Assembly (NCBI GenBank): GCA_026418015.1
Contig: JAOACE010000022.1
Location: 62,001-126,000, forward strand
Source: Leptospiraceae bacterium
Lineage (GTDB): Bacteria; Spirochaetota; Leptospiria; Leptospirales; Leptonemataceae
Length of the DNA: 64,000 bases
Direction of reading: 5' to 3'
Part shown: positions 1 to 64,000 of the stretch, piece after piece
Layout of the letters: the number at the start of each line of letters is the position of its first letter
Numbering within the stretch: the stretch's first letter is position 1
Made by a program: the position numbers and the translations under genes
The notes under the pieces: model-generated
Database searches by the model: none
Seen by the model: the letters and a program-made list of their open reading frames with translations, nothing else
What the model was told of the DNA's origin: nothing

Positions 1-223
1 CTTCGTAATCATCTAATTCGAAAAAAAAGGTTTCTGGTATTTTGTATACTTCTCCTAGAATAATCGATTCTTGAGAAGGAATTGCTGCTGGATATTCTCC
101 CACATCATACAGACTACCCATTACAAAACCATCCCCTATTAGAATTCCTTCTCTGAGCATTTTTTTGTTTAATGGATGATTTAATTGAGAAAGTAAGGTT
201 CCATATACAAATACATATTCCAT
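1..223 (-). CDS. gamma-glutamylcyclotransferase-family protein (partial, runs off left edge)
   Basis: Only the first 74 codons are in the window; the gene continues beyond base 1. The N-terminus reads MEYVFVYGTLLSQLNHPL, with the YGTL glycine loop of the gamma-glutamylcyclotransferase/AIG2-like fold. The last visible residues (ELDDYE, residues 69-74) match the family's LDxxEG segment, whose Glu is the catalytic acid/base, so the key residue is just inside the window. The family forms 5-oxoproline from gamma-glutamyl compounds; the substrate here cannot be told. The ATG (221-223) follows the maf stop codon by 4 bp, so the two genes are probably co-transcribed. Called from reading the strand directly. 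Confidence 0.75.
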   Translation of the reverse strand, partial: MEYVFVYGTLLSQLNHPLNKKMLREGILIGDGFVMGSLYDVGEYPAAIPSQESIILGEVYKIPETFFFELDDYE

Positions 224-227
224 ATTG

Positions 228-932
228 TTATAATGTCGACTGAACTTTAATTTCGTTTAATAAAAATAAGACAGCATTTAGAGAAAGACCAACTATATTT
301 AAATAATCCCCCACGATATGATCGATCAAGATTGCACCCTCTCCTTGTATAGCATAAGCACCAGCTTTATCGATAAACTCTTCTGTTTCTAAATAGTTCT
401 GAATGTCTTTATCAGAAATTTTTCGAAATGTTACTAAGGTCATAATATCTTTCGTTATAACAATCTTTTTATGGTTTACTACACAATGGGATGTTATAAC
501 CGTATGGGTTTTTCCCGATAGAAATTTTAGCATTTCGAAAGCTTCTCTTTTATCCTTCGGTTTGGTTAAAAAAAACTGATTATAATAAACAATTGTATCT
601 GCGGCAATTACAATAAATTTTTCTTTATTTTTATTTTTAAGCTCTTCCCATATAATCAACGCTTTTTGTATCGCTAAATTGGTACAGATTTCGTGGATTA
701 AATCTTTATAATTTTTTTCCTTTACATGCCATAGATAACCTTCTTTTGTTATGGTAGTTAAATTTTCCAAAAATTGATCTTCGTTAAAAGTTGCAGGTAA
801 AATTTCGAATTCTAACCCAGCTCTGTTTAAAATCCATTTTCTTCTAGGAGAATTCGATGCTAAAAACAATGAAAGATTGTTTTCTACGAAGAAATTATTT
901 AATTTATCAAATTCCGATACCTCTTCTACCAT
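228..932 (-). CDS. maf: Maf-family nucleotide pyrophosphatase
   Basis: Maf proteins hydrolyse non-canonical or methylated nucleoside triphosphates to monophosphates and pyrophosphate, in the cytoplasm. The signature SNSPRR lies at residues 26-31, the conserved AADTIV with its metal/base Asp at 110-114, followed by a GKTHTV segment and a C-terminal GAYAIQGEGA motif. At 234 aa it is longer than the usual roughly 190-200 aa because about 20 residues precede the motif and a short insertion follows it. No Shine-Dalgarno is visible at the ATG. The gamma-glutamylcyclotransferase gene lies 4 bp downstream. Whether it prefers dTTP/UTP (YhdE-like) or 7-methyl-GTP (YceF-like) is not clear from sequence. 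Confidence 0.88.
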   Translation of the reverse strand: MVEEVSEFDKLNNFFVENNLSLFLASNSPRRKWILNRAGLEFEILPATFNEDQFLENLTTITKEGYLWHVKEKNYKDLIHEICTNLAIQKALIIWEELKNKNKEKFIVIAADTIVYYNQFFLTKPKDKREAFEMLKFLSGKTHTVITSHCVVNHKKIVITKDIMTLVTFRKISDKDIQNYLETEEFIDKAGAYAIQGEGAILIDHIVGDYLNIVGLSLNAVLFLLNEIKVQSTL

Positions 933-963
933 AAAAGCTATTTTTTTAGTAAACGAAAAAAAT

Positions 964-981
964 CAAGATTATTTAATCTTG
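964..981. promoter_or_regulatory. inverted repeat in the divergent maf / porin intergenic region
   Basis: CAAGATTATTTAATCTTG is an 8-bp inverted repeat with a 2-bp centre. It lies between two divergently transcribed genes, so it is not placed as a terminator and could be an operator. A TATAAT box at 1053-1058 could serve the porin gene. No partner protein can be named. Confidence 0.3.
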
Positions 982-1142
982 TAGAATCAAAATTTTATTC
1001 ACGACAGGTTTAATTGTTTATACAACAAACATCAATTTTTAATCATATTGTATATAATTTAATCACTTTAAAAAATTTTATTTAGGTATTGATTTTGCAT
1101 TTTAATTATTCTGTTAAAACTAAGACAAAGAATGGAGGATTT

Positions 1143-2306
1143 ATGAAGATTTGCATAAAAAAAAGTTTGATAATTTTAATAATTGCTTATTCAATGAGCA
1201 TTTTTAAAATCAATGCTTTTGAACCGAGCATAAATGTGGATTTACCCATTGTATCTACTTATGTGTTTCGTGGTGTAGATGTTTTCCAGAATAAATTTGT
1301 TCAAGAAAAAAAATCTATCAGCGGATTTAATCTAGCACCTGCAATTCAACCCAGCATAACCTTTAATTTTACCGAAGGTTGGTCCTTTAACATCTGGTCA
1401 TCTTTTGCTCTAACAAACAGACAAGATAAAGATACAGATCAATTATTACAATCTGGGCCTGGTGATGTTTCTGGTACCGTGGCTTCTGCTTATAATGGTT
1501 TTATTTCTGGGAATCTTTTGGGAACACCAGTACCATTTTCTTCCGTAATAACTGCTATGCAAACTGCCATAAGTGGACATGAAGAAGCAATGATTAAAGG
1601 CGAAGAATTTGCTCCTGCTTTTTACAAAGAACCAAATGGACTAAGAAGGGTAGACGAAGTGGACTTAACACTAAGCTATTCTTTCGATACCAAATTAGGA
1701 AAAATGACTGGCGGTATTATCACTTATCTTCTACCGAATACAACAAAAGGTGTTACAGGGATAGATCAATCCACAGAACTATTTGTAGGATATTCTCCTA
1801 AAGCATTACCAAATCTCTCTATTACCTTGTATGGAGAAACAAACCTAGATGGTTATGAGGGATCAACGTTTACATATATAAGCTATTCTATACCGTTAAT
1901 AGAAAGCCAAAATATGACTTTATCTTTTGATCCCGGATTAGGTTATCAAACCCAGAACAATTTGCAAGGGATAAAATATGTGAGCTTGCCTTTTACATTA
2001 GCTATGGGAAGTCTTAAATTTATGTTTGTAGGAATCTATCGACCCGATACGAGATTTTTCGATTCTGATCCTTATAAAGGTGATGCTGTTAAATTATTAG
2101 GTCTTTCTACGATTTCTGATGGTTTAATTCCCGATCCAGCAAAAAATACAGGTATATTAAACAGTATTATCAATGGATATATCTCTAACAAAATACAAAC
2201 TGCACTAACAGCAGCAGGATATCCATTTACTTATACCTATACACCAAGACAAAGCATTCCCAAATTGATCTATTATTTCTCTATAGGACATAGCACAACT
2301 TTCTAA
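1143..2306 (+). CDS. TorF-like putative outer-membrane porin
   Basis: The start is set at ATG 1143 because GGAGG sits 5-9 bases upstream; an in-frame TTG at 1089 would put extra residues in front of a good signal peptide. The 387-aa product begins MKICIKKSLIILIIAYSMS, a Lys-rich n-region and hydrophobic core ending near NAF, then enters alternating beta-strand sequence. The early segment STYVFRGVDVFQN matches the start of the TorF/Gcw_chp family of putative porins (S-x-Y-V-x-R-G). The C-terminus ends in aromatic Phe (HSTTF), typical of outer-membrane barrels recognised by BamA. Transported substrate unknown. A hairpin terminator follows directly. Confidence 0.7.
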   Translation: MKICIKKSLIILIIAYSMSIFKINAFEPSINVDLPIVSTYVFRGVDVFQNKFVQEKKSISGFNLAPAIQPSITFNFTEGWSFNIWSSFALTNRQDKDTDQLLQSGPGDVSGTVASAYNGFISGNLLGTPVPFSSVITAMQTAISGHEEAMIKGEEFAPAFYKEPNGLRRVDEVDLTLSYSFDTKLGKMTGGIITYLLPNTTKGVTGIDQSTELFVGYSPKALPNLSITLYGETNLDGYEGSTFTYISYSIPLIESQNMTLSFDPGLGYQTQNNLQGIKYVSLPFTLAMGSLKFMFVGIYRPDTRFFDSDPYKGDAVKLLGLSTISDGLIPDPAKNTGILNSIINGYISNKIQTALTAAGYPFTYTYTPRQSIPKLIYYFSIGHSTTF

Positions 2307-2313
2307 AAATTCA

Positions 2314-2336
2314 ATCCCTCTCTTAACGAGAGGGAT
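2314..2336. terminator. bidirectional intrinsic terminator between convergent genes
   Basis: A perfect 9-bp stem (ATCCCTCTC / GAGAGGGAT) with a 5-nt loop sits in the 42-bp gap between the porin gene (+) and the diguanylate cyclase gene (-). T-rich sequence follows on the plus side and A-rich sequence precedes it, so it can serve both strands. Confidence 0.8.
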
Positions 2337-2348
2337 ATTAATATATTT

Positions 2349-3641
2349 TTATATAAATTCTATACGATTCCTGCCATGGTTTTTTGCATTGTACAAAGCT
2401 TGATCTGCCCTTTCTAATAGAGTTGTAATATTATCTCCCGTAGTATACAAACTTATTCCAATACTTACAGTCAATTTAGGTAAGTTAGGATGATTTTTAA
2501 AATGATTTTCTACTAATGCACGAATTTTTTCCGCGAAAATTAAAACATGTTCTTTGGTTGTTTCTGGAACTAATATAATAAATTCTTCGCCACCCCAACG
2601 AGCAAAAAAATCCGATTTTCTTATGTTGTTTTTGACGATAGCAGCAAATTCTTTTAAAACTTCATCTCCTACTAAATGTCCATGTTTATCGTTGATCTTT
2701 TTAAAATGATCTAAATCCAAAATCATTATAGCGAAGGGATTAGATGTGGGATAACGAATTTGTTTTTCTAACTGAAATTCTAATAGTGTATGAAAATGAT
2801 GTCGATTGTATATTCCTGTTAAAAAATCTATGGTAGCTAATTTTTTTAATTCTTCTTTTTGTTGTTCTTCTAAGGTAATATCGTAAAAGGAAACAATTCG
2901 TTTTTTTGGATCCATTAAAAAAGGTTTGGATCGAACATAAAAGATACGATTTTGTTTTAGGTTGATATCGTAAATCATAACTTTTCTTTTTTCTTCTTCT
3001 AATTGTTCTAGTTGCGTAAGCCACTTTTCGCTATTTTGAATAAATCCAGGTTCATTAACAAAAAATTCGCAAATACATTTGTGTTCTTTTTTAAAATCTA
3101 TAATAGAACGATATCCTATCATTTGTAAACCAAATTGATTCAACGCATAAAGTTCAGAACCATCTGTAATAACAACAATCAGGTTCAAAGAATTTAAGAT
3201 ATTTTCGATAATTTGATGTTGCAATTGAATCTTTTTGTTAATAATAATATTTTTTTTGATGGATTCTATGGTTTTGATAAGTTCTTCTACGTTGATGGGT
3301 TTTGTAATAAACCTTGTAACACCTTGATCGATAGAGTTCTTTAAAATATCTTTTTCGTCATGAGCAGATAAAATGATCGAATAAAAATTTCTACGAATCT
3401 TTCGCATTTCTTGTAGCATCGTTAATCCATCCATTACTGGCATACGAATATCTGTAAGAACAATATCTGGTAGATAGTCTTTAAAATATTCTAATCCTTC
3501 TTGACCATTTTCTGCGGTTTTGATGTTTTGATAATGCTTAGAAAGAAAATGAAATGTATATTCTCGCGATAGCTTACTATCTTCCACAAGTAAGATTTTT
3601 ATGTTATCATCAACTTCTAAGAGTGTTGGATCTATTTGCAT
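2349..3641 (-). CDS. response regulator with REC, PAS-like and GGDEF domains (diguanylate cyclase)
   Basis: This 430-aa protein should make cyclic di-GMP from two GTP on phosphorylation. Residues about 14-130 form a receiver domain with acidic pocket ED (20-21), phospho-acceptor D64 in LTDIRMP and K114. Residues about 140-260 look like a PAS sensor with a PAC-like end. Residues 268-430 form a GGDEF domain with an intact active site GGEEF (350-354) and, five residues before it, RKSD (341-344), the RxxD inhibitory site that binds product. The start lies 2 bp after the stop of the PAS histidine kinase, which is its most likely phosphodonor. Confidence 0.92.
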   Translation of the reverse strand: MQIDPTLLEVDDNIKILLVEDSKLSREYTFHFLSKHYQNIKTAENGQEGLEYFKDYLPDIVLTDIRMPVMDGLTMLQEMRKIRRNFYSIILSAHDEKDILKNSIDQGVTRFITKPINVEELIKTIESIKKNIIINKKIQLQHQIIENILNSLNLIVVITDGSELYALNQFGLQMIGYRSIIDFKKEHKCICEFFVNEPGFIQNSEKWLTQLEQLEEEKRKVMIYDINLKQNRIFYVRSKPFLMDPKKRIVSFYDITLEEQQKEELKKLATIDFLTGIYNRHHFHTLLEFQLEKQIRYPTSNPFAIMILDLDHFKKINDKHGHLVGDEVLKEFAAIVKNNIRKSDFFARWGGEEFIILVPETTKEHVLIFAEKIRALVENHFKNHPNLPKLTVSIGISLYTTGDNITTLLERADQALYNAKNHGRNRIEFI

Positions 3642-3643
3642 AG

Positions 3644-5563
3644 TTATTTCCTAAATTTTATGATAAAACATGCTCCCTTTTGGTTATTTTCTGTATGATT
3701 ATAGCAATATATGTTTGCATTCATTTTATTTATTATAATATAAGTTAAATACAATCCTAATCCCGTACCTTCAACTTTTTTTGTAGAAACATAAGGCTGA
3801 AATATCTTCGGTAGGATTTCTTCTTTAATGCCTCCTCCATTATCACAAATTTTTATTGAATGTTTATTAGCATCAAGGTTTATCGAGATTATACCTGCAA
3901 AATCTTTTTCTTCTTTTTGTCTATCTAATATAGCATCTTTTGAATTATTGAGAATATTTAACAATGCATGCTTAAAAAGATTGGGAAAACCATAAACATA
4001 AAAATCATCACCAGAAATTTTAATCTTTATATTGTGATTTTCTAATTGAATTTGTAAAATCTTTAACAATGATACGATTTCTTCTTTTACAGAAAAATCT
4101 TTTTTTTCCTGATCGACTCTAAAAAAATTGCGAAAATCATCGATGGTATGGGAAAGAAAATTGATTTGTTGCAATGCTTCGTCTAAAACTTCTTTTAGGT
4201 TTTCTTTATTTAGTTGATTTAGTTCAGAAAGCTGTTGTATGAATTGAATCATCAAAGATAAAGAATTTAATGGTTGTCTCCATTGATGTGCCAATGCAGA
4301 AAGACTTTCTCCAATCGAAGCCAATTTGGATTGATGAAGTAACATTTGTTCTTTTTCGCGATTTTCTTTTTCGATTTGCTTTTTTTCCGAGATATCGTAT
4401 AGTATTACAAATAATTCTATTTTATTTTTATATTCTTTTTCTATAAAAGGAGCGATAAACAACAAAAAGTATTTTTCTGGATTATGTTTTAACTGCACTT
4501 CTTGAATAAAAGAAAATTTATTAAAATCCATGCTTTCGATGGTTTTTAAGAGGTCTTCATTTGTCGAAAACTGGATAAAATCAAAAAAATTGATTTGAGA
4601 TACATCCGCTAACGAAATTCCCAATAATTTTAACAATTCATCGTTACATTGCACGATCCTACCTTCTTGAAGGATTCCAATACCAAAAATTTTTTGCTGG
4701 AATAAAAGATTATATTTTTTGTATATATTAACCCGTTCTTTAATTTCTTTTTGTAATAATTCTTCTAACTGGCGATTGATTTTGTGTAGTTCTTTTTCCA
4801 AGTTTACCTTTTCTGTTATATCATGAATAATCGAAAATAAGAATTTTTTATCGTTTATTTCTATTGCAGAAGAATATACTTCTACTTCTCGTATCGAACC
4901 ATCTGCAAGTCTATGCGGAAACTGAAAATAATTCTTCTTAAAAGTTTTTGCTTGTTCCATTCGAATTTTTATTTCATCACTACTCAATGTATTCAAATCA
5001 AAAATATGTAATTGTTTAAAACGATTTTTGGAATAACCATAAAACTTACACGCAGCTTCGTTTGCATCGATAATTTTGCCCGTCTCTGGGTCTATAATGA
5101 GCATACTAGCAGAATGGTGTTCGAAAAAACTAAAATATTTTTTCAGTTGCTCTTCTATTTCTAAATGATGTAGATGCTGTTCTGTAATATCTAAAAGATA
5201 ACCAACATATCGTAGAACATTTTTATTTTCGTCATAAATGCCAACAGTGTAGTCTCTAACCCAAATTGTTTCCCCTGTTTTTTTGATAATTCTATAGGGT
5301 TTATGTTTCCATCGCTTTAATTTGAGTTCATGCGAATATATACGAACCTCTTGTTTTACACGTTCTAAATCCTCTGGATGGATAATATTACTATATACAA
5401 CCTTTTGTTCCTTCCATTCTTGTGCAGTATAACCTGTTAGTTCTACAACATTGTTCGTTACAAACTCAACTGGCCAATTGGGTTCATTCTTCCAAAGAAA
5501 AATTACTACTGGTCCTTCTTGGAAGATTTCTTCGAGTAATTCTAATTTCTTTTCGAATTGCAT
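3644..5563 (-). CDS. soluble PAS-domain sensor histidine kinase
   Basis: The ATG at 5563 overlaps the aldehyde dehydrogenase stop as TGATG; an in-frame TTG one codon upstream is less likely. The 639-aa protein has no membrane segment. It carries three PAS domains, the first with PAC-type ends (for example RYVGYLLDIT), then a HisKA helix with H in ALAHQWRQPLN, a family found in kinases with a WRQPL H-box. The HATPase_c domain has the N box (LLNILNNSKDAI), G1 box (CDNGGGI) and G2 box (GTGLGLYL). It is followed at 2 bp by the REC-PAS-GGDEF gene, so the pair is a likely kinase/diguanylate cyclase two-component system responding to an intracellular or redox signal. Confidence 0.9.
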   Translation of the reverse strand: MQFEKKLELLEEIFQEGPVVIFLWKNEPNWPVEFVTNNVVELTGYTAQEWKEQKVVYSNIIHPEDLERVKQEVRIYSHELKLKRWKHKPYRIIKKTGETIWVRDYTVGIYDENKNVLRYVGYLLDITEQHLHHLEIEEQLKKYFSFFEHHSASMLIIDPETGKIIDANEAACKFYGYSKNRFKQLHIFDLNTLSSDEIKIRMEQAKTFKKNYFQFPHRLADGSIREVEVYSSAIEINDKKFLFSIIHDITEKVNLEKELHKINRQLEELLQKEIKERVNIYKKYNLLFQQKIFGIGILQEGRIVQCNDELLKLLGISLADVSQINFFDFIQFSTNEDLLKTIESMDFNKFSFIQEVQLKHNPEKYFLLFIAPFIEKEYKNKIELFVILYDISEKKQIEKENREKEQMLLHQSKLASIGESLSALAHQWRQPLNSLSLMIQFIQQLSELNQLNKENLKEVLDEALQQINFLSHTIDDFRNFFRVDQEKKDFSVKEEIVSLLKILQIQLENHNIKIKISGDDFYVYGFPNLFKHALLNILNNSKDAILDRQKEEKDFAGIISINLDANKHSIKICDNGGGIKEEILPKIFQPYVSTKKVEGTGLGLYLTYIIINKMNANIYCYNHTENNQKGACFIIKFRK

Positions 5564-6957
5564 CAATAAATCCTGATAGTTTTTATGTTAACAAATTCTT
5601 TTATTCCTTCTATGGATAGCTCTCTACCATAACCAGATTCTTTTATTCCTCCAAAGGGTAGTGCTGGATCCGACTTTACAAGCGAATTGACGAATACATT
5701 ACCAAAAAACAATTCTGGAATGATTTTTTTTGCTAAGTCTAAGTTTTTTGTCCATAAAGAAGCGCCCAATCCATAAGGGGTATCATTAGCAATAGCAATT
5801 GCTTCTTCTATCGAAGATACGCGATATAAACTTGCAACTGGACCGAAAATTTCTTCGCTATAAAGATTCATTTCTTTGGTAATATTTTCTAGTACTGTTA
5901 CTTGATAAAAATATCCTTTGGAAAAATCTGCTCTATTTCCACCTAATAGTACATTTACGTTTTTTTGTTTTGCATCCTCTACCTGGGATATAAGTTTGTC
6001 TAATAAATCTTTTCGAGCAATTGGTCCTATTCTTGTTGTTTCTTTTAGAGGATCGCCAATCGATTGTGCATACAAAGACATTTCTTGAAGAAATAATTCT
6101 TTAAATTTTTCGTAAACAGAATCAAGTATAATAAATCGTTTGGCAGCAATACAACTTTGTCCCGTATTTTGACACCTTGCCATTGCAGCAACTTGGACCG
6201 TTTCTTCGATATCTGCATCCTCCAATACAATAAAAGGATCCGAACCTCCTAATTCCATCACAGATTTTTTTAGGTATTTTCCAGCTATTTGTGCTACTGC
6301 TTTTCCTGCTGCTACACTCCCCGTCAAAGATACACCAACAACTTGTGGATGAGAAAGTAGTACTTCGGTGAATTCAGATACCCTCTCGTTTTCTATTAAG
6401 ATTACGCGAAATACATCCTCAACTATACCAGATTCTTGGATAATATTTTCTATCGTCAAGGCAGATCTACTAACGTTTGGAGCATGTTTTAGAATTACAC
6501 AATTGCCTGCTAAAAGCGTTGGAATTGCACAACGAAATACCTGCCAAAAAGGAAAATTCCAAGGCATAATTGCTAAGATCGTTCCCATCGGTTCGAAAGA
6601 TACAATATTCTCTTTGGCATGGTTTATCGCGCCAGTTCTTTTTTCTGGTTTTAGGAATTCTTCTGCATTTTCGCAAAAATAGTCACATAATAGAGCACAT
6701 TTTTCTATTTCTGCCAATGCTTCTGTAATGGGCTTACCCATTTCTTTGGTGATAATCTCTGCATAAGTTCTTTTATTCGTTTTTAGGTTGTTGGATATAT
6801 GTTTTAAAAAATCTTTTCGTTTAGTTATGCTAATCTTTCTCCATTCGTTAAACGCTTTCTGGGATTTATCTATAATCGAAATTACCTCTTTACCAGAATG
6901 AGGAGAAAATCTTTCGATTAATTCTTCTGTAGAAGGATTGATGCTGATTAATTCCAT
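5563..6957 (-). CDS. NAD(P)-dependent aldehyde dehydrogenase, succinate-semialdehyde dehydrogenase type
   Basis: This 464-aa protein oxidises an aldehyde to the acid. It has the cofactor-site PWNFP (132-136), the general base E235 in MELGGSDPF and the catalytic C269 in NTGQSCIAAKR. Its compact length and the MGKPITEALAEIEKC stretch resemble the Sad/GabD-like succinate-semialdehyde dehydrogenases rather than long betaine-aldehyde enzymes, but substrate calls in this superfamily are weak. The stop codon is fused to the start of the PAS histidine kinase (TGATG), so translation is probably coupled to a signalling pair, an unusual operon partner for this enzyme. Confidence 0.88.
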   Translation of the reverse strand: MELISINPSTEELIERFSPHSGKEVISIIDKSQKAFNEWRKISITKRKDFLKHISNNLKTNKRTYAEIITKEMGKPITEALAEIEKCALLCDYFCENAEEFLKPEKRTGAINHAKENIVSFEPMGTILAIMPWNFPFWQVFRCAIPTLLAGNCVILKHAPNVSRSALTIENIIQESGIVEDVFRVILIENERVSEFTEVLLSHPQVVGVSLTGSVAAGKAVAQIAGKYLKKSVMELGGSDPFIVLEDADIEETVQVAAMARCQNTGQSCIAAKRFIILDSVYEKFKELFLQEMSLYAQSIGDPLKETTRIGPIARKDLLDKLISQVEDAKQKNVNVLLGGNRADFSKGYFYQVTVLENITKEMNLYSEEIFGPVASLYRVSSIEEAIAIANDTPYGLGASLWTKNLDLAKKIIPELFFGNVFVNSLVKSDPALPFGGIKESGYGRELSIEGIKEFVNIKTIRIY

Positions 6958-7044
6958 ATTACAATTTTATCTTGTGTAAGATTTTAAACAACTCATTTTT
7001 AATTAGAGTTGATTCTCCAACGATTCGAGGAATTTTCTTAAATC

Positions 7045-7073
7045 TTGACTCTTACAACATCGTAAAATATTTG
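7045..7073 (+). promoter_or_regulatory. putative promoter for the DUF4015 gene, leaderless arrangement
   Basis: TTGACT (7045-7050), a 17-bp spacer and TATTTG (7068-7073). The ATG at 7081 is only 7 bases after the -10 element and has no Shine-Dalgarno, so transcription would begin at or next to the start codon. The -10 match is modest. Confidence 0.4.
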
Positions 7074-7080
7074 CACACGT

Positions 7081-8430
7081 ATGAATTTTATAAAGAAATA
7101 CTATTTAGTAATCCTTATACTGATTTCCACAATCGTTTTATTGATTCTTGTTGATAATAAATTTGCTCTTTCCAGCCATCTATTCAGGGTTGCAGGAAAA
7201 AATGCACAAAATCAATTACCCCAATCAAAAGATCCAGATGAATTTTATTTTTGTAATAACGAAGAATCTATTAACGATATTATAGAAAAGACTTATTCTA
7301 ATTCTACCATTATATCTTTTAAAGAATATAAAAAAGAATTTATAAAAATTAATAAAGATAAGATAAAAAATTCCCGATGCATAAAAGATCGTCATTTGAT
7401 CATCCCAAATTTTACTGCAACACGAATTATCAATCACCCCTTAGGATGGGATAAACCTGTATATGCTATTTACATTCAATGGGGTTTAGCAAGTATAGAT
7501 AACATCATAAAACATACAGAAGAAATAAAAAATACTCCCATCAATGCATTTGTAATCGATGCAAAAGATATTGTAGGAATTTTAACTTATAAAAGTAATG
7601 ACCCTATTGTACAAAAATATCAACAACACCCAGCAATTATAAAAGACTTTAATAAATTGGTTCATTATTTACACAGCAAAAACATCTATGTTATTGTTCG
7701 ACAAGCTTTGTTCCAAGATATGAACCTAATCAAATACAGAAAAGATTTGGCTATCTACAACAAAAATACAGCAAGTAAAACCATCGAATATAAGGGCAAT
7801 CCAATTTGGTTAGATCCAGCTAAACAAGAAGTACAAGATTACAACCTACGAATTTTTAAAGAACTTCTCTCGTTTGGTGTTGACGAAATACAATTTGATT
7901 ACGTGCGATATCCTGCTGAAGGCGATTTATCTGGTGTAGTATTTCACGATGTAAATACTCCAGAAGATAAAACAAAGCACTTAGAAAGGTTTTTGTTTAA
8001 AGCTTGGTTTTTAAAATATCCTACCGAAACCAAACTTAGCCTTGATGTGTTTGGAGTAACTGCATGGCAAGAGAAAAAAGATATTATGGCAACAGGTCAA
8101 GATATTCCCAAAATTAGTGTTTATCTTGATTATATTTCGCCTATGCTTTATCCTTCGCACTTTAATCGAGGTTTCGAAGGTATAGCAAACCCAGCAGATC
8201 ATCCAGAATATTTTTACCAAAAAGGCATGAATTATTTTAAAGCCTTATTACCTGACTACGTAAAAATAAGACCTTGGCTTCAAGCCTTTAAATGGCGCGT
8301 AACTAATTATAATGAAGAATATATTTTAAGACAAATTAAAACCAGCCAAGATAACCATGGTTATGGCTGGATTTTATGGAATGCTGCAAGTAACTACGAT
8401 ACCCCTCTTAGAGCATTAAAAATAAGATAG
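7081..8430 (+). CDS. DUF4015 putative glycoside hydrolase-like protein, membrane anchored
   Basis: The 449-aa product starts with a short Lys-containing n-region and one hydrophobic helix (residues 7-24), which anchors or exports it. After a variable segment (about 30-120), a TIM-barrel-like region follows from VYAIYIQWG to the C-terminus. It has the DUF4015 hallmarks: FVIDAKD, a long YVIVRQALF strand, DEIQFDYVRYPAEG, SLDVFGVTAW and the end motif SPMLYPSHF. These resemble sugar-hydrolase barrels with acidic residues at strand ends, but no substrate is known. A paralogue with the same motifs lies at 36174-37250. The start is ATG 7081, without a visible ribosome-binding site. Confidence 0.8.
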   Translation: MNFIKKYYLVILILISTIVLLILVDNKFALSSHLFRVAGKNAQNQLPQSKDPDEFYFCNNEESINDIIEKTYSNSTIISFKEYKKEFIKINKDKIKNSRCIKDRHLIIPNFTATRIINHPLGWDKPVYAIYIQWGLASIDNIIKHTEEIKNTPINAFVIDAKDIVGILTYKSNDPIVQKYQQHPAIIKDFNKLVHYLHSKNIYVIVRQALFQDMNLIKYRKDLAIYNKNTASKTIEYKGNPIWLDPAKQEVQDYNLRIFKELLSFGVDEIQFDYVRYPAEGDLSGVVFHDVNTPEDKTKHLERFLFKAWFLKYPTETKLSLDVFGVTAWQEKKDIMATGQDIPKISVYLDYISPMLYPSHFNRGFEGIANPADHPEYFYQKGMNYFKALLPDYVKIRPWLQAFKWRVTNYNEEYILRQIKTSQDNHGYGWILWNAASNYDTPLRALKIR

Positions 8431-8459
8431 ATTTTATAAATATATTGTATAAAATCTAT
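8427..8459. terminator. bidirectional terminator between convergent DUF4015 and metH genes
   Basis: A 12-bp perfect inverted repeat (ATAGATTTTATA / TATAAAATCTAT) with a 9-nt loop fills the 25-bp gap and overlaps both stop codons. It is AT-rich but long, with A/T-rich flanks on both sides. Confidence 0.65.
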
Positions 8460-11400
8460 TTATATGCTAATACGGGGGATAGCCATCTCTCTATTTCTTC
8501 TAAACTCATTTCTTTTCTTTGTGCATAATCCTCTACTTGATCTTTTAGAATTTTCCCTAAGTTAAAATATTCTGCTTTTGGATGAGAAAAATACAAACCA
8601 CAAACAGAAGATGGAGGCGTCATTGCTAAACTTTCTGTTAATCGTATAGGCGTATGTTTCTCTACTTGTATAAGATCAAACAAGATCATCTTTTCTGTAT
8701 GATCTGGCTGAGAAGGATAACCTGGTGCTGGTCGAATCCCAATGTATTTTTCTTTGATCAATTCTTCGTTAGTTAGGTTTTCGTCTGGTGCATATCCCCA
8801 GATTTTTTTTCGAACTAATTCATGTAAGTATTCCGCAAAAGCTTCTGCAATTCTATCCCCTAATGCTTTTACCAAAATACTATTATAATCGTCATGATGT
8901 TTTTCGTAATAATCTGCAATCTTTAATATTTCTTCTCCAGCTGTAACTGCAAATGCCCCAAGATAATCGGGCTTTGTTCCTAAGGGTGCTACATAATCCG
9001 AAAGGTTTCTATTAGGTTCTCCTTCGCGTTTTTCTGTTTGCTGTCTTAAACCATGAAAAGTAGCAATTCTTCGATTACGATTTTCGTCAGAAAAAACAAA
9101 AATATCATCATAATTTTCTGGGTTTGTATTAGCTGGAAATATACCAACTACCCCCACTGGTTCTACTTGTTTTTTTAATTGTTCTAACATTTTTAGAGCA
9201 TCTTGGTAGAGTTTTGTTGCTTCTTCTGCGTATTTTGGATCTGTTAAGATTTCGGGGAATTTTTTCTTCATTTCCCAAGCTAAAAAGAAGGGATTCCAAT
9301 CGATGTAATGTATTAACGTTTCTATATCTACTTTTACTGGTTGTATACCTAAAAATTTTGGTGTTGGTGGTTGGTAGCTTTGCCAATCTAGCTTTAAACG
9401 ATTATTGCGAGCTTGTTCTAATGTTAAATAATTTTTATCAGTTTTAGTATAATGTTTTTCTCTTAATAATTTATATTTATTTTTTATATTTTTTATAAAA
9501 TTTTCTCTTTCTTCTGGTGTGATTAATTGATTTACTACTGGAACACTTCGCGATGCATCGAGAACATGAATAACAGAATATGAATATTCGGGATCAATTT
9601 TAACCGCAGTATGAATTTCGCTTGTTGTAGCACCACCAATCAACAAAGGTATGGTCATTTTTTGTTTTTCCATTTCCCTTGCAATTTCTATCATTTCGTC
9701 GAGCGAAGGCGTAATAAGACCCGATAGTCCAATAATATCAACTTTTTCTTCTATGGCAGTATTCAATATCTTTTCTTTGGGCACCATTACCCCTAAATCA
9801 ATAATTTCGAAATTATTACAAGCAAGGACTACACCTACGATGTTTTTTCCAATATCGTGGACATCGCCTTTTACAGTTGCAAGAAGCACTTTTGCTTTTT
9901 TTTGTTGATTAGTATCTTTTTTTTCTTTTTCGATAAAGGGTATTAATACATTCACAGCCTTCTTCATTACGCGTGCACTCTTTACAACTTGTGGTAGAAA
10001 CATTTTACCTGCACCAAATAAATCCCCCACATAATTCATCCCATCCATTAAGGGTCCTTCGATGATTTTTAAGGCTTCTGGATATTTTTCTTTGTTTTGT
10101 ACGGCTTCTAATATATCTTCTTCGATATATTTATCGATTCCTTTTACTAATGCATATTTTAACCGTTCTTCTAACGGAGCATTTCTCCATTCTTCCGTAG
10201 AAGATTCTTCTTTGTTTTCGTTTTTGTATTTTTCTGCTAATTCCAACAATCGTTCTGTGGCATCTGGTCTTCGGTTTAGTATTACATCCTCAACAGCATT
10301 TCTTAATTCTTCTGGTATATCGTCATAAACATCCAATTGTCCTGGATTAACGATTCCCATATCTAATCCAGCTTTTATCGCGTGATACAAAAAAACAGAG
10401 TGCATTGCTCTTCTTACAACTTCGTTTCCGCGAAAAGAAAAAGATAAGTTAGAAATTCCACCGCTCACTTTCGCGTAGGGTAAATTTTCTTTAATCCATC
10501 TTGTTGCTCGAATAAAATCAACAGCATAATTGTTATGTTCTTCTATACCGGTAGCAATAGCAAAAACGTTTGGATCAAAAATTATATCTTCTGGGTTAAA
10601 ACCGATTTCTTGGGTTAAAATATTGTATGCTTTTTGACAAATTTCGATTCGCCTTTCGTATGTGTCTGCTTGTCCTTTTTCGTCGAATGCCATGACCACA
10701 ACAGCAGCACCATATTGCTTAACTCTTCTTGCTTGTTCTTTGAACTTTTCTATTCCTTCTTTCATCGAAATAGAATTTACAATACCTTTACCTTGTATAC
10801 ATTGAAGTCCTTTTTCGATTACTTCGAACTTAGAAGAATCGATCATAATAGGAACTTTGGCTATTTCTGGTTCCGAAGCGATAAGTTTTAGAAAATGTTC
10901 CATTTCGCTAGAAGAATCTAACATACCTTCGTCCATGTTGATATCAATAATATTTGCTCCGTTTTCTATCTGTTCTTTTGCAACCTCTAACGCCTCTTCG
11001 TATTTTTTTTCTTTGATCAATCGAGCAAACTTTTTGGACCCTGTAACATTGGTTCTTTCTCCTATGTTGATAAAATTAGAATCACTGCGAATTTCTAACA
11101 TTTCTAATCCTGCTAATCTAAGAATGTGATCGTTTTCTTTTGGTTTTCGCGGTTCTAAAACAGAGACAATTTCTGATATCTTTTTTATATGATCTGGTGT
11201 TGTTCCACAGCATCCTCCCACAATGTTTAGCCATTTGTTTTTCGCGTATTCTTTTAAGATTCTTGCCATGTAATCGGGTGTTTCGTCGTATCCACCAAAT
11301 TGGTTTGGAAGACCTGCATTCGGATATAAACTAATATAACAAGTAGCTAAATGACTCAACTCTTCGATAAAAGGCTTCATTTGTGCAGAACCTAAAGCAC

Positions 11401-12151
11401 AATTTAAACCTACGGACAAAAGATTTGGTGTATGGGCAATCGACGTCCAAAAAGCAGAAACGGTTTGTCCGGATAAAGTCCTACCACTCATATCGACAAT
11501 GGTTCCGCTGATCATAATTGGTAATTCAACCTGATATTTTTTAAAATATTCCTGAGCTGCAAAGATAGCTGCTTTACAGTTCAACGTATCGAAAACAGTT
11601 TCTATCAATAATATATCAACACCACCATCGACAAGACCGCGAATCTGTTCAAAATATGATTCCACCATCTGCTCGAAGCTAACAGCTCTGTATGCTGGAT
11701 TGCTAACATCAGGAGACATAGACAACGTTTTAGAAGTTGGTCCAATTGCACCTGCAACATATCGTTTCTTTTCTGGTGTAGAGTATTTTTGTGCAACCTC
11801 TTTTGCTAATCTCGCAGCTTGATAGTTTAATTCATACACTAATTCCACTAAACCATATTCTTCTTGGGATATTTTGTTAGAATTAAATGTATTTGTTTCT
11901 ATAATATCTGCGCCAGCTTTTAAATATTCTTCGTGTATACTTTTTATGATTTCTGGTTGAGTAAGGCATAAAATATCGTTGTTACCTTTTAACTCTTTCG
12001 GATGATCTTTAAATCTTTCTGCGCGAAAATCTTCTTCTTTTAGTTTATATCGTTGGATCATTGTCCCCATTGCGCCATCCAACACAAGAATTCTTTTATC
12101 TAGTAAGGTTTTTAGTTCGAGATATAAATCCTTCTTTGTTTGTGTAATCAT
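8456..12151 (-). CDS. metH: cobalamin-dependent methionine synthase
   Basis: MetH transfers a methyl group from 5-methyl-tetrahydrofolate to homocysteine through methylcobalamin. The protein (1231 aa from the second ATG) is full length and has all four modules: homocysteine-binding barrel ([10 protein letters not shown] near the start; the zinc ligands in [10 protein letters not shown]), pterin-binding barrel ([23 protein letters not shown]), B12 cap and Rossmann domain with the lower-ligand His in GDVHDIGKN, and the SAM-dependent reactivation domain ([12 protein letters not shown]). I choose ATG 12151 because GGAG lies 6 bases upstream; the in-frame ATG at 12163 abuts the U-run of a hairpin. 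It follows ahcY by a short gap, so both belong to the methyl cycle. Confidence 0.97.
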
Positions 12152-12163
12152 TTTGGTCTCCAT

Positions 12164-12187
12164 AAAAAAAGCGGTGTTTAAACCGCC
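12164..12187 (-). terminator. intrinsic-terminator-like hairpin between ahcY and metH
   Basis: On the minus strand, GCGGT and ACCGC pair around a short loop (12171-12186) and are followed by seven T residues (12170-12164). This is a short but canonical terminator form in a gap between two genes of one pathway, so it may reduce metH expression relative to ahcY. It ends just before the first in-frame metH ATG. Confidence 0.6.
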
Positions 12188-12194
12188 TTTTGAT

Positions 12195-13493
12195 TTAGTA
12201 TCTGTAATGTTCTGGTTTATAGGGTCCTTCGATTGGAACGCCGATATATTTTGCCTGTTCTGGTGTTAATTGTGTTAGACGTGCACCTATCTTATCTAAA
12301 TGCAATCGTGCTACCATTTCGTCTAAGTGCTTTGGTAATAAATATACACCTACTTCGTATTTATTGTTATAGAGTTCAATCTGAGCAAGAACTTGGTTAG
12401 AAAAGCTTGTAGACATAACAAAACTTGGATGACCAGTAGCATTTGCTAGGTTCACCAATCGACCTTCTGCTAATAAAATAATGCTATGTCCATCAGGAAA
12501 TGTAAACTTATCCACTTGTGGTTTAATGGTTTTTCGCTTAATGCCAGGATATTCTTTTAGTTGCTTTACTTGAATTTCTACATCGAAATGTCCAATGTTG
12601 CAGACGATAGCACCATCTTTCATTTTTTCTAGATGTTCGATACGAATTACATCGCGATTTCCTGTAGCTGTTACAAAAATATCTGCTTTATCTACCCAAT
12701 TTTCTAGAATATCTACGGTATATCCTTCCATTGCTGCTTGTAAAGCACAGATAGGATCAATTTCTGTAACCACTACTCTACAATGGTTGTTTCTTAAAGA
12801 TTGTGCAGAACCTTTACCAACATCACCATAACCACATACGACTGCAATCTTTCCAGCCAGCATTATATCTGTCGCTCTACGAATTCCATCTACAAGCGAT
12901 TCTCTACAACCATAGATGTTATCGAATTTACTTTTTGTAACAGAATCATTTACGTTAATGGCTGGTATTTTTAACTTTCCTTCACGTAGCATTCTGTAGA
13001 GTTGATGAACACCTGTTGTTGTTTCTTCTGATACTCCGCGAATTTCAGAAAGAAGTTCAGGATGTTTTTCGTGTACATAATAAGTCAAATCCCCACCATC
13101 ATCTAACAACATATTGGGTCCTTTTCCATCGAAGTGGAGAGTTTGTTCAATTGCCCACCAATATTCTTCTTCTGTCATACCTTTCCATGCAAAAACAGGA
13201 ATTCCTCTGGCAGCAATTGCAGCAGCAGCATGATCTTGCGTGCTAAAAATATTACAGCTAGACCATCTTACTTCTGCACCTAATTCTACCAATGTTTCGA
13301 TCAAAACCGCTGTTTGAATCGTCATATGTAAAGAACCAGCAATCCTTGCACCTTTTAATGGTTTTTTGTCTTTATATTTTTCTCGTATTGCCATCAACCC
13401 TGGCATTTCTTTTTCTGCCAATATTATCTCTTCTCTACCCCATTCTGCTAAACTGATATCTTTGATTTTATAATCTAATGTTTTCTGACTCAT
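12195..13493 (-). CDS. ahcY: S-adenosylhomocysteine hydrolase (adenosylhomocysteinase)
   Basis: AhcY splits S-adenosylhomocysteine into adenosine and homocysteine, which MetH then remethylates. The 432-aa protein has the substrate-domain motif [16 protein letters not shown], the [17 protein letters not shown] segment, [13 protein letters not shown] with the Lys that contacts substrate, and the NAD Rossmann loop [13 protein letters not shown]. The C-terminus ends KPEHYRY, as in other family members whose C-terminal Lys-Tyr reaches the neighbouring NAD site. GGAG lies 10 bases ahead of the ATG. It sits between an ArsR-methyltransferase gene (upstream, same strand) and metH (downstream). Its leader is unusually G-rich (see separate entry). 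Confidence 0.97.
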
Positions 13494-13665
13494 ATATTGA
13501 TTCTCCGTTAAAGTTTTTACCCACCCACCCTCCTTTAAGATTTTTAATCCCTCCCTCTTTTAAGATTTTTAATCCCTCCCTCCCACCCGTAATTACCGTA
13601 ATTACCATAATTAAATTTTTATCCCACCCACCGCCTTATATTGTTTATAAATTTTATAAATTAAA
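13494..13665 (-). promoter_or_regulatory. G-rich ahcY leader with potential G-quadruplexes and tandem repeats
   Basis: On the ahcY sense strand this leader holds clustered G-runs: GGGTGGGAGGGAGGG (13574-13588), GGAGGGTGGGTGGG (13520-13533), GAGGGAGGG (13549-13557) and GGTGGGTGGG further upstream (13623-13632). The first fits the strict G3N1G3N1G3N1G3 quadruplex pattern. A 24-bp unit is present twice in perfect copy at 25-bp spacing (13534-13557 and 13559-13582). A 9-bp unit (GTAATTACC on the plus strand) is repeated at 13589-13597 and 13598-13606 with a partial third copy. Such composition is very unlike the AT-rich surroundings. No SAM or SAH riboswitch core was recognised. Its regulatory role is inferred. 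Confidence 0.6.
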
Positions 13666-14616
13666 TTATTTAGTACATTTTATAAATATACAATTCAATA
13701 GTCCTTTGCCTTTTCCTTTATAGGTTTCTATTCCTTTAAAATTTATGTTGGATAATTCTTTTTTTAGTTCCTCTACGTGAAATCCTAACCAAAAATCAGC
13801 AAATCTTTTTCGCATTTCTTCGATATTATGTTGCTCTAATTCCGCAATAATTAAATGGCCACCAAATTTAAGAATTCTGTAAGCTTCTTTTAATACTCTA
13901 TTTATGTTAGGCGTATGGTGTAATGCCATAGAAAGAACCACTAAATCTGCCAATTCATCTTTAATTGGCATTTCTTCCATCGGAGCTTGAATCAGTTCGA
14001 TTTTATTCTTCCAATCTTGATTCAATCGCTCTTGTAATTTGTTCAAACTGCTTTTGCTCTGATCAATACAGATCAATTTATTCACATAATGGATCAATTC
14101 AACAGAAATCCAACCAGTACCACAACCAGGTTCTATACAAACTTGAACTTTATTGGGTAATAATTCGATGATTTTTTTTTTGTAATATTCAGAATCTACA
14201 TATTGATTTTGGTTTAGTTCCAACAAGTCTCCAAATTTTTCGAAAAAGGAAATAGTATCGTTTTTTCTTTTTTCTAATAATTCAAACAATCGCTTTTGAT
14301 CAGCTCTAAAAAGATTTTTGAACTCTTCGTTCCAAAAATGTTCTTTTTCTTGAAGTTCTTTTAACTGAATAATGGAATCATACAAAGGATGAATTCGAAA
14401 TTCGGGAGAGATACCATAATAAATCCTCGCACCATCTCTTGCTGCACTCAATATTTTTGCATCTTGTAAGATTTTTAAATGTCTGGATATCCTACTTTGC
14501 CCCATATCTAATATTTCTAAAATTTCCGAAACATGCAAAGGCTCGTAGAATAACAACAGCAATATTCTGATTCTTGTTTCGTCCGATAATGCTTTTAAAA
14601 TTTCTAGGGTATCCAT
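13666..14616 (-). CDS. ArsR-family regulator fused to SAM-dependent methyltransferase domain (SahR-like candidate)
   Basis: The 316-aa product begins MDTLEILKALSDETRIRI, the standard opening of an ArsR winged helix; longer in-frame starts would add an unrelated hydrophobic stretch. Residues 1-85 carry the helix-turn-helix (MGQSRISRHLKILQDAKI). No clear metal-binding ELCVCDL motif is present. From about residue 140 a class I methyltransferase domain follows with motif I EPGCGTGWIS and VVLSMALHHTPN. Linked to ahcY and metH, it may sense S-adenosylhomocysteine or SAM through this domain, as described for SahR-type ArsR regulators of the methyl cycle. A perfect palindrome lies in its own promoter. 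Alternatively it is a true methyltransferase with a DNA-binding domain. Confidence 0.82.
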   Translation of the reverse strand: MDTLEILKALSDETRIRILLLLFYEPLHVSEILEILDMGQSRISRHLKILQDAKILSAARDGARIYYGISPEFRIHPLYDSIIQLKELQEKEHFWNEEFKNLFRADQKRLFELLEKRKNDTISFFEKFGDLLELNQNQYVDSEYYKKKIIELLPNKVQVCIEPGCGTGWISVELIHYVNKLICIDQSKSSLNKLQERLNQDWKNKIELIQAPMEEMPIKDELADLVVLSMALHHTPNINRVLKEAYRILKFGGHLIIAELEQHNIEEMRKRFADFWLGFHVEELKKELSNINFKGIETYKGKGKGLLNCIFIKCTK

Positions 14617-14633
14617 CAAATTTACAATATACC

Positions 14634-14661
14634 AAAATATCAAGATATCTTGATATGTCAA
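14634..14661 (-). promoter_or_regulatory. promoter of the ArsR-methyltransferase gene with embedded operator
   Basis: On the minus strand TTGACA (plus 14656-14661) and TATTTT (plus 14634-14639) are separated by 16 bp. The perfect 20-bp palindrome ATATCAAGATATCTTGATAT (14637-14656) fills the spacer and touches both elements. A repressor bound there would block RNA polymerase, so autoregulation by the ArsR-methyltransferase is the simplest reading. Confidence 0.7.
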
Positions 14662-14740
14662 TATTTTAATAATTAGAATAGCTATTTTATACAAAAATTG
14701 TATTGAACTACCATAAATCAAAAAAAAGTTGTTGAAAATT

Positions 14741-14980
14741 ATGAACGAAATTGTCAACGATATTCTAAAAATCTTTAAAGATAATCAAATTAAAGCAGGC
14801 GAAGTTTTACCCAAAAATATTATGACAGAAGCTTTAAAAAACTTTCCTATAGACAAAAAAGCAAAAATTCGCGATGCATGGCATTTTTTAGTGGGCAATC
14901 AACTAATTATCGAAGGAAATCCCCAAGGACCAATTCTAACGCCCAAAGGAGAAGAATTCATCAAAAAAACTTTAAAATAG
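14741..14980 (+). CDS. small winged-helix-like protein of unknown function
   Basis: A 79-aa protein from ATG 14741 (upstream in-frame TTG codons give no better start). It alternates amphipathic helices and ends in a short wing-like segment (LVGNQLIIEGNPQGPILTPKGEEFI), which resembles a winged-helix fold with a beta hairpin. It is divergent from the ArsR-methyltransferase gene and shares its control region, so the palindrome between them might also regulate it. It ends 8 bp before the TRL lipoprotein start. I do not recognise a named family. Confidence 0.6.
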   Translation: MNEIVNDILKIFKDNQIKAGEVLPKNIMTEALKNFPIDKKAKIRDAWHFLVGNQLIIEGNPQGPILTPKGEEFIKKTLK

Positions 14981-14988
14981 AGGTAATT

Positions 14989-15318
14989 ATGAGAAAATTT
15001 ATTGTCTTACTTTTTTTATTCATAAGTTTTAATTCTTGTAGAATTTTGGATCTAAGAAGTGCCTATGAACCTCCCAATGGTTGGATTTATCAATCGATAA
15101 CAGTAAATCACTTTGTTTCTCCTAAATCAGAATTAGGTAGTAGGCAAGGAAAAGCTTGTATAACCTCATGGTTTAATTTATACACAACTGGAGATGCAAG
15201 TATTCGAACAGCAGCAGCTATTGCTGGTATTAAAGAAATCCGAGCCATTGACTTCGAAGTAAACCGTTATTTTGGTTTTGTTTACGAAGAATTTTGTCTC
15301 ATTGTTCATGGAGAATAA
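14989..15318 (+). CDS. TRL-like lipoprotein
   Basis: The start is ATG 14989, preceded by GAGG; a longer in-frame start at 14878 overlaps the previous gene. The 109-aa product has a signal ending in SFNSC, a spirochaete-style lipobox. The mature part matches the TRL family (PF13146): SELGSRQGKACITSW, a GDASIRTAA helix and a closing FCLIVHGE strand. TRL proteins were named for their linkage to tRNA loci and their role is not known. Here it is followed within 8 bp by the oppositely oriented RNase P RNA gene and 500 bp later by a tRNA gene, which fits the name. Confidence 0.78.
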   Translation: MRKFIVLLFLFISFNSCRILDLRSAYEPPNGWIYQSITVNHFVSPKSELGSRQGKACITSWFNLYTTGDASIRTAAAIAGIKEIRAIDFEVNRYFGFVYEEFCLIVHGE

Positions 15319-15325
15319 AGGAATC

Positions 15326-15672
15326 AGGGTGCATAAGCCGGATTCTGTTTTAGGCTATCATCTATCTTGACCTTTGGATTACTCCAAAGGTTCTATGCTT
15401 CCCACCCGTAGCCACGGCCAGGAGGACCTTAACGGCTACCTACATGGAATTGCACCAGATAGGGTTTACCTTGCCTCCAAAGGTTACCCTTGGAGCGGTA
15501 AGCTCTTACCTTACCTTTTCACCCTTGCCTGAGCTCTTAACGAGCCATCGGCGGTTTGTTTTCTGTGGCACTTTCCGTCATGTATCAACTACATGCCCGG
15601 GATTTCCCCGGTATCCTTCCTTGCGGTGTCCGGACTTTCCTCACCCTTACCGGGCGCGATAGCCTACACCCT
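15326..15672 (-). ncRNA. rnpB: RNase P RNA, bacterial type A-like
   Basis: The minus strand contains the conserved P4/CR-I element GAGGAAAGTCCGGAC and the closing ACAGAATCCGGCTTAT, which are diagnostic of bacterial RNase P RNA. The ends are set by helix P1 (AGGGTG pairing with CACCCT, plus 15667-15672 and 15326-15331). This region is also clearly more GC-rich than its neighbours, as expected for a structured RNA. It converges on the TRL gene. Two short open frames inside it are not genes. Confidence 0.95.
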
Positions 15673-15770
15673 AATTCCTAAATACAAGAATAATTCGTTC
15701 AAATTATCAAGACAAGATTTTTTTGGATGTTTTTACAAAAAAAATCAGCTTCTATACAATCTATTTTTGA

Positions 15771-15799
15771 TTGACAGATAAAATTCCCAAAAATCTATG
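15771..15799 (+). promoter_or_regulatory. putative promoter for tRNA-Gly
   Basis: A perfect TTGACA at 15771-15776 is followed after 17 bp by a weak -10 candidate, TCTATG (15794-15799), 18 bases before the tRNA. The -35 is convincing, the -10 is not. Confidence 0.45.
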
Positions 15800-15817
15800 G
15801 AAATATCAAAACCACCT

Positions 15818-15891
15818 GCGGGTGTGGTGTAACGGTAGCACAAAAGCCTTCCAAGCTTTTGGAGGGGGTTCGAGTCCCCTCACCCGCTCCA
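15818..15891 (+). tRNA. tRNA-Gly (anticodon TCC), CCA encoded
   Basis: The cloverleaf is complete: acceptor GCGGGTG/CACCCGC, D arm GTGTAACGGTAGCAC, anticodon stem AAAGC/GCTTT with loop CTTCCAA giving anticodon TCC (reads GGA), T arm GGGGTTCGAGTCCCC, discriminator T and an encoded CCA (15889-15891). Confidence 0.95.
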
Positions 15892-15919
15892 TAAACTTAT
15901 CTCAATTTTTTCATCATTT

Positions 15920-15951
15920 TGTAATAAAAATGTAATAATGCTTGATATTAT
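15920..15951 (+). promoter_or_regulatory. Pho-box-like direct repeats and -10 box before the PhoB-like gene
   Basis: TGTAAT occurs at 15920-15925 and again at 15931-15936, an 11-bp phase as in PhoB/PhoP-type operators (read in reverse, TTACA-n6-TTACA). TATTAT (15946-15951) sits 9 bp after the second repeat, where a -35 would otherwise be needed, as in activator-dependent promoters. The ATG at 15960 is 8 bases after the -10, so the mRNA would be leaderless or nearly so. Confidence 0.55.
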
Positions 15952-15959
15952 ATCAACCT

Positions 15960-16691
15960 ATGAATAACACTACCATCACATATATGCCCAATAATAAACA
16001 AACAGAAAATTTGGATTTAAAGGGTTTTAGAGTACTCGTCGTAGAAGACGAAGAAGACATCCAAAACATCATAAGCTTTAACTTAGAAGCCGAAGGATTT
16101 ATCGTTACAAAATCTGATAATGGAATTGATGCCTGGAACAAAATAGAAAAAAACCTTCCCGATTTAATTTTGTTAGACATCATGATACCTGGTATCAATG
16201 GTATTGATCTATGCAAAAAAATTAAATCTCAATACGATGTACCAATCATTATGGTATCCGCAAAAGCTGGCGAATTAGATGCCGTATTAGGACTAGAAAT
16301 GGGAGCAGATGATTACATTCGTAAACCATTTAGTCCAAGAGAATTAATAGCTCGCATTAGAACTGTTCTTCGACGACAAGAAAAAAAAGAAAGTATGGAA
16401 GGTTCTATTACTATCGGTGGAATACACATGAATAAAACAGCACATAGAGTCACTGTTAACGGCGAAAATATAGACCTAACTTTAATAGAATACAAGCTAT
16501 TAAAAATATTTATGGAAAATCCAGATATTGCATTTACCAGAGATCGCTTATTAGATAAAGTTTGGGGAAGGGATGTCTACGTATCCGACAGAACAGTTGA
16601 TGTAAACATAAAACGATTAAGAGAAAAGTTAGGTCCAGAGAAATATCGATTAGAAACTATTAGAGGTGTTGGTTACCGTTTTAAAGCATAA
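15960..16691 (+). CDS. PhoB/OmpR-family response regulator
   Basis: ATG 15960 is chosen over an in-frame TTG at 15942 because the -10 box lies between them. The 243-aa protein has a receiver domain (VVEDEED, phospho-acceptor D73 in LLDIMIPG, switch Lys in YIRKPFSP) and a C-terminal OmpR-type winged helix (YKLLKIFMENPDIAFTRDRLL, VDVNIKRLREKL, GVGYRF). It ends 6 bp before a membrane histidine kinase with PhoR-like layout, and 11-bp-phased TGTAAT repeats lie in its promoter. A phosphate-response pair is a reasonable guess, but other two-component pairs of this class cannot be excluded, and no pst or phoU genes are nearby. Confidence 0.9.
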   Translation: MNNTTITYMPNNKQTENLDLKGFRVLVVEDEEDIQNIISFNLEAEGFIVTKSDNGIDAWNKIEKNLPDLILLDIMIPGINGIDLCKKIKSQYDVPIIMVSAKAGELDAVLGLEMGADDYIRKPFSPRELIARIRTVLRRQEKKESMEGSITIGGIHMNKTAHRVTVNGENIDLTLIEYKLLKIFMENPDIAFTRDRLLDKVWGRDVYVSDRTVDVNIKRLREKLGPEKYRLETIRGVGYRFKA

Positions 16692-16697
16692 TGAAAG

Positions 16698-18134
16698 ATG
16701 AAAACTATTTTCTATCGATTGATTTTGATATTAAGTTTATTTTATATTTTATTGTTGTTTTCTTTCTATATTTTTTTTATAAAAAAATCAAAAATTTATT
16801 TAAATGATTCGATATACTTTATCTTAATTAGTTTTGTTTTTTATACATTTACGATCTATCTTTTATATAGAACAAGTAATTATATTGTTAATCCTATAAA
16901 ATACATTCTAAGTAATTTTAAAAAATTTCCTAAGTTCGATAAAGAATTCTACAATAATTCAAAAATTATAGAAATTCAACAACTAAATAAAATTGTTCAA
17001 TCCTTTTTAGAAAAATATGCAAAATATTTAGAAGAACTTCATTTAGAGAAAAATCTATTAAACTCTCTTTTAAATAACCTAAAAGAAGGTGTATTAAGCA
17101 TTGATCAAAACGGAACCATCATTTATATAAATGAATTTATAAAATCTCGATTCTGTTTTAATGATAATGATCTAAAAAACAAATATTACTACGAAGCGAT
17201 AAAAAATCCAACTTTATTAGATATTATTTATAAAATATTATATAAAAAAAATATACAATATATTTTCTCTGGTTCAAGACAAGAGAACAATGTTTTTGAA
17301 CTAATCGATAAAGATAAGTACTATCAAATCAAGTTCTACGAAATAAACATAGAAGCTTTTACAGACGAATACGAACAAAATCGTTTCGAAAAATTATTTT
17401 TGTTTATTATAAACGATATAACAGAAGAATACAATACAAAAAGAATTCGAGAAGATTTTTTACAAAATGCAAGTCATGAATTAAAAACGCCAATTACAAG
17501 CATTCGCGGATATACCGAAACAATCTTAGATAAAATTCAAGATGCATACATAAAACAAAACCATCTTTTAATTCAATTTTTGGAAGGAATATTAAGAAAT
17601 ACAGAAAGAATGGAAAGAATCATAAACGATATGGTGCTTATATCTTCTATCGAATCGAAGTCTTATCCCATTCATCCAACAGAATTGCAATTAACAGAAT
17701 TTTTAGAACAATTAAAGCCACTTGTAGAAGGAATTTTAAAACCCAAAAATTTATATTTAAACATTAAAATATTAGGGAATTTACCATCTATTTATGCAGA
17801 TCCTCTTTTGTTGGAACACCTATTTTTGAACTTAATTAGTAATGCTGCAAGATATTCGAAAGAAAATAAACCCATAGAAATTATTCTCGAAAAAATCAAT
17901 GGAGGGAAGATCAGCATATCTGTTGTAGATTATGGTCCAGGAATACCCAATGAATACAAAGAAAAAATCTTTGAACGCTTTTTTCGTATCGATAAGGACC
18001 GTTCTAGAAAAGAAGGTGGAACAGGTTTAGGTCTATCGATTGTTAGACAAATTGTACGAATACATCATGGTTCAGTTTTTGTAAAAGATAATCCAGAAGG
18101 AGGAGCAATATTTGTTGTTCATCTTCCGATTTAA
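16698..18134 (+). CDS. PhoR-like membrane sensor histidine kinase
   Basis: A 478-aa kinase partnered with the PhoB-like regulator 6 bp upstream. Two transmembrane helices (about residues 7-27 and 38-58) enclose almost no periplasmic loop, as in PhoR. A HAMP-like linker and a PAS domain (LKEGVLSIDQNGTIIYIN, from 129) follow, then HisKA with phospho-acceptor H260 in ASHELKTPITS and HATPase_c with N box (NLISNAARYS), G1 (VDYGPGIP), F box (ERFFRID) and G2 (GGTGLGLSI). The lack of a sensing loop suggests that it reads its signal through membrane or cytosolic partners. It converges with a CBS gene 1 bp beyond its stop. Confidence 0.9.
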   Translation: MKTIFYRLILILSLFYILLLFSFYIFFIKKSKIYLNDSIYFILISFVFYTFTIYLLYRTSNYIVNPIKYILSNFKKFPKFDKEFYNNSKIIEIQQLNKIVQSFLEKYAKYLEELHLEKNLLNSLLNNLKEGVLSIDQNGTIIYINEFIKSRFCFNDNDLKNKYYYEAIKNPTLLDIIYKILYKKNIQYIFSGSRQENNVFELIDKDKYYQIKFYEINIEAFTDEYEQNRFEKLFLFIINDITEEYNTKRIREDFLQNASHELKTPITSIRGYTETILDKIQDAYIKQNHLLIQFLEGILRNTERMERIINDMVLISSIESKSYPIHPTELQLTEFLEQLKPLVEGILKPKNLYLNIKILGNLPSIYADPLLLEHLFLNLISNAARYSKENKPIEIILEKINGGKISISVVDYGPGIPNEYKEKIFERFFRIDKDRSRKEGGTGLGLSIVRQIVRIHHGSVFVKDNPEGGAIFVVHLPI

Positions 18135-18135
18135 A

Positions 18136-18558
18136 TTATTGGACATGATATTGTTTGTGTTCTGATAAATAGTTTAATAGATCTGTCGAAGTAATAATTC
18201 CAATGTATTCTTCTGTTTCTTTCGATACAACAAGTATAGCATGAATTTTATTATCTAACATTGCCTTTGCTGCTTGATCTATGCCTACATCTTCGTAATA
18301 AGCAAATATAGGCGTTGTCATTATCTCTTCAACTTTAAGAGAATAATTCTTCGAAGACATTAACCTCATGATGTTTAAAAAATTAGCAACGTCTTTGTCA
18401 GAAACCATGCCAATAATTTCTTTTGATTTTTTATCTTTTACAGGTAAATGATGCACTTTATATTTTTCGAACAAATCGATTATATCCATTACTCTTTCGT
18501 CTGGTTCTATTGTGATCAATTTTTTGCTCATTAAATCGGATATTGTAACTAACTTCAT
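18136..18558 (-). CDS. CBS-domain pair protein
   Basis: A 140-aa protein made of two CBS motifs and little else: the first from LMSKKLITIEPDERVMDII, with KVHHLPVKDKK, the second from IMTTPIFAYYEDVGID, with KIHAILVVSKETEEYIGIITSTDLL. Such pairs form a Bateman module that binds adenine nucleotides and regulates another protein; the partner is not evident here. GAGGTAATT precedes the ATG, a good ribosome-binding site. Confidence 0.88.
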   Translation of the reverse strand: MKLVTISDLMSKKLITIEPDERVMDIIDLFEKYKVHHLPVKDKKSKEIIGMVSDKDVANFLNIMRLMSSKNYSLKVEEIMTTPIFAYYEDVGIDQAAKAMLDNKIHAILVVSKETEEYIGIITSTDLLNYLSEHKQYHVQ

Positions 18559-18725
18559 AATTACCTCATTTTTATGTTCAATGCAAAAAAGGATTAAAAT
18601 TTGTAAATTTTTTTTTAATTTTCATTATAGAGTTAAGTTAACCAATTGTTTAAACATCAATCAAGTTTTTATCCACCAAAAAAATACTGACATATAAAAT
18701 AACACTACAAATTTGCATTTTTGTT

Positions 18726-19544
18726 ATGGACAAAATATATAATGTAAATATTATAAATAAAAATAATATAATTTATTTACAAAATGAATTTATGTTTGTA
18801 TCTTTCAAGAGCAAGAATTTTTCTAACAATATAAACAATTTATTGATATTTCTGTATATCTTAGAGCACCTAAACCCCAATTTAAATATAACAACTAATT
18901 CTGAACTTATTATTAATCAAATGATGGATATTTTTCCCAATAATATTTTAATGCTCAATCAAGAGCTAAAATTTTCTACCATAAAATTCCATGATCTTAT
19001 CCAACCAATGATTTTTAAAACTTATACATTAACATTTATAAAAAATAAAGATAAAATTCTTTTAGGAAAAAAGAAAAGAGGTTTTGGAAAAGATTATTAC
19101 AACGGCTTTGGTGGAAAAGTACAATCAAACGAAACAATCCAACAGGCAGCAAAAAGAGAAATCTTCGAAGAATGTAAACTAATAGCAAACAATCTTTATT
19201 TTACCGGCAAACTCTATTTTTCTTTTGTTGATTCCAATAACCCCAACATAGAAGGATATGTTTTTACTTGTAATGATTTTATCAACGAACCAAAAGAAAC
19301 AGAAGAAATGCAACCACAATGGTTTATGATTCCCGAACAAATAACAAAAGAAAACATAAAAAATATCTTAATAGCTCTACCCTTCGACAAAATGTGGGAA
19401 GACGATATCTATTGGTTTATCTATATGTTGAAGAGCATTTTTTTTAAAGGATATTTTATTCTTGATAATAAAAATCAATTAAAAAATTTTATTTTAGAAA
19501 TTTATGATAAACCTTTAATCTGCAAAGGTAATGCGTCTTCCTAA
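18726..19544 (+). CDS. Nudix hydrolase, MTH1-like, with N-terminal extension
   Basis: Residues about 97-235 form a Nudix domain. The box runs from G130 (GGKVQSNETIQQAAKREIF, then EEC), fitting G-x5-E-x7-REUxEE. The preceding KKRGFGKDYYNGFGGK closely resembles human MTH1 and related 8-oxo-dGTP/2-oxo-dATP pyrophosphatases, which sanitise oxidised nucleotides. The first 90 residues are Asn/Ile-rich and match nothing I recognise; the last 40 are also unassigned. Its 3' end overlaps the convergent WG-repeat gene by 30 bp. Confidence 0.78.
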   Translation: MDKIYNVNIINKNNIIYLQNEFMFVSFKSKNFSNNINNLLIFLYILEHLNPNLNITTNSELIINQMMDIFPNNILMLNQELKFSTIKFHDLIQPMIFKTYTLTFIKNKDKILLGKKKRGFGKDYYNGFGGKVQSNETIQQAAKREIFEECKLIANNLYFTGKLYFSFVDSNNPNIEGYVFTCNDFINEPKETEEMQPQWFMIPEQITKENIKNILIALPFDKMWEDDIYWFIYMLKSIFFKGYFILDNKNQLKNFILEIYDKPLICKGNASS

Positions 19545-20495
19545 TGTATCTATATAAAATTCTTCGTATTCAGAACGTTCATAAGATTTTAATACTTCGC
19601 TTATGTTAATGTAAATATTTTGATAGTTTTTGGGACCTACCACTCTTGCAAAACCTAAATAAAATGTTTCTGCTTCCAAAAAGATGGGAGGAATAATTTC
19701 TTTTAAGTTTTTGTCGTAAAACCCATATAAACCTGTTTTTAAGTTCTGAAATTTTGCAAATGGATCTGTAACAGAAAAATCATCGGGTATTATATCTTTA
19801 TCGAGAATATGTTCAATTTTTCCCTGAGGATTCACATAAAAAAAACCCTGATTTTTTAGAACATACGCGATTAATACACTTCCAAAATCACCTGCTAATC
19901 TATAACTAAAATTTTGCAAGAGATGATGTTTTTGACTTTTTTTATCGAAAAAAATATAACCATACAAATCCCATTTTCGTACACGTGCAATATTTTTTCG
20001 AAATTCATATGCAGACTGAAATTCACACGGAATCATTAATTCACCTTTTTTGTTGATATATCCATATAAATAGTTATGCTTTTCGGAACATTGAACTGGT
20101 GCTAATTCATCATAAAGAAAATTACCTACATATAAAAATTTAAAGTCTATTACAACTTCTCCGTTTTTGTTGATAAAACCATATTTTTGGTTTTTTTTTA
20201 CGCGAGCTAAATCGTTATAAAAGTTATCTGCGTATTCGTAAATTGGTGGAATGATCCAATTTCCATAGGAATTTACATAACCCCATTTTTGATTGAATTT
20301 AACTGGTATAAGATCCTTCGATGGCTTTCCCATTTCTTCGCATGGAAAATTGGCTAATTTTTCTCCCGAAACCGAAGAAAAAATAGAACAACCATTTTTA
20401 TTTTTTAAAGGTAAAAAGAGCATTTCGTCCTGCGAAAATACTTGTGTATCGAGAATGAAATAAAATACAATCAATCCTATAATTTTGAATTTCAT
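19515..20495 (-). CDS. secreted WG-repeat protein
   Basis: The 326-aa protein starts with a signal peptide (MKFKIIGLIVFYFILDTQVFSQ, cleavage near FSQ). It then carries a run of WG-type beta repeats, visible as WGYVNSYGNWIIPPIYEYA, YGFINKNGEVVIDFKF, YGYINKKGELMIPCEFQSA and YGFYDKNLKEIIPPIF, each ending in a short LARV/FARV strand. These repeats form extracellular or periplasmic beta structures of unknown role. It is divergent from the small secreted gene at 20577, and its 3' end overlaps the Nudix gene by 30 bp. Confidence 0.8.
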   Translation of the reverse strand: MKFKIIGLIVFYFILDTQVFSQDEMLFLPLKNKNGCSIFSSVSGEKLANFPCEEMGKPSKDLIPVKFNQKWGYVNSYGNWIIPPIYEYADNFYNDLARVKKNQKYGFINKNGEVVIDFKFLYVGNFLYDELAPVQCSEKHNYLYGYINKKGELMIPCEFQSAYEFRKNIARVRKWDLYGYIFFDKKSQKHHLLQNFSYRLAGDFGSVLIAYVLKNQGFFYVNPQGKIEHILDKDIIPDDFSVTDPFAKFQNLKTGLYGFYDKNLKEIIPPIFLEAETFYLGFARVVGPKNYQNIYINISEVLKSYERSEYEEFYIDTLGRRITFAD

Positions 20496-20576
20496 TAGAA
20501 ATTCATAAATTTTTTAGTAGATTCTTAAACAAGAATTATTTCTTGATGGTTTATCAAAATAAATAAAAATGTTGTT

Positions 20577-20903
20577 ATGCGTATTATAATGACTGTGCTC
20601 ATCGCTATCAGCTTTTCTTTGATATATCCCCAAGAAAGTAAAAAAATTCAAATAGAAATACAAGAAGTAAAAGAAGAAGTTCCCTTTTATCGAACCTTTA
20701 AGATTATTGCTACTAACCCTAACCCCGAAAAAAGAACCATTACAGGAAGAATTGAATTCGAAACAGGAGATATTTGTAATTTTTATTTTGAACTAAACGA
20801 AAACGAAAACAAAGAACAAATCCGACATTGTAAAGTAAAAAAATATCGTTCTAACTATAAAGTAATTGTAGAAAAAGTTTTTCCGTTTGTTGTTCAAGAA
20901 TAG
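20577..20903 (+). CDS. small secreted protein of unknown function
   Basis: A 108-aa protein with a predicted signal peptide (MRIIMTVLIAISFSLIYPQ) and a mature part of about 90 residues. The mature part looks like a single beta-sandwich: alternating strands with an IATNPNPEKRTITGRIEF segment, as in Ig-like or fibronectin-like modules, and two Cys (DICNFYF and RHCKVKK) that could form a disulfide. No family recognised. No Shine-Dalgarno; TTGATG (20543) and TAAAAA (20564) with a 15-bp spacer lie immediately upstream, 7 bases from the ATG. It converges with flgF at 1 bp. Confidence 0.6.
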   Translation: MRIIMTVLIAISFSLIYPQESKKIQIEIQEVKEEVPFYRTFKIIATNPNPEKRTITGRIEFETGDICNFYFELNENENKEQIRHCKVKKYRSNYKVIVEKVFPFVVQE

Positions 20904-20904
20904 T

Positions 20905-21765
20905 TTATCGAGCAACTTCGTTAATCAATTTTCCTAACAAACTATCGTGTGTTGTAACAGATTTTTGGTTTGCTTCGTATTCCCTTTGTACCTCAATCAT
21001 TTTTGTCATTTCTCTAACAATGTTTACGTTTGATGCTTCTAAGTAACCTTGCAATATTAAAGGAAATTTATCTTCTTTTAGTTCTAACATGGGACCGGAT
21101 TCTGGTGTTATTGCATAAAAGCTATTTCCTTCTTTTTTAAGCTCTCGCGGAAATTCCACCGTTCTAATTTTGATTCTGTCTAATAAAACTGGCTCTTCCC
21201 ATTGGTTTTGGGTTTCGTTAGTTCCAACATTAGGATCATTGCCATATTTTTTGTTAATCCAAATTTCGCCATTTTCTTTTACAACCCAATTCCAGCGAGA
21301 TACCTTAATTGGACCCTTTTCTCCCATTAAAGGAAAACCATCTGGTGTTACTAAATAGCCATCCTTGTCTAAGATAAAAGAACCGCTTCTTGTTAACTTT
21401 TCGCCTCTGTCTGTTAGAACAACAAAAAAAGATGGAGTTGAGTTGCTTCTGTCATCGATCATCAAGTCGAAAGGATTGTCGGTTTTTTTTACTGGACCAG
21501 TTTCGAACCGAGTAAAAATTTCGTTTAGCTCTACACCAGTTCCTAATTTACCTACAACAGGTGCTAAATCAAAGCTTCCTATGGGAACCCATCCAAGTCC
21601 ATCATCTCTGGTTCTTCGTATTAACATTTCGGGAAAAGACTTAAAAATTGCATCTTCTCCTTTAAAGGCAGTTTTGTCGACATTCGCTAAATTGTTTGCT
21701 ATTACATCCATTTTATATTGATTCATGATCATTCCTGTTGCGGATGTATAAATACCTCTTAACAT
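20905..21765 (-). CDS. flagellar basal-body rod protein, FlgF/FlhO-like
   Basis: A 286-aa axial protein of the flagellar rod. The N-terminus [20 protein letters not shown] and the [15 protein letters not shown] motif are the conserved rod/hook helix and loop. The C-terminus [20 protein letters not shown] and [18 protein letters not shown] is the matching helix that packs against it. The length and the middle ([18 protein letters not shown]) fit FlgF or the spirochaete FlhO rather than FlgE. No other flagellar gene is within the window. A motile organism is implied; in spirochaetes this filament lies in the periplasm. Confidence 0.9.
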
Positions 21766-21806
21766 ATTGATCTTATCGGTTAAATTTTATTTCTGGCTAT
21801 AAAAAT

Positions 21807-22988
21807 ATGTTTGTTAGTTTAGGAGTTGGGAAAAATCAAATTCCTCTTTTATTAGCCTTAAAGAAATTGAACATACCAATTATCGGAATTGACCAAAATC
21901 CCGAAGCAATAGGTAAAGAATATTGTGATTCTTTTTTTAATGTTTCCATCCTAGAAAAAGCAAAGATTTTAGAACTTCTAAAACCATTTAAAAATCAAAT
22001 CAAAGGGATTTATTCGCGCTCTTATGGTAAAGCCATTATAACTGCCAACGAAATTGCTCAAACATTAGCACTGCCCCATAACGAGGAATCGTCTTTAAGA
22101 GTCTTCCAAGATAAAAAGCAAATTCTAAATTTGGCTATCAACCACCCGGATTTACACCATCAAAAAGAATTTTTAAAAGATATTTTTAACGCGAAAAAAT
22201 GGGTAATAAAACCAAAAGACTCTTATACCTCTTTTGGAAAACAAAATATCTACATAGAAGAAAACATAGAAAACGTAAAAAAACTAATCGAAAATCAAAA
22301 TGTTTTAATTGAACCTTATTACGAGGGAAAGGAATACATCTTTTTTGGACTTGTTCTTGACAATCAACTCTATCCAATCATCATTACCCAAAAAGAAAAA
22401 TTTTTAAATCAAGATCTATTATTCTGCGATAAAAGGCATCTTTTTCCAGCAGATTTAGATTATATCCAAAAATACAAAATTTTTCAAATATGTAATTATA
22501 TTATAAAAAAAACGAAATTATTGATTGGTCCTATTGTAGCAGAATTTATCGTAGACAAAGAAAAAATCTTTTTTATCGAAGCAGCTCCCGAAGTTGGAGG
22601 TGAATTTATCTGCGATGTTATAATTCCCGAAATAACAGGTATTCCTTATTTCGAGTTTCTTGTACAGATTTATATGGGAATTCATTATGATTTTATAAAA
22701 CAAACCCTTTTTGATAAACTTAAAACACAAAAAACAAAATCCATGCTAATTGAATATATTCCACAAAAAGAAGGTGTTTTCTTGGATTTAGTGTTTCCTA
22801 AAAGTTTATTTTTATCGAAATATTATTATTTTCATCAAATATTAAAAGAAAAACATAGTAAAACATTTTACAAAAATAAAAATTTAGATAGAATTGGTGT
22901 TTATGGATTATCTGGCGAAACTTCTCTATCCGAACTTCTAAAAGAAGCAGAAAAGATTCATCAAGAAATAAGAATTTTCTATCAATAA
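21807..22988 (+). CDS. ATP-grasp family protein of unknown substrate
   Basis: The 393-aa protein opens with a Rossmann-like pre-ATP-grasp domain (MFVSLGVGKNQIPLLLALKK, then GIDQNPEAIGKEYCD). An ATP-grasp core follows: NAKKWVIKPKDSYTSFGKQN, then VLIEPYYEGKEYIFFG, and the metal-binding end FFIEAAPEVGGEFICD. Such enzymes ligate a carboxylate to an amine or thiol nucleophile through an acyl phosphate. The layout resembles the carbamoyl-phosphate-synthase-like/PylC group, but the substrate is unclear. It ends 7 bp into the convergent gene at 22982. The start ATG is preceded by no clear ribosome-binding site. Confidence 0.78.
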   Translation: MFVSLGVGKNQIPLLLALKKLNIPIIGIDQNPEAIGKEYCDSFFNVSILEKAKILELLKPFKNQIKGIYSRSYGKAIITANEIAQTLALPHNEESSLRVFQDKKQILNLAINHPDLHHQKEFLKDIFNAKKWVIKPKDSYTSFGKQNIYIEENIENVKKLIENQNVLIEPYYEGKEYIFFGLVLDNQLYPIIITQKEKFLNQDLLFCDKRHLFPADLDYIQKYKIFQICNYIIKKTKLLIGPIVAEFIVDKEKIFFIEAAPEVGGEFICDVIIPEITGIPYFEFLVQIYMGIHYDFIKQTLFDKLKTQKTKSMLIEYIPQKEGVFLDLVFPKSLFLSKYYYFHQILKEKHSKTFYKNKNLDRIGVYGLSGETSLSELLKEAEKIHQEIRIFYQ

Positions 22989-25186
22989 AAATCAACCCAA
23001 TGATTTTGATCCATCACATAGACTAAATACCAATTTTTTCTTACACTTATATAATAAAAAGCTTGATAGATTTCTGGTTCTTCTCCCATATCGAAAAAAT
23101 AAACCTTTTTATTTTTTGGGAAAAAACGTTCTAAATCCCATAACCTTACAGAAGAATTATTACACACAAATCGCGTTAAAAAAGGAAATCCCTTTTCCTT
23201 TCGAATATTTTTTAAATCGGACAATATAAGAATATTGTCTTTTTCGTTGATGGTACACGAAAAATCTTTTGGAATTTCTTTTAGTGTTGAATCGTCAAAT
23301 TTATTATAAGCTAATTTAAACTTAAAATGATTCCCAAAATTTTTTATTATATCGTAATGGGTAATATCAACATGTGGATTTAGAAAAATTGTAAAATCTT
23401 TGTATTCATTGATTTTACTCACTACTTCGGATCTAGATTGTTGGCTCTTTTCTATTTTTATATAATTAATTTTATTATTTTCTTTTATAAAAATATAATA
23501 ATACTTGGTTGTTTGGTATAACAATAAATATTTGTCTAAATCGATCTTTTTTGTTGATGAATTTAGTGGTATTTCGTAATTATAACTACATTGAACATAT
23601 TTACAATACAAAAAATTTGTGTAGATTCCAAGAATATTACCTGGATTTTTGGATTGTTCAAAATAAAAAAAGTTGTCATAACTTGAGAAAATAAATTGAT
23701 TTAAAACATTGAATCTTTTTGTATGATAAAGCTGCTCTATGTAAATATCTTTCCAGATATCGTAATGAATGTCTTCGGGAATCCATTCCATTGTTGTAAA
23801 AAAATAAGCATCGGGAATATAATTATCAAAGATTTTATTTAAGTGAAGGATAAGATTTTCGTCTGTAAGCTGAAACATTCGTTTTGTTAAAAGCAACCCT
23901 AAATAAACAGAATAAGAAGAAATATTAGGGAAATGCCTACGCGAAATATTATAAGCTTTGGTAAATTCAATGTTTGATGGATAATATTTTTTTAATTTAT
24001 AAAGACACCAACCATTCCATATTGTCGCATAATATTCTAATAAATAAAAATTTTTCTCTTGTGCTTTAAATTGTACATCTTCTGCAATACGCTGTGCTAA
24101 TTCAACATTGGTATTATACAATATTCTCGATTGAACCAAACGCGCATATTGTTTTTCTAATTCATTCAATCCTTTGTTGGTAATAAGTCGTTCTAAAAAT
24201 ATGATGGCTTCGTTAGGATTTTTGCTGTGCCAGTAGATTAAATCTGCTAAACGAATTTTAATCAAATATTTTGTGACAGGAAAAGATGTCCATACATCTA
24301 AAGCATTTTGTAGGTTCCATTGATTCGTAATTTTTTCGTCTTTTAGAAATTTTATACTTCCCTCAAAATTTTTCGATAAAGACAATAAATTAAATAGATG
24401 GAAATAATTTGATTTAAATCGAATTGTATTATTGGGAGAATTTATCAACAATTTAATTGCATAATCAGGATCACCAGCTAAAAAAATTGAGTACGCTAGT
24501 TCTTCTGTTAAAGTTTTTTGTATCGATTCTTTTTGTCTATACATCATATTTTTTAGGAGGATTGCAGATTCTAAATTTAAACCAATTCGTCGTAAATATT
24601 CTGGTAACCATTTTGCAGTAAAATACATAAAAGGAATAAAGTTGGATTTTGTTAAATATATTTCTAACCGCTTTAAGAGAATTTCGTAATCTTCTTCGTT
24701 GATTTTTTTATTTTTTATATAATAATTATTATAAATAAAACTTACATCATTTAACCAATTGCAAAAAATTTCGCCAAAATATTCGCAATCTTGAATTAAT
24801 TCTGCATAATTAAGATTTTGAACATCTTCGAGGTTTAAAAATTTTAACCAAACCTTTATTGCAGGATTATGGCTTTTGTTTAATTCTTGGGGATTTTCCC
24901 AAAGTTGAAGTGCCAACCAATAGAATTCTGGCTGTTTTTGTTGTAAAAATGATATCAATTCATTCTGATTTTTTTTATCGTAGAAATAATAAGCAATTAA
25001 TGTTCTAAAATATGTTTTAGAAACAATTGGATTGGTTCGATAATTTTTTAAGTTATAATATTGTTGACTTTCAAAATAAAAATCTCCCGAAGGAAAAAGA
25101 GGTTGAACTACAATGCATATAAGATATCCTAACAAAAATAGAGGCTTTATGAAGATAAAAAAACCATTGTTAGTATTATTAATCAT
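22982..25186 (-). CDS. large secreted protein with helical repeats, unknown function
   Basis: A 734-aa protein with an N-terminal hydrophobic segment (FIKPLFLLGYLICIVVQPLF) ending near PSG, consistent with export. The middle (about residues 60-470) consists of repeated amphipathic helices rich in Tyr, Leu and Asn, a TPR-like layout (for example LSLSKNFEGSIKFLKDEK, LYKLKKYYPSNIEFTKAY). The last 200 residues look like a separate mixed alpha/beta domain (IFLNPHVDITHYDII, ILILSDLKNIRKEKG), possibly CHAT-like but without a clear catalytic pair. Its ATG at 25186 lies inside the divergent gene starting at 25149, so the 5' ends overlap by 38 bp; an internal TTG near 25128 would remove the overlap. 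Confidence 0.6.
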   Translation of the reverse strand: MINNTNNGFFIFIKPLFLLGYLICIVVQPLFPSGDFYFESQQYYNLKNYRTNPIVSKTYFRTLIAYYFYDKKNQNELISFLQQKQPEFYWLALQLWENPQELNKSHNPAIKVWLKFLNLEDVQNLNYAELIQDCEYFGEIFCNWLNDVSFIYNNYYIKNKKINEEDYEILLKRLEIYLTKSNFIPFMYFTAKWLPEYLRRIGLNLESAILLKNMMYRQKESIQKTLTEELAYSIFLAGDPDYAIKLLINSPNNTIRFKSNYFHLFNLLSLSKNFEGSIKFLKDEKITNQWNLQNALDVWTSFPVTKYLIKIRLADLIYWHSKNPNEAIIFLERLITNKGLNELEKQYARLVQSRILYNTNVELAQRIAEDVQFKAQEKNFYLLEYYATIWNGWCLYKLKKYYPSNIEFTKAYNISRRHFPNISSYSVYLGLLLTKRMFQLTDENLILHLNKIFDNYIPDAYFFTTMEWIPEDIHYDIWKDIYIEQLYHTKRFNVLNQFIFSSYDNFFYFEQSKNPGNILGIYTNFLYCKYVQCSYNYEIPLNSSTKKIDLDKYLLLYQTTKYYYIFIKENNKINYIKIEKSQQSRSEVVSKINEYKDFTIFLNPHVDITHYDIIKNFGNHFKFKLAYNKFDDSTLKEIPKDFSCTINEKDNILILSDLKNIRKEKGFPFLTRFVCNNSSVRLWDLERFFPKNKKVYFFDMGEEPEIYQAFYYISVRKNWYLVYVMDQNHWVDFY

Positions 25187-25883
25187 AATAAAACCTATAA
25201 ATATTTTATATTCGCAAACTCAACCTAAAAACGAAAATACCAACATTACCTTGGAAAATAATCCATTAGTTCAACTACAACCATCGGATTATTTGGAAAA
25301 ACACATTGCAAGTAAAAAAATTCCCAAATTAAAAGAAGAAGTTGAAGGTAACCTAAGAAAATTAGGGAAAATTCAAAGAACCTACAAAAATGATATTCAA
25401 GATGCGCAAAAAAGCTACGACGAAGCAGCAGAAAACTATAAAAAAGGAGTAGAAGCATATTATTCGGGTGACCTTTTAAATGCTTATAATCTATTTTTAA
25501 AGAGCAAGAGTATTTCTAATCAACTTTTAGAAAAGTTTTCGTCTTTGTACAGAAATAAAGCTGTCGAAATTTCCAGCGAAATTGCATCGAAACTTTCGAA
25601 TTTACAAGAAGATAAATTAAATGCACCTTATTTCTTGATACACGAAACTGAATTTCGATTAAATACCATAAAAAGCAAAATTTCTTCTGCCGAAGAAATG
25701 GTTCGTTTTAAAAAATATGGTGATGCGATTGAACTATACCGTAATGCGAAAATCATTGGAATAATTTCTTTGTACAAACTCGAACAAGATAAAACCAAAC
25801 AAGAACAGCTCCTAGAAAAATACAAAGCAGATTTAGAAGATGCTAATTATAAGATAGAAAACGTCAAGATAGATAGTTTTTAG
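25149..25883 (+). CDS. secreted coiled-coil / TPR-like protein
   Basis: ATG 25149 has AGAGG upstream and gives a clean signal peptide (MKIKKPLLVLLIIIKPINIL, cleavage near YSQ); an in-frame start at 25113 adds residues that do not help. The 244-aa mature protein is almost all helix with heptad-like spacing and one TPR-like pair (AAENYKKGVEAYYSGDLLNA). A closely similar repeat appears later (MVRFKKYGDAIELYRNAK). It is probably a periplasmic scaffold or adaptor. Its start overlaps the divergent large secreted gene. Confidence 0.62.
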   Translation: MKIKKPLLVLLIIIKPINILYSQTQPKNENTNITLENNPLVQLQPSDYLEKHIASKKIPKLKEEVEGNLRKLGKIQRTYKNDIQDAQKSYDEAAENYKKGVEAYYSGDLLNAYNLFLKSKSISNQLLEKFSSLYRNKAVEISSEIASKLSNLQEDKLNAPYFLIHETEFRLNTIKSKISSAEEMVRFKKYGDAIELYRNAKIIGIISLYKLEQDKTKQEQLLEKYKADLEDANYKIENVKIDSF

Positions 25884-25931
25884 AATAATTTATCTATATA
25901 AAATGAGTTTAAAAAAAATCATTATTTATAG

Positions 25932-25958
25932 TTGACATTAGTTGAATCAATTTATCAT
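25932..25958 (+). promoter_or_regulatory. promoter of the MORN lipoprotein gene, leaderless arrangement
   Basis: TTGACA (25932-25937), a 15-bp spacer and TATCAT (25953-25958). The ATG at 25967 is 8 bases after the -10 with no Shine-Dalgarno, so the transcript probably begins at or within a base or two of the start codon. Confidence 0.55.
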
Positions 25959-25966
25959 GGAAATCT

Positions 25967-26497
25967 ATGAAACGTTTAACACTGATTTTTTTAACATTGA
26001 TTTTTTTTCATTGTGCAACAACGAATCAAACTACAAATCAACAAGAAAATCAACAAGATAAAAGTATAGAAAAAACACAAGATGAAGCTCAAAAAAAAGG
26101 ATTAGAAAAAGGATGTGTTTCTGGTGATTGTATCAATGGCACTGGTAAGTATATATACGATTCAGGCGATGTTTATGAAGGAAGCTTTCAGAATGGTTTA
26201 AGAAATGGTAAAGGAAAAATGACTTATGTAAACGGAGATATTTACGAAGGAGAATATAAAAACGATTTAAGGGAAGGAACAGGAACTTATACTTTTAAAA
26301 ATGGCGATGTCTATACTGGAAGCTTTAAAGCAGGTTTTCGCGATGGCGAAGGAGTTTACAAGTTTAACGACGGAACCATCTTTAAAGGAATATTTCAAAA
26401 TGATGGGAACGAAGGAAAAGGAACCTTTAAAATTAGCGAAGAAAAAATTTTGAACGATTGTACCTTACAACAAAGAAAAGTACTATGTAAAGAATAG
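25967..26497 (+). CDS. MORN-repeat lipoprotein
   Basis: The 176-aa protein has a lipoprotein signal ending LIFFHCAT (Cys near residue 18), then a Gln/Asn-rich linker. Five MORN-type repeats of about 23 residues follow, each with a Y-x-G-x-F/Y core (for example DVYEGSFQNGLRNGKGKMTY, DIYEGEYKNDLREGTGTYTF, TIFKGIFQNDGNEGKGTF). MORN repeats form a long beta hairpin array used for protein or lipid contact, so it is probably a surface or periplasmic adaptor. Its stop codon is directly followed by the ATG of the next gene, so the two are an operon. The promoter looks leaderless (separate entry). Confidence 0.85.
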   Translation: MKRLTLIFLTLIFFHCATTNQTTNQQENQQDKSIEKTQDEAQKKGLEKGCVSGDCINGTGKYIYDSGDVYEGSFQNGLRNGKGKMTYVNGDIYEGEYKNDLREGTGTYTFKNGDVYTGSFKAGFRDGEGVYKFNDGTIFKGIFQNDGNEGKGTFKISEEKILNDCTLQQRKVLCKE

Positions 26498-28297
26498 ATG
26501 AAGAAATTTATCAACATAATTATATATATTTTATTTTTTATTTGTTCATATTCCATCGATGCAATCGAAGACAAAAAATTAAATGTTCCCTCCCTCCATA
26601 AAAAAGAAGAACCATGTTCTTTCGGATATATCTATGTCGATAGTAATGAACATGGTTCTGGTGGAGGTCATACTGCTATTTTGTTGGATCAATTTGTATA
26701 TCATTATCAGAGAGTTTTTGATACATTCTTTATCCTAGATAAAAGCGAATTCACAGAATTTATTTTTAATTATAGCAGAATTCAAAATAGAAATATCAAT
26801 CTTTTATGTATTCAAGATAAATTTGATATAAATTTTCTTAAAGATCAATTAGAATATATCCATAAAAAAAATCAATTCTATGTCTATAACTATCTTTATT
26901 ACCAAAACCTAAAAAAAAGTTATAGGACAAATCAATATTATCTACCTACCCTATTATATTTTGATTTCGACGAAAAAGAATGGATCAACTTTTTAGATCA
27001 CAGCGAATTTGATGTTAACAAATGGGAAAATTTATACAATTTAGATATTGTATTATATACATTAGAATATTTTTATAAATTTATTAAAATAAAAAATTCA
27101 TCATATAACAAGAAATATTTTATAAAAATTCAACATCAATTCGATTTTAGCGTCCTAAAAAACAAGATTCACCGTTACCTTAATGATTGGCAAAAACAAG
27201 ATGCATTAATATTAGAAAATCCCAACGCAGATTCTTATCTAGCATTGTTGGAATCGAAAATTTATCAATATACATTGTATAATTTAATAGATAATAAAAT
27301 TTACCTACCGTTATTAGCAATCAAATATGAAAATGGTCAACTAAATCCCTTAATCTTAGAAAATTCTACAATTGATTTAGAACACTTTCCTCAAAATTAT
27401 TATTCCAATATTTATCTCCAACTAAAAGAATACTTACAATTACTGTTGAATGGCATAGAAGAAAATGAATCTCTCTATTCGATTCAATTTTATTTAAAAC
27501 AAATTACATTTTTAGCAAATCAGTTGATTTTACTCGAAAACAAAAAAAACATTTTCGATGCAAATATAGGAATCTTAAAAACACCTCAATTGTATTATCA
27601 GAGTAAATTGTTGAATCAATCCATTCAAAAACAGTTAAAAAATACAAATTATATAGAATATTTAAACTATAAAATTGATTCTATCGAACAAAACCAAAAA
27701 GATATCTTTGAGTATAATTTAATCTTTAAAAATTGTGTAACAGAATTATTAAAGTTAGTTTACGAACACTCTAATAGTGAACCAATAAAACAAGTTTTTA
27801 ACGAAATCAACACCAAAACTACTTTAAAAGGAAAGTTTATCCCATTTTTATCTTTTATTTATTTAAAAGATATTATAAAAAAATATAATATTTCTTACAA
27901 AGTTTATTATTATTCTTCGTTTAGAAATGAACTACTAAAACAAAAAAACATTTCGCGATTTAAGGAAATTTCTACTTTAACAAGCGATGCCTATTATTTT
28001 AACGCGAACGATTCTTTTTTTCTCTTTTTTACAGAAGATCAATTGATCCTTAGGCCTGTTTTGGGTGTCGTAAATACTCTATCTTCTTTTGGAAAAATAT
28101 CTTTCGATTTAATAGTTCTACCATATGATTATTATAAAGACAATATAAATATATCAAAAGAACTTAGGGGATTATTTTTTTCTTTTAGTGAGGTAGTGTT
28201 TGTATCCATTCGAAAAGGAACTTTTCTAAGCCCTCAATTACATGATCAGTTTAAACTACTATTTTTTAGCATGCCAAAACAAATTGTGTTAGAATAA
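26498..28297 (+). CDS. secreted protein, possibly permuted papain-like (Lnb/DUF4105-like)
   Basis: A 599-aa protein with a signal peptide (IINIIIYILFFICSYSIDA region). Early in the mature part it has GSGGGHTAILLDQFVYHYQ, and far downstream YNLIFKNCVTELLKLVYEH. A Gly-rich motif with His early and an N-C-x-x-x-L motif late is the order seen in circularly permuted papain-like hydrolases such as the Lnb/DUF4105 and YiiX groups, so a Cys-His hydrolase is possible. The 350 residues between are long and helical and not recognised. It is fused in transcription to the MORN lipoprotein (no gap). Function is inferred; a motif-only assignment. Confidence 0.5.
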   Translation: MKKFINIIIYILFFICSYSIDAIEDKKLNVPSLHKKEEPCSFGYIYVDSNEHGSGGGHTAILLDQFVYHYQRVFDTFFILDKSEFTEFIFNYSRIQNRNINLLCIQDKFDINFLKDQLEYIHKKNQFYVYNYLYYQNLKKSYRTNQYYLPTLLYFDFDEKEWINFLDHSEFDVNKWENLYNLDIVLYTLEYFYKFIKIKNSSYNKKYFIKIQHQFDFSVLKNKIHRYLNDWQKQDALILENPNADSYLALLESKIYQYTLYNLIDNKIYLPLLAIKYENGQLNPLILENSTIDLEHFPQNYYSNIYLQLKEYLQLLLNGIEENESLYSIQFYLKQITFLANQLILLENKKNIFDANIGILKTPQLYYQSKLLNQSIQKQLKNTNYIEYLNYKIDSIEQNQKDIFEYNLIFKNCVTELLKLVYEHSNSEPIKQVFNEINTKTTLKGKFIPFLSFIYLKDIIKKYNISYKVYYYSSFRNELLKQKNISRFKEISTLTSDAYYFNANDSFFLFFTEDQLILRPVLGVVNTLSSFGKISFDLIVLPYDYYKDNINISKELRGLFFSFSEVVFVSIRKGTFLSPQLHDQFKLLFFSMPKQIVLE

Positions 28298-28371
28298 TTT
28301 TTCTCTGTATAAAATTCTTTACACGTAAAATCCACTTAAAATCTTGATCTAAAACACACAAAGAGGTTTAT

Positions 28372-28677
28372 ATGGGATTTTTACAAATGTTTATTGTAGC
28401 AATATTTGTTATTACATCGATTGTATTGATATTTTTTATTTTAATTCAATCGGGTAAAGGTGGAAGTTTAGGAATCATGGGTGGTGCATCTAATACACCT
28501 TTCGGAAGTTCTACAGTAGATGTTGTAGAAAAAATTACCTGGTGGGGAATTTTGATTTTCTTTATATTGTCTATTATATCTGCAATATTATTTGCTGTGC
28601 CAAGAAAAGTACCGGTTGTTGATCAAAATCCTTCCCAAACAATCCCTCAACCTAATCCAGAAACAGAAAATAAATAA
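28372..28677 (+). CDS. secG: preprotein translocase subunit SecG
   Basis: A 101-aa membrane protein that supports the SecYEG channel. It has two transmembrane helices (about residues 5-25 and 56-76) joined by the family's cytoplasmic loop IQSGKGGSLGIMGGASNTPF, which includes the conserved QxGKGG motif. The C-terminal tail is Pro/Gln-rich. AGAGG lies 7-11 bases ahead of the ATG. A strong hairpin terminator follows. Confidence 0.93.
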   Translation: MGFLQMFIVAIFVITSIVLIFFILIQSGKGGSLGIMGGASNTPFGSSTVDVVEKITWWGILIFFILSIISAILFAVPRKVPVVDQNPSQTIPQPNPETENK

Positions 28678-28679
28678 TA

Positions 28680-28703
28680 ATATAGAGATCAAAATCTCTA
28701 TAT
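28680..28703 (+). terminator. intrinsic terminator after secG
   Basis: ATATAGAGAT and ATCTCTATAT form a perfect 10-bp stem around a 4-base CAAA loop, followed by TTCGACTTTTTT. It begins immediately after the secG stop. Confidence 0.75.
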
Positions 28704-28814
28704 TTCGACTTTTTTCGTAAAAACAGTTGATTTTTTTTAAAGATAAATTAAATTTTATTATCAAAAATACCAATAATAAATAGTAAGATAACAAACTGAG
28801 AAAGAGAGGAGATT

Positions 28815-29726
28815 ATGAAGAAGCTATCAATTGTTGGTTTATTAATTATTGTAAGTCAGATATATATATGGGCTCAACCGAAATTAATCGACAGAGAAGA
28901 AGAAAAAAAAGAATATCCAGATTTACAACAAACAGAAGCTATACTAGATAAAAACATCCAGGATGCTTATAAAAGAATTTCTATTTTTGGTCCATTGGTA
29001 AATCTTGCAAAAAACGACAGAAGCAAATATTTTAAACAAAAAGAAGATCCTTTTAATTTTGAGTATGGGCTAAAAAATATTGTGTATACCCCAAGGAACA
29101 CTTATATTCGTTATGTTAAAGAATCTCCCGAATTTTTACTTGTTGGGTTTGGAACTACTCAAGAAGTATTAGCGAAAATAAAAGAAAGAATTGATTATGT
29201 TAATGGTCAAGGAGTAAAAGTTCCTCCATTAAGTTTTCAAAACAGAGATGGAATAGAACTTACTCAATTCGAATTTGTTTATGCAGAAGATACCCCAACA
29301 AGAGAAGTTGTAGGTTCTAGGAGAAAATCATTAACACTATTTTACGATAGAGTAAATCAAAGCACAATCGACACACCTCAGGATTTTAAATTAACGATGG
29401 TAGTTTCAAGAGTTATTAATCACCATATTAGAGACGGAGTTAAAGATATAGAATTGATAGTTGATCCTGATCCAAATACAGAAAATATGGATGATGTAAT
29501 CATCTTACATCGATACAACGAAAAACCAACCCAAGTAATCGTTCTAGGAAGTATGCATAATACACCTAATAACCCACATAGAGTTGTATTTAAAAGAGAT
29601 TTCTATTTACAATTGTTAGATCACTTTAATTCATTGTATAGAATGGTTGATGGCTATGCAAAAAAAGATAGCAATGAATACAATCAAAAAGTTCTACAAC
29701 TTCTAAAAAAAGAAATGGAATATTAA
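28815..29726 (+). CDS. exported protein of unknown function
   Basis: A 303-aa protein starting at an ATG with a strong AGAGGAG ribosome-binding site. It has a signal peptide (MKKLSIVGLLIIVSQIYIWAQ), cleaved near WAQ. The mature protein is rich in charged residues and beta strands (RYVKESPEFLLVGFGTTQEV, VVSRVINHHIRDGVKDIELI, a DPDPNTENMDDVIILHRY turn). No family motif was recognised. Terminators on both sides make it a one-gene unit between secG and ilvB. Likely periplasmic. Confidence 0.68.
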   Translation: MKKLSIVGLLIIVSQIYIWAQPKLIDREEEKKEYPDLQQTEAILDKNIQDAYKRISIFGPLVNLAKNDRSKYFKQKEDPFNFEYGLKNIVYTPRNTYIRYVKESPEFLLVGFGTTQEVLAKIKERIDYVNGQGVKVPPLSFQNRDGIELTQFEFVYAEDTPTREVVGSRRKSLTLFYDRVNQSTIDTPQDFKLTMVVSRVINHHIRDGVKDIELIVDPDPNTENMDDVIILHRYNEKPTQVIVLGSMHNTPNNPHRVVFKRDFYLQLLDHFNSLYRMVDGYAKKDSNEYNQKVLQLLKKEMEY

Positions 29727-29732
29727 TTTTTC

Positions 29733-29757
29733 AAAAGAAGCACTATGTGCTTCTTTT
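29733..29757 (+). terminator. intrinsic terminator before ilvB
   Basis: GAAGCAC and GTGCTTC pair around a 3-base loop (extended by A-T pairs), followed by a T-rich run including CTCTTTTT. It lies 6 bases after the preceding stop codon. Confidence 0.75.
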
Positions 29758-29841
29758 CTCTTTTTAAATCCTTATTGACTTATCAAAAAAAGCTATTTTT
29801 TTGTTTCTATAAATTCCCCTCATTATATAAAGGAGTTTTCT

Positions 29842-31530
29842 ATGAAAAAAACAGGTTCGAAATTGATGTTAGATTTGCTTTTATCCCATAAAGTTGATGT
29901 CGTTTTTGGATATCCTGGTGGTGCAATACTTCCCTTTTATGATGAATTATACAATTCTTCGATAAAACATATTTTAGTACGACATGAACAAGGTGCAGTT
30001 CATATGGCAGAAGGATATGCAGTTGTTACTAGGAAACCAGGTGTTGCAATCGTAACGAGTGGTCCAGGTGCTACCAATACAATTACCGGTTTAACCGATG
30101 CGAAAATGGATTCTATTCCTATTATGGTAATTTCTGGTCAAGTACCAACAACAGCAATAGGAACAGATGCATTCCAGGAAGCAGATGTATTCGGAATAAC
30201 AATCCCAGTTACAAAATACAATGCATTAATTAAACATGCAGACGAAATAGCAGACATTTTCGAAGAAGCTTGGGTAATGTTAACACAAGGAAGACCAGGT
30301 CCAGTTTTACTTGATTTTCCAAAAGACGTGCAAGTACAAGAAACTAGCAACATCCAAGGGAAAGTAAAGTTAGCAGAGCGTTTTCTAAAAAAACCTGCAA
30401 TTCAAGGAGACTTAGAGAAATTTGCCGAAGCGTTAAATAAATCCCAAAGACCATTACTCTATGTTGGTGGTGGTGCAATTCTATCTGGTGCATCCCAAGA
30501 AATTAAAGTAATTGCAGAAAAAGGGATGATTCCAGTAACTTGTACTCTAAAAGGATTGGGTGCATTCCCAGGTAGCCATATATTATCTCTTGGTATGCCG
30601 GGTATGCATGGTACAGTTGCAGCTAATAAAGCAATCTTAGAATGCGATTATATTCTATCATTAGGTGCAAGGTTTGATGATAGAGTTGCAGGTGTACCGA
30701 ACGATTTTGCCCCAAATGCAGTCAAAGCTCACATCGATATTGATCCAGCAGAATTTAATAAGCGTGTTAAGGTCGATTATATTTTACATGGTGATTTAAA
30801 AGAAGTATTACAAGCATTAATTCCTTTTATAGAAAAGAAAGACCGTTCTGACTGGGTAAAACATCTCGAAGAATATAAAAATAAATATCCATTAGAGTTT
30901 GAAGATAGCAACGAAGTAATAAAACCACAACGATTTTTAAAACGGCTCTACGAAATTACACAAGGTAAAGCGATTGTTTCTACGGATGTAGGACAACACC
31001 AAATGTGGACTGCACAATACTACTTATTCGATGAACCTAACCGTTGGATAACTTCTGGTGGATTAGGAGCTATGGGTTTTGGATTTCCTGCTGCTATAGG
31101 TGCCGCAGTTGCTCAACCCAACGATTTAGTAATTTCTATATCTGGTGATGGTTCATTCCAAATGTGTATACAAGAATTAGCAACAGTTAGACAATACAAT
31201 ATTCCTGTAAAAATTGTGCTATTGAACAACAATTTTCTCGGTATGGTAAGACAATGGCAAGAATTATTCTACAACGAAAGATTTTCCGAATCCGAATACC
31301 AATTTAACCCAGATTTTATTAAAATTATGGAAGCCTATAATATTCCAGGAAAAAGAATCGAAAAACCATCTCAAATCGACGAAGGAATAGAATTTTTACT
31401 TTCCGAAAATGGACCAACATTCTTGGAAGTTGTTATTCCTGCTGAAGAAAAAGTCTTTCCGATGATTCCAGCAGGTAAAAGCCAGAGAGATATGATTTTA
31501 TTTTCCGACGTTTATAAAGTAAAAAAATGA
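29842..31530 (+). CDS. ilvB: acetolactate synthase, large (catalytic) subunit
   Basis: The 562-aa thiamine-diphosphate enzyme condenses two pyruvates to acetolactate (valine/leucine) or pyruvate with 2-oxobutyrate (isoleucine). It has the ThDP-activating Glu in [14 protein letters not shown], the FAD/pyruvate region ([27 protein letters not shown]) and the C-terminal ThDP-binding block [15 protein letters not shown], with [21 protein letters not shown] lies 7 bases before the ATG. A regulatory subunit gene (ilvN/ilvH) does not follow; the next genes are an SRPBCC protein and a tandem-ACT protein. No leader peptide or T-box was seen in the upstream 85 bases. Confidence 0.96.
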
Positions 31531-31567
31531 TGGAGATACAAAAGATTCCAGCATATTATTTAGTAGT

Positions 31568-32440
31568 ATGAGACGTTTTCAAGAACTAACTCCTATTCAA
31601 AAGACTTTGGATGTATTATCTTCTGCTGCTCGGGCATACCGAGCAGTAACATCTCAGACGGAATTAAGAAAATGGTGGGCTCCACGTGTAATAATGGCAA
31701 AAAATATTGTTTCTCATCAACCCGGAAAAGATATGAAGATGCTATTAATTGATTCTCGCGAAAACGAATTTGTTCGCTATAAATTCTACGGATTAGATTG
31801 GAAAGATCATCCAGAGACAGTTATCGCAATCGAAATAGAAGAAAAAGGCGTTAAACGAAAAGACAAAGGAGAAGGAATTCGGATAAATATTTATCACGAA
31901 GGTTGGATTAAAGAAGAATATAAAAAAGAATACGAAGAAATTTGGAATAAAGCATTGAATTCCCTAAGAATTCTTCTATCGGAAGATAGGGTAGAACATT
32001 GGTGGGAAAAAGAAAAACGTAAAGGTGATTTTAAATTTGCAAACCTACAGACAATGAAAGAATTTCTAAATAAAATGGAAGACGAAACACGTGCAAAAAA
32101 AGAAAAGAAAAAAGCATCGAAAATTCTCTGGCAAATTTTTCAAGCATTAGATCCTTATGGTGAATGGTATTGTAAGGATAGTTTTACCGAAATAGAATTC
32201 TATGCAAGAGGTCAAAAGATATTTGGTGCTCAAAAGTCTGGTCATATTGTAATGAGTTGGAGGGAGCTAGATCCAATACTCGGAAGAAGTTTACAAGATT
32301 ATGCTGATCGATTTAGTATCGAACAAAACAATATAGAAATCCATGTAGGGCAAAATTACGAAAGAATACCAGCAGTGGACATTATTCCAGAATTATTTAT
32401 TCGATGGTGTATCGACGTAATTCAACATAAACAAAATTAA
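31568..32440 (+). CDS. SRPBCC/AHSA1-like N-terminal domain protein, unknown C-terminus
   Basis: A 290-aa soluble protein. Residues 10-145 resemble the AHSA1/START helix-grip fold: AARAYRAVTSQTELRKWWA, then alternating strands, with a long helix EEYKKEYEEIWNKALNSLRI. The second half (about 160-290) starts with a Lys-rich linker and a domain with WQIFQALDPYGEWYCKD that I do not recognise. The combination could bind a hydrophobic ligand. It follows ilvB by 37 bp on the same strand and precedes the tandem-ACT gene, so the three may be one unit. Confidence 0.65.
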   Translation: MRRFQELTPIQKTLDVLSSAARAYRAVTSQTELRKWWAPRVIMAKNIVSHQPGKDMKMLLIDSRENEFVRYKFYGLDWKDHPETVIAIEIEEKGVKRKDKGEGIRINIYHEGWIKEEYKKEYEEIWNKALNSLRILLSEDRVEHWWEKEKRKGDFKFANLQTMKEFLNKMEDETRAKKEKKKASKILWQIFQALDPYGEWYCKDSFTEIEFYARGQKIFGAQKSGHIVMSWRELDPILGRSLQDYADRFSIEQNNIEIHVGQNYERIPAVDIIPELFIRWCIDVIQHKQN

Positions 32441-32463
32441 CTAAAAATTTTTATGAAACTTTT

Positions 32464-33066
32464 ATGAAACAATTTGAATGTTACTCGTTATCAGAAAAAA
32501 ATATTTATCTAAAAATTAAAACAGAACATACGGAAAAAGGTACTTTGTATAGATTAGCATCTGCGATTTTTGTTTTAGGCTTAGATATTTTTTCTGGTGA
32601 AATTAAAACCATCAACGAAAACAATCAGAATTATTCTGAAGATACATTTATCTTGCGTTTTAATGAATCTTCTCAATCCCTCAATGAATTTTCTTATCAG
32701 TTAGGAATCCTAATGGAAAGTTTATTAAACAGAGAAATCGAACCAGAAAAAATTTTATCAACCAATGCCAAAAAAAAAGTTCCTACTTTAAAAGAAATTA
32801 TAGAATCTGGATTCGATTATATTATCGACGAAAATAAAGCAAAAAATCAAATCCTTTTTTATTTCGAAACACTCGATCGTTCTGGTTTACTGGTTTCTAT
32901 GGCAAAGTTTTTCTACGATAACAATATCAATATTATCGAAGCAAAGATTGAAACAGAATATAATAACATTGCAAAAGATACATTTATATTAGAATACGAG
33001 AATAAAGAATCTATCAAACATTTAAAATCTCAGTTAGAAAAATACATTCACCATCAAATACCTTAA
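32464..33066 (+). CDS. tandem ACT-domain protein (GlnD-C-terminus-like)
   Basis: A 200-aa protein with two ACT-like halves. The first begins KTEHTEKGTLYRLASAIF with GLDIFSGEIKTI, the second FYFETLDRSGLLVSMAKFF with NINIIEAKIETE, the beta-alpha-beta pattern and DRxGLL entry of ACT domains. This pair resembles the C-terminal regulatory tandem of uridylyltransferase GlnD rather than IlvN, which is a single ACT plus a different domain. An amino-acid-sensing role is plausible because ilvB lies two genes upstream, but it is untested. It ends 3 bp before a convergent antiporter gene. Confidence 0.75.
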   Translation: MKQFECYSLSEKNIYLKIKTEHTEKGTLYRLASAIFVLGLDIFSGEIKTINENNQNYSEDTFILRFNESSQSLNEFSYQLGILMESLLNREIEPEKILSTNAKKKVPTLKEIIESGFDYIIDENKAKNQILFYFETLDRSGLLVSMAKFFYDNNINIIEAKIETEYNNIAKDTFILEYENKESIKHLKSQLEKYIHHQIP

Positions 33067-33069
33067 TGA

Positions 33070-34296
33070 TTATTGGTAATTCTCTTTATAGTCGAATAAA
33101 AGTTTTAAAAAAATTGGTGTTAACATAGTAGTTACTAATCCCATCAGCACTAAGATAGAAAATATCTCAATATTAATAAAATTGTTGATAAATGCAATAT
33201 TGGCAATTATTAATTCCATTATTCCTCTTGCATTAAGTCCAACCCCAAGAGTTAAAGAGGTTGTAGGATTTAAACCAGTCATTCTGCCTGCAAAATAACC
33301 ACTAATAATTTTAGAAATAAATGCGATAAGAAGTACAACTAATACAAGACTTAAATTCGTTAAAGAAAATAAATTTGTTTCTAAACCAATACTTGCAAAA
33401 AATATAGGTGCCAATAAACCCATTGCAATATTACTCGTAGAAGATTGAATTATATGTAAATTTTCTTTTCCGATTAAGCTTTCACTTATTAACATAGACG
33501 CGAAAAAGGAACCAACAATAAAATGAAATCCTAAATTTTCGGAAATTGTAGAAAAAACCAAAATAAAAATAAAAAATAATGTAAAAAGTGGTTCTTTAAT
33601 TTTTAAAATAGAAACAATTTTATCTAGATAAACTTTTATATAATTCCCCTTTTGTACCATTTTTTTTACAAGTATGTATGCAATGGTAAGAATAAAGATA
33701 AATGCAAAAAGTTTTAGAAAAGATAAAAAAACAACTTTTAAAAAGGATTTAATCGTTAATGTCGCGTTTTTATTATTCCAAAACATACCAAAAAACATCA
33801 ATGCTAATACATCGTTAAAAATAGCTACAGAGATAATTTTTTGCCCCAATTCTGTGTTCAACTTTCCTAAATCCATTAAAATCCTAACACTGACAGGTAA
33901 AGCAGTAATAGAAATACATAGACCTAAAAAAAATGTAGCCGTTATATCTAAATTAAATAGTATACCCACGCCAAATCCACATACAAATGGAAGAATAAAA
34001 GATATTACAGGCATGATTATATTTTTACCGCGTAAAGAGTTAAGAATTTCGTCAATGTTGATTTCTACTCCAGCTAGTATTACAAAAAAAAATATTCCTA
34101 ATTCGGAAATAATTCGAATTTCTTCGGTTCTATGAATTATGTTTAATATGCTTGGTCCTAAAATAATTCCAGCTAAAATTTCTCCTATCATTGCTGGTTG
34201 ATTAAATCGTTCTAATATTTCTCCGAAAATTCTCGAAAATACTAATAAAAGCAGTAAATTCGTAAAAAGTGATAATTCTAAACTCGGATTATTCAT
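33070..34296 (-). CDS. CPA2-family cation:proton antiporter
   Basis: A 408-aa polytopic membrane protein of about 12 helices. It has the KefB/NhaP-like features RIFGEILERFNQPAMIGEIL, GIILGPSIL, a GVEINIDEIL loop and ISITALPVSVRIL. The end of the transport core has GVGLNARGIMELIIANIAF, the arginine-containing helix of the CPA2 group. It exchanges Na+ or K+ for protons across the inner membrane. It lacks the C-terminal TrkA-N nucleotide-binding domain of KefB/C, so it is a short CPA2 form. Its 3' end faces the tandem-ACT gene at 3 bp. Confidence 0.87.
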   Translation of the reverse strand: MNNPSLELSLFTNLLLLLVFSRIFGEILERFNQPAMIGEILAGIILGPSILNIIHRTEEIRIISELGIFFFVILAGVEINIDEILNSLRGKNIIMPVISFILPFVCGFGVGILFNLDITATFFLGLCISITALPVSVRILMDLGKLNTELGQKIISVAIFNDVLALMFFGMFWNNKNATLTIKSFLKVVFLSFLKLFAFIFILTIAYILVKKMVQKGNYIKVYLDKIVSILKIKEPLFTLFFIFILVFSTISENLGFHFIVGSFFASMLISESLIGKENLHIIQSSTSNIAMGLLAPIFFASIGLETNLFSLTNLSLVLVVLLIAFISKIISGYFAGRMTGLNPTTSLTLGVGLNARGIMELIIANIAFINNFINIEIFSILVLMGLVTTMLTPIFLKLLFDYKENYQ

Positions 34297-34350
34297 AATA
34301 TAAACATTGTAAAAAAAAATTGTAAATTGTCAATAAATTCTAACATTACG

Positions 34351-35223
34351 TTAAATTTTCTGATATTGTGAATACCAACGATTCAATTTTTGAATCAACT
34401 CTTGGGTAGTTTCTTTAATTTCTGCAAATGAAGATATTAAATCTACTAGTGGTTTTCTTTCCCTTTCTATAGCTGGTAGTTTGTAATAGAATTTTTCTAA
34501 CTGATTTGTTAAATCTATAACATTCATGATTAATTCTCTAAAAATTTTATAAATTTCGAATCGTTTAATGTAATCAAATTGTTGTTGTTCGTCGAATTTT
34601 TCTATTTTTTTTCTAACTGGTTCTGGAAGTCGCGATATGTAATAAGATACTGGTCGCGGAAAGTAAACAAGCTCTTTAAAGATTTTAAATGCCTCTTCCG
34701 AAGAATGATAACACTTAACTTCTATCTCTTTTTGCAGATCAAAAAAATCATTCAAAGAATTTGAGAGTTTTTCGAAAACCTGAGAACGATTTAAATTTTT
34801 TTCTATTGCTCTTAAACTTTCGACAGACTTTTTTGTATCTCTTTCTAATTCTTTAAAAAATTCATTTTCGTCGATAAAATTCTCGTCTGGCGAATAAAAA
34901 TCGAAATCCATGTTTTTATTTTCTTGAAAGTTGGATATTTTTGTAGAAGTAGGCTCTTCTCTTTTTTCGGAAAGTTGAAATTCCCACTTTTCTTTTTTTT
35001 CTATGAACTTTTCTTTTTGTATTTCCTGTTTGATTTTCAAAGCCTCTTGATAAGAACCTGCTAATCGAACAAACTTTATTTGTCTTGTTTCTAAATCGAA
35101 CTTAATCGCATATTTTCTTCCTTCCTGATCAATAAACTTTTTGTTTAAATCTCTAATAGTTAATTTTTTAGGATCGACCTCATCGATGGAACGAACAAAT
35201 ATATATTCTGAATGTGGATTCAT
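34351..35223 (-). CDS. soluble helical protein of unknown function
   Basis: The start at ATG 35223 has a strong GAGGTGAGG ribosome-binding site; an in-frame GTG at 35235 lies inside that site. The 290-aa protein has a short N-terminal alpha/beta region (IRDLNKKFIDQEGRKYAIKF), a charged Lys/Glu linker, then helical bundles (YYISRLPEPVRKKIEKFDEQ and an end rich in Leu/Gln heptads). No signal or membrane segments. No family recognised. It is the last gene of a minus-strand run after hslO (46 bp away), so it may be co-transcribed with the redox chaperone. Confidence 0.6.
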   Translation of the reverse strand: MNPHSEYIFVRSIDEVDPKKLTIRDLNKKFIDQEGRKYAIKFDLETRQIKFVRLAGSYQEALKIKQEIQKEKFIEKKEKWEFQLSEKREEPTSTKISNFQENKNMDFDFYSPDENFIDENEFFKELERDTKKSVESLRAIEKNLNRSQVFEKLSNSLNDFFDLQKEIEVKCYHSSEEAFKIFKELVYFPRPVSYYISRLPEPVRKKIEKFDEQQQFDYIKRFEIYKIFRELIMNVIDLTNQLEKFYYKLPAIERERKPLVDLISSFAEIKETTQELIQKLNRWYSQYQKI

Positions 35224-35269
35224 ATTTCGCCTCACCTCAAATCCTATTTATATATTTTTTTTATAATAT

Positions 35270-36181
35270 TTATTCATTTTCTTTAAATAGTCTTAATATA
35301 TCGTTTTTTGTAAAAATGTATTTCTTTTTACAGAACTCGCAAGTAACTTCAATTTGCCCTTGTTTTTCTAATAATTCAGAAACTTCTTTTTCTCCTAAGG
35401 TAAATAAAACATTTTCAATTTTTTCCGAATTACAATCACAATGAAAAAAGATTGAACCTGATTGTAAGATTTGAACACTAAAATGTTGAGTTATATTTTT
35501 TCTTTGTTCGTAGGCTTGATCTCCAAAAATATTTTTTAAGAAATCCACCATGTTGGTTTTATGAATAAAATCTGCTAATTTATCAAGTTGCTCAAACTGA
35601 ATATTTGGTAGTGCTTCGAAAAAATATCCATAAACCTCTACAGGAACTAAGGGATTCGCTTTGTCAAAAAAAGAAAATATTCCAATAAATGCATTGATCT
35701 GATCCGATTTACTGATATATTCTTCTATGTTTTTTGCAATGGGTAACTCTCTCATTTCGACAGCAGAACTATAAATTTTTTGTGATACCTTTTTAAATTT
35801 ATTTACCTGCAATAGTCCTTTCCCTTTTCCATGATAGAGTTCTCCCTCCCATTCTGCATTTTCTGGTACAATAATCCCTCTTACTCCACCATAACTACTT
35901 GCGAAAGACAAAATTTTTTTTACTGCACCATCACCTTCGATGTGTATACCCACCACTTCGTGTTCTTGTTTAATTTCGCGAGTAGTAAGCAAAAAGGCTC
36001 CAAGGATCGTTTCTCCTAATAAAGCTTCGCATTGAATCGATAAATTTTGTAAATTTCTTATTTCGATTAATGTTTCTTTTATATTGGCAAAAAGAAAACG
36101 AACATTCAAATCGGGAATGATGCCTCTTACAAAAATATCTTTATCACGATGAGGAACGATTAAATAATCTTTTTCAATCAT
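35270..36181 (-). CDS. hslO: Hsp33 redox-regulated chaperone
   Basis: Hsp33 is a cytoplasmic holdase activated when oxidants strip zinc from its C-terminal cysteines. The 303-aa product has the two-Cys pairs in order, HCDC and, 30 residues on, CEFC, giving the CxC-x30-CxxC zinc site. The N-terminal core has LFANIKETLIEIRNL, the ALLGETILGAFLL segment and a HGKGKGLLQV turn. The start overlaps the end of the upstream DUF4015 gene by 8 bp, so translation is likely coupled to it. The rest of the unit, further upstream, is mnmA. Confidence 0.95.
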   Translation of the reverse strand: MIEKDYLIVPHRDKDIFVRGIIPDLNVRFLFANIKETLIEIRNLQNLSIQCEALLGETILGAFLLTTREIKQEHEVVGIHIEGDGAVKKILSFASSYGGVRGIIVPENAEWEGELYHGKGKGLLQVNKFKKVSQKIYSSAVEMRELPIAKNIEEYISKSDQINAFIGIFSFFDKANPLVPVEVYGYFFEALPNIQFEQLDKLADFIHKTNMVDFLKNIFGDQAYEQRKNITQHFSVQILQSGSIFFHCDCNSEKIENVLFTLGEKEVSELLEKQGQIEVTCEFCKKKYIFTKNDILRLFKENE

Positions 36182-37250
36182 AGATTTCTTTTAATGCTTT
36201 ATAAAATTCAATGTAATCATTTTTTGCGTTCCAGGCAATAAAACCTTTCGCATTAGCGTCAATACATGCCTGAATTTGTTTTTTTATATATTCTTTATAA
36301 GTTAAACCAGTACCATCTACACTCATCTTGAACGCTTGTATATAAGGTATAATATCTGCATTGTTTACTCTTTGTAAAGCATTCCTTATACCATCATAAA
36401 CAGTTTGATAAGGTTGATTGATTCTTTCTTTCATACCATAAAAGTGTGATGGATATAACATGGGATGAATATGATCTAAATAGCGATCAAAGATCTCTAT
36501 CTTTTGTCCAATGATATCATTCTCATAAAAAGGAATCCTACCAAATATATCTGCACCGATTCTAACACCATAAGGTCTTAATCGATCCTCGAATAACCTT
36601 AGAATTCCTGCAATAAACCTATATCGCTTACCTAAGGTTAAATCTTTTGGATAATAATTATCTGCAAATCGAATGTAGTCCAATTGAATTTCCTCAAAAC
36701 CATTCTGAACAGCTTTCTCTGCTAAATCTATTAATCGATATAAATATTCCATGTGTTTCTTTGTGGGAGGATAATCTCTAAATCCTTGTTCAAATATTAC
36801 GATTCTCGCGATTAAATAAAAATTTTCATTTTTTAGTTTTTTGATCCATTGCTCTGGTATCATGTTCGGCTGTATATCTATAACAAGGGTGTTAATTCCA
36901 TTTTTTTTTGCTCTTTCGACAAATTGAGAGAAATTTTTTAAGAAAGGTGTTCTATTGTTTACATAGATTGCTTTGATAAAATCCGGCTTATTATATTTAT
37001 AAAAGCGTTTTTCTTTTGGATAGGGATTTAAATTCGACGGAAAGATAAATACTTCTTTCTTGGTATTTTTATCAGAAGGAGAAGTAATGGTAATTTCTAA
37101 TTTATTATAAGGATAAGTTTCTTGAATCTTTTCTGCTACTTGATTTTTTTGTTCTAAATAATTTATAAAATTTTTTATAGAATCATTCTGAAGTTCATTT
37201 GCTAAAAGCATAGAACTATAAAAAAAGATGAACAAAAAAACCTTCCGCAT
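36174..37250 (-). CDS. DUF4015 putative glycoside hydrolase-like protein, exported
   Basis: The 358-aa product starts with a signal (MRKVFLFIFFYSSMLLANE), so it acts in the envelope. It shares with the 7081-8430 protein the same barrel motifs: AIYVNNRTPFLK, TLVIDIQPN, IARIVIFEQGFRDY, EEIQLDYIRFADN, RIGADIFGRIP, HIHPMLYPSHFYG and IPYIQAFKM. In the latter half FIAWNAKNDY matches WILWNAASNY of its paralogue. These place it in DUF4015 (putative glycoside hydrolase). It ends inside the hslO start (8-bp overlap) and lies 18 bp after mnmA. Confidence 0.8.
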   Translation of the reverse strand: MRKVFLFIFFYSSMLLANELQNDSIKNFINYLEQKNQVAEKIQETYPYNKLEITITSPSDKNTKKEVFIFPSNLNPYPKEKRFYKYNKPDFIKAIYVNNRTPFLKNFSQFVERAKKNGINTLVIDIQPNMIPEQWIKKLKNENFYLIARIVIFEQGFRDYPPTKKHMEYLYRLIDLAEKAVQNGFEEIQLDYIRFADNYYPKDLTLGKRYRFIAGILRLFEDRLRPYGVRIGADIFGRIPFYENDIIGQKIEIFDRYLDHIHPMLYPSHFYGMKERINQPYQTVYDGIRNALQRVNNADIIPYIQAFKMSVDGTGLTYKEYIKKQIQACIDANAKGFIAWNAKNDYIEFYKALKEIYD

Positions 37251-37268
37251 ATTGATATTATCGGAATT

Positions 37269-38480
37269 TTATAAATCGTGAATCAAGTTCTCTTTGGAAA
37301 TTATTCCTCCCATAAGTAAAATATCGTTTGGGTTTTCTTCTAGTAAAGGATAAAATACAGCACTTTGACCTGGTGTGACTGCGGGAATAGGATCTTCTAA
37401 AACGACCTTTATTCTATGACCTTTGGGTAAACCATTCCAAGAAATAGATGGATCATACCCCAAGTAGTTTACAAAAGCATTGTAAGGTTTACTTCTGTAA
37501 CGTATTTGGACTCTACAATGCAATTGTTTTGAGTGATACAAATCAGCAAATTCTTCTTCGGAAAAATACAAAAAGTTGATTTGTTCCACTTCGAAAGATC
37601 GAAATAACGTTTGGTTTACAGACCCTAATATAACATCGCCGTTTTCGTGTATTTCTATCACATAAAGAGGTTCTTTCCAAGAAATTCCTAATCCTTTTCT
37701 TTGACCAATGGTAAACTGTTCTTTGCCTTTATGCTTTCCTAAGATTCTGCCATGGATATCTTTAAAATATCCTGGGGTCATTTCTACGCCTTGCTTTTTA
37801 AGAAAACTTCTATAATCGTTATCTTGAACAAAACAAATTTCTTGTGATTCGTGTTTTTCTGCTACGGGAAGATTATATTTTCTTGCTAATTCTCGAACCT
37901 CTTGTTTTAAAAAATTCCCTAAAGGAAAAATGGTATGAGAAATTGCCTCCTGAGAAAGACCATACAAATAATATGCTTGATTTTTATAATCGTCAACTCC
38001 ATTTTGAATTGTGTATCGATTGGATTTTGTTTTGTAAACACGCGCATAATGTCCTGTTGCAATCCAAGAAATTCCTAATAGTTTTGATTTTTCCCAAAGC
38101 GCACCAAATTTAACGTGAGTATTACATTCAACACATGGATTCGGTGTTCTTGCTTTTTGGTAATCTAAGATAAATCGATCTATTACTTTTTCTTTGAATA
38201 TATGTTCCATTTTGATTACATAAAAAGGAATATTCAACTGCATACCTACACTTTTCGCATCATAGATATCCTTAGGGCTACAACATGTCTTTTTACTATC
38301 GCAGTTCTGTTGATAATCCCAAACTTTTAGGTTTACACCAATCACTTCGTATCCTAATTCATGTAGGAGCAATGCACTTACAGCACTGTCAACCCCACCA
38401 GACATAGCTACAACAATTTTGGAATTTTTTTCTGGTAGAAGAACATCTCTAAACTTGTTGCTTTCTAATGAGATCATCAT
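37269..38480 (-). CDS. mnmA: tRNA-specific 2-thiouridylase
   Basis: MnmA installs the 2-thio group on U34 of Lys, Glu and Gln tRNAs. The 403-aa protein has the PP-loop VAMSGGVDSAVSALL, the catalytic Cys in TPNPCVECN and the second in SQEICFVQDND, IATGHYAR, and the C-terminal beta-barrel (FTIGQRKGLGI, VTPGQSAVFY). A Cys-rich insert (CDSKKTCCSPKD) after the PP-loop segment is typical of many bacterial members. Two in-frame ATGs begin at 38480 and 38477; the first is used. It is the first gene in a minus-strand unit with DUF4015 and hslO. Confidence 0.96.
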   Translation of the reverse strand: MMISLESNKFRDVLLPEKNSKIVVAMSGGVDSAVSALLLHELGYEVIGVNLKVWDYQQNCDSKKTCCSPKDIYDAKSVGMQLNIPFYVIKMEHIFKEKVIDRFILDYQKARTPNPCVECNTHVKFGALWEKSKLLGISWIATGHYARVYKTKSNRYTIQNGVDDYKNQAYYLYGLSQEAISHTIFPLGNFLKQEVRELARKYNLPVAEKHESQEICFVQDNDYRSFLKKQGVEMTPGYFKDIHGRILGKHKGKEQFTIGQRKGLGISWKEPLYVIEIHENGDVILGSVNQTLFRSFEVEQINFLYFSEEEFADLYHSKQLHCRVQIRYRSKPYNAFVNYLGYDPSISWNGLPKGHRIKVVLEDPIPAVTPGQSAVFYPLLEENPNDILLMGGIISKENLIHDL

Positions 38481-38505
38481 ATTATGGTAAAATAATCAAA
38501 ATACT

Positions 38506-40380
38506 ATGTATCGTCATTTAAAAATATTTTTGATTTTAATTTTATTCATTGTAAGCGACAAAATATTTTCCAATCAACTTTCTCAGGTTGAATTTTATTC
38601 GAACTCAAAATTTTTATCCCCCAATAACGATGGATATAATGATGAAATCATATTTTATGTGATTTTACACCAAAACCTCCCCATTAAAGTCAAAGAATGG
38701 TCGATTTATATTTTAAATTATGAATCCAGAATCATCACGATTATAGCACCACAAAAACGAATCAGCAACGAAAAAGAGTATCGACTTGTCTGGAATGGAA
38801 AAGATCCTAATGGAAATTATGTTCCTGACGGCAATTATAAAGCAATTCTTAGAGTCTATTACGATTATGGAAATATCTCTAAAGAATTTATTATATCTTT
38901 TGATGTTTATCGCGATAATTTTAATGTAGAATTAAATTTTATCAATCCTTATCTTTTCAAAAAATGGGATCCTCAAAAAAAGGATTTTACTAACATAATT
39001 AATGAGGTTCAAATTCTACAAAATTATCAAAAGGATTTTACGATTCAAAGCGAATTTAATTCCTATATATTAGACTTGAAATATGATCTTGTAGTAGCTC
39101 GAAATTGGGAAAAAAAACCTCAAGCGATTACTCTATGGGATGGAAGAATTAAAGATAATTATGCTGATTTTTCTATCTATCACTATATGCTTGCTTATAA
39201 AAATTACGAAAAAAAGTTATACCAATATATCTTACCAGGAATCTTTGTATTGCCCATCAAACCAGAAATAAATTTATTTTTATCGCCATTTATTATAAAT
39301 TCTGAAGGGAAAGGATTTTTAAATAATGTACTTCAAAGTTTTGAACTAATTAAACCCGAAGAAAAGAGGATTTCTAAATTTAAACCCAACGTAAGTTATT
39401 TATCAAAATATTACCAAATCTATTGTTTTAAACAAGGATTACTTTCTAATCGATGGCAATATTTAAAAGATGGAATATCGGATATTTCTAAAGATGGATT
39501 AGAACAATTCATTTCAATACTACCTAAGAATCAGTATTGTCAAATTATTTTTTTTAAAAACACAATCAACAACTTTGAATACGAAAAACTGATGGATTTT
39601 CCCGTATTAACGATCCTTCCTATATATATAGATGAACAAAAGCCAGAAATCAAAATCGCTTTAAAACATTCATTTATTCGACCCGATTATTATTATGATA
39701 ACTTTTTTCAAGAAATAGAGATAACTGCTAACGATAATACATTTATTAAAGAAATAAATTTATATTTATTTTTAAATTATTTTAATAAAAGATTATTAAT
39801 AAAAACATGGAAAATCATACCTAATCAAATTGGAATAAATAAAAATCAAGTAGAAAAAACTATCTATTGGTATGGAGATATTCTCCAAAATTTTTCTGTG
39901 GAAAGTCTAGAAAATCTTACTTTACAAGTAGAAGCAATCGATATAGCAAACCATAAATCGTATCTAGAATTTTCTTTTAAAACAGATGTATTCTTTCGCG
40001 AAGTGGATCAAAATTATGTTTCCATGATTCCCTTATCCATCATTCTTGACGAAGAAAATAAAATTCATGCTACCAAAGAAAATTTTTTAAAAAAAATTGT
40101 ACAAGAATATTACAAACACAAGAAAAAATATATATACATTAAAGTCCATTCCCATACAGATGGTAAAGATGATGAAAACTTATATAGAACTGAATCTATT
40201 AGTAAACAATTATTCGATATTCTCGTAAAAGATATTCCAGAAAAAAATATATTTTTTAGAGGTGTTGGAGAACTCTATCCCCAGTTTAAAGATAAGTCTG
40301 AATTTTCAAAATATAGAAACGATCGAGTAGAAATCATTTTTAGCGATGAATTATTTAGCGAAGAAAAAAACTTATATTAG
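38506..40380 (+). CDS. envelope protein with FlgD-Ig-like N-terminus and OmpA C-terminus
   Basis: The 624-aa product has a signal peptide (MYRHLKIFLILILFIVSD; cleavage near FSN). An FlgD-like Ig domain follows (SPNNDGYNDEIIFYV and WNGKDPNGNYVPDGNYKA), a module often used as a cell-surface or filament-associated sandwich. The middle 350 residues are unassigned. The end (about 525-610) is OmpA-like: YIKVHSHTDGKDDENLYRTE with the NxxLxxxR-like helix replaced by LYRTESISKQL, and KYRNDRVEIIF, which would bind peptidoglycan. The design fits a periplasmic anchor between cell wall and outer membrane. The next gene starts inside its last 12 codons (35-bp overlap). Confidence 0.72.
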   Translation: MYRHLKIFLILILFIVSDKIFSNQLSQVEFYSNSKFLSPNNDGYNDEIIFYVILHQNLPIKVKEWSIYILNYESRIITIIAPQKRISNEKEYRLVWNGKDPNGNYVPDGNYKAILRVYYDYGNISKEFIISFDVYRDNFNVELNFINPYLFKKWDPQKKDFTNIINEVQILQNYQKDFTIQSEFNSYILDLKYDLVVARNWEKKPQAITLWDGRIKDNYADFSIYHYMLAYKNYEKKLYQYILPGIFVLPIKPEINLFLSPFIINSEGKGFLNNVLQSFELIKPEEKRISKFKPNVSYLSKYYQIYCFKQGLLSNRWQYLKDGISDISKDGLEQFISILPKNQYCQIIFFKNTINNFEYEKLMDFPVLTILPIYIDEQKPEIKIALKHSFIRPDYYYDNFFQEIEITANDNTFIKEINLYLFLNYFNKRLLIKTWKIIPNQIGINKNQVEKTIYWYGDILQNFSVESLENLTLQVEAIDIANHKSYLEFSFKTDVFFREVDQNYVSMIPLSIILDEENKIHATKENFLKKIVQEYYKHKKKYIYIKVHSHTDGKDDENLYRTESISKQLFDILVKDIPEKNIFFRGVGELYPQFKDKSEFSKYRNDRVEIIFSDELFSEEKNLY

Positions 40381-40810
40381 TTGGATATTTTTATTTTTTT
40401 CTACTATTGTTTATGGTTATGAGTTTAAAAACTTATTTTATAAAAATCTTTCGATAGATAAAAATAAAAAGAACCTCCAATGCAAGTATGAGTATTATAA
40501 TAATAAAGTCCTTAAAGACTCAAGTACTTGCAAAATTTTAATAAGCGATGATTCCATCAAGATCACAACAGTTTATAATACCATCATCATTACTGAACTA
40601 AATCATCATGAACTTCGAATTGATGTAAACCTAAAACAATTTTCTTACGAAAAAAAATATCATGTAAAAAAAGATCGAACTTTATCAACCCCAACAATGT
40701 TAATCTATTTTTATAATGATCCTGAAACAAAATTTGTTCAAATTGATTATAAAAAAAATTTATTTATACTTTCATTGGAATATGGGAAGTTTGTGATAAA
40801 AATATTTTAA
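40346..40810 (+). CDS. small exported protein of unknown function
   Basis: A 154-aa protein from ATG 40346, which overlaps the end of the OmpA-like gene by 35 bp in another frame. A signal peptide is likely (KKTYISWIFLFFSTIVYGY). The mature part alternates beta strands and has a Cys pair (LQCKYEYY and SSTCKILI), which may form a disulfide. No family recognised. The overlap suggests translational coupling and a related envelope role. Confidence 0.55.
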   Translation: MNYLAKKKTYISWIFLFFSTIVYGYEFKNLFYKNLSIDKNKKNLQCKYEYYNNKVLKDSSTCKILISDDSIKITTVYNTIIITELNHHELRIDVNLKQFSYEKKYHVKKDRTLSTPTMLIYFYNDPETKFVQIDYKKNLFILSLEYGKFVIKIF

Positions 40811-40877
40811 AATTAATACATTAAAAATATCTTGCTAAAAAAATTGCCTTATGAAAAAGTTTTTATTTTAGTATTGT

Positions 40878-42059
40878 ATGACTTTTTTTAATAATGTTTA
40901 TACAAACCTAAAACCCGTATCTTCTTTAGTAGAAATTTTTAAAGATAACAATTCTATTCCCGTCCCAGAAGATTGGTATGTAGTTATTGCTGATATAGAA
41001 AAAAGTACAAAAGCAATCGAAGAAGGTCGTTATAAAGATGTGAATACTGCTGGTGCATTAGCAACAATTGCAATTAGTAATGAATTTGGTACATTGGAAT
41101 TTCCTTTTATATTTGGAGGAGATGGAGCAACTTTTTTAATTCCTAAGGATTATTTAGAAAAGGTTAAAGATATTTTAATTGGTACATCTGTTAAGGTAAG
41201 AGAATTTTTTGATCTAGATATGCGCATAGGGATTGTTCCTGTTAGATCATTGGTAGAAGCAGGACATACAATTCTTATGGGAAAAATTCAGATATCACCA
41301 TATTATGTACAGTCAGCGATTATTGGAAATGGAATTCATGTTGCAGAAAATTGGATAAAAAGAAAAGAAGAATTTGTAGTAAAAAACAATGATAATTTTG
41401 TTTATGAACCCAATTTTAAAGGCTATACATGTCGATGGTTAGATATCCCTTCGCCCAAAGAAGAAACCATTGCTTTAATCATTTATCTTCGTACTTCTAC
41501 ATTGAAACAAGAACAAGAAATGCTAACTCAGGTTTTTTCTTTAATAGAGAGTATTTATGGACCTAAATGGGAACATCATCCCCTTTACGAAAAAGGTCTA
41601 AGTCCAGCGATATCACCACGAATATTGTGGAGAGAAGCAGCAGCTCGTAGTGGTAAAACAACTGGAATAAATTTTTTTTTAGAACTGATGCGAACTTATT
41701 TAGAACTTTTTGTTACCATTACAGCTATGAAATTAAAATTACCCTTGAAAGTTTATTTTTATAACCTAAAAGAAATAAAAAAATTTAATATAATATCTTC
41801 GGATTATATGAAATACGACGGTATGTTAAAAATGGTACTTGCCGGAACGAAAAAATCCCGAGAAAAATTAATCACAGAGTTAGATAAATTAGAACAAGAG
41901 GGAAAATTATATTATGGAATTCATGTTTCTAATAGAGCAATCTTAACTTGCTTATTACAAACAAATAGTTATCAAGAAGTCCATTTTGTTGATGTAGCAG
42001 ACGGTGGATATACCCTAGCAGCAAGAATGCTCAAAGATAAGATTTCTAATGATAAATAA
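40878..42059 (+). CDS. DUF3095-family protein, nucleotide-cyclase-like
   Basis: A 393-aa soluble protein matching the DUF3095 family. It opens with a cyclase-like metal region, VVIADIEKSTKAIEEGRYKD, and continues with FPFIFGGDGATFLIP, similar to the DxxS/T and GGDG-type elements of GGDEF/class III cyclase folds. A conserved RSLVEAGHTILMG stretch follows. The C-terminal 150 residues include HEPY-like helices and VADGGYTLAAR at the end. The activity of the family is not established; a nucleotide-binding role is inferred. It stands alone between the envelope genes and the DUF1564-like gene. Confidence 0.75.
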   Translation: MTFFNNVYTNLKPVSSLVEIFKDNNSIPVPEDWYVVIADIEKSTKAIEEGRYKDVNTAGALATIAISNEFGTLEFPFIFGGDGATFLIPKDYLEKVKDILIGTSVKVREFFDLDMRIGIVPVRSLVEAGHTILMGKIQISPYYVQSAIIGNGIHVAENWIKRKEEFVVKNNDNFVYEPNFKGYTCRWLDIPSPKEETIALIIYLRTSTLKQEQEMLTQVFSLIESIYGPKWEHHPLYEKGLSPAISPRILWREAAARSGKTTGINFFLELMRTYLELFVTITAMKLKLPLKVYFYNLKEIKKFNIISSDYMKYDGMLKMVLAGTKKSREKLITELDKLEQEGKLYYGIHVSNRAILTCLLQTNSYQEVHFVDVADGGYTLAARMLKDKISNDK

Positions 42060-42158
42060 AAAATAAGCAATATTTTCTTGCCATAAGGAAAGTAAAATGA
42101 AAAATTGGAAAAAATTATAATAATATTTATATGTTTTATTTATAATTATAGCATATAA

Positions 42159-42668
42159 TCAATAGAATTGATCCCAAAAAAAACTAAAAATTCTTCTTGT
42201 ATGATAATCCGCCGTCTTTGTATAGACATAATTCTCTATCCACTGACGTGAAACATCCAAATCATCATCAAAAGGCAAATCAGGCTTCTCTACCATCGGT
42301 ATGATTTCCCTACCTTGCTCTTGCATCTCCCAATCTATCATCATCCTTAACATTGCACTAATGGAATACCCGATAAAACGTCGACAATCGAATAACTTAC
42401 TCCATAAGGCAGGATTCAGCCTCAAACTATATCTCTTGTATTCTTTTGTCTTGGGCTGATAGGTCGCTGTCTCTGTTCGTTTTGTGGGTGTTATTCTTAT
42501 GTGATACAAATAAACCATATATTTGCTCACAAGATAAAAAATGGTCTCTGTGATATTTCTATTGAATTTCGCATTGGCTAATTCTCGTAAGAAATCATAA
42601 TGTAGTGGTGTTAAGTTTATCCCTACTCTATATAAATCCAGTGTATAATATCGATCTTCTATGTTCAT
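42159..42668 (-). CDS. DUF1564-like small protein, copy A
   Basis: A 169-aa protein with no signal. Its middle ATYQPKTKEYKRYSLRLNP followed by WSKLFDCRRFIGYSISAMLR and MMIDWEMQEQG aligns with the protein at 51734-52243 (ATYQPRTKNYVIRKIQIQP, WGKLYELRFLLGYSMSF, MIRIMLDWEMQQE). Both resemble the DUF1564 family, which is expanded in Leptospira, and a ribbon-helix-helix-like DNA-binding fold is possible. Role unknown. The gene sits alone between long AT-rich gaps, a typical setting for a mobile or recently acquired gene. Confidence 0.6.
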   Translation of the reverse strand: MNIEDRYYTLDLYRVGINLTPLHYDFLRELANAKFNRNITETIFYLVSKYMVYLYHIRITPTKRTETATYQPKTKEYKRYSLRLNPALWSKLFDCRRFIGYSISAMLRMMIDWEMQEQGREIIPMVEKPDLPFDDDLDVSRQWIENYVYTKTADYHTRRIFSFFWDQFY

Positions 42669-42944
42669 ATAAAATAAAATGTCAGATTCGCAGATTTTCT
42701 ACATAAAAAATATTTCTTGACATTAATTCATTTTTACATAGTGCCAACTTGAATTGCTTTATTCAAAATTTTTGATGATCGTTTTTGGAGATGAGTTGTA
42801 GACTCGAAGTTGAAATTATTTTTAAATTAAATGATTGAAATCAACCTTCTTTCCATGATTATATTTATATCAAATAAATAAGATTTTCTATTGTTCTAAT
42901 CAAGATAAAATTGAAATTTTTTTTGATCCAAATTGTAACAAAAT
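42669..42944. other. gene-free AT-rich region upstream of the DUF1564-like gene
   Basis: About 280 bases with no open frame, repeat array or RNA that I can support. A TTGACA occurs near 42718 (plus strand) without a convincing -10. I see no riboswitch. Confidence 0.4.
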
Positions 42945-42968
42945 ACATAAGCGCGTAAGCGCCTATGT
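42945..42968 (-). terminator. terminator-like hairpin after nrdJ
   Basis: On the minus strand ACATAGGCGC and GCGCTTATGT pair (one mismatch) around TTAC, followed by ATTTTG. It starts 1 base after the nrdJ stop. Confidence 0.6.
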
Positions 42969-42969
42969 A

Positions 42970-45900
42970 CTAACTACATCCTGTTGTTGCACCACAACTT
43001 ACACATTTAAGGCAAGTTCCATTTCGAACCATCGTAAACTGACCACATTCAGGACATGGATCTCCTTCGTATCCTTGCATTTTAGCAATCGTCATCAAAG
43101 TCGATTTTGTTTCTAATTCGTTTGGTTTTTCTAATGTTTGTTGTTTAATAGGATGATTCTGTTTTTTAGGAACAATCCAAGAAGGTAAATCTCTTTCTAC
43201 GGTTTGATGCTCTTCGGTTTTTATGCTTAGGTGATGTTTTTGAACTGCATCAGGGCTAATTGATTCAGGATCCACTTGTGCTAAATCATATCTACCTAGA
43301 TAAGTAATGGCCAATTCTCTAAAAATATAATCAATAATAGAGGTTGCCATTTTTATGTGTGGATTACCTTGAACAATACCATTGGGTTCAAATTTTGTGA
43401 ATACGAAAGCATCCACAAATTCTTCTAAAGGCACACCGTATTGTAAACCTAACGAAACAGCAATGGCAAAACAGTTCATCAACGAACGGAAGGCAGCACC
43501 TTCTTTGTGCATATCCAAAAAGATTTCGCCCAATCGACCATCTTCGTATTCTCCTGTTCTAAGATAAATTTTATGTCCTCCGACTATGGCTTTTTGAGTA
43601 TAACCAGCCCTTCTGGTCGGTAAACGTTGTCTTTTCGAAATTACTCTTTCCATTCGTTCTGCAACTTTTTCCACTTTCTCTACTGTATGTTCTGCTGCTT
43701 CTAATTCTTTGATAAACTGATCTTCTTCTAATGCAATATTCAAAGGTTGAGATAATTTACTACCATCGCGATACAAAGCAATTGCTTTGGTCATAACCCT
43801 CCAAGAAAATTCATAAGCTTGTTTAACATCTTCTATGGTTGCATTAGAAGGCAAGTTGATGGTTTTAGAGATTGCACCAGAAATAAAGGGTTGAGCTGCT
43901 GCCATCATCAATACGTGAGCTTTCCATGATAAGAATCGTTTTCCATAACGACCACAACGATTCGCGCAATCAAAAACTGGATAATGTTTTTCTTTTAAGT
44001 GGGGAGCAAATTCTACTGTTCCCGTTCCTGTCACATAATCATTCGCTTTTCTTATTTCTTCTTCTGTAAAACCTAAATATTTCAATAGATCAAAATCAGC
44101 TGGAAGTTCGTTCACCTTTTTCTGGGTAATTTTTTCGATAAACTCATCACCCAATGTAAAACGATTAAAAACAAAACGAATATCAAAGGCAGTTGGCATT
44201 AAAGATTCAATCTTTTCTAATGTAGCGTCATCAAAACCTTTTTGCCTTAATGTATAATGGTTTATATAAGGTGCATTTTTTAAACTTCCATAACCAATAG
44301 CATATTTTACGATATCATCAATTTCTTGTTCACTATATCCAAGAACCCTTAACGCATAAGGTACAGATTGATTGATGATCTTGAAATATCCACCACCTTC
44401 CAACTTTTTGTATTTTACAAGAGCAAAATCTGGTTCAATGCCAGTAGTGTCGCAATCCATCACAAGTCCAATTGTGCCAGTAGGTGCAATGGCTGTAAAC
44501 TGAGCATTTCGATATCCATATTGTTCTCCTAATTGTAATGCTCTATCTGCTTCTTCTTGTGCAGCTTTTAATAGATTTTCTGGACAATATTCTGCATTGA
44601 TTCCTAATGGGGTGATGGTCAATTCTTCGTACTCTTCTGGAGGAGCATTGTAAACAGCTCTTCGATGATTTCGCATTACCCTTAACATATGTTTTTTATT
44701 TCTTTCGTATCCTTTAAATGGACCTAATTCTTTTGCCATTTCTGCACTTGTTGCAGCTGCATTGAGATGCATAATGGCTGTAATTGCACCTGCAACTGCT
44801 CTACCTTTTTCTGAATCATAAGGTATTCCCATTTGCATTAACAAAGCTCCCAAATTTGCATACCCCAACCCCAAAGTTCTAAATTCATAAGACAATTTTG
44901 CAATTTCTTTCGATGGAAATTGAGCCATTGTCACAGAGATTTCTAATGTGATTGTCCATAAACGAGAAACATGACGAAATGCTATATCATCAAATTCATT
45001 TGTTTTATGGTTTAAAAATTTTATCAAATTGATGGATGCCAAATTACAAGCAGTATCGTCTAAAAACATATATTCTGAACAGGGATTTGATGCGCGAATT
45101 TCTCCGTCTTCTGGACAAGTATGCCATTCGTTGATGGTTGTATGGAATTGTAGGCCAGGGTCAGCGCATGCCCATGCTGCATAAGCAATTTTATCCCATA
45201 GTTCTCTTGCAGGAATGATTTTACAAGGCTTAGGTTTTCGATTTTGCTCTTTTGCCTTTTCTAATTCTGTTCTCCAGTAGAGATGCCATTCTTTACCTTG
45301 AAATACAGCTTGCATGAATTCATTAGTGATTCGAACAGAGTTGTTGGAATTTTGACCAGAAACAGTTTGATAGGCTTCGGATTGCCAATCTGTCGTAAAT
45401 TCTTCTAATTCGATAGACTTAACACCTTGTTTTGCTAATTCAATCAAACGAACAATAAAAGTATCTGGTATATAAACCTTTTGAGCATTATAAACAGCTT
45501 TCTTTAAAGCTAAATTTTTGTTGTAATCAAATTTGATTTCTTCGTTGGGTTCATCATGAATCGCTTTTAGAATTGCATTTGCATGTTCTTTAACCAATTT
45601 CGAACCAACAACTAAATCCAAAACTTTGTATTCTTCTTCTACTTTCCAATTGATGAATTCTTCAATATCGGGATGATCAATATCTAAGCATACCATTTTT
45701 GCTGCTCTTCGCGTTGTACCACCTGATTTAATTGCACCAGCTGCTCGATCTCCAATCTTCAAGAAACTCATTAAACCACTACTTTTTCCACCACCTGAAA
45801 GAGGTTCACCTTCACCTCTTATACTCGAAAAGTTGGTACCAGTTCCAGAACCATATTTAAAAAGACGCGCCTCTTTTACCCACAAATCCATGATTCCACC

Positions 45901-46572
45901 TTCGTTGACTAAATCATCTTTAACAGATTGAATAAAACAAGCATGAGGCTGGGGCCGAACATAGGCAAAATTCGAACGTAACAATTCTTCTGTTATAGGA
46001 TCCACATAATAATGTCCTTGACTTCTTCCTTCTATTCCATAAGCCCAATACAAACCGGTATTAAACCACTGAGGAGAATTAGGAGCACCGATCTGATTCG
46101 CCAAAATAAATAGCATTTCCTCAAAATATGCTAATGCATCTTCTTCCGAAGAAAAATAGTTATATTTCCAACCCCAGTAGGTCCAAGTACCTGCCAACCG
46201 AATAAATACCTGTTTTGCAGAATATTCCCCACCAAAACGCTTATCTTCTGGGATACTTTTGAGCTTTTCTTCGTCGATCACCCTTCTCTGTAACCATTCT
46301 GGAACATTTTCTTCTCTGTAAGGTTTGGTAAACAAGGGAACACCAGCTTTTCTAAAATACTTTTGTGCTAAAATATCCACTGCTACCTGAGACCAATGTT
46401 TAGGAACTTCTACATTTTCCATTAAGAAGACCACACTTCCATCTGGATTGATGATTTTAGAAGTCCTTTTATCCCATTCGATTAAATCCCAAACTCTACT
46501 TTCCCAAGGTTTTTCCCAATCAATTTGAAAATCTTTTTGTAAATGCTTTGTGTAAAAACGATTGATCTTCAT
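42970..46572 (-). CDS. nrdJ: class II (adenosylcobalamin-dependent) ribonucleotide reductase
   Basis: NrdJ reduces ribonucleotides to deoxyribonucleotides with a B12 radical. The start is ATG 46572 with AGGAG 7 bases upstream; the longer TTG start at 46596 is inside the leader. The 1200-aa product has the substrate-specificity/active-site region [20 protein letters not shown], the glycyl/barrel segment [36 protein letters not shown] and a C-terminal zinc-like ribbon CPECG then [14 protein letters not shown] carrying the redox Cys. The length agrees with long B12-dependent reductases. Terminator-like hairpin follows. No cobalamin riboswitch seen upstream. Confidence 0.96.
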
Positions 46573-46607
46573 GAATTTGCTCCTAATTCCATACAACTTT
46601 TTCTAAA

Positions 46608-46624
46608 TGTTTGTTAAGCAAACA
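46608..46624. promoter_or_regulatory. inverted repeat upstream of nrdJ
   Basis: TGTTTG-TTAAG-CAAACA, a 6-bp inverted repeat with 5-bp centre, lies 35 bases upstream of the nrdJ start in its leader or promoter. It does not match the NrdR box I know. Candidate operator only. Confidence 0.3.
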
Positions 46625-46787
46625 AAATAATAGTACTTAATGCAAATGTACTAAAATTTTGTTAATATGTAAACTCTTTTTTTACATCATGATGAAAAAT
46701 ATTTCAAAAGTAATATCGGTTAATCCCTTCAATCATCCAAAACAAAAATCCAAGGATTCGTAATTTTTTCATTCCCAGCAAATAGAT

Positions 46788-46814
46788 TTGACATTTTTTC
46801 GTATTAAATAAAAT
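46788..46814 (+). promoter_or_regulatory. promoter of the ceramidase-like gene
   Basis: TTGACA (46788-46793), a 15-bp spacer and TAAAAT (46809-46814). The ATG at 46829 is 14 bases downstream, leaving a very short leader and no Shine-Dalgarno. Confidence 0.5.
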
Positions 46815-46828
46815 GATTAAATCTTTTT

Positions 46829-47614
46829 ATGCATATCAACAGATTGATCATAGTTCAATGGACATCGTTTGTTTTTCTTGCAATCTATGTTTTATTGAAT
46901 TTCTACCTAATTTCTTACGATACACATGAATTTTACCAATGGTTCGGAAAAGCGATTTGTCTTCCTGATAACTGTTTTTGCGAAAAGATTCATATCAATC
47001 AGATAGCACAACCTATCAACAGTTTTACAAATATATTTTATGTATATGTGGGAATCATCATTCTTTTTCGATTAAAAAAATGGGATTTATTTACAATTAT
47101 ATATGCTTATATCGTAATCCTTCTAGGTTTAGGTAGTTTTTTTTATCATGCTACGATGACCTTTTTCGGCATGTGGCTTGATGTATTTTCTATGTATATG
47201 TACATTCTTTTTCTGATTTTTTATTTAATCTATTATGCGGATATTTTAGATCAAAAAAAAGGAATTTTATTCTATATGATTTTGCTTTTTGTTTCGGGAA
47301 TATTTTTGTATCAGTCTCCTTTATTTAGAAGAATTTTATTTGGTTTTTATGTGATTCTAACTCTCTTTGTTTTTTATAGAATCAAAAATAAAATTTTTAT
47401 CAATCCGAAAAATTTTTACATAGCTTTGGCAATTTTTATTATCTCTTATGCGATCTGGCTTTTGGATTATTATCGTATCCTTTGCAACCCAGAAAGCTGG
47501 ATTCAAGAGCATGGTATCTGGCATACTCTGGATAGCTTGGTAATTTATTATTTATATTTGTTTTTTTGGGAATTACGTATTTCTAAAAACTCAAATTCGA
47601 AAGAATTGACATAA
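46829..47614 (+). CDS. alkaline-ceramidase-like membrane protein (CREST superfamily)
   Basis: A 261-aa protein with about seven transmembrane helices. It has the CREST signature: FCEKI early, then SFFYHATM (S103, H107), WLDVFSM (D118) and the late HGIWH (H228, H232), the residues that hold zinc in alkaline ceramidases. The first half also contains QPINSFTNIFYVYVG, where ceramidases have the AEFxNTxSN segment. Amide hydrolysis of a sphingolipid or other lipid is inferred from these motifs; the substrate in a bacterium is unknown. It is a single-gene unit with its own promoter. Confidence 0.78.
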   Translation: MHINRLIIVQWTSFVFLAIYVLLNFYLISYDTHEFYQWFGKAICLPDNCFCEKIHINQIAQPINSFTNIFYVYVGIIILFRLKKWDLFTIIYAYIVILLGLGSFFYHATMTFFGMWLDVFSMYMYILFLIFYLIYYADILDQKKGILFYMILLFVSGIFLYQSPLFRRILFGFYVILTLFVFYRIKNKIFINPKNFYIALAIFIISYAIWLLDYYRILCNPESWIQEHGIWHTLDSLVIYYLYLFFWELRISKNSNSKELT

Positions 47615-47692
47615 AAAAGATTCTCTAAAACTTGTTTAAAAATAGAAATTTGTTAAGTTTTTTTATATAATTTTTAAAATAAGAGGAAAAAT

Positions 47693-50467
47693 ATGTCAAA
47701 TATCGTCACTACAAAAAAACCGATACGATACATAAACGAAAAAAGTGAATGGATAAGAAGCTTTGCTTGCAATCATATCAGTATTTTGATTGTATGTAGG
47801 GGACCTATCCGAAAAGAAGCAATGGATGTTTTCGAGACCTTAGGTATAAGATATGGTATACTTCTTTCGGAAAAAGATTCTGTCACTTACCCACAAACAT
47901 TAGCTCCAGAAATTCGACAAATTAACGATCCCGAACGAATCCATCGTATTCCCGATTATACAGGAGTAACCCAAGAAGAAAGAAATCAAAGGATTCAAGA
48001 TATCATCAACATCTGCAAAAAATATCAATATACCCACGTTTTTGCAGGTTATGGGTTTATGGCAGAAGATGCCCATTTTGTTATGTCCTTAGAGAATGCA
48101 GGAATTGGTTTTGTTGGACCAGAATCCAATGTTCACCTTAAAGCTGGATCCAAAGACAATGCGAAGAAAATTGCAAGAAGTATTGATGTTTCTGTTACAC
48201 CGGGAATCGATAATATTACTTCTTTAACATTGATAGATAAAGTTGGTGGAAGAGAAGGATTATTGAATTTAATAAAAACACATAATTTCGAAATCCAAAA
48301 CATAGAAAAACTTAACGACGAAGAATTAGCAGAAGAAATATTAAACGAAAGTTACAAAAAAAGTATACCATTATTAACATTAGAAGACTTACAAAAAAAA
48401 GCAAAAGAAGAAATCGCCAAGCTATTAGAAAAAAATCCTGGTAAAAGATTTCGTCTAAAACACGTAGGTGGTGGTGGAGGAAAAGGTCAAAGAATTGTTA
48501 CATCCGCAGAACAAGTACCGGATGCTGTATTGGAAGTTTTATCAGAATCCAAAGCACTAGGTCCGAGCGATAACAAGAATTTTCTTATAGAATTGAACAT
48601 AGAAAATACACGACATAACGAGATTCAATTGTTAGGAAATGGGGAATGGGCCATAGCACTCGGTGGTAGAGATTGTAGTATTCAGATGTATGAACAAAAA
48701 CTCATAGAACTTTCTATTACAGATGAATTATATCAACTAGAAATACAAAGACTTAGAAGCGAAAATAAGTTAGAATGGGCGAAAAGATTAGAAAAAGATC
48801 GAGAATTTTTAAGACAAATGGAAGAACAAGCTGAACGTTTTGCTGTAGCTGTTGGGTTAAATTCAGCCTCTACGTTCGAATGTATTGTTTCTGATGATGG
48901 TTTTTATTTTATGGAAATGAATACGCGTATTCAAGTAGAGCATCGCGTTACAGAGATGGTTTATGGACTACGTTTTAGGAATCCCCAAAATCCCCAAGAA
49001 TATTTTGATGTGGAATCTCTTGTAGAAGCAATGGTTTTATGTGCTGTTCATGGTAAAAGGCTACCAAAACCAGAACGCTTTTTAAGAAATATTGCTGGTG
49101 GCGAGATTCGTTTAAATGCGATGAACCAAGCCCTACAACCTCATGCTGGTGGTATCATAGAATCCTGGTCTGAACCAGTAGAATACGAATTAAGAGATGA
49201 TCAAGGTATAGGTATAAAAAACCCTGATACAAATGCATTTATTCATTATCATTTGGCTGGAGCTTATGATTCCAACATCGCGTTGATAGTCTCTTGGGGA
49301 AATTCGCGCACACAAAACCTAGAACGATTAGGTGATATTTTAAGAAGAATGGAAATTCGCGGAACGGAACTTTCTACGAATAGAGAATTTCATATGGGGA
49401 TGATGTATTTCTTGTTAGGATTAGATCCTATGGCTCGCCCCGATACAAAAGTAACTCTTCCTTATTTGGCATTGGTAGGCAATCTTGCATATTATAGTAA
49501 TCAAATCGATATCGATTATGCTTGGGAAAAAATGTATAAATTCTACTTGGATTTTTATGGAAATAGTATTCGAAATGTTTTAGATTATAAACTAACTTTG
49601 ATTACAAGACCCATCAAAATGCTTTTGCAAGAACCACATTTATTTGCTGGTTGGCTAAGATACAATTATCATAAAACTTTTGAGCTTCAAGAGAATCAAA
49701 TCTATTGGATTAAAAATCCCGTTGAAGTTCTTAACGATTTATACACCTATTTGCATTTAGAAGAACGCGATGCACCTGCTCTATTTAAAATTTGGTCACA
49801 TGATCATGAATTACTCCAAAACGCACGAGAATTCTACCAAGAGTTGTATCAAAGATATCCCAATTTACCCAAAAGATTTTATGAATTACATAACTATTTA
49901 ATAGAAAATTTTAGAGCCGAAGCAGAAAAACAAGAAATTCTCTCGAGCCATTTAGGATTTATCATTGGATTAGAACTTTTAGAAATCTTGATTGAATTAG
50001 GTAAAAGAAGCAAAATCTTTGATGTTTATTTAGATCAGGAAATGCACATAATTTTCCCAGAAGAATTCTACCAACCACAAAAGCAAAAAGAATTTAGCAA
50101 GAATTTAGCACCACCTCCTGTTGCATCATCAGATACAATTGTTGCACCGATGGGTGGAATGATCTATTTTAGAGAAACTCCCACAAGTCCACCTTACAAA
50201 AACGAAGGAGATCATTTTAATGCTGGAGAACCATTATTCATCATCGAAGTTATGAAGATGTTCAACAAAATACCAGCAGAATTTTCTGGAACAATTTTAG
50301 AAAAATTGGTAAAACAAGATGGCGTAGTGGTAAGGAAAGGACAACCGATATTTAGAGTAAAACCAGACGAAGAAATCCAAGTTTTAACACCAGATCAAAT
50401 AGAGAAGCAAAAGAAAAATTTTACAGACGAGATAATAAAAACAATTTATCAAAATATCAATGGATAA
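47693..50467 (+). CDS. biotin carboxylase with fused biotin carboxyl carrier domain
   Basis: A 924-aa multidomain protein. The N-terminal biotin carboxylase part has ILIVCRGPIRKEAMDVFETL, HVFAGYGFMAEDAHF, the glycine-rich ATP loop VGGGGGKGQRIV, and FMEMNTRIQVEHRVTEM. A 60-residue insert (about 190-255) precedes the Gly loop. A 300-residue linker domain (about 520-810) is unassigned. The C-terminus is a biotinyl domain with biotinylation Lys K855 in EVMKMFN. It would carboxylate biotin for an acyl-CoA carboxylase; no carboxyltransferase gene is adjacent. AGAGG precedes the ATG. Its stop overlaps the BFD gene by 8 bp. Confidence 0.88.
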   Translation: MSNIVTTKKPIRYINEKSEWIRSFACNHISILIVCRGPIRKEAMDVFETLGIRYGILLSEKDSVTYPQTLAPEIRQINDPERIHRIPDYTGVTQEERNQRIQDIINICKKYQYTHVFAGYGFMAEDAHFVMSLENAGIGFVGPESNVHLKAGSKDNAKKIARSIDVSVTPGIDNITSLTLIDKVGGREGLLNLIKTHNFEIQNIEKLNDEELAEEILNESYKKSIPLLTLEDLQKKAKEEIAKLLEKNPGKRFRLKHVGGGGGKGQRIVTSAEQVPDAVLEVLSESKALGPSDNKNFLIELNIENTRHNEIQLLGNGEWAIALGGRDCSIQMYEQKLIELSITDELYQLEIQRLRSENKLEWAKRLEKDREFLRQMEEQAERFAVAVGLNSASTFECIVSDDGFYFMEMNTRIQVEHRVTEMVYGLRFRNPQNPQEYFDVESLVEAMVLCAVHGKRLPKPERFLRNIAGGEIRLNAMNQALQPHAGGIIESWSEPVEYELRDDQGIGIKNPDTNAFIHYHLAGAYDSNIALIVSWGNSRTQNLERLGDILRRMEIRGTELSTNREFHMGMMYFLLGLDPMARPDTKVTLPYLALVGNLAYYSNQIDIDYAWEKMYKFYLDFYGNSIRNVLDYKLTLITRPIKMLLQEPHLFAGWLRYNYHKTFELQENQIYWIKNPVEVLNDLYTYLHLEERDAPALFKIWSHDHELLQNAREFYQELYQRYPNLPKRFYELHNYLIENFRAEAEKQEILSSHLGFIIGLELLEILIELGKRSKIFDVYLDQEMHIIFPEEFYQPQKQKEFSKNLAPPPVASSDTIVAPMGGMIYFRETPTSPPYKNEGDHFNAGEPLFIIEVMKMFNKIPAEFSGTILEKLVKQDGVVVRKGQPIFRVKPDEEIQVLTPDQIEKQKKNFTDEIIKTIYQNING

Positions 50468-50675
50468 GGTTTGCTTTTGCACAAATATTACAAAATCGAA
50501 GATAAAAGAAATGGTTCATGCGAAAAACATGAGCTGGAAAAAATTTATCCAAGAAACAGGTGCAAGCACATACTGCGGCGCCTGTTATTTGGATCTGAAA
50601 AATCATTTTTTTTATTATAAATATCAAAAAAAAATTTCTCAATCGAAAAATCTATTATTATTTAAAGATATATGA
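50460..50675 (+). CDS. BFD-like [2Fe-2S] ferredoxin-type small protein
   Basis: A 71-aa protein with the bacterioferritin-associated-ferredoxin pattern C5-x-C7-x31-C39-x2-C42 (VCFCTNITKSKIKEMVHAKN; STYCGACY), which holds a [2Fe-2S] cluster. The tail after residue 50 is Lys-rich. It starts inside the last codons of the biotin carboxylase gene (8-bp overlap) and its stop codon forms ATGA with the deacetylase gene start, so all three are translated as a coupled operon. The redox partner is unknown. Confidence 0.8.
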   Translation: MDKVCFCTNITKSKIKEMVHAKNMSWKKFIQETGASTYCGACYLDLKNHFFYYKYQKKISQSKNLLLFKDI

Positions 50676-51604
50676 AAACTGCAATATTTATCGACGATTT
50701 ATTTTTAAAACATGATACGGGAAGTTATCATCCCGAAACTCCCGAACGACTAAAAGCAATTCAAGAATACTTCGAGAAAAAGAATTTGTTGAATCAGTTT
50801 GTTTTACTTCCCAAACGTTTCGCAAAAAAAAGTGAGATTGAGTTAGTACACAACGGTCCATACATTGATTTTGTAGAACAATTATGTAAAAAAGGTAGTG
50901 GGTATTTAGATGGAGACACACCAGTAAGCAAAGATTCTTGCGAAGCAGCAAAACTAGCAGCTGGTTGTGGTTTAGAAGCTATTGATCAAATTCTTGAACA
51001 AAAGATCGAAAGAGCAATTTTATTAGTAAGACCTCCTGGTCATCATTCTCTTAAAGGAAGGGGAATGGGGTTTTGTTTGTTCAACAACATAGCCATTGCA
51101 GCACGATATGCATTACAAAAGGGTTTCAAAAAAATTGCTATTGTAGATTGGGATGTTCACCATGGAAATGGAACCCAAGATGAATTCTACAGAGAAAAAG
51201 AAGTATTATTTATTAGTATACATCAGTTTCCTTTTTATCCTGGAACCGGCGCTATTGATGAAATAGGCGAAGGCGAAGGTCTAGGCTATACACTGAATGT
51301 ACCAATGCCCAGAGGAAGCACCGATGCAGATTACAAAAAAGCCTTCGAAAATCGAATTCTTCCTAAATTGATTGAATACGAACCAGAGCTGATTTTGATC
51401 AGTGCTGGTTTCGATGCACACAAATTGGATCCATTAGGTGGACAAGAGCTAACTACAGGTATGTTTGAATGGATGACAGAAAAGCTTTTAAATCTATCAA
51501 AAGATTGTTCTAAAGGAAGAATGATTTCCTTTTTAGAAGGAGGTTATTCTCTTCCTGCATTAGCAGAATCTGTTGCAGTTCACAGTGAAGTAATGTTAGA
51601 TTAA
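50672..51604 (+). CDS. histone-deacetylase-family amidohydrolase
   Basis: The 310-aa protein contains the class I/II HDAC fold with its catalytic motifs: LVRPPGHHSLKGRGMGFCLF, the zinc ligand/charge-relay segment VDWDVHHGNGTQD, then SIHQFPFYPGTG, a late ISAGFDAHKLDPLGG and EGGYSLPAL (transition-state Tyr). Bacterial members (AcuC, acetylpolyamine amidohydrolase, AphA-type) remove acetyl groups from Lys or polyamines. Coupling with a BFD protein and biotin carboxylase hints at acyl-CoA metabolism control, but the substrate is not known. Confidence 0.9.
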   Translation: MKTAIFIDDLFLKHDTGSYHPETPERLKAIQEYFEKKNLLNQFVLLPKRFAKKSEIELVHNGPYIDFVEQLCKKGSGYLDGDTPVSKDSCEAAKLAAGCGLEAIDQILEQKIERAILLVRPPGHHSLKGRGMGFCLFNNIAIAARYALQKGFKKIAIVDWDVHHGNGTQDEFYREKEVLFISIHQFPFYPGTGAIDEIGEGEGLGYTLNVPMPRGSTDADYKKAFENRILPKLIEYEPELILISAGFDAHKLDPLGGQELTTGMFEWMTEKLLNLSKDCSKGRMISFLEGGYSLPALAESVAVHSEVMLD

Positions 51605-51733
51605 AAAGCTAAAAACATCTTAAATTAAGAAAATTTTTTTAGTAATATAATAGCATATAAAATAAGAAATTGGTTGATATTTATAAAAAAATATTATAAA
51701 TAATATAAAGTATGGTTTAAACTTATACCAAAA

Positions 51734-52243
51734 TTAAGCTGCCGGACACGAAAATTCACTATAAACTTCTAAATTTGCATGACTTATTCTGTTATAGGAC
51801 GAATAATTATTCCCAAGCTGAATGAATGATTGTGTTGACTCATCCTCAAAGTTAAGAGTTGGTCTTACAAATATGGGATCGATAGAAATATTTTCTTGCT
51901 GCATCTCCCAGTCCAGCATGATGCGAATCATAAAACTCATTGAATACCCTAACAAAAACCTAAGCTCATACAACTTCCCCCAATACGTAGGTTGGATTTG
52001 AATTTTTCTTATAACATAGTTTTTTGTACGTGGTTGATACGTTGCTGTTAACGTTTTTTTATTTGGTGTAAGACTGATCTTATAAAGATAAACTAAATAA
52101 CGCTTTAACAAATAATCTATCGTTAAAGATAGATTGCCGTTAAATTGCGTTTCTGTTATATAAATCAAATACTGGTAGTGAAACGCCGTAAGATTCACCG
52201 ATGTAATACATTTTTCACAAGTAAAAAAATGTTGTATCTTCAT
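51734..52243 (-). CDS. DUF1564-like small protein, copy B
   Basis: A 169-aa protein of the same length as copy A. It shares the ATYQPRTKNY block, a helical core WGKLYELRFLLGYSMSF and LDWEMQQE. Identity is partial and spread along the whole length, so these are old paralogues rather than a recent duplication. The N-terminus has two Cys (CEKC) missing from copy A. Flanks are AT-rich and gene-free on both sides (51605-51733 and 52244-52409). Function unknown; a nucleic-acid-binding role is inferred. Confidence 0.6.
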   Translation of the reverse strand: MKIQHFFTCEKCITSVNLTAFHYQYLIYITETQFNGNLSLTIDYLLKRYLVYLYKISLTPNKKTLTATYQPRTKNYVIRKIQIQPTYWGKLYELRFLLGYSMSFMIRIMLDWEMQQENISIDPIFVRPTLNFEDESTQSFIQLGNNYSSYNRISHANLEVYSEFSCPAA

Positions 52244-52409
52244 ATTAATTCAATATGCTTTTTGTAAAATTTCTAACAAAAAAATTCGATCAAATCCAAA
52301 AAAATTTAAAATTCCTACTTGTTTGTGATTCCTTCCAAAATCATCTTTATAAAAGATTCACTTGCAGAAAAAATCTTATTTTGAATTTTGGTTATGTAAA
52401 AGGCTTCTT

Positions 52410-53354
52410 ATGATCAGCACAAAATTACAAACATTTTATTACTTATTAGGCAAAATTTTATTTCGCTATAGAAGATATAAATTACACAAAAGAATCATCA
52501 AACAAGGCTATTATTTACATAAAGCATATTTCGAAGGCATAACCACTTATTATTATACAAATTTTAAAGAAAATCCAGATTCTTCTAAAAAACATCTTGT
52601 ACTTCTACATGGTTTTTTAGATAGTTCGCATACTTTTAGAAAGATATTATCATACATAAAAAATGACTACAATGTTTATATTTTGGATTTACCAGGGCAC
52701 GGAAAAACCCAAGTTCCCTATATTCGCGAACTTTGGCAAATGTCTTCTCTTGTTAGAGGATTATATCGATTCATTCGTGAATATTTAAACCTATCTTTTC
52801 CTATTTTTTTAACCCATAGTATGGGAGGTTTGATTGTTTTTCATATGTTAAGATATGCCCAAAGAAGAAAAGAATATCCCAAACACTTTAATTGCATACT
52901 TTTTGCTATTGCACCCGGTATGTTTCGTTTCGAAAAAAAATTACGCGAAAAAAACATGAAGTTATTTTTCCCTTCTACCATAGAAGATATTGATAATCTT
53001 TTACAGCATCTATTCCCACAACAAATGCCTCAGATTCCATTATTTATCAAATATTATCTATTAAAAGAATGGAACCACACAGGAATGAAGTATTTAGTTC
53101 TCAACACGTTAGAAAACGAAGAAGAAGTCTTTTTTACAGAAGATAAGTTAATACATTCCCCCCATCCAAAAAGAACCTATTTTATCTGGGGCGAAAAAGA
53201 TCACATCGTTCCATTAAAGTATGGTCAAAAATTAACCAAATTAATCAAAAATTCTGAACTTATTATAATCCCCAATACGGGACATACTCCCCATTCCGAA
53301 AGACCCGAAGAATTTTATCTATCGATAAAAAACGATTTAAAAAAATTTTTATAG
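52410..53354 (+). CDS. alpha/beta hydrolase
   Basis: Start chosen at ATG 52410; a TTG at 52362 in frame would add an unconvincing basic stretch. The 314-aa protein has the fold's oxyanion motif LLHGFLDSSHTFRK, the DLPGHGKT strand, nucleophile Ser in LTHSMGGL (GxSxG-like, HSMGG), catalytic Asp in IWGEKDHIVP and His in NTGHTPHSERP, in the usual order. Length and motifs fit lipases or esterases of the alpha/beta hydrolase 1 group. Substrate unknown. Single gene. Confidence 0.85.
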   Translation: MISTKLQTFYYLLGKILFRYRRYKLHKRIIKQGYYLHKAYFEGITTYYYTNFKENPDSSKKHLVLLHGFLDSSHTFRKILSYIKNDYNVYILDLPGHGKTQVPYIRELWQMSSLVRGLYRFIREYLNLSFPIFLTHSMGGLIVFHMLRYAQRRKEYPKHFNCILFAIAPGMFRFEKKLREKNMKLFFPSTIEDIDNLLQHLFPQQMPQIPLFIKYYLLKEWNHTGMKYLVLNTLENEEEVFFTEDKLIHSPHPKRTYFIWGEKDHIVPLKYGQKLTKLIKNSELIIIPNTGHTPHSERPEEFYLSIKNDLKKFL

Positions 53355-53461
53355 TTTTATCATAATTATTTTCATACAAAGTTTACAAAAAATTTATTTT
53401 ATACAATATTTTTTAAAAAACAAAAAACATAAAAAAAATAGTTATTTTTCATATTAAATTA

Positions 53462-53489
53462 TTGACAAAATTGATATTTTAAATATACT
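53462..53489 (+). promoter_or_regulatory. strong leaderless promoter of the H-NOX gene
   Basis: TTGACA (53462-53467), a 16-bp spacer and TATACT (53484-53489): a near-consensus promoter. The ATG at 53497 is 7 bases downstream, where transcription should begin, and there is no Shine-Dalgarno, so the mRNA is predicted to be leaderless. Confidence 0.7.
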
Positions 53490-53496
53490 GAGAAAT

Positions 53497-54021
53497 ATGA
53501 AGGGAACATTTTTAATAGCTTTTTTTGAAACTTTAAAACAAAAGGTAGGACAAGAAAAATTTCAAGAAATATTAAATCATGCAGGTTATAAAGAAGAACC
53601 CATTATTTTTGCTATAAGCGATGTCGACGATGAAATATTTTTTAAAATCTTACATTCTACCAGCAAAGTATTAGATATTCCTTTACACCAAATTACCGAA
53701 GCTTTTTCGGATTATTGGATTCATGAATATACACAAAAAGTTTACAAAAAGGTCTATCAATTATACGATTCTTTAAAAGATTTCTTATTAGACCTAAACT
53801 GGGTCCACGAAATGACTACAAAAAATCTACTACATCCAACACCTCCCAAGTTCGAATATCAATGGGAAAACGATCATACCCTTTTAATTACTTATAAATC
53901 CAAACGAAATCTCATCGATATGGTGATGAGTCATATAAAAGCTGCTGCCAAACATTATAACGAAAAAATCAACCTACAAAAAATTCAAGATAACGTGATC
54001 CGTGTGGAATTTTTAAAATAA
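53497..54021 (+). CDS. H-NOX heme nitric-oxide-sensing protein
   Basis: A 174-aa stand-alone H-NOX. The proximal heme ligand is H104 (in NWVHEMTTKN) and the heme-propionate motif YxSxR is intact (YKSKR, Y133/S135/R137). Relative to the oxygen-binding Thermoanaerobacter H-NOX, whose distal Tyr lies five residues after this Arg, residue 142 here is Met, so it should favour NO over oxygen; this alignment is from memory. H-NOX normally sits beside a kinase or cyclase it controls. No such gene adjoins this one. A pseudogene follows and a copper-oxidase operon lies 1 kb downstream. Confidence 0.88.
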   Translation: MKGTFLIAFFETLKQKVGQEKFQEILNHAGYKEEPIIFAISDVDDEIFFKILHSTSKVLDIPLHQITEAFSDYWIHEYTQKVYKKVYQLYDSLKDFLLDLNWVHEMTTKNLLHPTPPKFEYQWENDHTLLITYKSKRNLIDMVMSHIKAAAKHYNEKINLQKIQDNVIRVEFLK

Positions 54022-54052
54022 TTTGTTTTTAATTTTTGAATTCATACCCCAA

Positions 54053-54831
54053 TTATCTGATTCTTACATCGGGTAAGTCTTCTCTGAATTCTGGATCCTT
54101 TAATTGGAGTTGCTTTCTTATAACAGCCCTTTTTTGAAGGGCTGCATTAAGGCAAAAAATTTCGAACTCTAATTTATCTATATCTGCTAAGCTTTTTAAT
54201 GAGGAAAAAGCAATTTTAAGTATGCCGTTGTAAGTTTTTTTATCGCGTGAATATCTCTTGTATCTGTCCTCGCAAGTATTTCTAATATTTCATCTACAAG
54301 GATTGCATATTCGGAGGATTCTCTTAAACTATGCAAAATTCCGTAAAATATTCTATGTTTAGAGCATATCCTTTGATTTTTAAATCCTCACGAATTCTGG
54401 GTAATCCCCATGCTTCGATAAAACCATGTAACCTATCAAATAATGCTGATTCATGAAATGCTTTGGGCAATTCAGTAAAATAAAATTTATCTATAGGAGT
54501 CATATCTCAATCTAACCGAATATTTCCCAAAAGAATAAAACTTGCATTTGACTGTTCATGATAAATTGCAATCGTAAATTTTCCCATTTTCAAGTAGCTT
54601 TTTAAGGCTGCCCTCATCTCTTCGTCGTTAGAAAATTCAATGGTTTTTCGTCAAACGCGAAAAAGTCATACCTCGTGATAAAACCAAGGGAATTTTTTGC
54701 ATATCATAAAACATCTTCGCTCTTGTAACTTTATCACCACTTACACACCATCCATATTTCGTTAGATTGTTAAAAATAAAAGTAGCATACCAATTAATTC
54801 CCTTAATTTTTTCTTTGTTTTTGCCTTCCAT
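54053..54831 (-). pseudogene. decayed BrxL-like (BREX Lon-like ATPase) gene
   Basis: Reading the minus strand in several frames gives consecutive pieces of a BrxL/PF13337-type AAA+ protein. They are: GWCVSGDKVTRAKMFYDM (from 54831 on); then, after a frameshift, a Walker-B-like RYDFFAFDE; then FSNDEEMRAALKSYLKMGKF and FILLGNI; then FTELPKAFHESALFDR, GFIEAWGLPR and GYALNIEYFTEF; then HSLRESSEYAILVDEIL; then RAVIRKQLQLKDPEFR up to a stop at 54053. They are split by at least four frameshifts (near 54700, 54640, 54338 and 54197) and an in-frame TGA (54507-54509). The N-terminal half with Walker A is missing. BREX systems block phage. No other BREX gene remains here. Confidence 0.75.
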
Positions 54832-55026
54832 AATCTTTATTCATAGTTTTATTTAAGACTCCTCCCCATTTTTTAGGATCCAATCACATTTTTATTTATC
54901 GAATCTATTTTTTTGTCAATCAATTTTCAAAATATTTATAAATTTATTTTATATTTTTTTAAATCTAAAATTTTTTTCAACCGCATTTTTCGAGCCATTA
55001 ACACATTTATACAAGTAAGAAAAGAA
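54832..55026. other. AT-rich gap between BrxL relic and the copper operon
   Basis: About 195 bases without a supported gene. The region just right of the relic may hold further decayed BrxL sequence, but I cannot read it as protein with confidence. Confidence 0.4.
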
Positions 55027-55054
55027 TTGACATATTTGTCTAATTTTTTAGAAT
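55027..55054 (+). promoter_or_regulatory. promoter of the copper operon
   Basis: TTGACA (55027-55032), a 16-bp spacer and TAGAAT (55049-55054). The AGAGGGGG ribosome-binding site follows at about 55061, ahead of the ATG at 55074. No copper-regulator palindrome was recognised nearby. Confidence 0.6.
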
Positions 55055-55073
55055 TATAAAAAGAGGGGGAGTT

Positions 55074-56996
55074 ATGCGAAATTATTTTATAGTTTTTTTG
55101 TGTCTTTTAGCTTATTGTGGTAATCCCGAAGAAGGTGGATATGTTCACGTTTCTATGATGGACAACTTTTTTTCTCCACCGCTTTCGAGAATTCCCAAAG
55201 GAGGAACGATTGAATTTATCAACAAAGGTTTAAACCCACACAATGCCATTGCGGTGGATAAATCTTGGTCCACAGAAAAAACCTTCGGTAAATTAGAAAT
55301 GCTCTCTGGCGACAAAACAAGGGTTACTTACCCAGAAGAAGGTGTATTTCCTTATTATTGTTCTTTCCATGCAACACCCGATGGTAAGGTAGGAATGGTC
55401 GGTACCGTCGTTGTAGGAAATGTAGATTACATTCCCGAAAAATCGGGTAAAACCTTCAAAGCAGTAGAAAAATGGTCTGGCAAGACACTCAAAGTACCAC
55501 AGGATTATCCTACGATTCAAACTGCTGTGGATGCTTCCAACCCAGGAGACCTAATCTTAATCGACGAAGGTATCTATAAAGAAGAAGTAGTTATAACAAC
55601 ACCGTCGTTAATTCTTCGTGGAACCAACCGAAACAAAGTCATCATCGATGGAGAATTTGTTCGAGGCAATGGAATCATGATTGTAGGTGCAGATGGTGTT
55701 GCAGTAGAAAACCTTACTGTGCGAAATACAATCTTGAATGGAGTCTTCTGGACAGGTGTTAAAGGATATCGCGCTTCGTATGTAACAACCCACAACACAG
55801 GCGATTATGGAATCTATGCCTTTGATTCTACCGATGGTATATTTGAACATTCTTATGCTTCTGGTTCTCCGGATTCCTCTTTTTATATTGGACAATGTTA
55901 TCCTTGTAAAGCGATTTTATACAACAACATAGGAGAAAATAGTGCACTTGGCTATTCGGGAACTAACTCTGGTGGCGATCTATACATCATTTACAACATT
56001 TTTAAAAACAATTTTGTGGGCATTTTACCCAATACATTGGATAGTGAACTTCTACCACCTGGACGAGAAACAACAATGTGGGGAAATATCATTATAAACA
56101 ATAACAATATCGATGCACCAGTAAAACCTCTTACTTGGCCATCTTTTGGAAATGGTATTTTAGTTGCTGGCGCGATAAAAAATCGTATCGAAAAAAATTT
56201 GATTATCAACCATCCCAACCATGGTATTTTGATAATCCCGAACCTACAAGAAAATTTCTGGCTTTCTTATAAAAACATTGTAAAAGATAACATTATCGTC
56301 AATTCTGGTCGTGCAGATATTTCTGTTGTGGGACCTGTTAGCTACGGAAATTGTTTCGAAAAAAATCAATTTAAAACATCTCTTCCTTTTGGGCTACAAA
56401 TATGGAATCATTGTAAAAATCCCTTACGATATGTATTAGGTGGCGATCTCTCTATGATGATGGGTGGTATGGCAATGATGATAGAAGCAAAATTGAACCT
56501 CTTTCGCGCTGGTGATTGGAAAAAGCAACCACAACCTCCCGAACAACCAGAAATGCCCCAACAATTAAAAAATAGAATTGAACCAGCCATCAACGTTTTC
56601 GAAAAAAACAAACATCTTCTAAAAGAAATCAACTTTCATCCCGATGCAGAGAAATACTATAAAGAATACATTAAATCCCATCCGAATTATTTAGGTTCCA
56701 TTCAACCCGTAATACCTGTATCGCCTCTAACGTTTTTATTCCAGTATTTTGGTTTTATTCTGCCGTTTAGTTTATATGCCTGCTGGACTCTTTTAGCTTT
56801 GTATGATCTACAACATTCCCAACAAAACAAAATTTTATGGAGCTGGATTTTAATCTTACTACCCTTTCTTGGCAGTTTAATCTATTTATGGGGATTTCGA
56901 CAAAACATTCCTAAATGGTTAACACTTACTACAACCATTACAGGTATTGCCATCTATTTCGTATTGTTAATTTTTAGTATTACGATTATTTTTTAA
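55074..56996 (+). CDS. cupredoxin / parallel-beta-helix / two-helix membrane fusion protein
   Basis: The 640-aa product has an N-terminal secretion signal ending LLAYC (possible lipobox, Tyr at -1 is unusual). Residues about 22-115 form a blue-copper cupredoxin with ligands H56 (NPHN), C96 and H99 (YYCSFHATPDGK) and M108. From about 145 to 440 a right-handed parallel beta helix follows (PQDYPTIQTAVDASNPGDL, IGENSALGYSGTNSGGD, FEKNQF), of the type in NosD and pectin-lyase-like proteins. After a Pro-rich linker, two transmembrane helices near the C-terminus resemble the PLDc_N membrane module (SLYACWTLLALYDLQH, WILILLPFLGSLIYLWG). It is thus an outer-leaflet or periplasmic copper protein tied to the membrane. 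First gene of a three-gene operon. Confidence 0.78.
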   Translation: MRNYFIVFLCLLAYCGNPEEGGYVHVSMMDNFFSPPLSRIPKGGTIEFINKGLNPHNAIAVDKSWSTEKTFGKLEMLSGDKTRVTYPEEGVFPYYCSFHATPDGKVGMVGTVVVGNVDYIPEKSGKTFKAVEKWSGKTLKVPQDYPTIQTAVDASNPGDLILIDEGIYKEEVVITTPSLILRGTNRNKVIIDGEFVRGNGIMIVGADGVAVENLTVRNTILNGVFWTGVKGYRASYVTTHNTGDYGIYAFDSTDGIFEHSYASGSPDSSFYIGQCYPCKAILYNNIGENSALGYSGTNSGGDLYIIYNIFKNNFVGILPNTLDSELLPPGRETTMWGNIIINNNNIDAPVKPLTWPSFGNGILVAGAIKNRIEKNLIINHPNHGILIIPNLQENFWLSYKNIVKDNIIVNSGRADISVVGPVSYGNCFEKNQFKTSLPFGLQIWNHCKNPLRYVLGGDLSMMMGGMAMMIEAKLNLFRAGDWKKQPQPPEQPEMPQQLKNRIEPAINVFEKNKHLLKEINFHPDAEKYYKEYIKSHPNYLGSIQPVIPVSPLTFLFQYFGFILPFSLYACWTLLALYDLQHSQQNKILWSWILILLPFLGSLIYLWGFRQNIPKWLTLTTTITGIAIYFVLLIFSITIIF

Positions 56997-57009
56997 AAGG
57001 AGCATAACC

Positions 57010-57312
57010 ATGAACGTAGAAACACCTTCCCTATTGGATTTAATCCTCAACTTTTATGGATATTATGTGCCATTTATATTGCTTGCAATATGGGCACCTA
57101 TGGCATTAATCGATTTGGCAAAAAGAAAAATAGAACCCAATAAGGGTATTCTTTGGAGCATTGCAATTGTAGGCTTACCCTTGATTGGAGCTGGTATTTA
57201 TCACCTCTTTGGCAAAAGTGAGTTACCTAAGTGGTTTAACTATGTTTTTGTTTATGGTGGAATTGCGATTCTTGTAATTATGATCCTACTTTCTTCTGTA
57301 TTAAAGTATTAA
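57010..57312 (+). CDS. small membrane protein, PLDc_N-like
   Basis: A 100-aa protein with three hydrophobic stretches (about residues 14-34, 46-64 and 76-96). The first pair carries the PLDc_N pattern, ILLAIWAPMALIDLAKRK, then LWSIAIVGLPLIGAGIYHLF, similar to the two-helix end of the upstream 640-aa protein. It lacks a phospholipase D domain. It is between the cupredoxin fusion (13 bp upstream) and the multicopper oxidase (1 bp downstream), so it is probably part of the same membrane complex. AAGGAG precedes the ATG. Confidence 0.68.
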   Translation: MNVETPSLLDLILNFYGYYVPFILLAIWAPMALIDLAKRKIEPNKGILWSIAIVGLPLIGAGIYHLFGKSELPKWFNYVFVYGGIAILVIMILLSSVLKY

Positions 57313-57313
57313 A

Positions 57314-58402
57314 ATGATTAACCGAAAGAATTTTTTTAAATTCATCTTAGGAGGATTAGGGCTGATTTCTCTATCTTCCCTTTTTTCTTTTTTTAAAAGA
57401 AACAGCTATTCTTCTAATGTTGTTTGTAATAATGAGCTTCCACCGAATCAAACAAATCAAGGTTATCTTTTTCCCTCTTTTGGAAACGATAACGTAGGAG
57501 CTGGCCCAGGTTTAATTACCCATTCTCCCTACGGAAGCATGGTACATCCACCAGCTGGTTTAACTAGAACTACTCTTTCGCGTTTCGAAAATCCCTTTTC
57601 TATACCAAGAGAAGTAAACACGCAGTATTTACCTTCTTTTTCGGTTCTTCCATCGATCAAAACTTACGAAATCCATTCCATAGAACGTCCAATAAACGTT
57701 GCCCATAAGACCATTTTTTATGCTTGGACATTTAATGGAATGCTACCTGGTCCAATCATTCGCGCGCGATTAGGAGAAAAAATTCGAATCAAATTCAAAA
57801 ACATGTCGAAAGATCCTCATTCGATTCATTTTCATGGTAGTCATAGCGTAAGTATGGACGGATGGGAACCTATACCCCCCGGAAAAGAAACAGAATACAT
57901 TATAGAAGCAAAGCCCATCGGTGTTCATCCCTATCATTGCCATGTTCCGCCAATTGCAGTGCATTTATCAAAAGGCCTTTTCGGTACAATGATTGTTGAT
58001 CCACCAGAAGGTCGTCCCCCAGCACACGAAGTTGTTTTAATCTTACACGGATATGATTTAAATGGCAGAGGCAAAAACGATATCTACTGCTGGAATGGTA
58101 TCGCCGGATATTACGAGCGATTCCCTATTCGCGTAAAAGTTGGCGAATTAGTTCGCGTTTATTTGATCAACATGTTAGAATATGATCCTATTGCATCCTT
58201 TCATCTACATGCACAAACCTTTGATGTTTATAGAACAGGATCAAAATTAACGCCGGATGAACATACCGATGTTGTAACATTAGGTCAAACAGAACGTTGC
58301 ATCATCGAATTTCGTCTACCAGAAAAGGGGCGTTATATGTTCCATCCCCATCAGACCTACATGGCAGAACGCGGTGCGATGGGATGGTTTGTTGCAATAT
58401 AG
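57314..58402 (+). CDS. two-domain multicopper oxidase, type-1 copper in domain 1
   Basis: A 362-aa protein with an N-terminal export signal that contains RK rather than RR (NRKNFFKFILGG), so Tat export is possible but not typical. Domain 1 has the copper His of PHSIHFHG (H169, H172, H174) and HCH (H208, C209, H210), H217 and, where type-1 copper has a Met, Leu222 (HLSKGLFG). Domain 2 has FHLHAQTF (H297, H299) and HPHQTYM (H344, H346), where the type-1 Cys is replaced by Pro. This arrangement fits two-domain laccase-like oxidases with type-1 copper only in domain 1 and a shared trinuclear centre. It may oxidise metal, phenol or nitrogen compounds; the substrate is unknown. Confidence 0.85.
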   Translation: MINRKNFFKFILGGLGLISLSSLFSFFKRNSYSSNVVCNNELPPNQTNQGYLFPSFGNDNVGAGPGLITHSPYGSMVHPPAGLTRTTLSRFENPFSIPREVNTQYLPSFSVLPSIKTYEIHSIERPINVAHKTIFYAWTFNGMLPGPIIRARLGEKIRIKFKNMSKDPHSIHFHGSHSVSMDGWEPIPPGKETEYIIEAKPIGVHPYHCHVPPIAVHLSKGLFGTMIVDPPEGRPPAHEVVLILHGYDLNGRGKNDIYCWNGIAGYYERFPIRVKVGELVRVYLINMLEYDPIASFHLHAQTFDVYRTGSKLTPDEHTDVVTLGQTERCIIEFRLPEKGRYMFHPHQTYMAERGAMGWFVAI

Positions 58403-58404
58403 TT

Positions 58405-58995
58405 TTATTCATAAGATTCTTGCCGTCCTTCGATGATTTGCAAAAGCACTAACGAGGCAATTGCTAATTCTAACGGAAAATCTGGGTTCATAGAAAAATC
58501 TGCATAATATTGTGCAATAAAAGGATTAAAAGTTTGTTGTAAGATACCTGATAGTTTTTCTTTGTAATAGATTTCAAATTTTTGTGGGATAAAATTCGTT
58601 AAATATCGTCTTAAAAAAGCTTTAAACAAACTATCTTCTTGGATAATTCCCACTACTTTATTTTCAGCATCAAGAATCTTCCACGAATCTCTCCATATAG
58701 ATTTTAAGAATTCGCGTTTTATTGCTCCTATTTTGATTTCTTGTTCGTTTTGTAGCTTATAAACATTGTATTTTGTACCTAAATCCAGAATACTTTCTGC
58801 TTTAATACGAGCATAAACTTCGTTCAAAGATTCATCTTTATAGATAAAAATATCTTCTTTTAGTTTAAAAGCTTTTTGCTTAACATAATACAATAATTGT
58901 TTTTTATCTCTGTCATAAATACGGATTTCTCCACCAAAGATTTTAAAAAACTTTTTTCTGGAATAAAAATTCCGAATCTCTTGATAATTTTCCAT
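58405..58995 (-). CDS. LURP-one-related / scramblase-like protein
   Basis: A 196-aa soluble protein with the Tubby C-terminal-like/LURP-one pattern of repeated short strands: EIRIYDRDKKQLLYYVKQKA, IFIYKDESLNEVYARIKAES, KYNVYKLQNEQEIKIGAIKR and SWKILDAENKVVGIIQEDS. Bacterial members of this group (YxjI-like) have no settled function. It converges with the multicopper oxidase gene at 2 bp. No membrane segment except a hydrophobic C-terminal helix (PLELAIASLVLLQII). Confidence 0.75.
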   Translation of the reverse strand: MENYQEIRNFYSRKKFFKIFGGEIRIYDRDKKQLLYYVKQKAFKLKEDIFIYKDESLNEVYARIKAESILDLGTKYNVYKLQNEQEIKIGAIKREFLKSIWRDSWKILDAENKVVGIIQEDSLFKAFLRRYLTNFIPQKFEIYYKEKLSGILQQTFNPFIAQYYADFSMNPDFPLELAIASLVLLQIIEGRQESYE

Positions 58996-59175
58996 ATGGT
59001 AGTCATTAATTAGTATATTTTTTCCGACAACAATAAAATTTTATTTTCAAAAATCATCTTTTAAAGTAAGCTTACATATTAATTAAAATTTAATATTTAA
59101 AATAATATATAAACTTTGTATAGTATCGAATAAAAAAAGATTGAAATTATATTAAAATGATTTTTATGTTATTTT

Positions 59176-60132
59176 ATGAGTAATACAATACGAGAATTCT
59201 TACAAAAAAAGATTCAAAAATCCATCAAAAAAATTTTTAAGTATGATATAATAAACATCGAAAAAGACTACGACAGCGAATTAATCCATAAATATAGAAT
59301 CGCAATACGAAGGCTTCGTTCGCTACTAGAAGAATTCATCAACGAAATCAAAATCGATTTGGATATCATCGATGATTTACGATCAGTTTTTAGAAAAGCA
59401 GGCAAAATTAGAGACTACGACATCCTAATAGAAAACTTAGAAAAATATCATAACGAAATAAAAGAACTAAAAGTAGATATAGATTTAGAACCCCTAATAG
59501 CAGAATTAAAACAAGAATTCGAAAAAAGAAGAAAAAAACAAATCAAAAACTTCGAAGAGTTTCTCGAATCAAAAAAATATAAAAATATCGTCGAAGAATT
59601 AGAAATATTAAAAGAAAATATAGAATTCAAAAATTTTTATATATCCGATTCTGATAGTTTTTCTGTCGCTTATCTAGTTGCATCAAAATTTTTTAGGTTG
59701 ATATCTCATAGCTATTGGAAAGTAAATATCTATGACATTAAAGCCTTACACCACCTCCGAAGACAAATTAAACGCACAAGATACTACATGGAAATATTAA
59801 AAAAATTTTATAAAAAAAATAATGAATATAAAAATATTCTTGAACGATTAAAAAATTTACAAGACTTAGCAGGTGCTTTGGTGGATATATATATTCTAAA
59901 AGACGAATTAGAAAAGTTCCAAAAGAAATATTTGCCAGATATTTATGAAGAAAACGATATGCAATTAAAGCTACAAAAATTTGGTTTTTGGCTACAAGAA
60001 AAAGAAGATCAAATATTCCAACAATGGAACCAAGAAAAAGAAGATTTCTTTCTGCATAAAGATTTTTATCTAAGTGTAATCCTAGAAAATTGCGACATCC
60101 AAAACATAAAAGCAAAAGAGATAGAAGATTGA
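59176..60132 (+). CDS. CHAD-domain protein
   Basis: The 318-aa product is all helix with the CHAD pattern of His and basic residues: LIHKYRIAIRRLRSLLEEF near residue 40 and LHHLRRQIKRTRYYMEIL near 200, each giving the HxxR pairs that bind polyphosphate. CHAD proteins bind inorganic polyphosphate and localise to its granules; no CYTH phosphatase domain is attached. The ATG follows TTGAAA (59141) and TTATGT (59164) at 6 bases, so it may be leaderless. It stops 1 base before the convergent FAD oxidase gene. Confidence 0.85.
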   Translation: MSNTIREFLQKKIQKSIKKIFKYDIINIEKDYDSELIHKYRIAIRRLRSLLEEFINEIKIDLDIIDDLRSVFRKAGKIRDYDILIENLEKYHNEIKELKVDIDLEPLIAELKQEFEKRRKKQIKNFEEFLESKKYKNIVEELEILKENIEFKNFYISDSDSFSVAYLVASKFFRLISHSYWKVNIYDIKALHHLRRQIKRTRYYMEILKKFYKKNNEYKNILERLKNLQDLAGALVDIYILKDELEKFQKKYLPDIYEENDMQLKLQKFGFWLQEKEDQIFQQWNQEKEDFFLHKDFYLSVILENCDIQNIKAKEIED

Positions 60133-61530
60133 TTATAAATCGAAGATTTTTCCGGGGTTTAGTATATTGTTGGGATCAAAAATCTTTTTTATGCTCTTCA
60201 TATATTCGATTTCTTCGGGTGAACGTGTGTACAACAAATAAGGCTTTTTTAACAAACCAATACCGTGTTCTGCACTAATAGAACCGTTGTAATGTTTGAT
60301 CATACCATAGAGTTGTAGATCGAATTCTTGCATCTCTTTTTTAAACTGATTTATATCTTTTTCGTAAGAAGTTAATAAATTTACATGAATATTGCCATCT
60401 CCCGCATGCCCAAACAAAAATAATTGATAATCTTTATAATGTTGATTTACTAAATCTTTTATATTTTTTATAAATTGATCCATATAACTAATGGGGATAG
60501 AAATATCATTTTTATGGAATCTACCAGACATTGCAACAGCTTCGCTAATATCTTCGCGAAAACGAAAAAAACCTTTTTTTATGCTTTCGGTGGTTGAATA
60601 CAATACATCGATGCTAAAATCCGCGATAGAATTGATAAAATCCATATAAGGTATTTCTTCTTCTTGATGGATTTCTGCTTCTATCAAAACGTACCAAACA
60701 TCAGAAGCTACATTTGAAAAAGGATTTGTTAGCTGGTGCTTACTACAAACAAGCTCCATACAAGAAGAATCAAAAACCTCGAAACACAAAATTTCTTTGA
60801 TATGATGCTTGGACTCTTTTAAACATTCTAGTACATCGCTAAAATTTTTACAAGAAATCAAAAAAACAACAGTATTTTTTGGAATTTGTGTTAAAAGTAA
60901 TGTTGCCTTCGTAATAATGCCTAAGGTTCCTTCTGAGCCAATAAAAAGTTGTTTTAAATCGTAGCCTGTATTGTTTTTGATTAGTTTTCCCCAAAAGTTT
61001 AAAACTTCCCCTTTGCCTGTTACAACTTCTATTCCCGATACCCAATTTCTTAAAGGTCCATAACGAATCACTCTTATTCCACCTGCATTCGTTGCAATAT
61101 TTCCACCAATCAGAGAAGAATAAGACGAAGCGAAATCTACGGGAAAATAAAAATGATGTTCTTTCGCTTTTTCTTGTAAATGTTTGGTAATGACACCTGC
61201 TTCACATGTGATTGCTGGCAGAGTTGCATCGAATTCTAAGATGCGATTCATCTTGCTTAAAGAAATAATGACTTCTTGGTTTGTTGCAACTGCTCCACCA
61301 GAATATCCTGTACGTCCTCCAGATGGCACAAGAGGAATTTTATACTGATTTGCTAATAAAACAATTTTTTGTACTTCTTCGGTGGATTTTGGGAAAACAA
61401 TACAACTGCCATTGGGTTCAAAATCCTTTGTTCTATCCAACGAATAGAATAAAACGTCTTCTTTTTCTAGAAGAATCTGATTTTTATCTAAGAAACTCGA
61501 TAAATCTTTTAAAAAAGCTTCGAAATCCAT
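60133..61530 (-). CDS. FAD-linked oxidase, GlcD/D-lactate dehydrogenase family
   Basis: A 465-aa flavoprotein with the PCMH FAD-binding domain (VFPKSTEEVQKIV, PLVPSGGRTGYSGGA, SSLIGGNIATNAGGIRV, YDLKQLFIGSEGTLGII) and the FAD-oxidase C-terminal domain (LFGHAGDGNIHVNLL, SAEHGIGLLKK). The family oxidises D-2-hydroxy acids such as D-lactate, glycolate or D-2-hydroxyglutarate; no GlcE/GlcF partner is adjacent, so the substrate is open. The start follows the yqeY stop by 2 bp, so both are co-transcribed. Confidence 0.9.
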   Translation of the reverse strand: MDFEAFLKDLSSFLDKNQILLEKEDVLFYSLDRTKDFEPNGSCIVFPKSTEEVQKIVLLANQYKIPLVPSGGRTGYSGGAVATNQEVIISLSKMNRILEFDATLPAITCEAGVITKHLQEKAKEHHFYFPVDFASSYSSLIGGNIATNAGGIRVIRYGPLRNWVSGIEVVTGKGEVLNFWGKLIKNNTGYDLKQLFIGSEGTLGIITKATLLLTQIPKNTVVFLISCKNFSDVLECLKESKHHIKEILCFEVFDSSCMELVCSKHQLTNPFSNVASDVWYVLIEAEIHQEEEIPYMDFINSIADFSIDVLYSTTESIKKGFFRFREDISEAVAMSGRFHKNDISIPISYMDQFIKNIKDLVNQHYKDYQLFLFGHAGDGNIHVNLLTSYEKDINQFKKEMQEFDLQLYGMIKHYNGSISAEHGIGLLKKPYLLYTRSPEEIEYMKSIKKIFDPNNILNPGKIFDL

Positions 61531-61532
61531 TC

Positions 61533-61982
61533 TTAGCCCAACACTTCTTTGGCAATCTGAGATGCAGTTTTGCCATCAAACTGATCAGGATAGTGTTCTT
61601 TTAGGTACTTCATTGCTTCGCCGACGTTTTTTGCACCACTCTTTTGAATGATTTCTTTTAACTCTTCTTTTGATAATTGCTTTGGCAAAAATTCTAACAA
61701 TATCTTTTTTTCTAATTCGGCTTGTTCCATTGCCTCTTGGGAAAGTTTACCAGCTTTTCCTAGTTCAAGGTTTTCTTCGATTCCTTTTAGAAATTTTTTT
61801 ACTACCTGAATTACATCTTGATCATTGGGCTCTCTGTGACCATCATCAATTGCAATGGTTTTAACCTGAGAAAGAACCGTAGAAAGAAGCGATGCTTTTA
61901 CTTGATCTTTATCCTTTCTTGCTTGGAGGGATTCTTTTTTTAACTTTTCTAATAACATATTATCGATTTTCTTAAAATTCAT
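61533..61982 (-). CDS. yqeY: GatB/YqeY-family protein
   Basis: A 149-aa soluble protein (usual family length about 147-150) matching YqeY, which is related to the C-terminal tRNA-binding tail of GatB. It has LKKESLQARKDKDQVKASLL, LSQVKTIAIDDGHREPND, a FLPKQLSKEELKEIIQKSG core and the terminal DGKTASQIAKEVL. The tail of GatB contacts tRNA during transamidation, but the role of free-standing YqeY is unclear. The start could be the second Met (61958), because no ribosome-binding site distinguishes them. Operon with the FAD oxidase. Confidence 0.88.
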   Translation of the reverse strand: MNFKKIDNMLLEKLKKESLQARKDKDQVKASLLSTVLSQVKTIAIDDGHREPNDQDVIQVVKKFLKGIEENLELGKAGKLSQEAMEQAELEKKILLEFLPKQLSKEELKEIIQKSGAKNVGEAMKYLKEHYPDQFDGKTASQIAKEVLG

Positions 61983-61994
61983 GGTTTGTCAATT

Positions 61995-63512
61995 TTATTT
62001 AAGATAGATCTGATAATCAAAATAATAGAGTACTTTTAGATTATCTTCTATCTTTATTTCTGGCATTTGATAATTATTATGAATTTTTTTTATAAATAAT
62101 GTTTTTAAAGGATTTTTACAATCAAATTCTTTGCCAAACATAAATAGCCAGTTTTTATCTACACATACAGGGATATGATTTTTGTATAAATCTAACACGA
62201 TTCCACTTGCAACTACCCAGTTATTATGGTGCTCATCCATAAAACCCCATTCTATTTTATGCTCAACATTGGGATCGAACACAAATTGTTTTTTGATTTC
62301 TTTTAAAACCAAAGATTCTTGGTAAAAACCTTTATTTTGATTCCATGCTTTATATCCTAAACGAAAAAAAAGTAAAAATATCAATAAAATTATTATATAA
62401 ATATTTTTATAATTTTCTTTAAATATATTTTCCTCAAATAAAAGTATTATTACCATCAATATATATAAAGAAGCTATACTATAATAAAACCAAGATAAAT
62501 AATGTAGCAAATCGTAAGGAATTTTTACGATATAAAAAAACAATAAAACAGTCTGAATTAGGCTAAATCTATATAAATATTTTATAAATAAATTTTCTGT
62601 TTTTTTTAATCGATTGTACAAAAATAAGTTGACGGATAAAAAAATCATCCATCCTAAAAAAGAATAAGCTTTACCAAAAATAAAAATAGACCAGAGTTCC
62701 CCAAAGTATTTTATCACTTCGTTGCCTTTTCTTAAAGAACTGGTTTTTCGAGAAACCTCGATAATTTTAAAGATATTATTGTCTGGATAGTTGATAAAAA
62801 ATTCATAAATTATGGGTAAAAACGATAAGGTAAGCCATAAAATAGAAAAACAGATCCATAATACACTTTTTTTATTTATCGCGATACGATTTTTGTAGAA
62901 AAACCAAATCAACCCAAAAAAAGAAAATAAACCAGCATAAATCATTCCCGAAAGATGGTTGCTTAAAATCATCGATAAAGAAAGAGATAGATAAAAAAAT
63001 AATTCGTATCGATGGCTTTCTACAAAAAGGGTTGTTAAAGAGATCATCAAAAGTAGCAAAGGAAAAATGATGATTACAGGTCCCCATACATCAAAAAGCA
63101 AAGAAAATGAGGTATTATTGAGGTTTTCTAAAAGGATTAAATAAATCAACAAAAAAATCCATCTTATGTTGTCCGAAACACTTTTAGGGAATGCATCGAA
63201 GATCAAAACTAAAAACAAGAAATTGATCAATAACTGCGCAATATAATAATAAAAGCTAACGGAATTTACAGGAAAGAATACCAAGAATTTTAAGAAAGGC
63301 TCTAAGAAGGCATAAAGATAAAATATAACAGGACCAGGATGAAAAAACCCCATACGCGAATATGGTCCTAAGTATTCATTGAACTGTTTTGCAAATTCCA
63401 CTTTTAGCGAAATTAGAGCTACATCTCCAAAGTCTAAATAAAAATCTTTTAAAATCGATACATTCAAAACAAGATAAATTATAAACAAAACAAAAAAAAG
63501 AATCTTTTTCAT
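61995..63512 (-). CDS. multi-pass membrane protein, GT-C glycosyltransferase-like
   Basis: A 505-aa inner-membrane protein with about ten hydrophobic helices. An early extracytoplasmic loop reads EYLGPYSRMGFFHPGPVIF, which resembles the first loop of GT-C-fold glycosyltransferases and related membrane proteins that carry an Asp/Glu near GPxSR. The final 120 residues form a soluble tail without a known family. No catalytic motif was confirmed, so this is a fold-level guess. Expected role is envelope polysaccharide or lipid modification, in keeping with hldD next door, from which it is divergent. Confidence 0.55.
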   Translation of the reverse strand: MKKILFFVLFIIYLVLNVSILKDFYLDFGDVALISLKVEFAKQFNEYLGPYSRMGFFHPGPVIFYLYAFLEPFLKFLVFFPVNSVSFYYYIAQLLINFLFLVLIFDAFPKSVSDNIRWIFLLIYLILLENLNNTSFSLLFDVWGPVIIIFPLLLLMISLTTLFVESHRYELFFYLSLSLSMILSNHLSGMIYAGLFSFFGLIWFFYKNRIAINKKSVLWICFSILWLTLSFLPIIYEFFINYPDNNIFKIIEVSRKTSSLRKGNEVIKYFGELWSIFIFGKAYSFLGWMIFLSVNLFLYNRLKKTENLFIKYLYRFSLIQTVLLFFYIVKIPYDLLHYLSWFYYSIASLYILMVIILLFEENIFKENYKNIYIIILLIFLLFFRLGYKAWNQNKGFYQESLVLKEIKKQFVFDPNVEHKIEWGFMDEHHNNWVVASGIVLDLYKNHIPVCVDKNWLFMFGKEFDCKNPLKTLFIKKIHNNYQMPEIKIEDNLKVLYYFDYQIYLK

Positions 63513-63601
63513 TTCTTGCCATTTTTTTTTAAGTTTTATAATTTCAATTGATTTCGTTAAAGCACTTTACAATAAAATTATTTTAAAATTCCTGTTTATT
63601 T

Positions 63602-64000
63602 ATGTATTTGGTCACAGGTGCAGCTGGTCTAATTGGAAGTGCTGTTGTCCGAGAATTAAACCAACAAGGGATAAACGAAATTATTTGTGTAGATCATCTT
63701 TCTACATCTATCAAATGGAAAAATTTAGTTCGTCTAAAATTCTCTGATTATTACGAAAAAGATGATTTTTTAAACCTTATAGAAAACGATTCTTTCTGGA
63801 AAAAGATTCAAGGTATTATCCATTTAGGAGCATGTAGTTCTACAACTGAACAAGATGCATCGTATTTAATCAAGAATAATTTTGAATATTCCAAAAAGAT
63901 TGCCCAACAAGCCCTAAAACACAACATAAGAATGATTTATGCATCGAGTGCTGCAACTTATGGTAATGGCGAAAATGGTTTCGATGATGATTTAGAAAAA
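63602..64000 (+). CDS. hldD: ADP-glyceromanno-heptose 6-epimerase (partial, runs off right edge)
   Basis: The first 133 codons are present. The N-terminus MYLVTGAAGLIGSAVVREL is the NAD(P)-binding Rossmann loop (TGAAGxIG) of an extended short-chain dehydrogenase. Next come HLGACSSTTEQDASYLIKNN and YASSAATYGNGENGF, both highly characteristic of HldD/RfaD. HldD converts ADP-D-glycero- to ADP-L-glycero-manno-heptose for the lipopolysaccharide inner core. The catalytic Tyr lies beyond the window. It implies an LPS-bearing outer membrane. Confidence 0.9.
   Translation, partial: MYLVTGAAGLIGSAVVRELNQQGINEIICVDHLSTSIKWKNLVRLKFSDYYEKDDFLNLIENDSFWKKIQGIIHLGACSSTTEQDASYLIKNNFEYSKKIAQQALKHNIRMIYASSAATYGNGENGFDDDLEK

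Follow-up and report, generated by a model that had tools for sequence, protein, structure and literature searches.

In the 64-kb window, which is the whole stretch of DNA analysed, a gene for an ArsR-type regulator with a methyltransferase domain lies ahead of genes of the S-adenosylmethionine (SAM) cycle, and a palindrome lies in its promoter region. The initial annotation proposed that the regulator controls the recycling of S-adenosylhomocysteine (SAH) through this palindrome, in the manner of SahR. Is the palindrome an operator, and if so, for which genes and in response to which ligand?

Regulator, operon and promoter region

The putative sahR gene (13666..14616, minus strand, ATG at 14616) encodes a regulator of 316 amino acids with an ArsR helix-turn-helix (HTH) and a class I methyltransferase fold. 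It was followed by ahcY (12195..13493, minus strand; adenosylhomocysteinase, 432 amino acids; TIGR00936, 651 bits with a cut-off of 498) and metH (8456..12163, minus strand; cobalamin-dependent methionine synthase, 1235 amino acids; PRK09490, 2064 bits; TIGR02082, 1740 bits), which confirmed the same-strand order regulator, ahcY, metH described in the initial annotation. A G-rich spacer of 172 bp (13494..13665, minus strand) with one four-run G motif separates sahR from ahcY. In our comparison, the immediate downstream neighbour of the regulator gene, in the same orientation, was ahcY in 65 of the 70 Spirochaetota rows and in 56 of the 61 rows that came from other phyla. In Leptospira interrogans (NZ_CP043881.1), the regulator, ahcY, a 4Fe-4S gene and metH lie in a row with the identical 20-mer ahead of them; the gene between ahcY and metH is small and encodes a 4Fe-4S binding protein (L277 9311-9610). 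Divergent from sahR, the window contained a 79-amino-acid open frame without a family match (14741-14980) and a short lipoprotein-like gene (14989-15318) that matched TRL (PF13146) and, below the cut-off, the Lsa14 adhesin. The lipoprotein-like gene is divergent from sahR in the nearest relative (L061), too. Control of the SAM-cycle genes by an RNA switch was dropped as a candidate, since neither the window nor the loci of metK and metF contained a riboswitch for SAM or SAH; the only Rfam matches in the window were RNase P RNA and one tRNA.

The fusion of an ArsR HTH (residues 12-55) to a methyltransferase fold (approximately residues 145-300), also part of the first description, was borne out by family matches and a structure model. 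The AlphaFold2 model (mean pLDDT 89.9, pTM 0.76) displayed an N-terminal winged helix whose recognition helix spans residues 40-52, then a long linking helix (residues 97-136) and the class I methyltransferase fold. Its best structural matches in the PDB were methyltransferases, several of which had been solved with SAH or SAM. Among 51 sequences, G164, G166 and G168 were invariant and D185 was conserved in at least 90%, positions expected for the SAM/SAH pocket of a class I methyltransferase fold. The modelled fold and the conserved residues fit a ligand pocket, for SAH or SAM alike and with or without retained catalytic activity. SahR is an ArsR protein with a sensor domain related to SAM methylases, and the window protein has the same combination of ArsR HTH and methyltransferase-fold sensor domain.

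The palindrome ATATCAAGATATCTTGATAT (14637..14656, no strand) is exact and fully self-complementary over its 20 bp, as originally reported; its assignment as operator is based on this self-complementarity and on its conservation upstream of homologues. It was found only once in the window when up to three mismatches were allowed. On the minus strand, a -35-like hexamer TTGACA (14661-14656) and a -10-like hexamer TATTTT (14639-14634), both assigned solely by their match to the consensus, are separated by a gap of 16 nt. The palindrome had been described as filling the spacer between these hexamers. Its position stood, but it does more than fill the spacer: it overlaps both hexamers, sharing the final base of TTGACA (14656..14661) and three bases of TATTTT (14634..14639). 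The hexamers are without statistical weight by themselves, with two promoter-like sites observed in 14560-14800 (241 bp) and 2.4 expected from shuffles. Among 94 distinct contexts of the site, 21 had a TTGAC that started 5-7 bases ahead of it. The palindrome alone is weak evidence as well. A perfect 20-bp palindrome occurred in 20 of 100 first-order Markov windows of equal composition (mean 0.23 per window), i.e. with a chance of about 20% per 64-kb window of 31% G+C. We therefore rejected the palindrome as self-sufficient evidence.

Conservation of the operator and extent of the regulon

Conservation, not palindromicity, sets the operator apart from chance. In 55 of the 80 loci compared (the best 80 of 383 relatives, from named genomes), at least 17 of the 20 bases were matched ahead of the homologue, as against none of 2975 controls; the upstream zone was approximately 250 bp and the controls were stretches of equal length from the same loci. 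The matches comprised 14 of 16 Leptospirales-like loci and 41 of 64 other loci. Since this test was seeded with the window sequence, an unseeded palindromic motif search was run (60 random starts, 150-bp upstream regions, loci L112-L175, window excluded), and a motif seeded with the window 20-mer was discarded as circular. The input was limited to those loci with at least 60 bp of upstream sequence, all of them homologues outside the order Leptospirales. The best 20-bp solution had the consensus ATATCAAgATATcTTGATAT. Applied to the window, this motif scored the operator at 30.2 bits, and the second-best place in the 64 kb at 9.2 bits.

Of the 392 Spirochaetota genomes sampled, 70 matched a regulator homologue at E ≤ 1e-25. 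Among the 70 Spirochaetota rows, 54 had a site that scored 14 bits or more, four had a variant site and 12 had neither. In the 61 rows from other phyla, on which the motif was trained, a site was present in 55 and no convincing site in six. Left out were L148 and L160 (same contigs as L211 and L218) from the other-phyla rows, L254 as a duplicate of L075, and L155 because of its short upstream region. The distant class-level homologues L092-L095 were excluded from the Spirochaetota rows; they had no adjoining ahcY and no operator site. Within the family of the window, 16 of 22 genomes matched the 20-mer within three mismatches. Regulator and operator also occurred together in records named Gemmatimonadetes, Latescibacterota, Aminicenantes, Acidobacteriota and KSB1, which extends the SahR type to Spirochaetota and several other phyla.

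The initial annotation had suggested a genome-wide search for the palindrome near other methyl-cycle genes. In the 2.9-Mb genome of the window, the 20-mer was found once within three mismatches, at the sahR operon. With the unseeded motif, no site was detected at metK or metF, where the highest scores were 3.7 bits (metK locus, L182) and -0.7 bits (metF locus, L183). Judged from sequence, the regulon appears to be limited to one operon in this genome. A wider regulon defined by the 16-mer core with up to three mismatches was rejected as too loose, with 102 forward matches versus 33 for the reversed-pattern control, each palindromic place being counted in reverse as well.

In genome G008, several genes, including one in the opposite orientation, lie between ahcY and metH. 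The metH open frame there has a near-perfect site of its own, the second in this genome (28.5 bits), which starts 37 bp ahead of it. Five further genomes with a detached metH (L257-L261) had no site before metH, so that such a site was present in G008 only, among the six genomes looked at.

Recognition helix and operator bases

The residues at the start of the recognition helix co-varied with bases 5-7 of the operator half-site, which supports direct binding of the regulator to the palindrome. The commonest helix start, MGQSR, was paired with CAA in 114 of 152 half-sites. The LKQSR and MRQSR helices of four genomes of the window's own family were paired with TGA in seven of eight half-sites, and the QSQPR helix of six alphaproteobacterial plasmid-borne homologues with AAA in 12 of 12. 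In these counts, half-sites of one locus and of related loci are not independent, and 18 rows that lacked a usable site or helix were left out. A recognition code reading MGQSR as CAA, L/M-K/R-QSR as TGA and QSQPR as AAA is slightly favoured by these pairings. We consider it somewhat probable that residues 38-39 and 41 set half-site bases 5-7 in the SahR family, and that one lineage of the window's family switched from G39/ATATCAAG to K/R39/ATATTGAG together with its operator.

The four genomes in question (L077, L079, L084 and L085) have K or R in place of the near-constant G39 and sites of the ATATTGAG..CTCAATAT type upstream of sahR. These sites were chosen by their similarity to the variant; the unbiased best palindrome agreed in three of the four (not in L084). 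The four rows grouped together in the best tree, in a branch without support (14/78). The switch may have been a single event. Three genomes of this class checked for a site before metH (L257, L258 and L259) had none and so added no support; in G011, the metH match was incomplete. A hybrid site, half canonical and half variant (ATATCAGGATATCTCAATAT), was seen away from sahR in genome G014 (L078 6308).

A one-residue specificity rule was rejected. In GRQSN helices, too, R takes the place of G39, but CAA was present in seven of eight of their half-sites, so context matters for specificity. A second Spirochaetota subgroup encodes GGKQSN- or GGRQSN-type helices beside ahcY (L082, L230, L234, L236, L237, L242, L244 and L246). 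The GGRQSN types retain CAA sites, and the GGKQSN types were without a clear canonical site.

A difference between the SahR motifs of alpha- and deltaproteobacteria is already published, and the K/R helix class did not appear in the available portions of the two sources (PMC4239095, PMC5343134). The three helix–operator classes are a ready set for testing how ArsR proteins read DNA.

Mode of control, ligand and related systems

The computed features of the locus, namely operator, protein architecture, gene order, conservation and helix–operator co-variation, are very probably those of a SahR-type, autoregulated SAM-cycle operon (sahR-ahcY-metH) with autorepression by promoter occlusion that is relieved by SAH. 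Here the ArsR-methyltransferase protein would bind as a dimer to the palindrome overlapping the -35 and -10 hexamers of its own promoter and block transcription of sahR-ahcY-metH. Accumulating SAH would then fill the pocket of the methyltransferase fold and take the repressor off the DNA. AhcY and MetH would be made, the former by read-through over the 172-bp spacer, and as a result SAH would be cleared and homocysteine remethylated. The SAH step goes back to the SahR regulon reportedly described by Novichkov et al. in 2014. SAH as the ligand is suggested by analogy, from the literature on the SahR family together with the fold; in Desulfovibrio, SahR represses SAM-cycle genes and responds to SAH, according to the available part of PMC8877191. 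The initially proposed SahR-type control of SAH recycling found support in the palindrome kept at homologues across phyla, in the helix co-variation and in the second site before metH of G008.

With operator and operon unchanged, the ligand could instead be SAM, acting as a corepressor in a SamR-like manner. The methyltransferase fold would accept either compound, and the SamR of Xanthomonadales, a distant SahR homologue, has been proposed to respond to SAM (PMC4239095, as far as its available text goes). SamR resembles the window regulator in being ArsR-type and in having methionine genes and a palindromic site. However, its palindrome is 24 bp long, versus 20 bp here, and its regulons, in the same portion of PMC4239095, contain no SAM-cycle gene except metK, whereas ahcY lies in the operon here and is the most constant partner of the regulator (see the row counts above). 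We consider SAM unlikely to be the ligand. It is less likely still that the target of the palindrome is the small divergent gene at 14741 (plus strand), instead of or in addition to the operon: a plus-strand promoter-like match does overlap the palindrome (TTGATA at 14650, TAGAAT to 14679), but this gene matched no family, and in loci with another divergent neighbour the site is still found beside the regulator gene. Annotation points in yet another direction, since both an NCBIfam model and the L. interrogans record label the regulator a metalloregulator (ArsR/SmtB in the model). The NCBIfam model, however, matches over the HTH only (residues 5-72), and both gene order and 20-mer are conserved across phyla. 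A metal- or thiol-sensing repressor, or a working methyltransferase, placed before ahcY and metH incidentally is therefore highly improbable.

The preferred SahR-type operon has close counterparts in Proteobacteria, which the SahR regulon surveys cover in their available portions (PMC4239095, PMC5343134). Like the predicted window system, SahR of alpha-, delta- and some gammaproteobacteria has a 20-bp palindromic operator, autoregulation, and ahcY and metH as targets (PMC4239095, Leyn et al. 2014, available part). The operator upstream of its own gene is shared with the deltaproteobacterial homologue loci, which were compared directly and not through the printed logo, and same-strand ahcY and metH are predicted targets here by gene order and conservation. 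With regard to orthology with the experimentally studied SahR of Desulfovibrio alaskensis, the comparison covered Desulfovibrionaceae homologues that adjoin ahcY (e.g. L169, D. piger, 34%). In contrast to the proteobacterial regulons, the host is a spirochaete (Leptospirales) and the regulon apparently consists of one operon, without a metK or metF site. Both genes are core SahR targets in Proteobacteria, but core means more than 70% of genomes (PMC4239095, available part), so that their membership varies and the window system is still filed under SahR. Homologues encoded by large alphaproteobacterial plasmids (L278-L283), beside metF or metH, are proteins of the same kind with an upstream palindrome of equal length; they differ in the QSQPR helix and a ACATAAAGATATCTTTATGT-type site, and their identity is 25-27%. 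Titles and abstract beginnings in the literature, mostly outside subscription journals, yielded no description of SahR in spirochaetes, which leaves its absence unproven. For spirochaetes including L. interrogans, where the annotation says only 'metalloregulator', the operon offers a concrete, testable control point of the methylation cycle.

The four-run G motif of the G-rich spacer, GGGTGGGAGGGAGGG (13574-13588, minus strand), lies in a window with a G+C content of 31%. The spacer measures 172 bp in the window versus approximately 22 bp in L061, and similar stretches were present at G000:C20:12320-12409 and C22:13757-13793.

Follow-up and report, generated by a model that had tools for sequence, protein, structure and literature searches.

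A conserved cupredoxin-beta-helix protein and small membrane protein adjoin a predicted type C multicopper oxidase in Leptospirales

Three genes on the plus strand, at positions 55074-58402 of a 64,000-nucleotide stretch of DNA from a Leptospiraceae bacterium (the window), encode a cupredoxin-beta-helix protein (ORF1), a small membrane protein (ORF2) and a multicopper oxidase (ORF3). The locus raises the question of what the first two proteins do beside the third. A preliminary description, made from the sequence alone, had seen in them a copper operon in which ORF1 would act at the cell surface and feed the oxidase. The gene coordinates agree with its account of three tightly spaced genes, with gaps of 13 bp between ORF1 and ORF2 and 1 bp between ORF2 and ORF3. 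The gene 3' of ORF3 lies on the opposite strand with its end only 2 bp away, so we place the end of the operon at ORF3. The locus has the following features.

55027..55054, plus strand: promoter TTGACA-16-TAGAAT, with 11/12 consensus matches; its -35 box and TGTCTAA are kept in the congener G013
55027-55043, over the -35 box: imperfect dyad GACA-N4-TGTC, common to G013
55074..56996, plus strand: ORF1, a 640-aa lipoprotein with a cupredoxin, a beta helix and a C-terminal three-helix membrane module (ORF, Pfam, orthologues)
55116..55118, plus strand: lipobox cysteine C15 of ORF1 (LAYC-G); C15 and G16 are invariant in the ORF1 alignment
55137..55418, plus strand: plastocyanin-like type-1 copper domain of ORF1, about residues 22-115 (PF00127 above cut-off)
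55494..56423, plus strand: right-handed beta helix of ORF1, about residues 141-450 (PF13229 and PF05048 above cut-off)
55896..55907, plus strand: CxxC pair C275-C278 in a GQCxPC motif of the beta helix, invariant in the alignments
56715..56993, plus strand: C-terminal membrane module of ORF1, residues 548-640 (homology to ORF2; modelled helices)
57010..57312, plus strand: ORF2, a PLDc_N-like three-helix membrane protein of 100 aa (PF13396 above cut-off; conserved beside ORF1)
57314..58402, plus strand: ORF3, a predicted type C two-domain multicopper oxidase of 362 aa with a Tat-like N-terminus, RK variant (Pfam, PDB, fold search, ligands)

The earlier claim of one strong promoter was borne out by the near-consensus site upstream of ORF1, which was the top-scoring of 22 promoter-like sites in the 5.2 kb scanned. 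Since this total does not rise above the shuffle expectation of 20.5, the promoter is supported by its score, its position and its partial conservation in G013, and not by the site count. The dyad over the -35 box is a possible repressor operator. Compared with G013, dN/dS was about 0.07 for ORF1, 0.06 for ORF2 and 0.09 for ORF3, with dS saturated; we take these ratios, together with the linkage across genomes, as signs that the genes are no product of chance. An H-NOX-like haem-NO-binding gene lies just upstream of the operon (53497-54021; PF07700, E 1e-32); we ruled it out as an operon partner because it does not adjoin the operon in G013. Two scans of viral contigs found no viral relatives of the operon.

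ORF1 joins a type-1 copper domain, a NosD-like beta helix and a membrane module in one chain, as first described, except that the helices of the module number three and not two. Orthologues in eight genomes were 50-83% identical to it. The Copper-bind match (PF00127) spans residues 33-114 above the Pfam cut-off, and the domain carries H56, C96, H99 and M108, the full His-Cys-His-Met type-1 set that is typical of electron carriers. These four residues were invariant when the Leptospirales ORF1 proteins were aligned with one protein from the SAR11 order, and were found by pattern in 18/18 SAR11-order ORF1 proteins, so the set is invariant across two phyla. The loop from H99 to M108 is longer than that of plastocyanin, and ORF1 scored 33 bits against the plastocyanin equivalog TIGR02656, under the curated 87.85. 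The beta helix matched TIGR03805 over 250 positions (E 2e-21) at 76.3 bits, below the curated 141.5 for membership, and ORF1 reached 39.5 bits against the 300 required for the NosD family TIGR04247. C275 and C278 followed the same pattern as the copper ligands, being invariant in the Leptospirales proteins and the one aligned SAR11-order protein and present by pattern in 18/18 SAR11-order proteins.

The tail of ORF1 gave a weak PLDc_N match at residues 571-605 (21 bits, under the 23.3 cut-off). Three hydrophobic helices (551-581, 586-607 and 614-639) appear there in a low-confidence model that agrees with the sequence. The structure predictions for the operon were made from 6-8 sequences and were both of low confidence (pLDDT 51 and 47, the latter for ORF1). 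ORF2 repeats this module alone, in line with the preliminary description: it is homologous to ORF1 residues 548-636 at 35% identity (E 1e-9), and its residues 31-68 match PF13396 (PLDc_N) at 26.2 bits, above the gathering threshold of 23.3. In a small tree of membrane modules, the Leptospirales ORF2 sequences and ORF1 tails grouped apart, with sequences too short for firm conclusions.

The assignment of ORF3 as a multicopper oxidase held, and we could refine its class. The protein carries Cu-oxidase_3 and Cu-oxidase_2 domains in Pfam and matches PDB 3gdc in sequence (E 1e-74); a fold search for it ranked 3gdc and 7rab first, which does no more than agree with the sequence matches. Type-1 ligands H169, C209 and H217 lie in domain 1 and are invariant, and in domain 2 an HPH motif (H345) occupies the position where the cysteine would stand. 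Four HxH motifs (HFH 172-174, HCH 208-210, HLH 297-299 and HPH 344-346) were invariant in eight proteins. Type C oxidases are defined by two cupredoxin domains of which just the N-terminal one carries type-1 copper ligands (PMC13151041), and because ORF3 shows both properties we predict it to be one of them. Its axial position is Leu222, with Leu in most relatives and Met in G019. The N-terminus reads NRKNFFKF here and NRKDFLKW in relatives, which is close to a Tat motif with RK for RR and makes the protein a candidate for Tat export. An identity as NirK, which has an isolated type-2 copper where these oxidases have a trinuclear cluster, was ruled out by the trinuclear HxH set and by a TIGR02376 score of 86 bits, where the cut-off is 296.

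Comparison with solved structures placed ORF3 among known enzymes. According to the 3gdc alignment, it has the four HxH motifs and the domain-1 type-1 site of the type C oxidases 3gdc, 7rab (M. hydrothermalis) and 3g5w (the Nitrosomonas europaea blue copper oxidase), but differs from them in a long N-terminal extension with the Tat-like motif and in sharing an operon with a cupredoxin-beta-helix protein. In Nitrosopumilus maritimus 9cck a two-domain oxidase core is likewise accompanied by an additional cupredoxin, but as a C-terminal fusion to the oxidase, whereas the cupredoxin of ORF1 shares its chain with a beta helix and membrane helices.

We next consider how the genes are distributed. 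Full ORF1 was found in 9/30 genomes of the order Leptospirales and an ORF3 orthologue in the same nine, while 21/30 lacked both. If the genomes were independent, the probability of this coincidence would be 1/C(30,9), about 7e-8, a figure that kinship makes overstated. The carriers, mostly metagenome-assembled genomes labelled Leptospiraceae or 'Spirochaetaceae', span two families and four genera with differing gene neighbourhoods. Gene order and strand were identical among them where contigs allow; ORF1 is split across contigs in G020, and in G025 it ends one contig while ORF2 starts at the end of another, so that adjacency there is inferred. The preliminary description had named unlinked homologues or variable ligands as signs of a chance neighbourhood; neither was seen, for every genome of the order with these genes has them linked, and the copper ligands do not vary. 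ORF1 and ORF3 pairwise distances correlate with r 0.986, a value that shared ancestry alone would give.

The operon is missing from 2/4 genomes of the window's genus. When we compared the empty sites of the operon-less congeners G012 and G014, the flanking LURP-one-related gene was also absent. A gene that the preliminary description had missed, SCO1/SenC, follows the oxidase as the fourth gene in 7/9 carriers (G011, G016-G020 and G025), whereas no SCO1 gene adjoins the operon in the window or elsewhere in its genus. Only one other genome among those sampled from the phylum gave a strong oxidase match: G332, of another family, where the related oxidase scores 301 bits and ORF1 is missing. Separately, we noted a second oxidase or NirK-like class in the order (L041-L045 and L050-L053; frames of 464-494 aa, about 28% identity to ORF3); in many genomes a SCO1 gene is located some 2 kb away from it.

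Outside the phylum, the pair formed by ORF1 and ORF2 was found in the SAR11 order. Locus L080, from a genome labelled Pelagibacteraceae, encodes ORF1 at 51% identity, 535 aa long and without the membrane tail, with a 106-aa ORF2 directly after it. Full-length ORF1 matches were present in 42/297 SAR11-order genomes, and ORF2 directly followed a tail-less ORF1 in 18/18 loci that we fetched, just as the two adjoin in Leptospirales. The SAR11-order ORF1 scored 72.7 bits against TIGR03805, under the 141.5 cut-off. Besides this label, the assignment to the order is based on consistent gene neighbourhoods in many genomes, which argue against a binning error. An SH3-NlpC/P60 gene comes next after the pair in the SAR11-order loci (L105 and L107-L124).

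No oxidase was found near the pair in the 18 fetched SAR11-order loci, and 41/42 of the pair-bearing genomes had no match to the oxidase profile; the single exception was a distant three-domain oxidase. For this reason feeding the oxidase cannot be the core function of the pair, contrary to what had been proposed for the cupredoxin-beta-helix protein. The pair looks like the core, and the oxidase like an addition made in Leptospirales. Because the tail is fused to ORF1 in Leptospirales and ORF2 is a separate chain in the SAR11 order, the pattern also suggests that ORF1 and ORF2 are physical partners.

Beyond these groups the matches covered the beta helix alone. Apart from the SAR11-order genome on which the search was centred, 398 genomes of Pseudomonadota gave matches to the beta helix only and no cupredoxin-beta-helix fusion. 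Plasmid proteins of haloarchaea (43-45% identity) and Streptomyces (24-36%) align to the beta helix and have no cupredoxin. The GQCxPC motif is kept in the Streptomyces clavuligerus protein and missing in the haloarchaeal ones; among the TIGR03805-type relatives compared from other Proteobacteria, GQS stands in its place. The stand-alone beta-helix relatives on plasmids of haloarchaea and S. clavuligerus, at 36-45% identity, lie at L085:7899-9104, L086:7950-8831 and L087:5776-7218. Family libraries and the open-access literature yielded no named family for, or description of, the ORF1/ORF2 pair, and no named system with this gene set, as the preliminary description had supposed. No paper on a system of beta helix, cupredoxin and oxidase was found in the open-access literature, an absence that carries little weight. 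The component folds are known; the combination and the conserved pair are apparently undescribed.

What, then, might the pair do? We tentatively favour, at slightly less than even probability, an inner-membrane-anchored, periplasm-facing blue-copper electron-transfer module that is joined in Leptospirales to the type C oxidase and usually to SCO1. ORF1 would be anchored to the periplasmic side of the inner membrane through a lipid at its N-terminus and a helix bundle at its C-terminus; the lipobox and this bundle are the grounds for that location, and they make the cell surface proposed earlier doubtful. Its plastocyanin-like domain would carry single electrons, and the beta helix, as a rigid scaffold or a platform for binding, could position this domain against a partner. 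ORF2 would be the membrane partner of ORF1, supplying the anchor as a separate chain in the SAR11 order. In Leptospirales, where the module is joined to the presumably exported ORF3, electrons would pass between the cupredoxin and the oxidase and end on O2, and a SCO1-type copper chaperone may help to load the enzyme. The electron donor and acceptor, the substrate and the direction of transfer are likewise what we infer. Several points speak against this electron-transfer module: the window's own genus has no SCO1 gene next to the operon, the H99-M108 loop exceeds that of plastocyanin in length, the structure models are of low confidence, and the cupredoxin of ORF1 could instead bind copper for delivery.

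A somewhat doubtful variant is a membrane-tethered blue-copper redox system of two components, ORF1 and ORF2, that the SAR11 order and Leptospirales have in common; its beta helix would bind a periplasmic substrate or partner of its own, and one lineage only would have plugged in a terminal oxidase.

Copper delivery, which we consider rather unlikely, would make ORF1 a maturation factor with a NosD-like scaffold, a copper-binding cupredoxin and a CxxC pair; together with SCO1 it would load the oxidase in Leptospirales and some other cuproenzyme in the SAR11 order. The NosD relationship of the beta helix (PF05048 above cut-off), the SCO1 gene in the operon of 7/9 carriers and the invariant CxxC are consistent with this. 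The full type-1 ligand set of ORF1 is not, as such sets usually mean electron transfer and not copper release. NosD, the maturation factor of nitrous oxide reductase, is likewise a periplasmic beta-helix protein, but ORF1 is fused to a cupredoxin and membrane helices and falls far under the TIGR04247 cut-off. Moreover, NosD functions with the NosFY ABC transporter (PMC7558416), and no ABC transporter, NosFY or NosZ gene was listed among the neighbours of the window operon and the related loci examined. There is a precedent in the R. capsulatus cutFOG operon, which combines an oxidase with putative copper-binding proteins, including a maturation factor; CutF is a small CxxxC protein, CutG is CopG-like and CutO is CueO-like, and none of them equals ORF1 or ORF2 (PMC8456105).

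It is unlikely that the pair serves the envelope, with the beta helix binding a polymer such as a glycan and the cupredoxin giving or taking electrons for its modification. Beta-helix folds that act on polysaccharides are numerous, and in the SAR11 order the NlpC/P60 gene is next to the pair, although it lies outside the Leptospirales operon. The fold search with the ORF1 model gave weak matches to polysaccharide-active beta-helix enzymes, with E no better than 1e-3; given the low confidence of the model we did not count them as evidence. No lyase or epimerase catalytic residues were identified in the ORF1 beta helix.

More improbable still is a copper-tolerance unit in which ORF3 is a cuprous oxidase and ORF1 a periplasmic copper sink. 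Known multicopper oxidases such as CueO and CutO have such roles (PMC8456105), and the possible operator over the -35 box would fit, but the SAR11-order genomes keep the pair without the oxidase, and no copper-export ATPase or regulator gene was seen beside the operon among its neighbours in the window. Finally, the parts do occur alone (the G332 oxidase, the SAR11-order pair), yet the operon is no chance neighbourhood of unrelated copper genes, a reading of negligible probability that is contradicted by the linkage in nine genomes, with one gene order in all genomes of the order that have either part, across two families, four genera and differing neighbourhoods.

Returning to the electron-transfer module, the finding would provide a candidate redox partner for the type C two-domain oxidases, which have been little studied. 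We found no described example, in family libraries or the open-access literature, of a beta helix joined to an electron-transfer copper domain, and the fused and separate forms of ORF1 and ORF2 offer a direct test of their interaction. SAR11 bacteria have small genomes and rank among the ocean's most abundant bacteria, and a copper protein pair conserved in part of their order merits a functional assignment.
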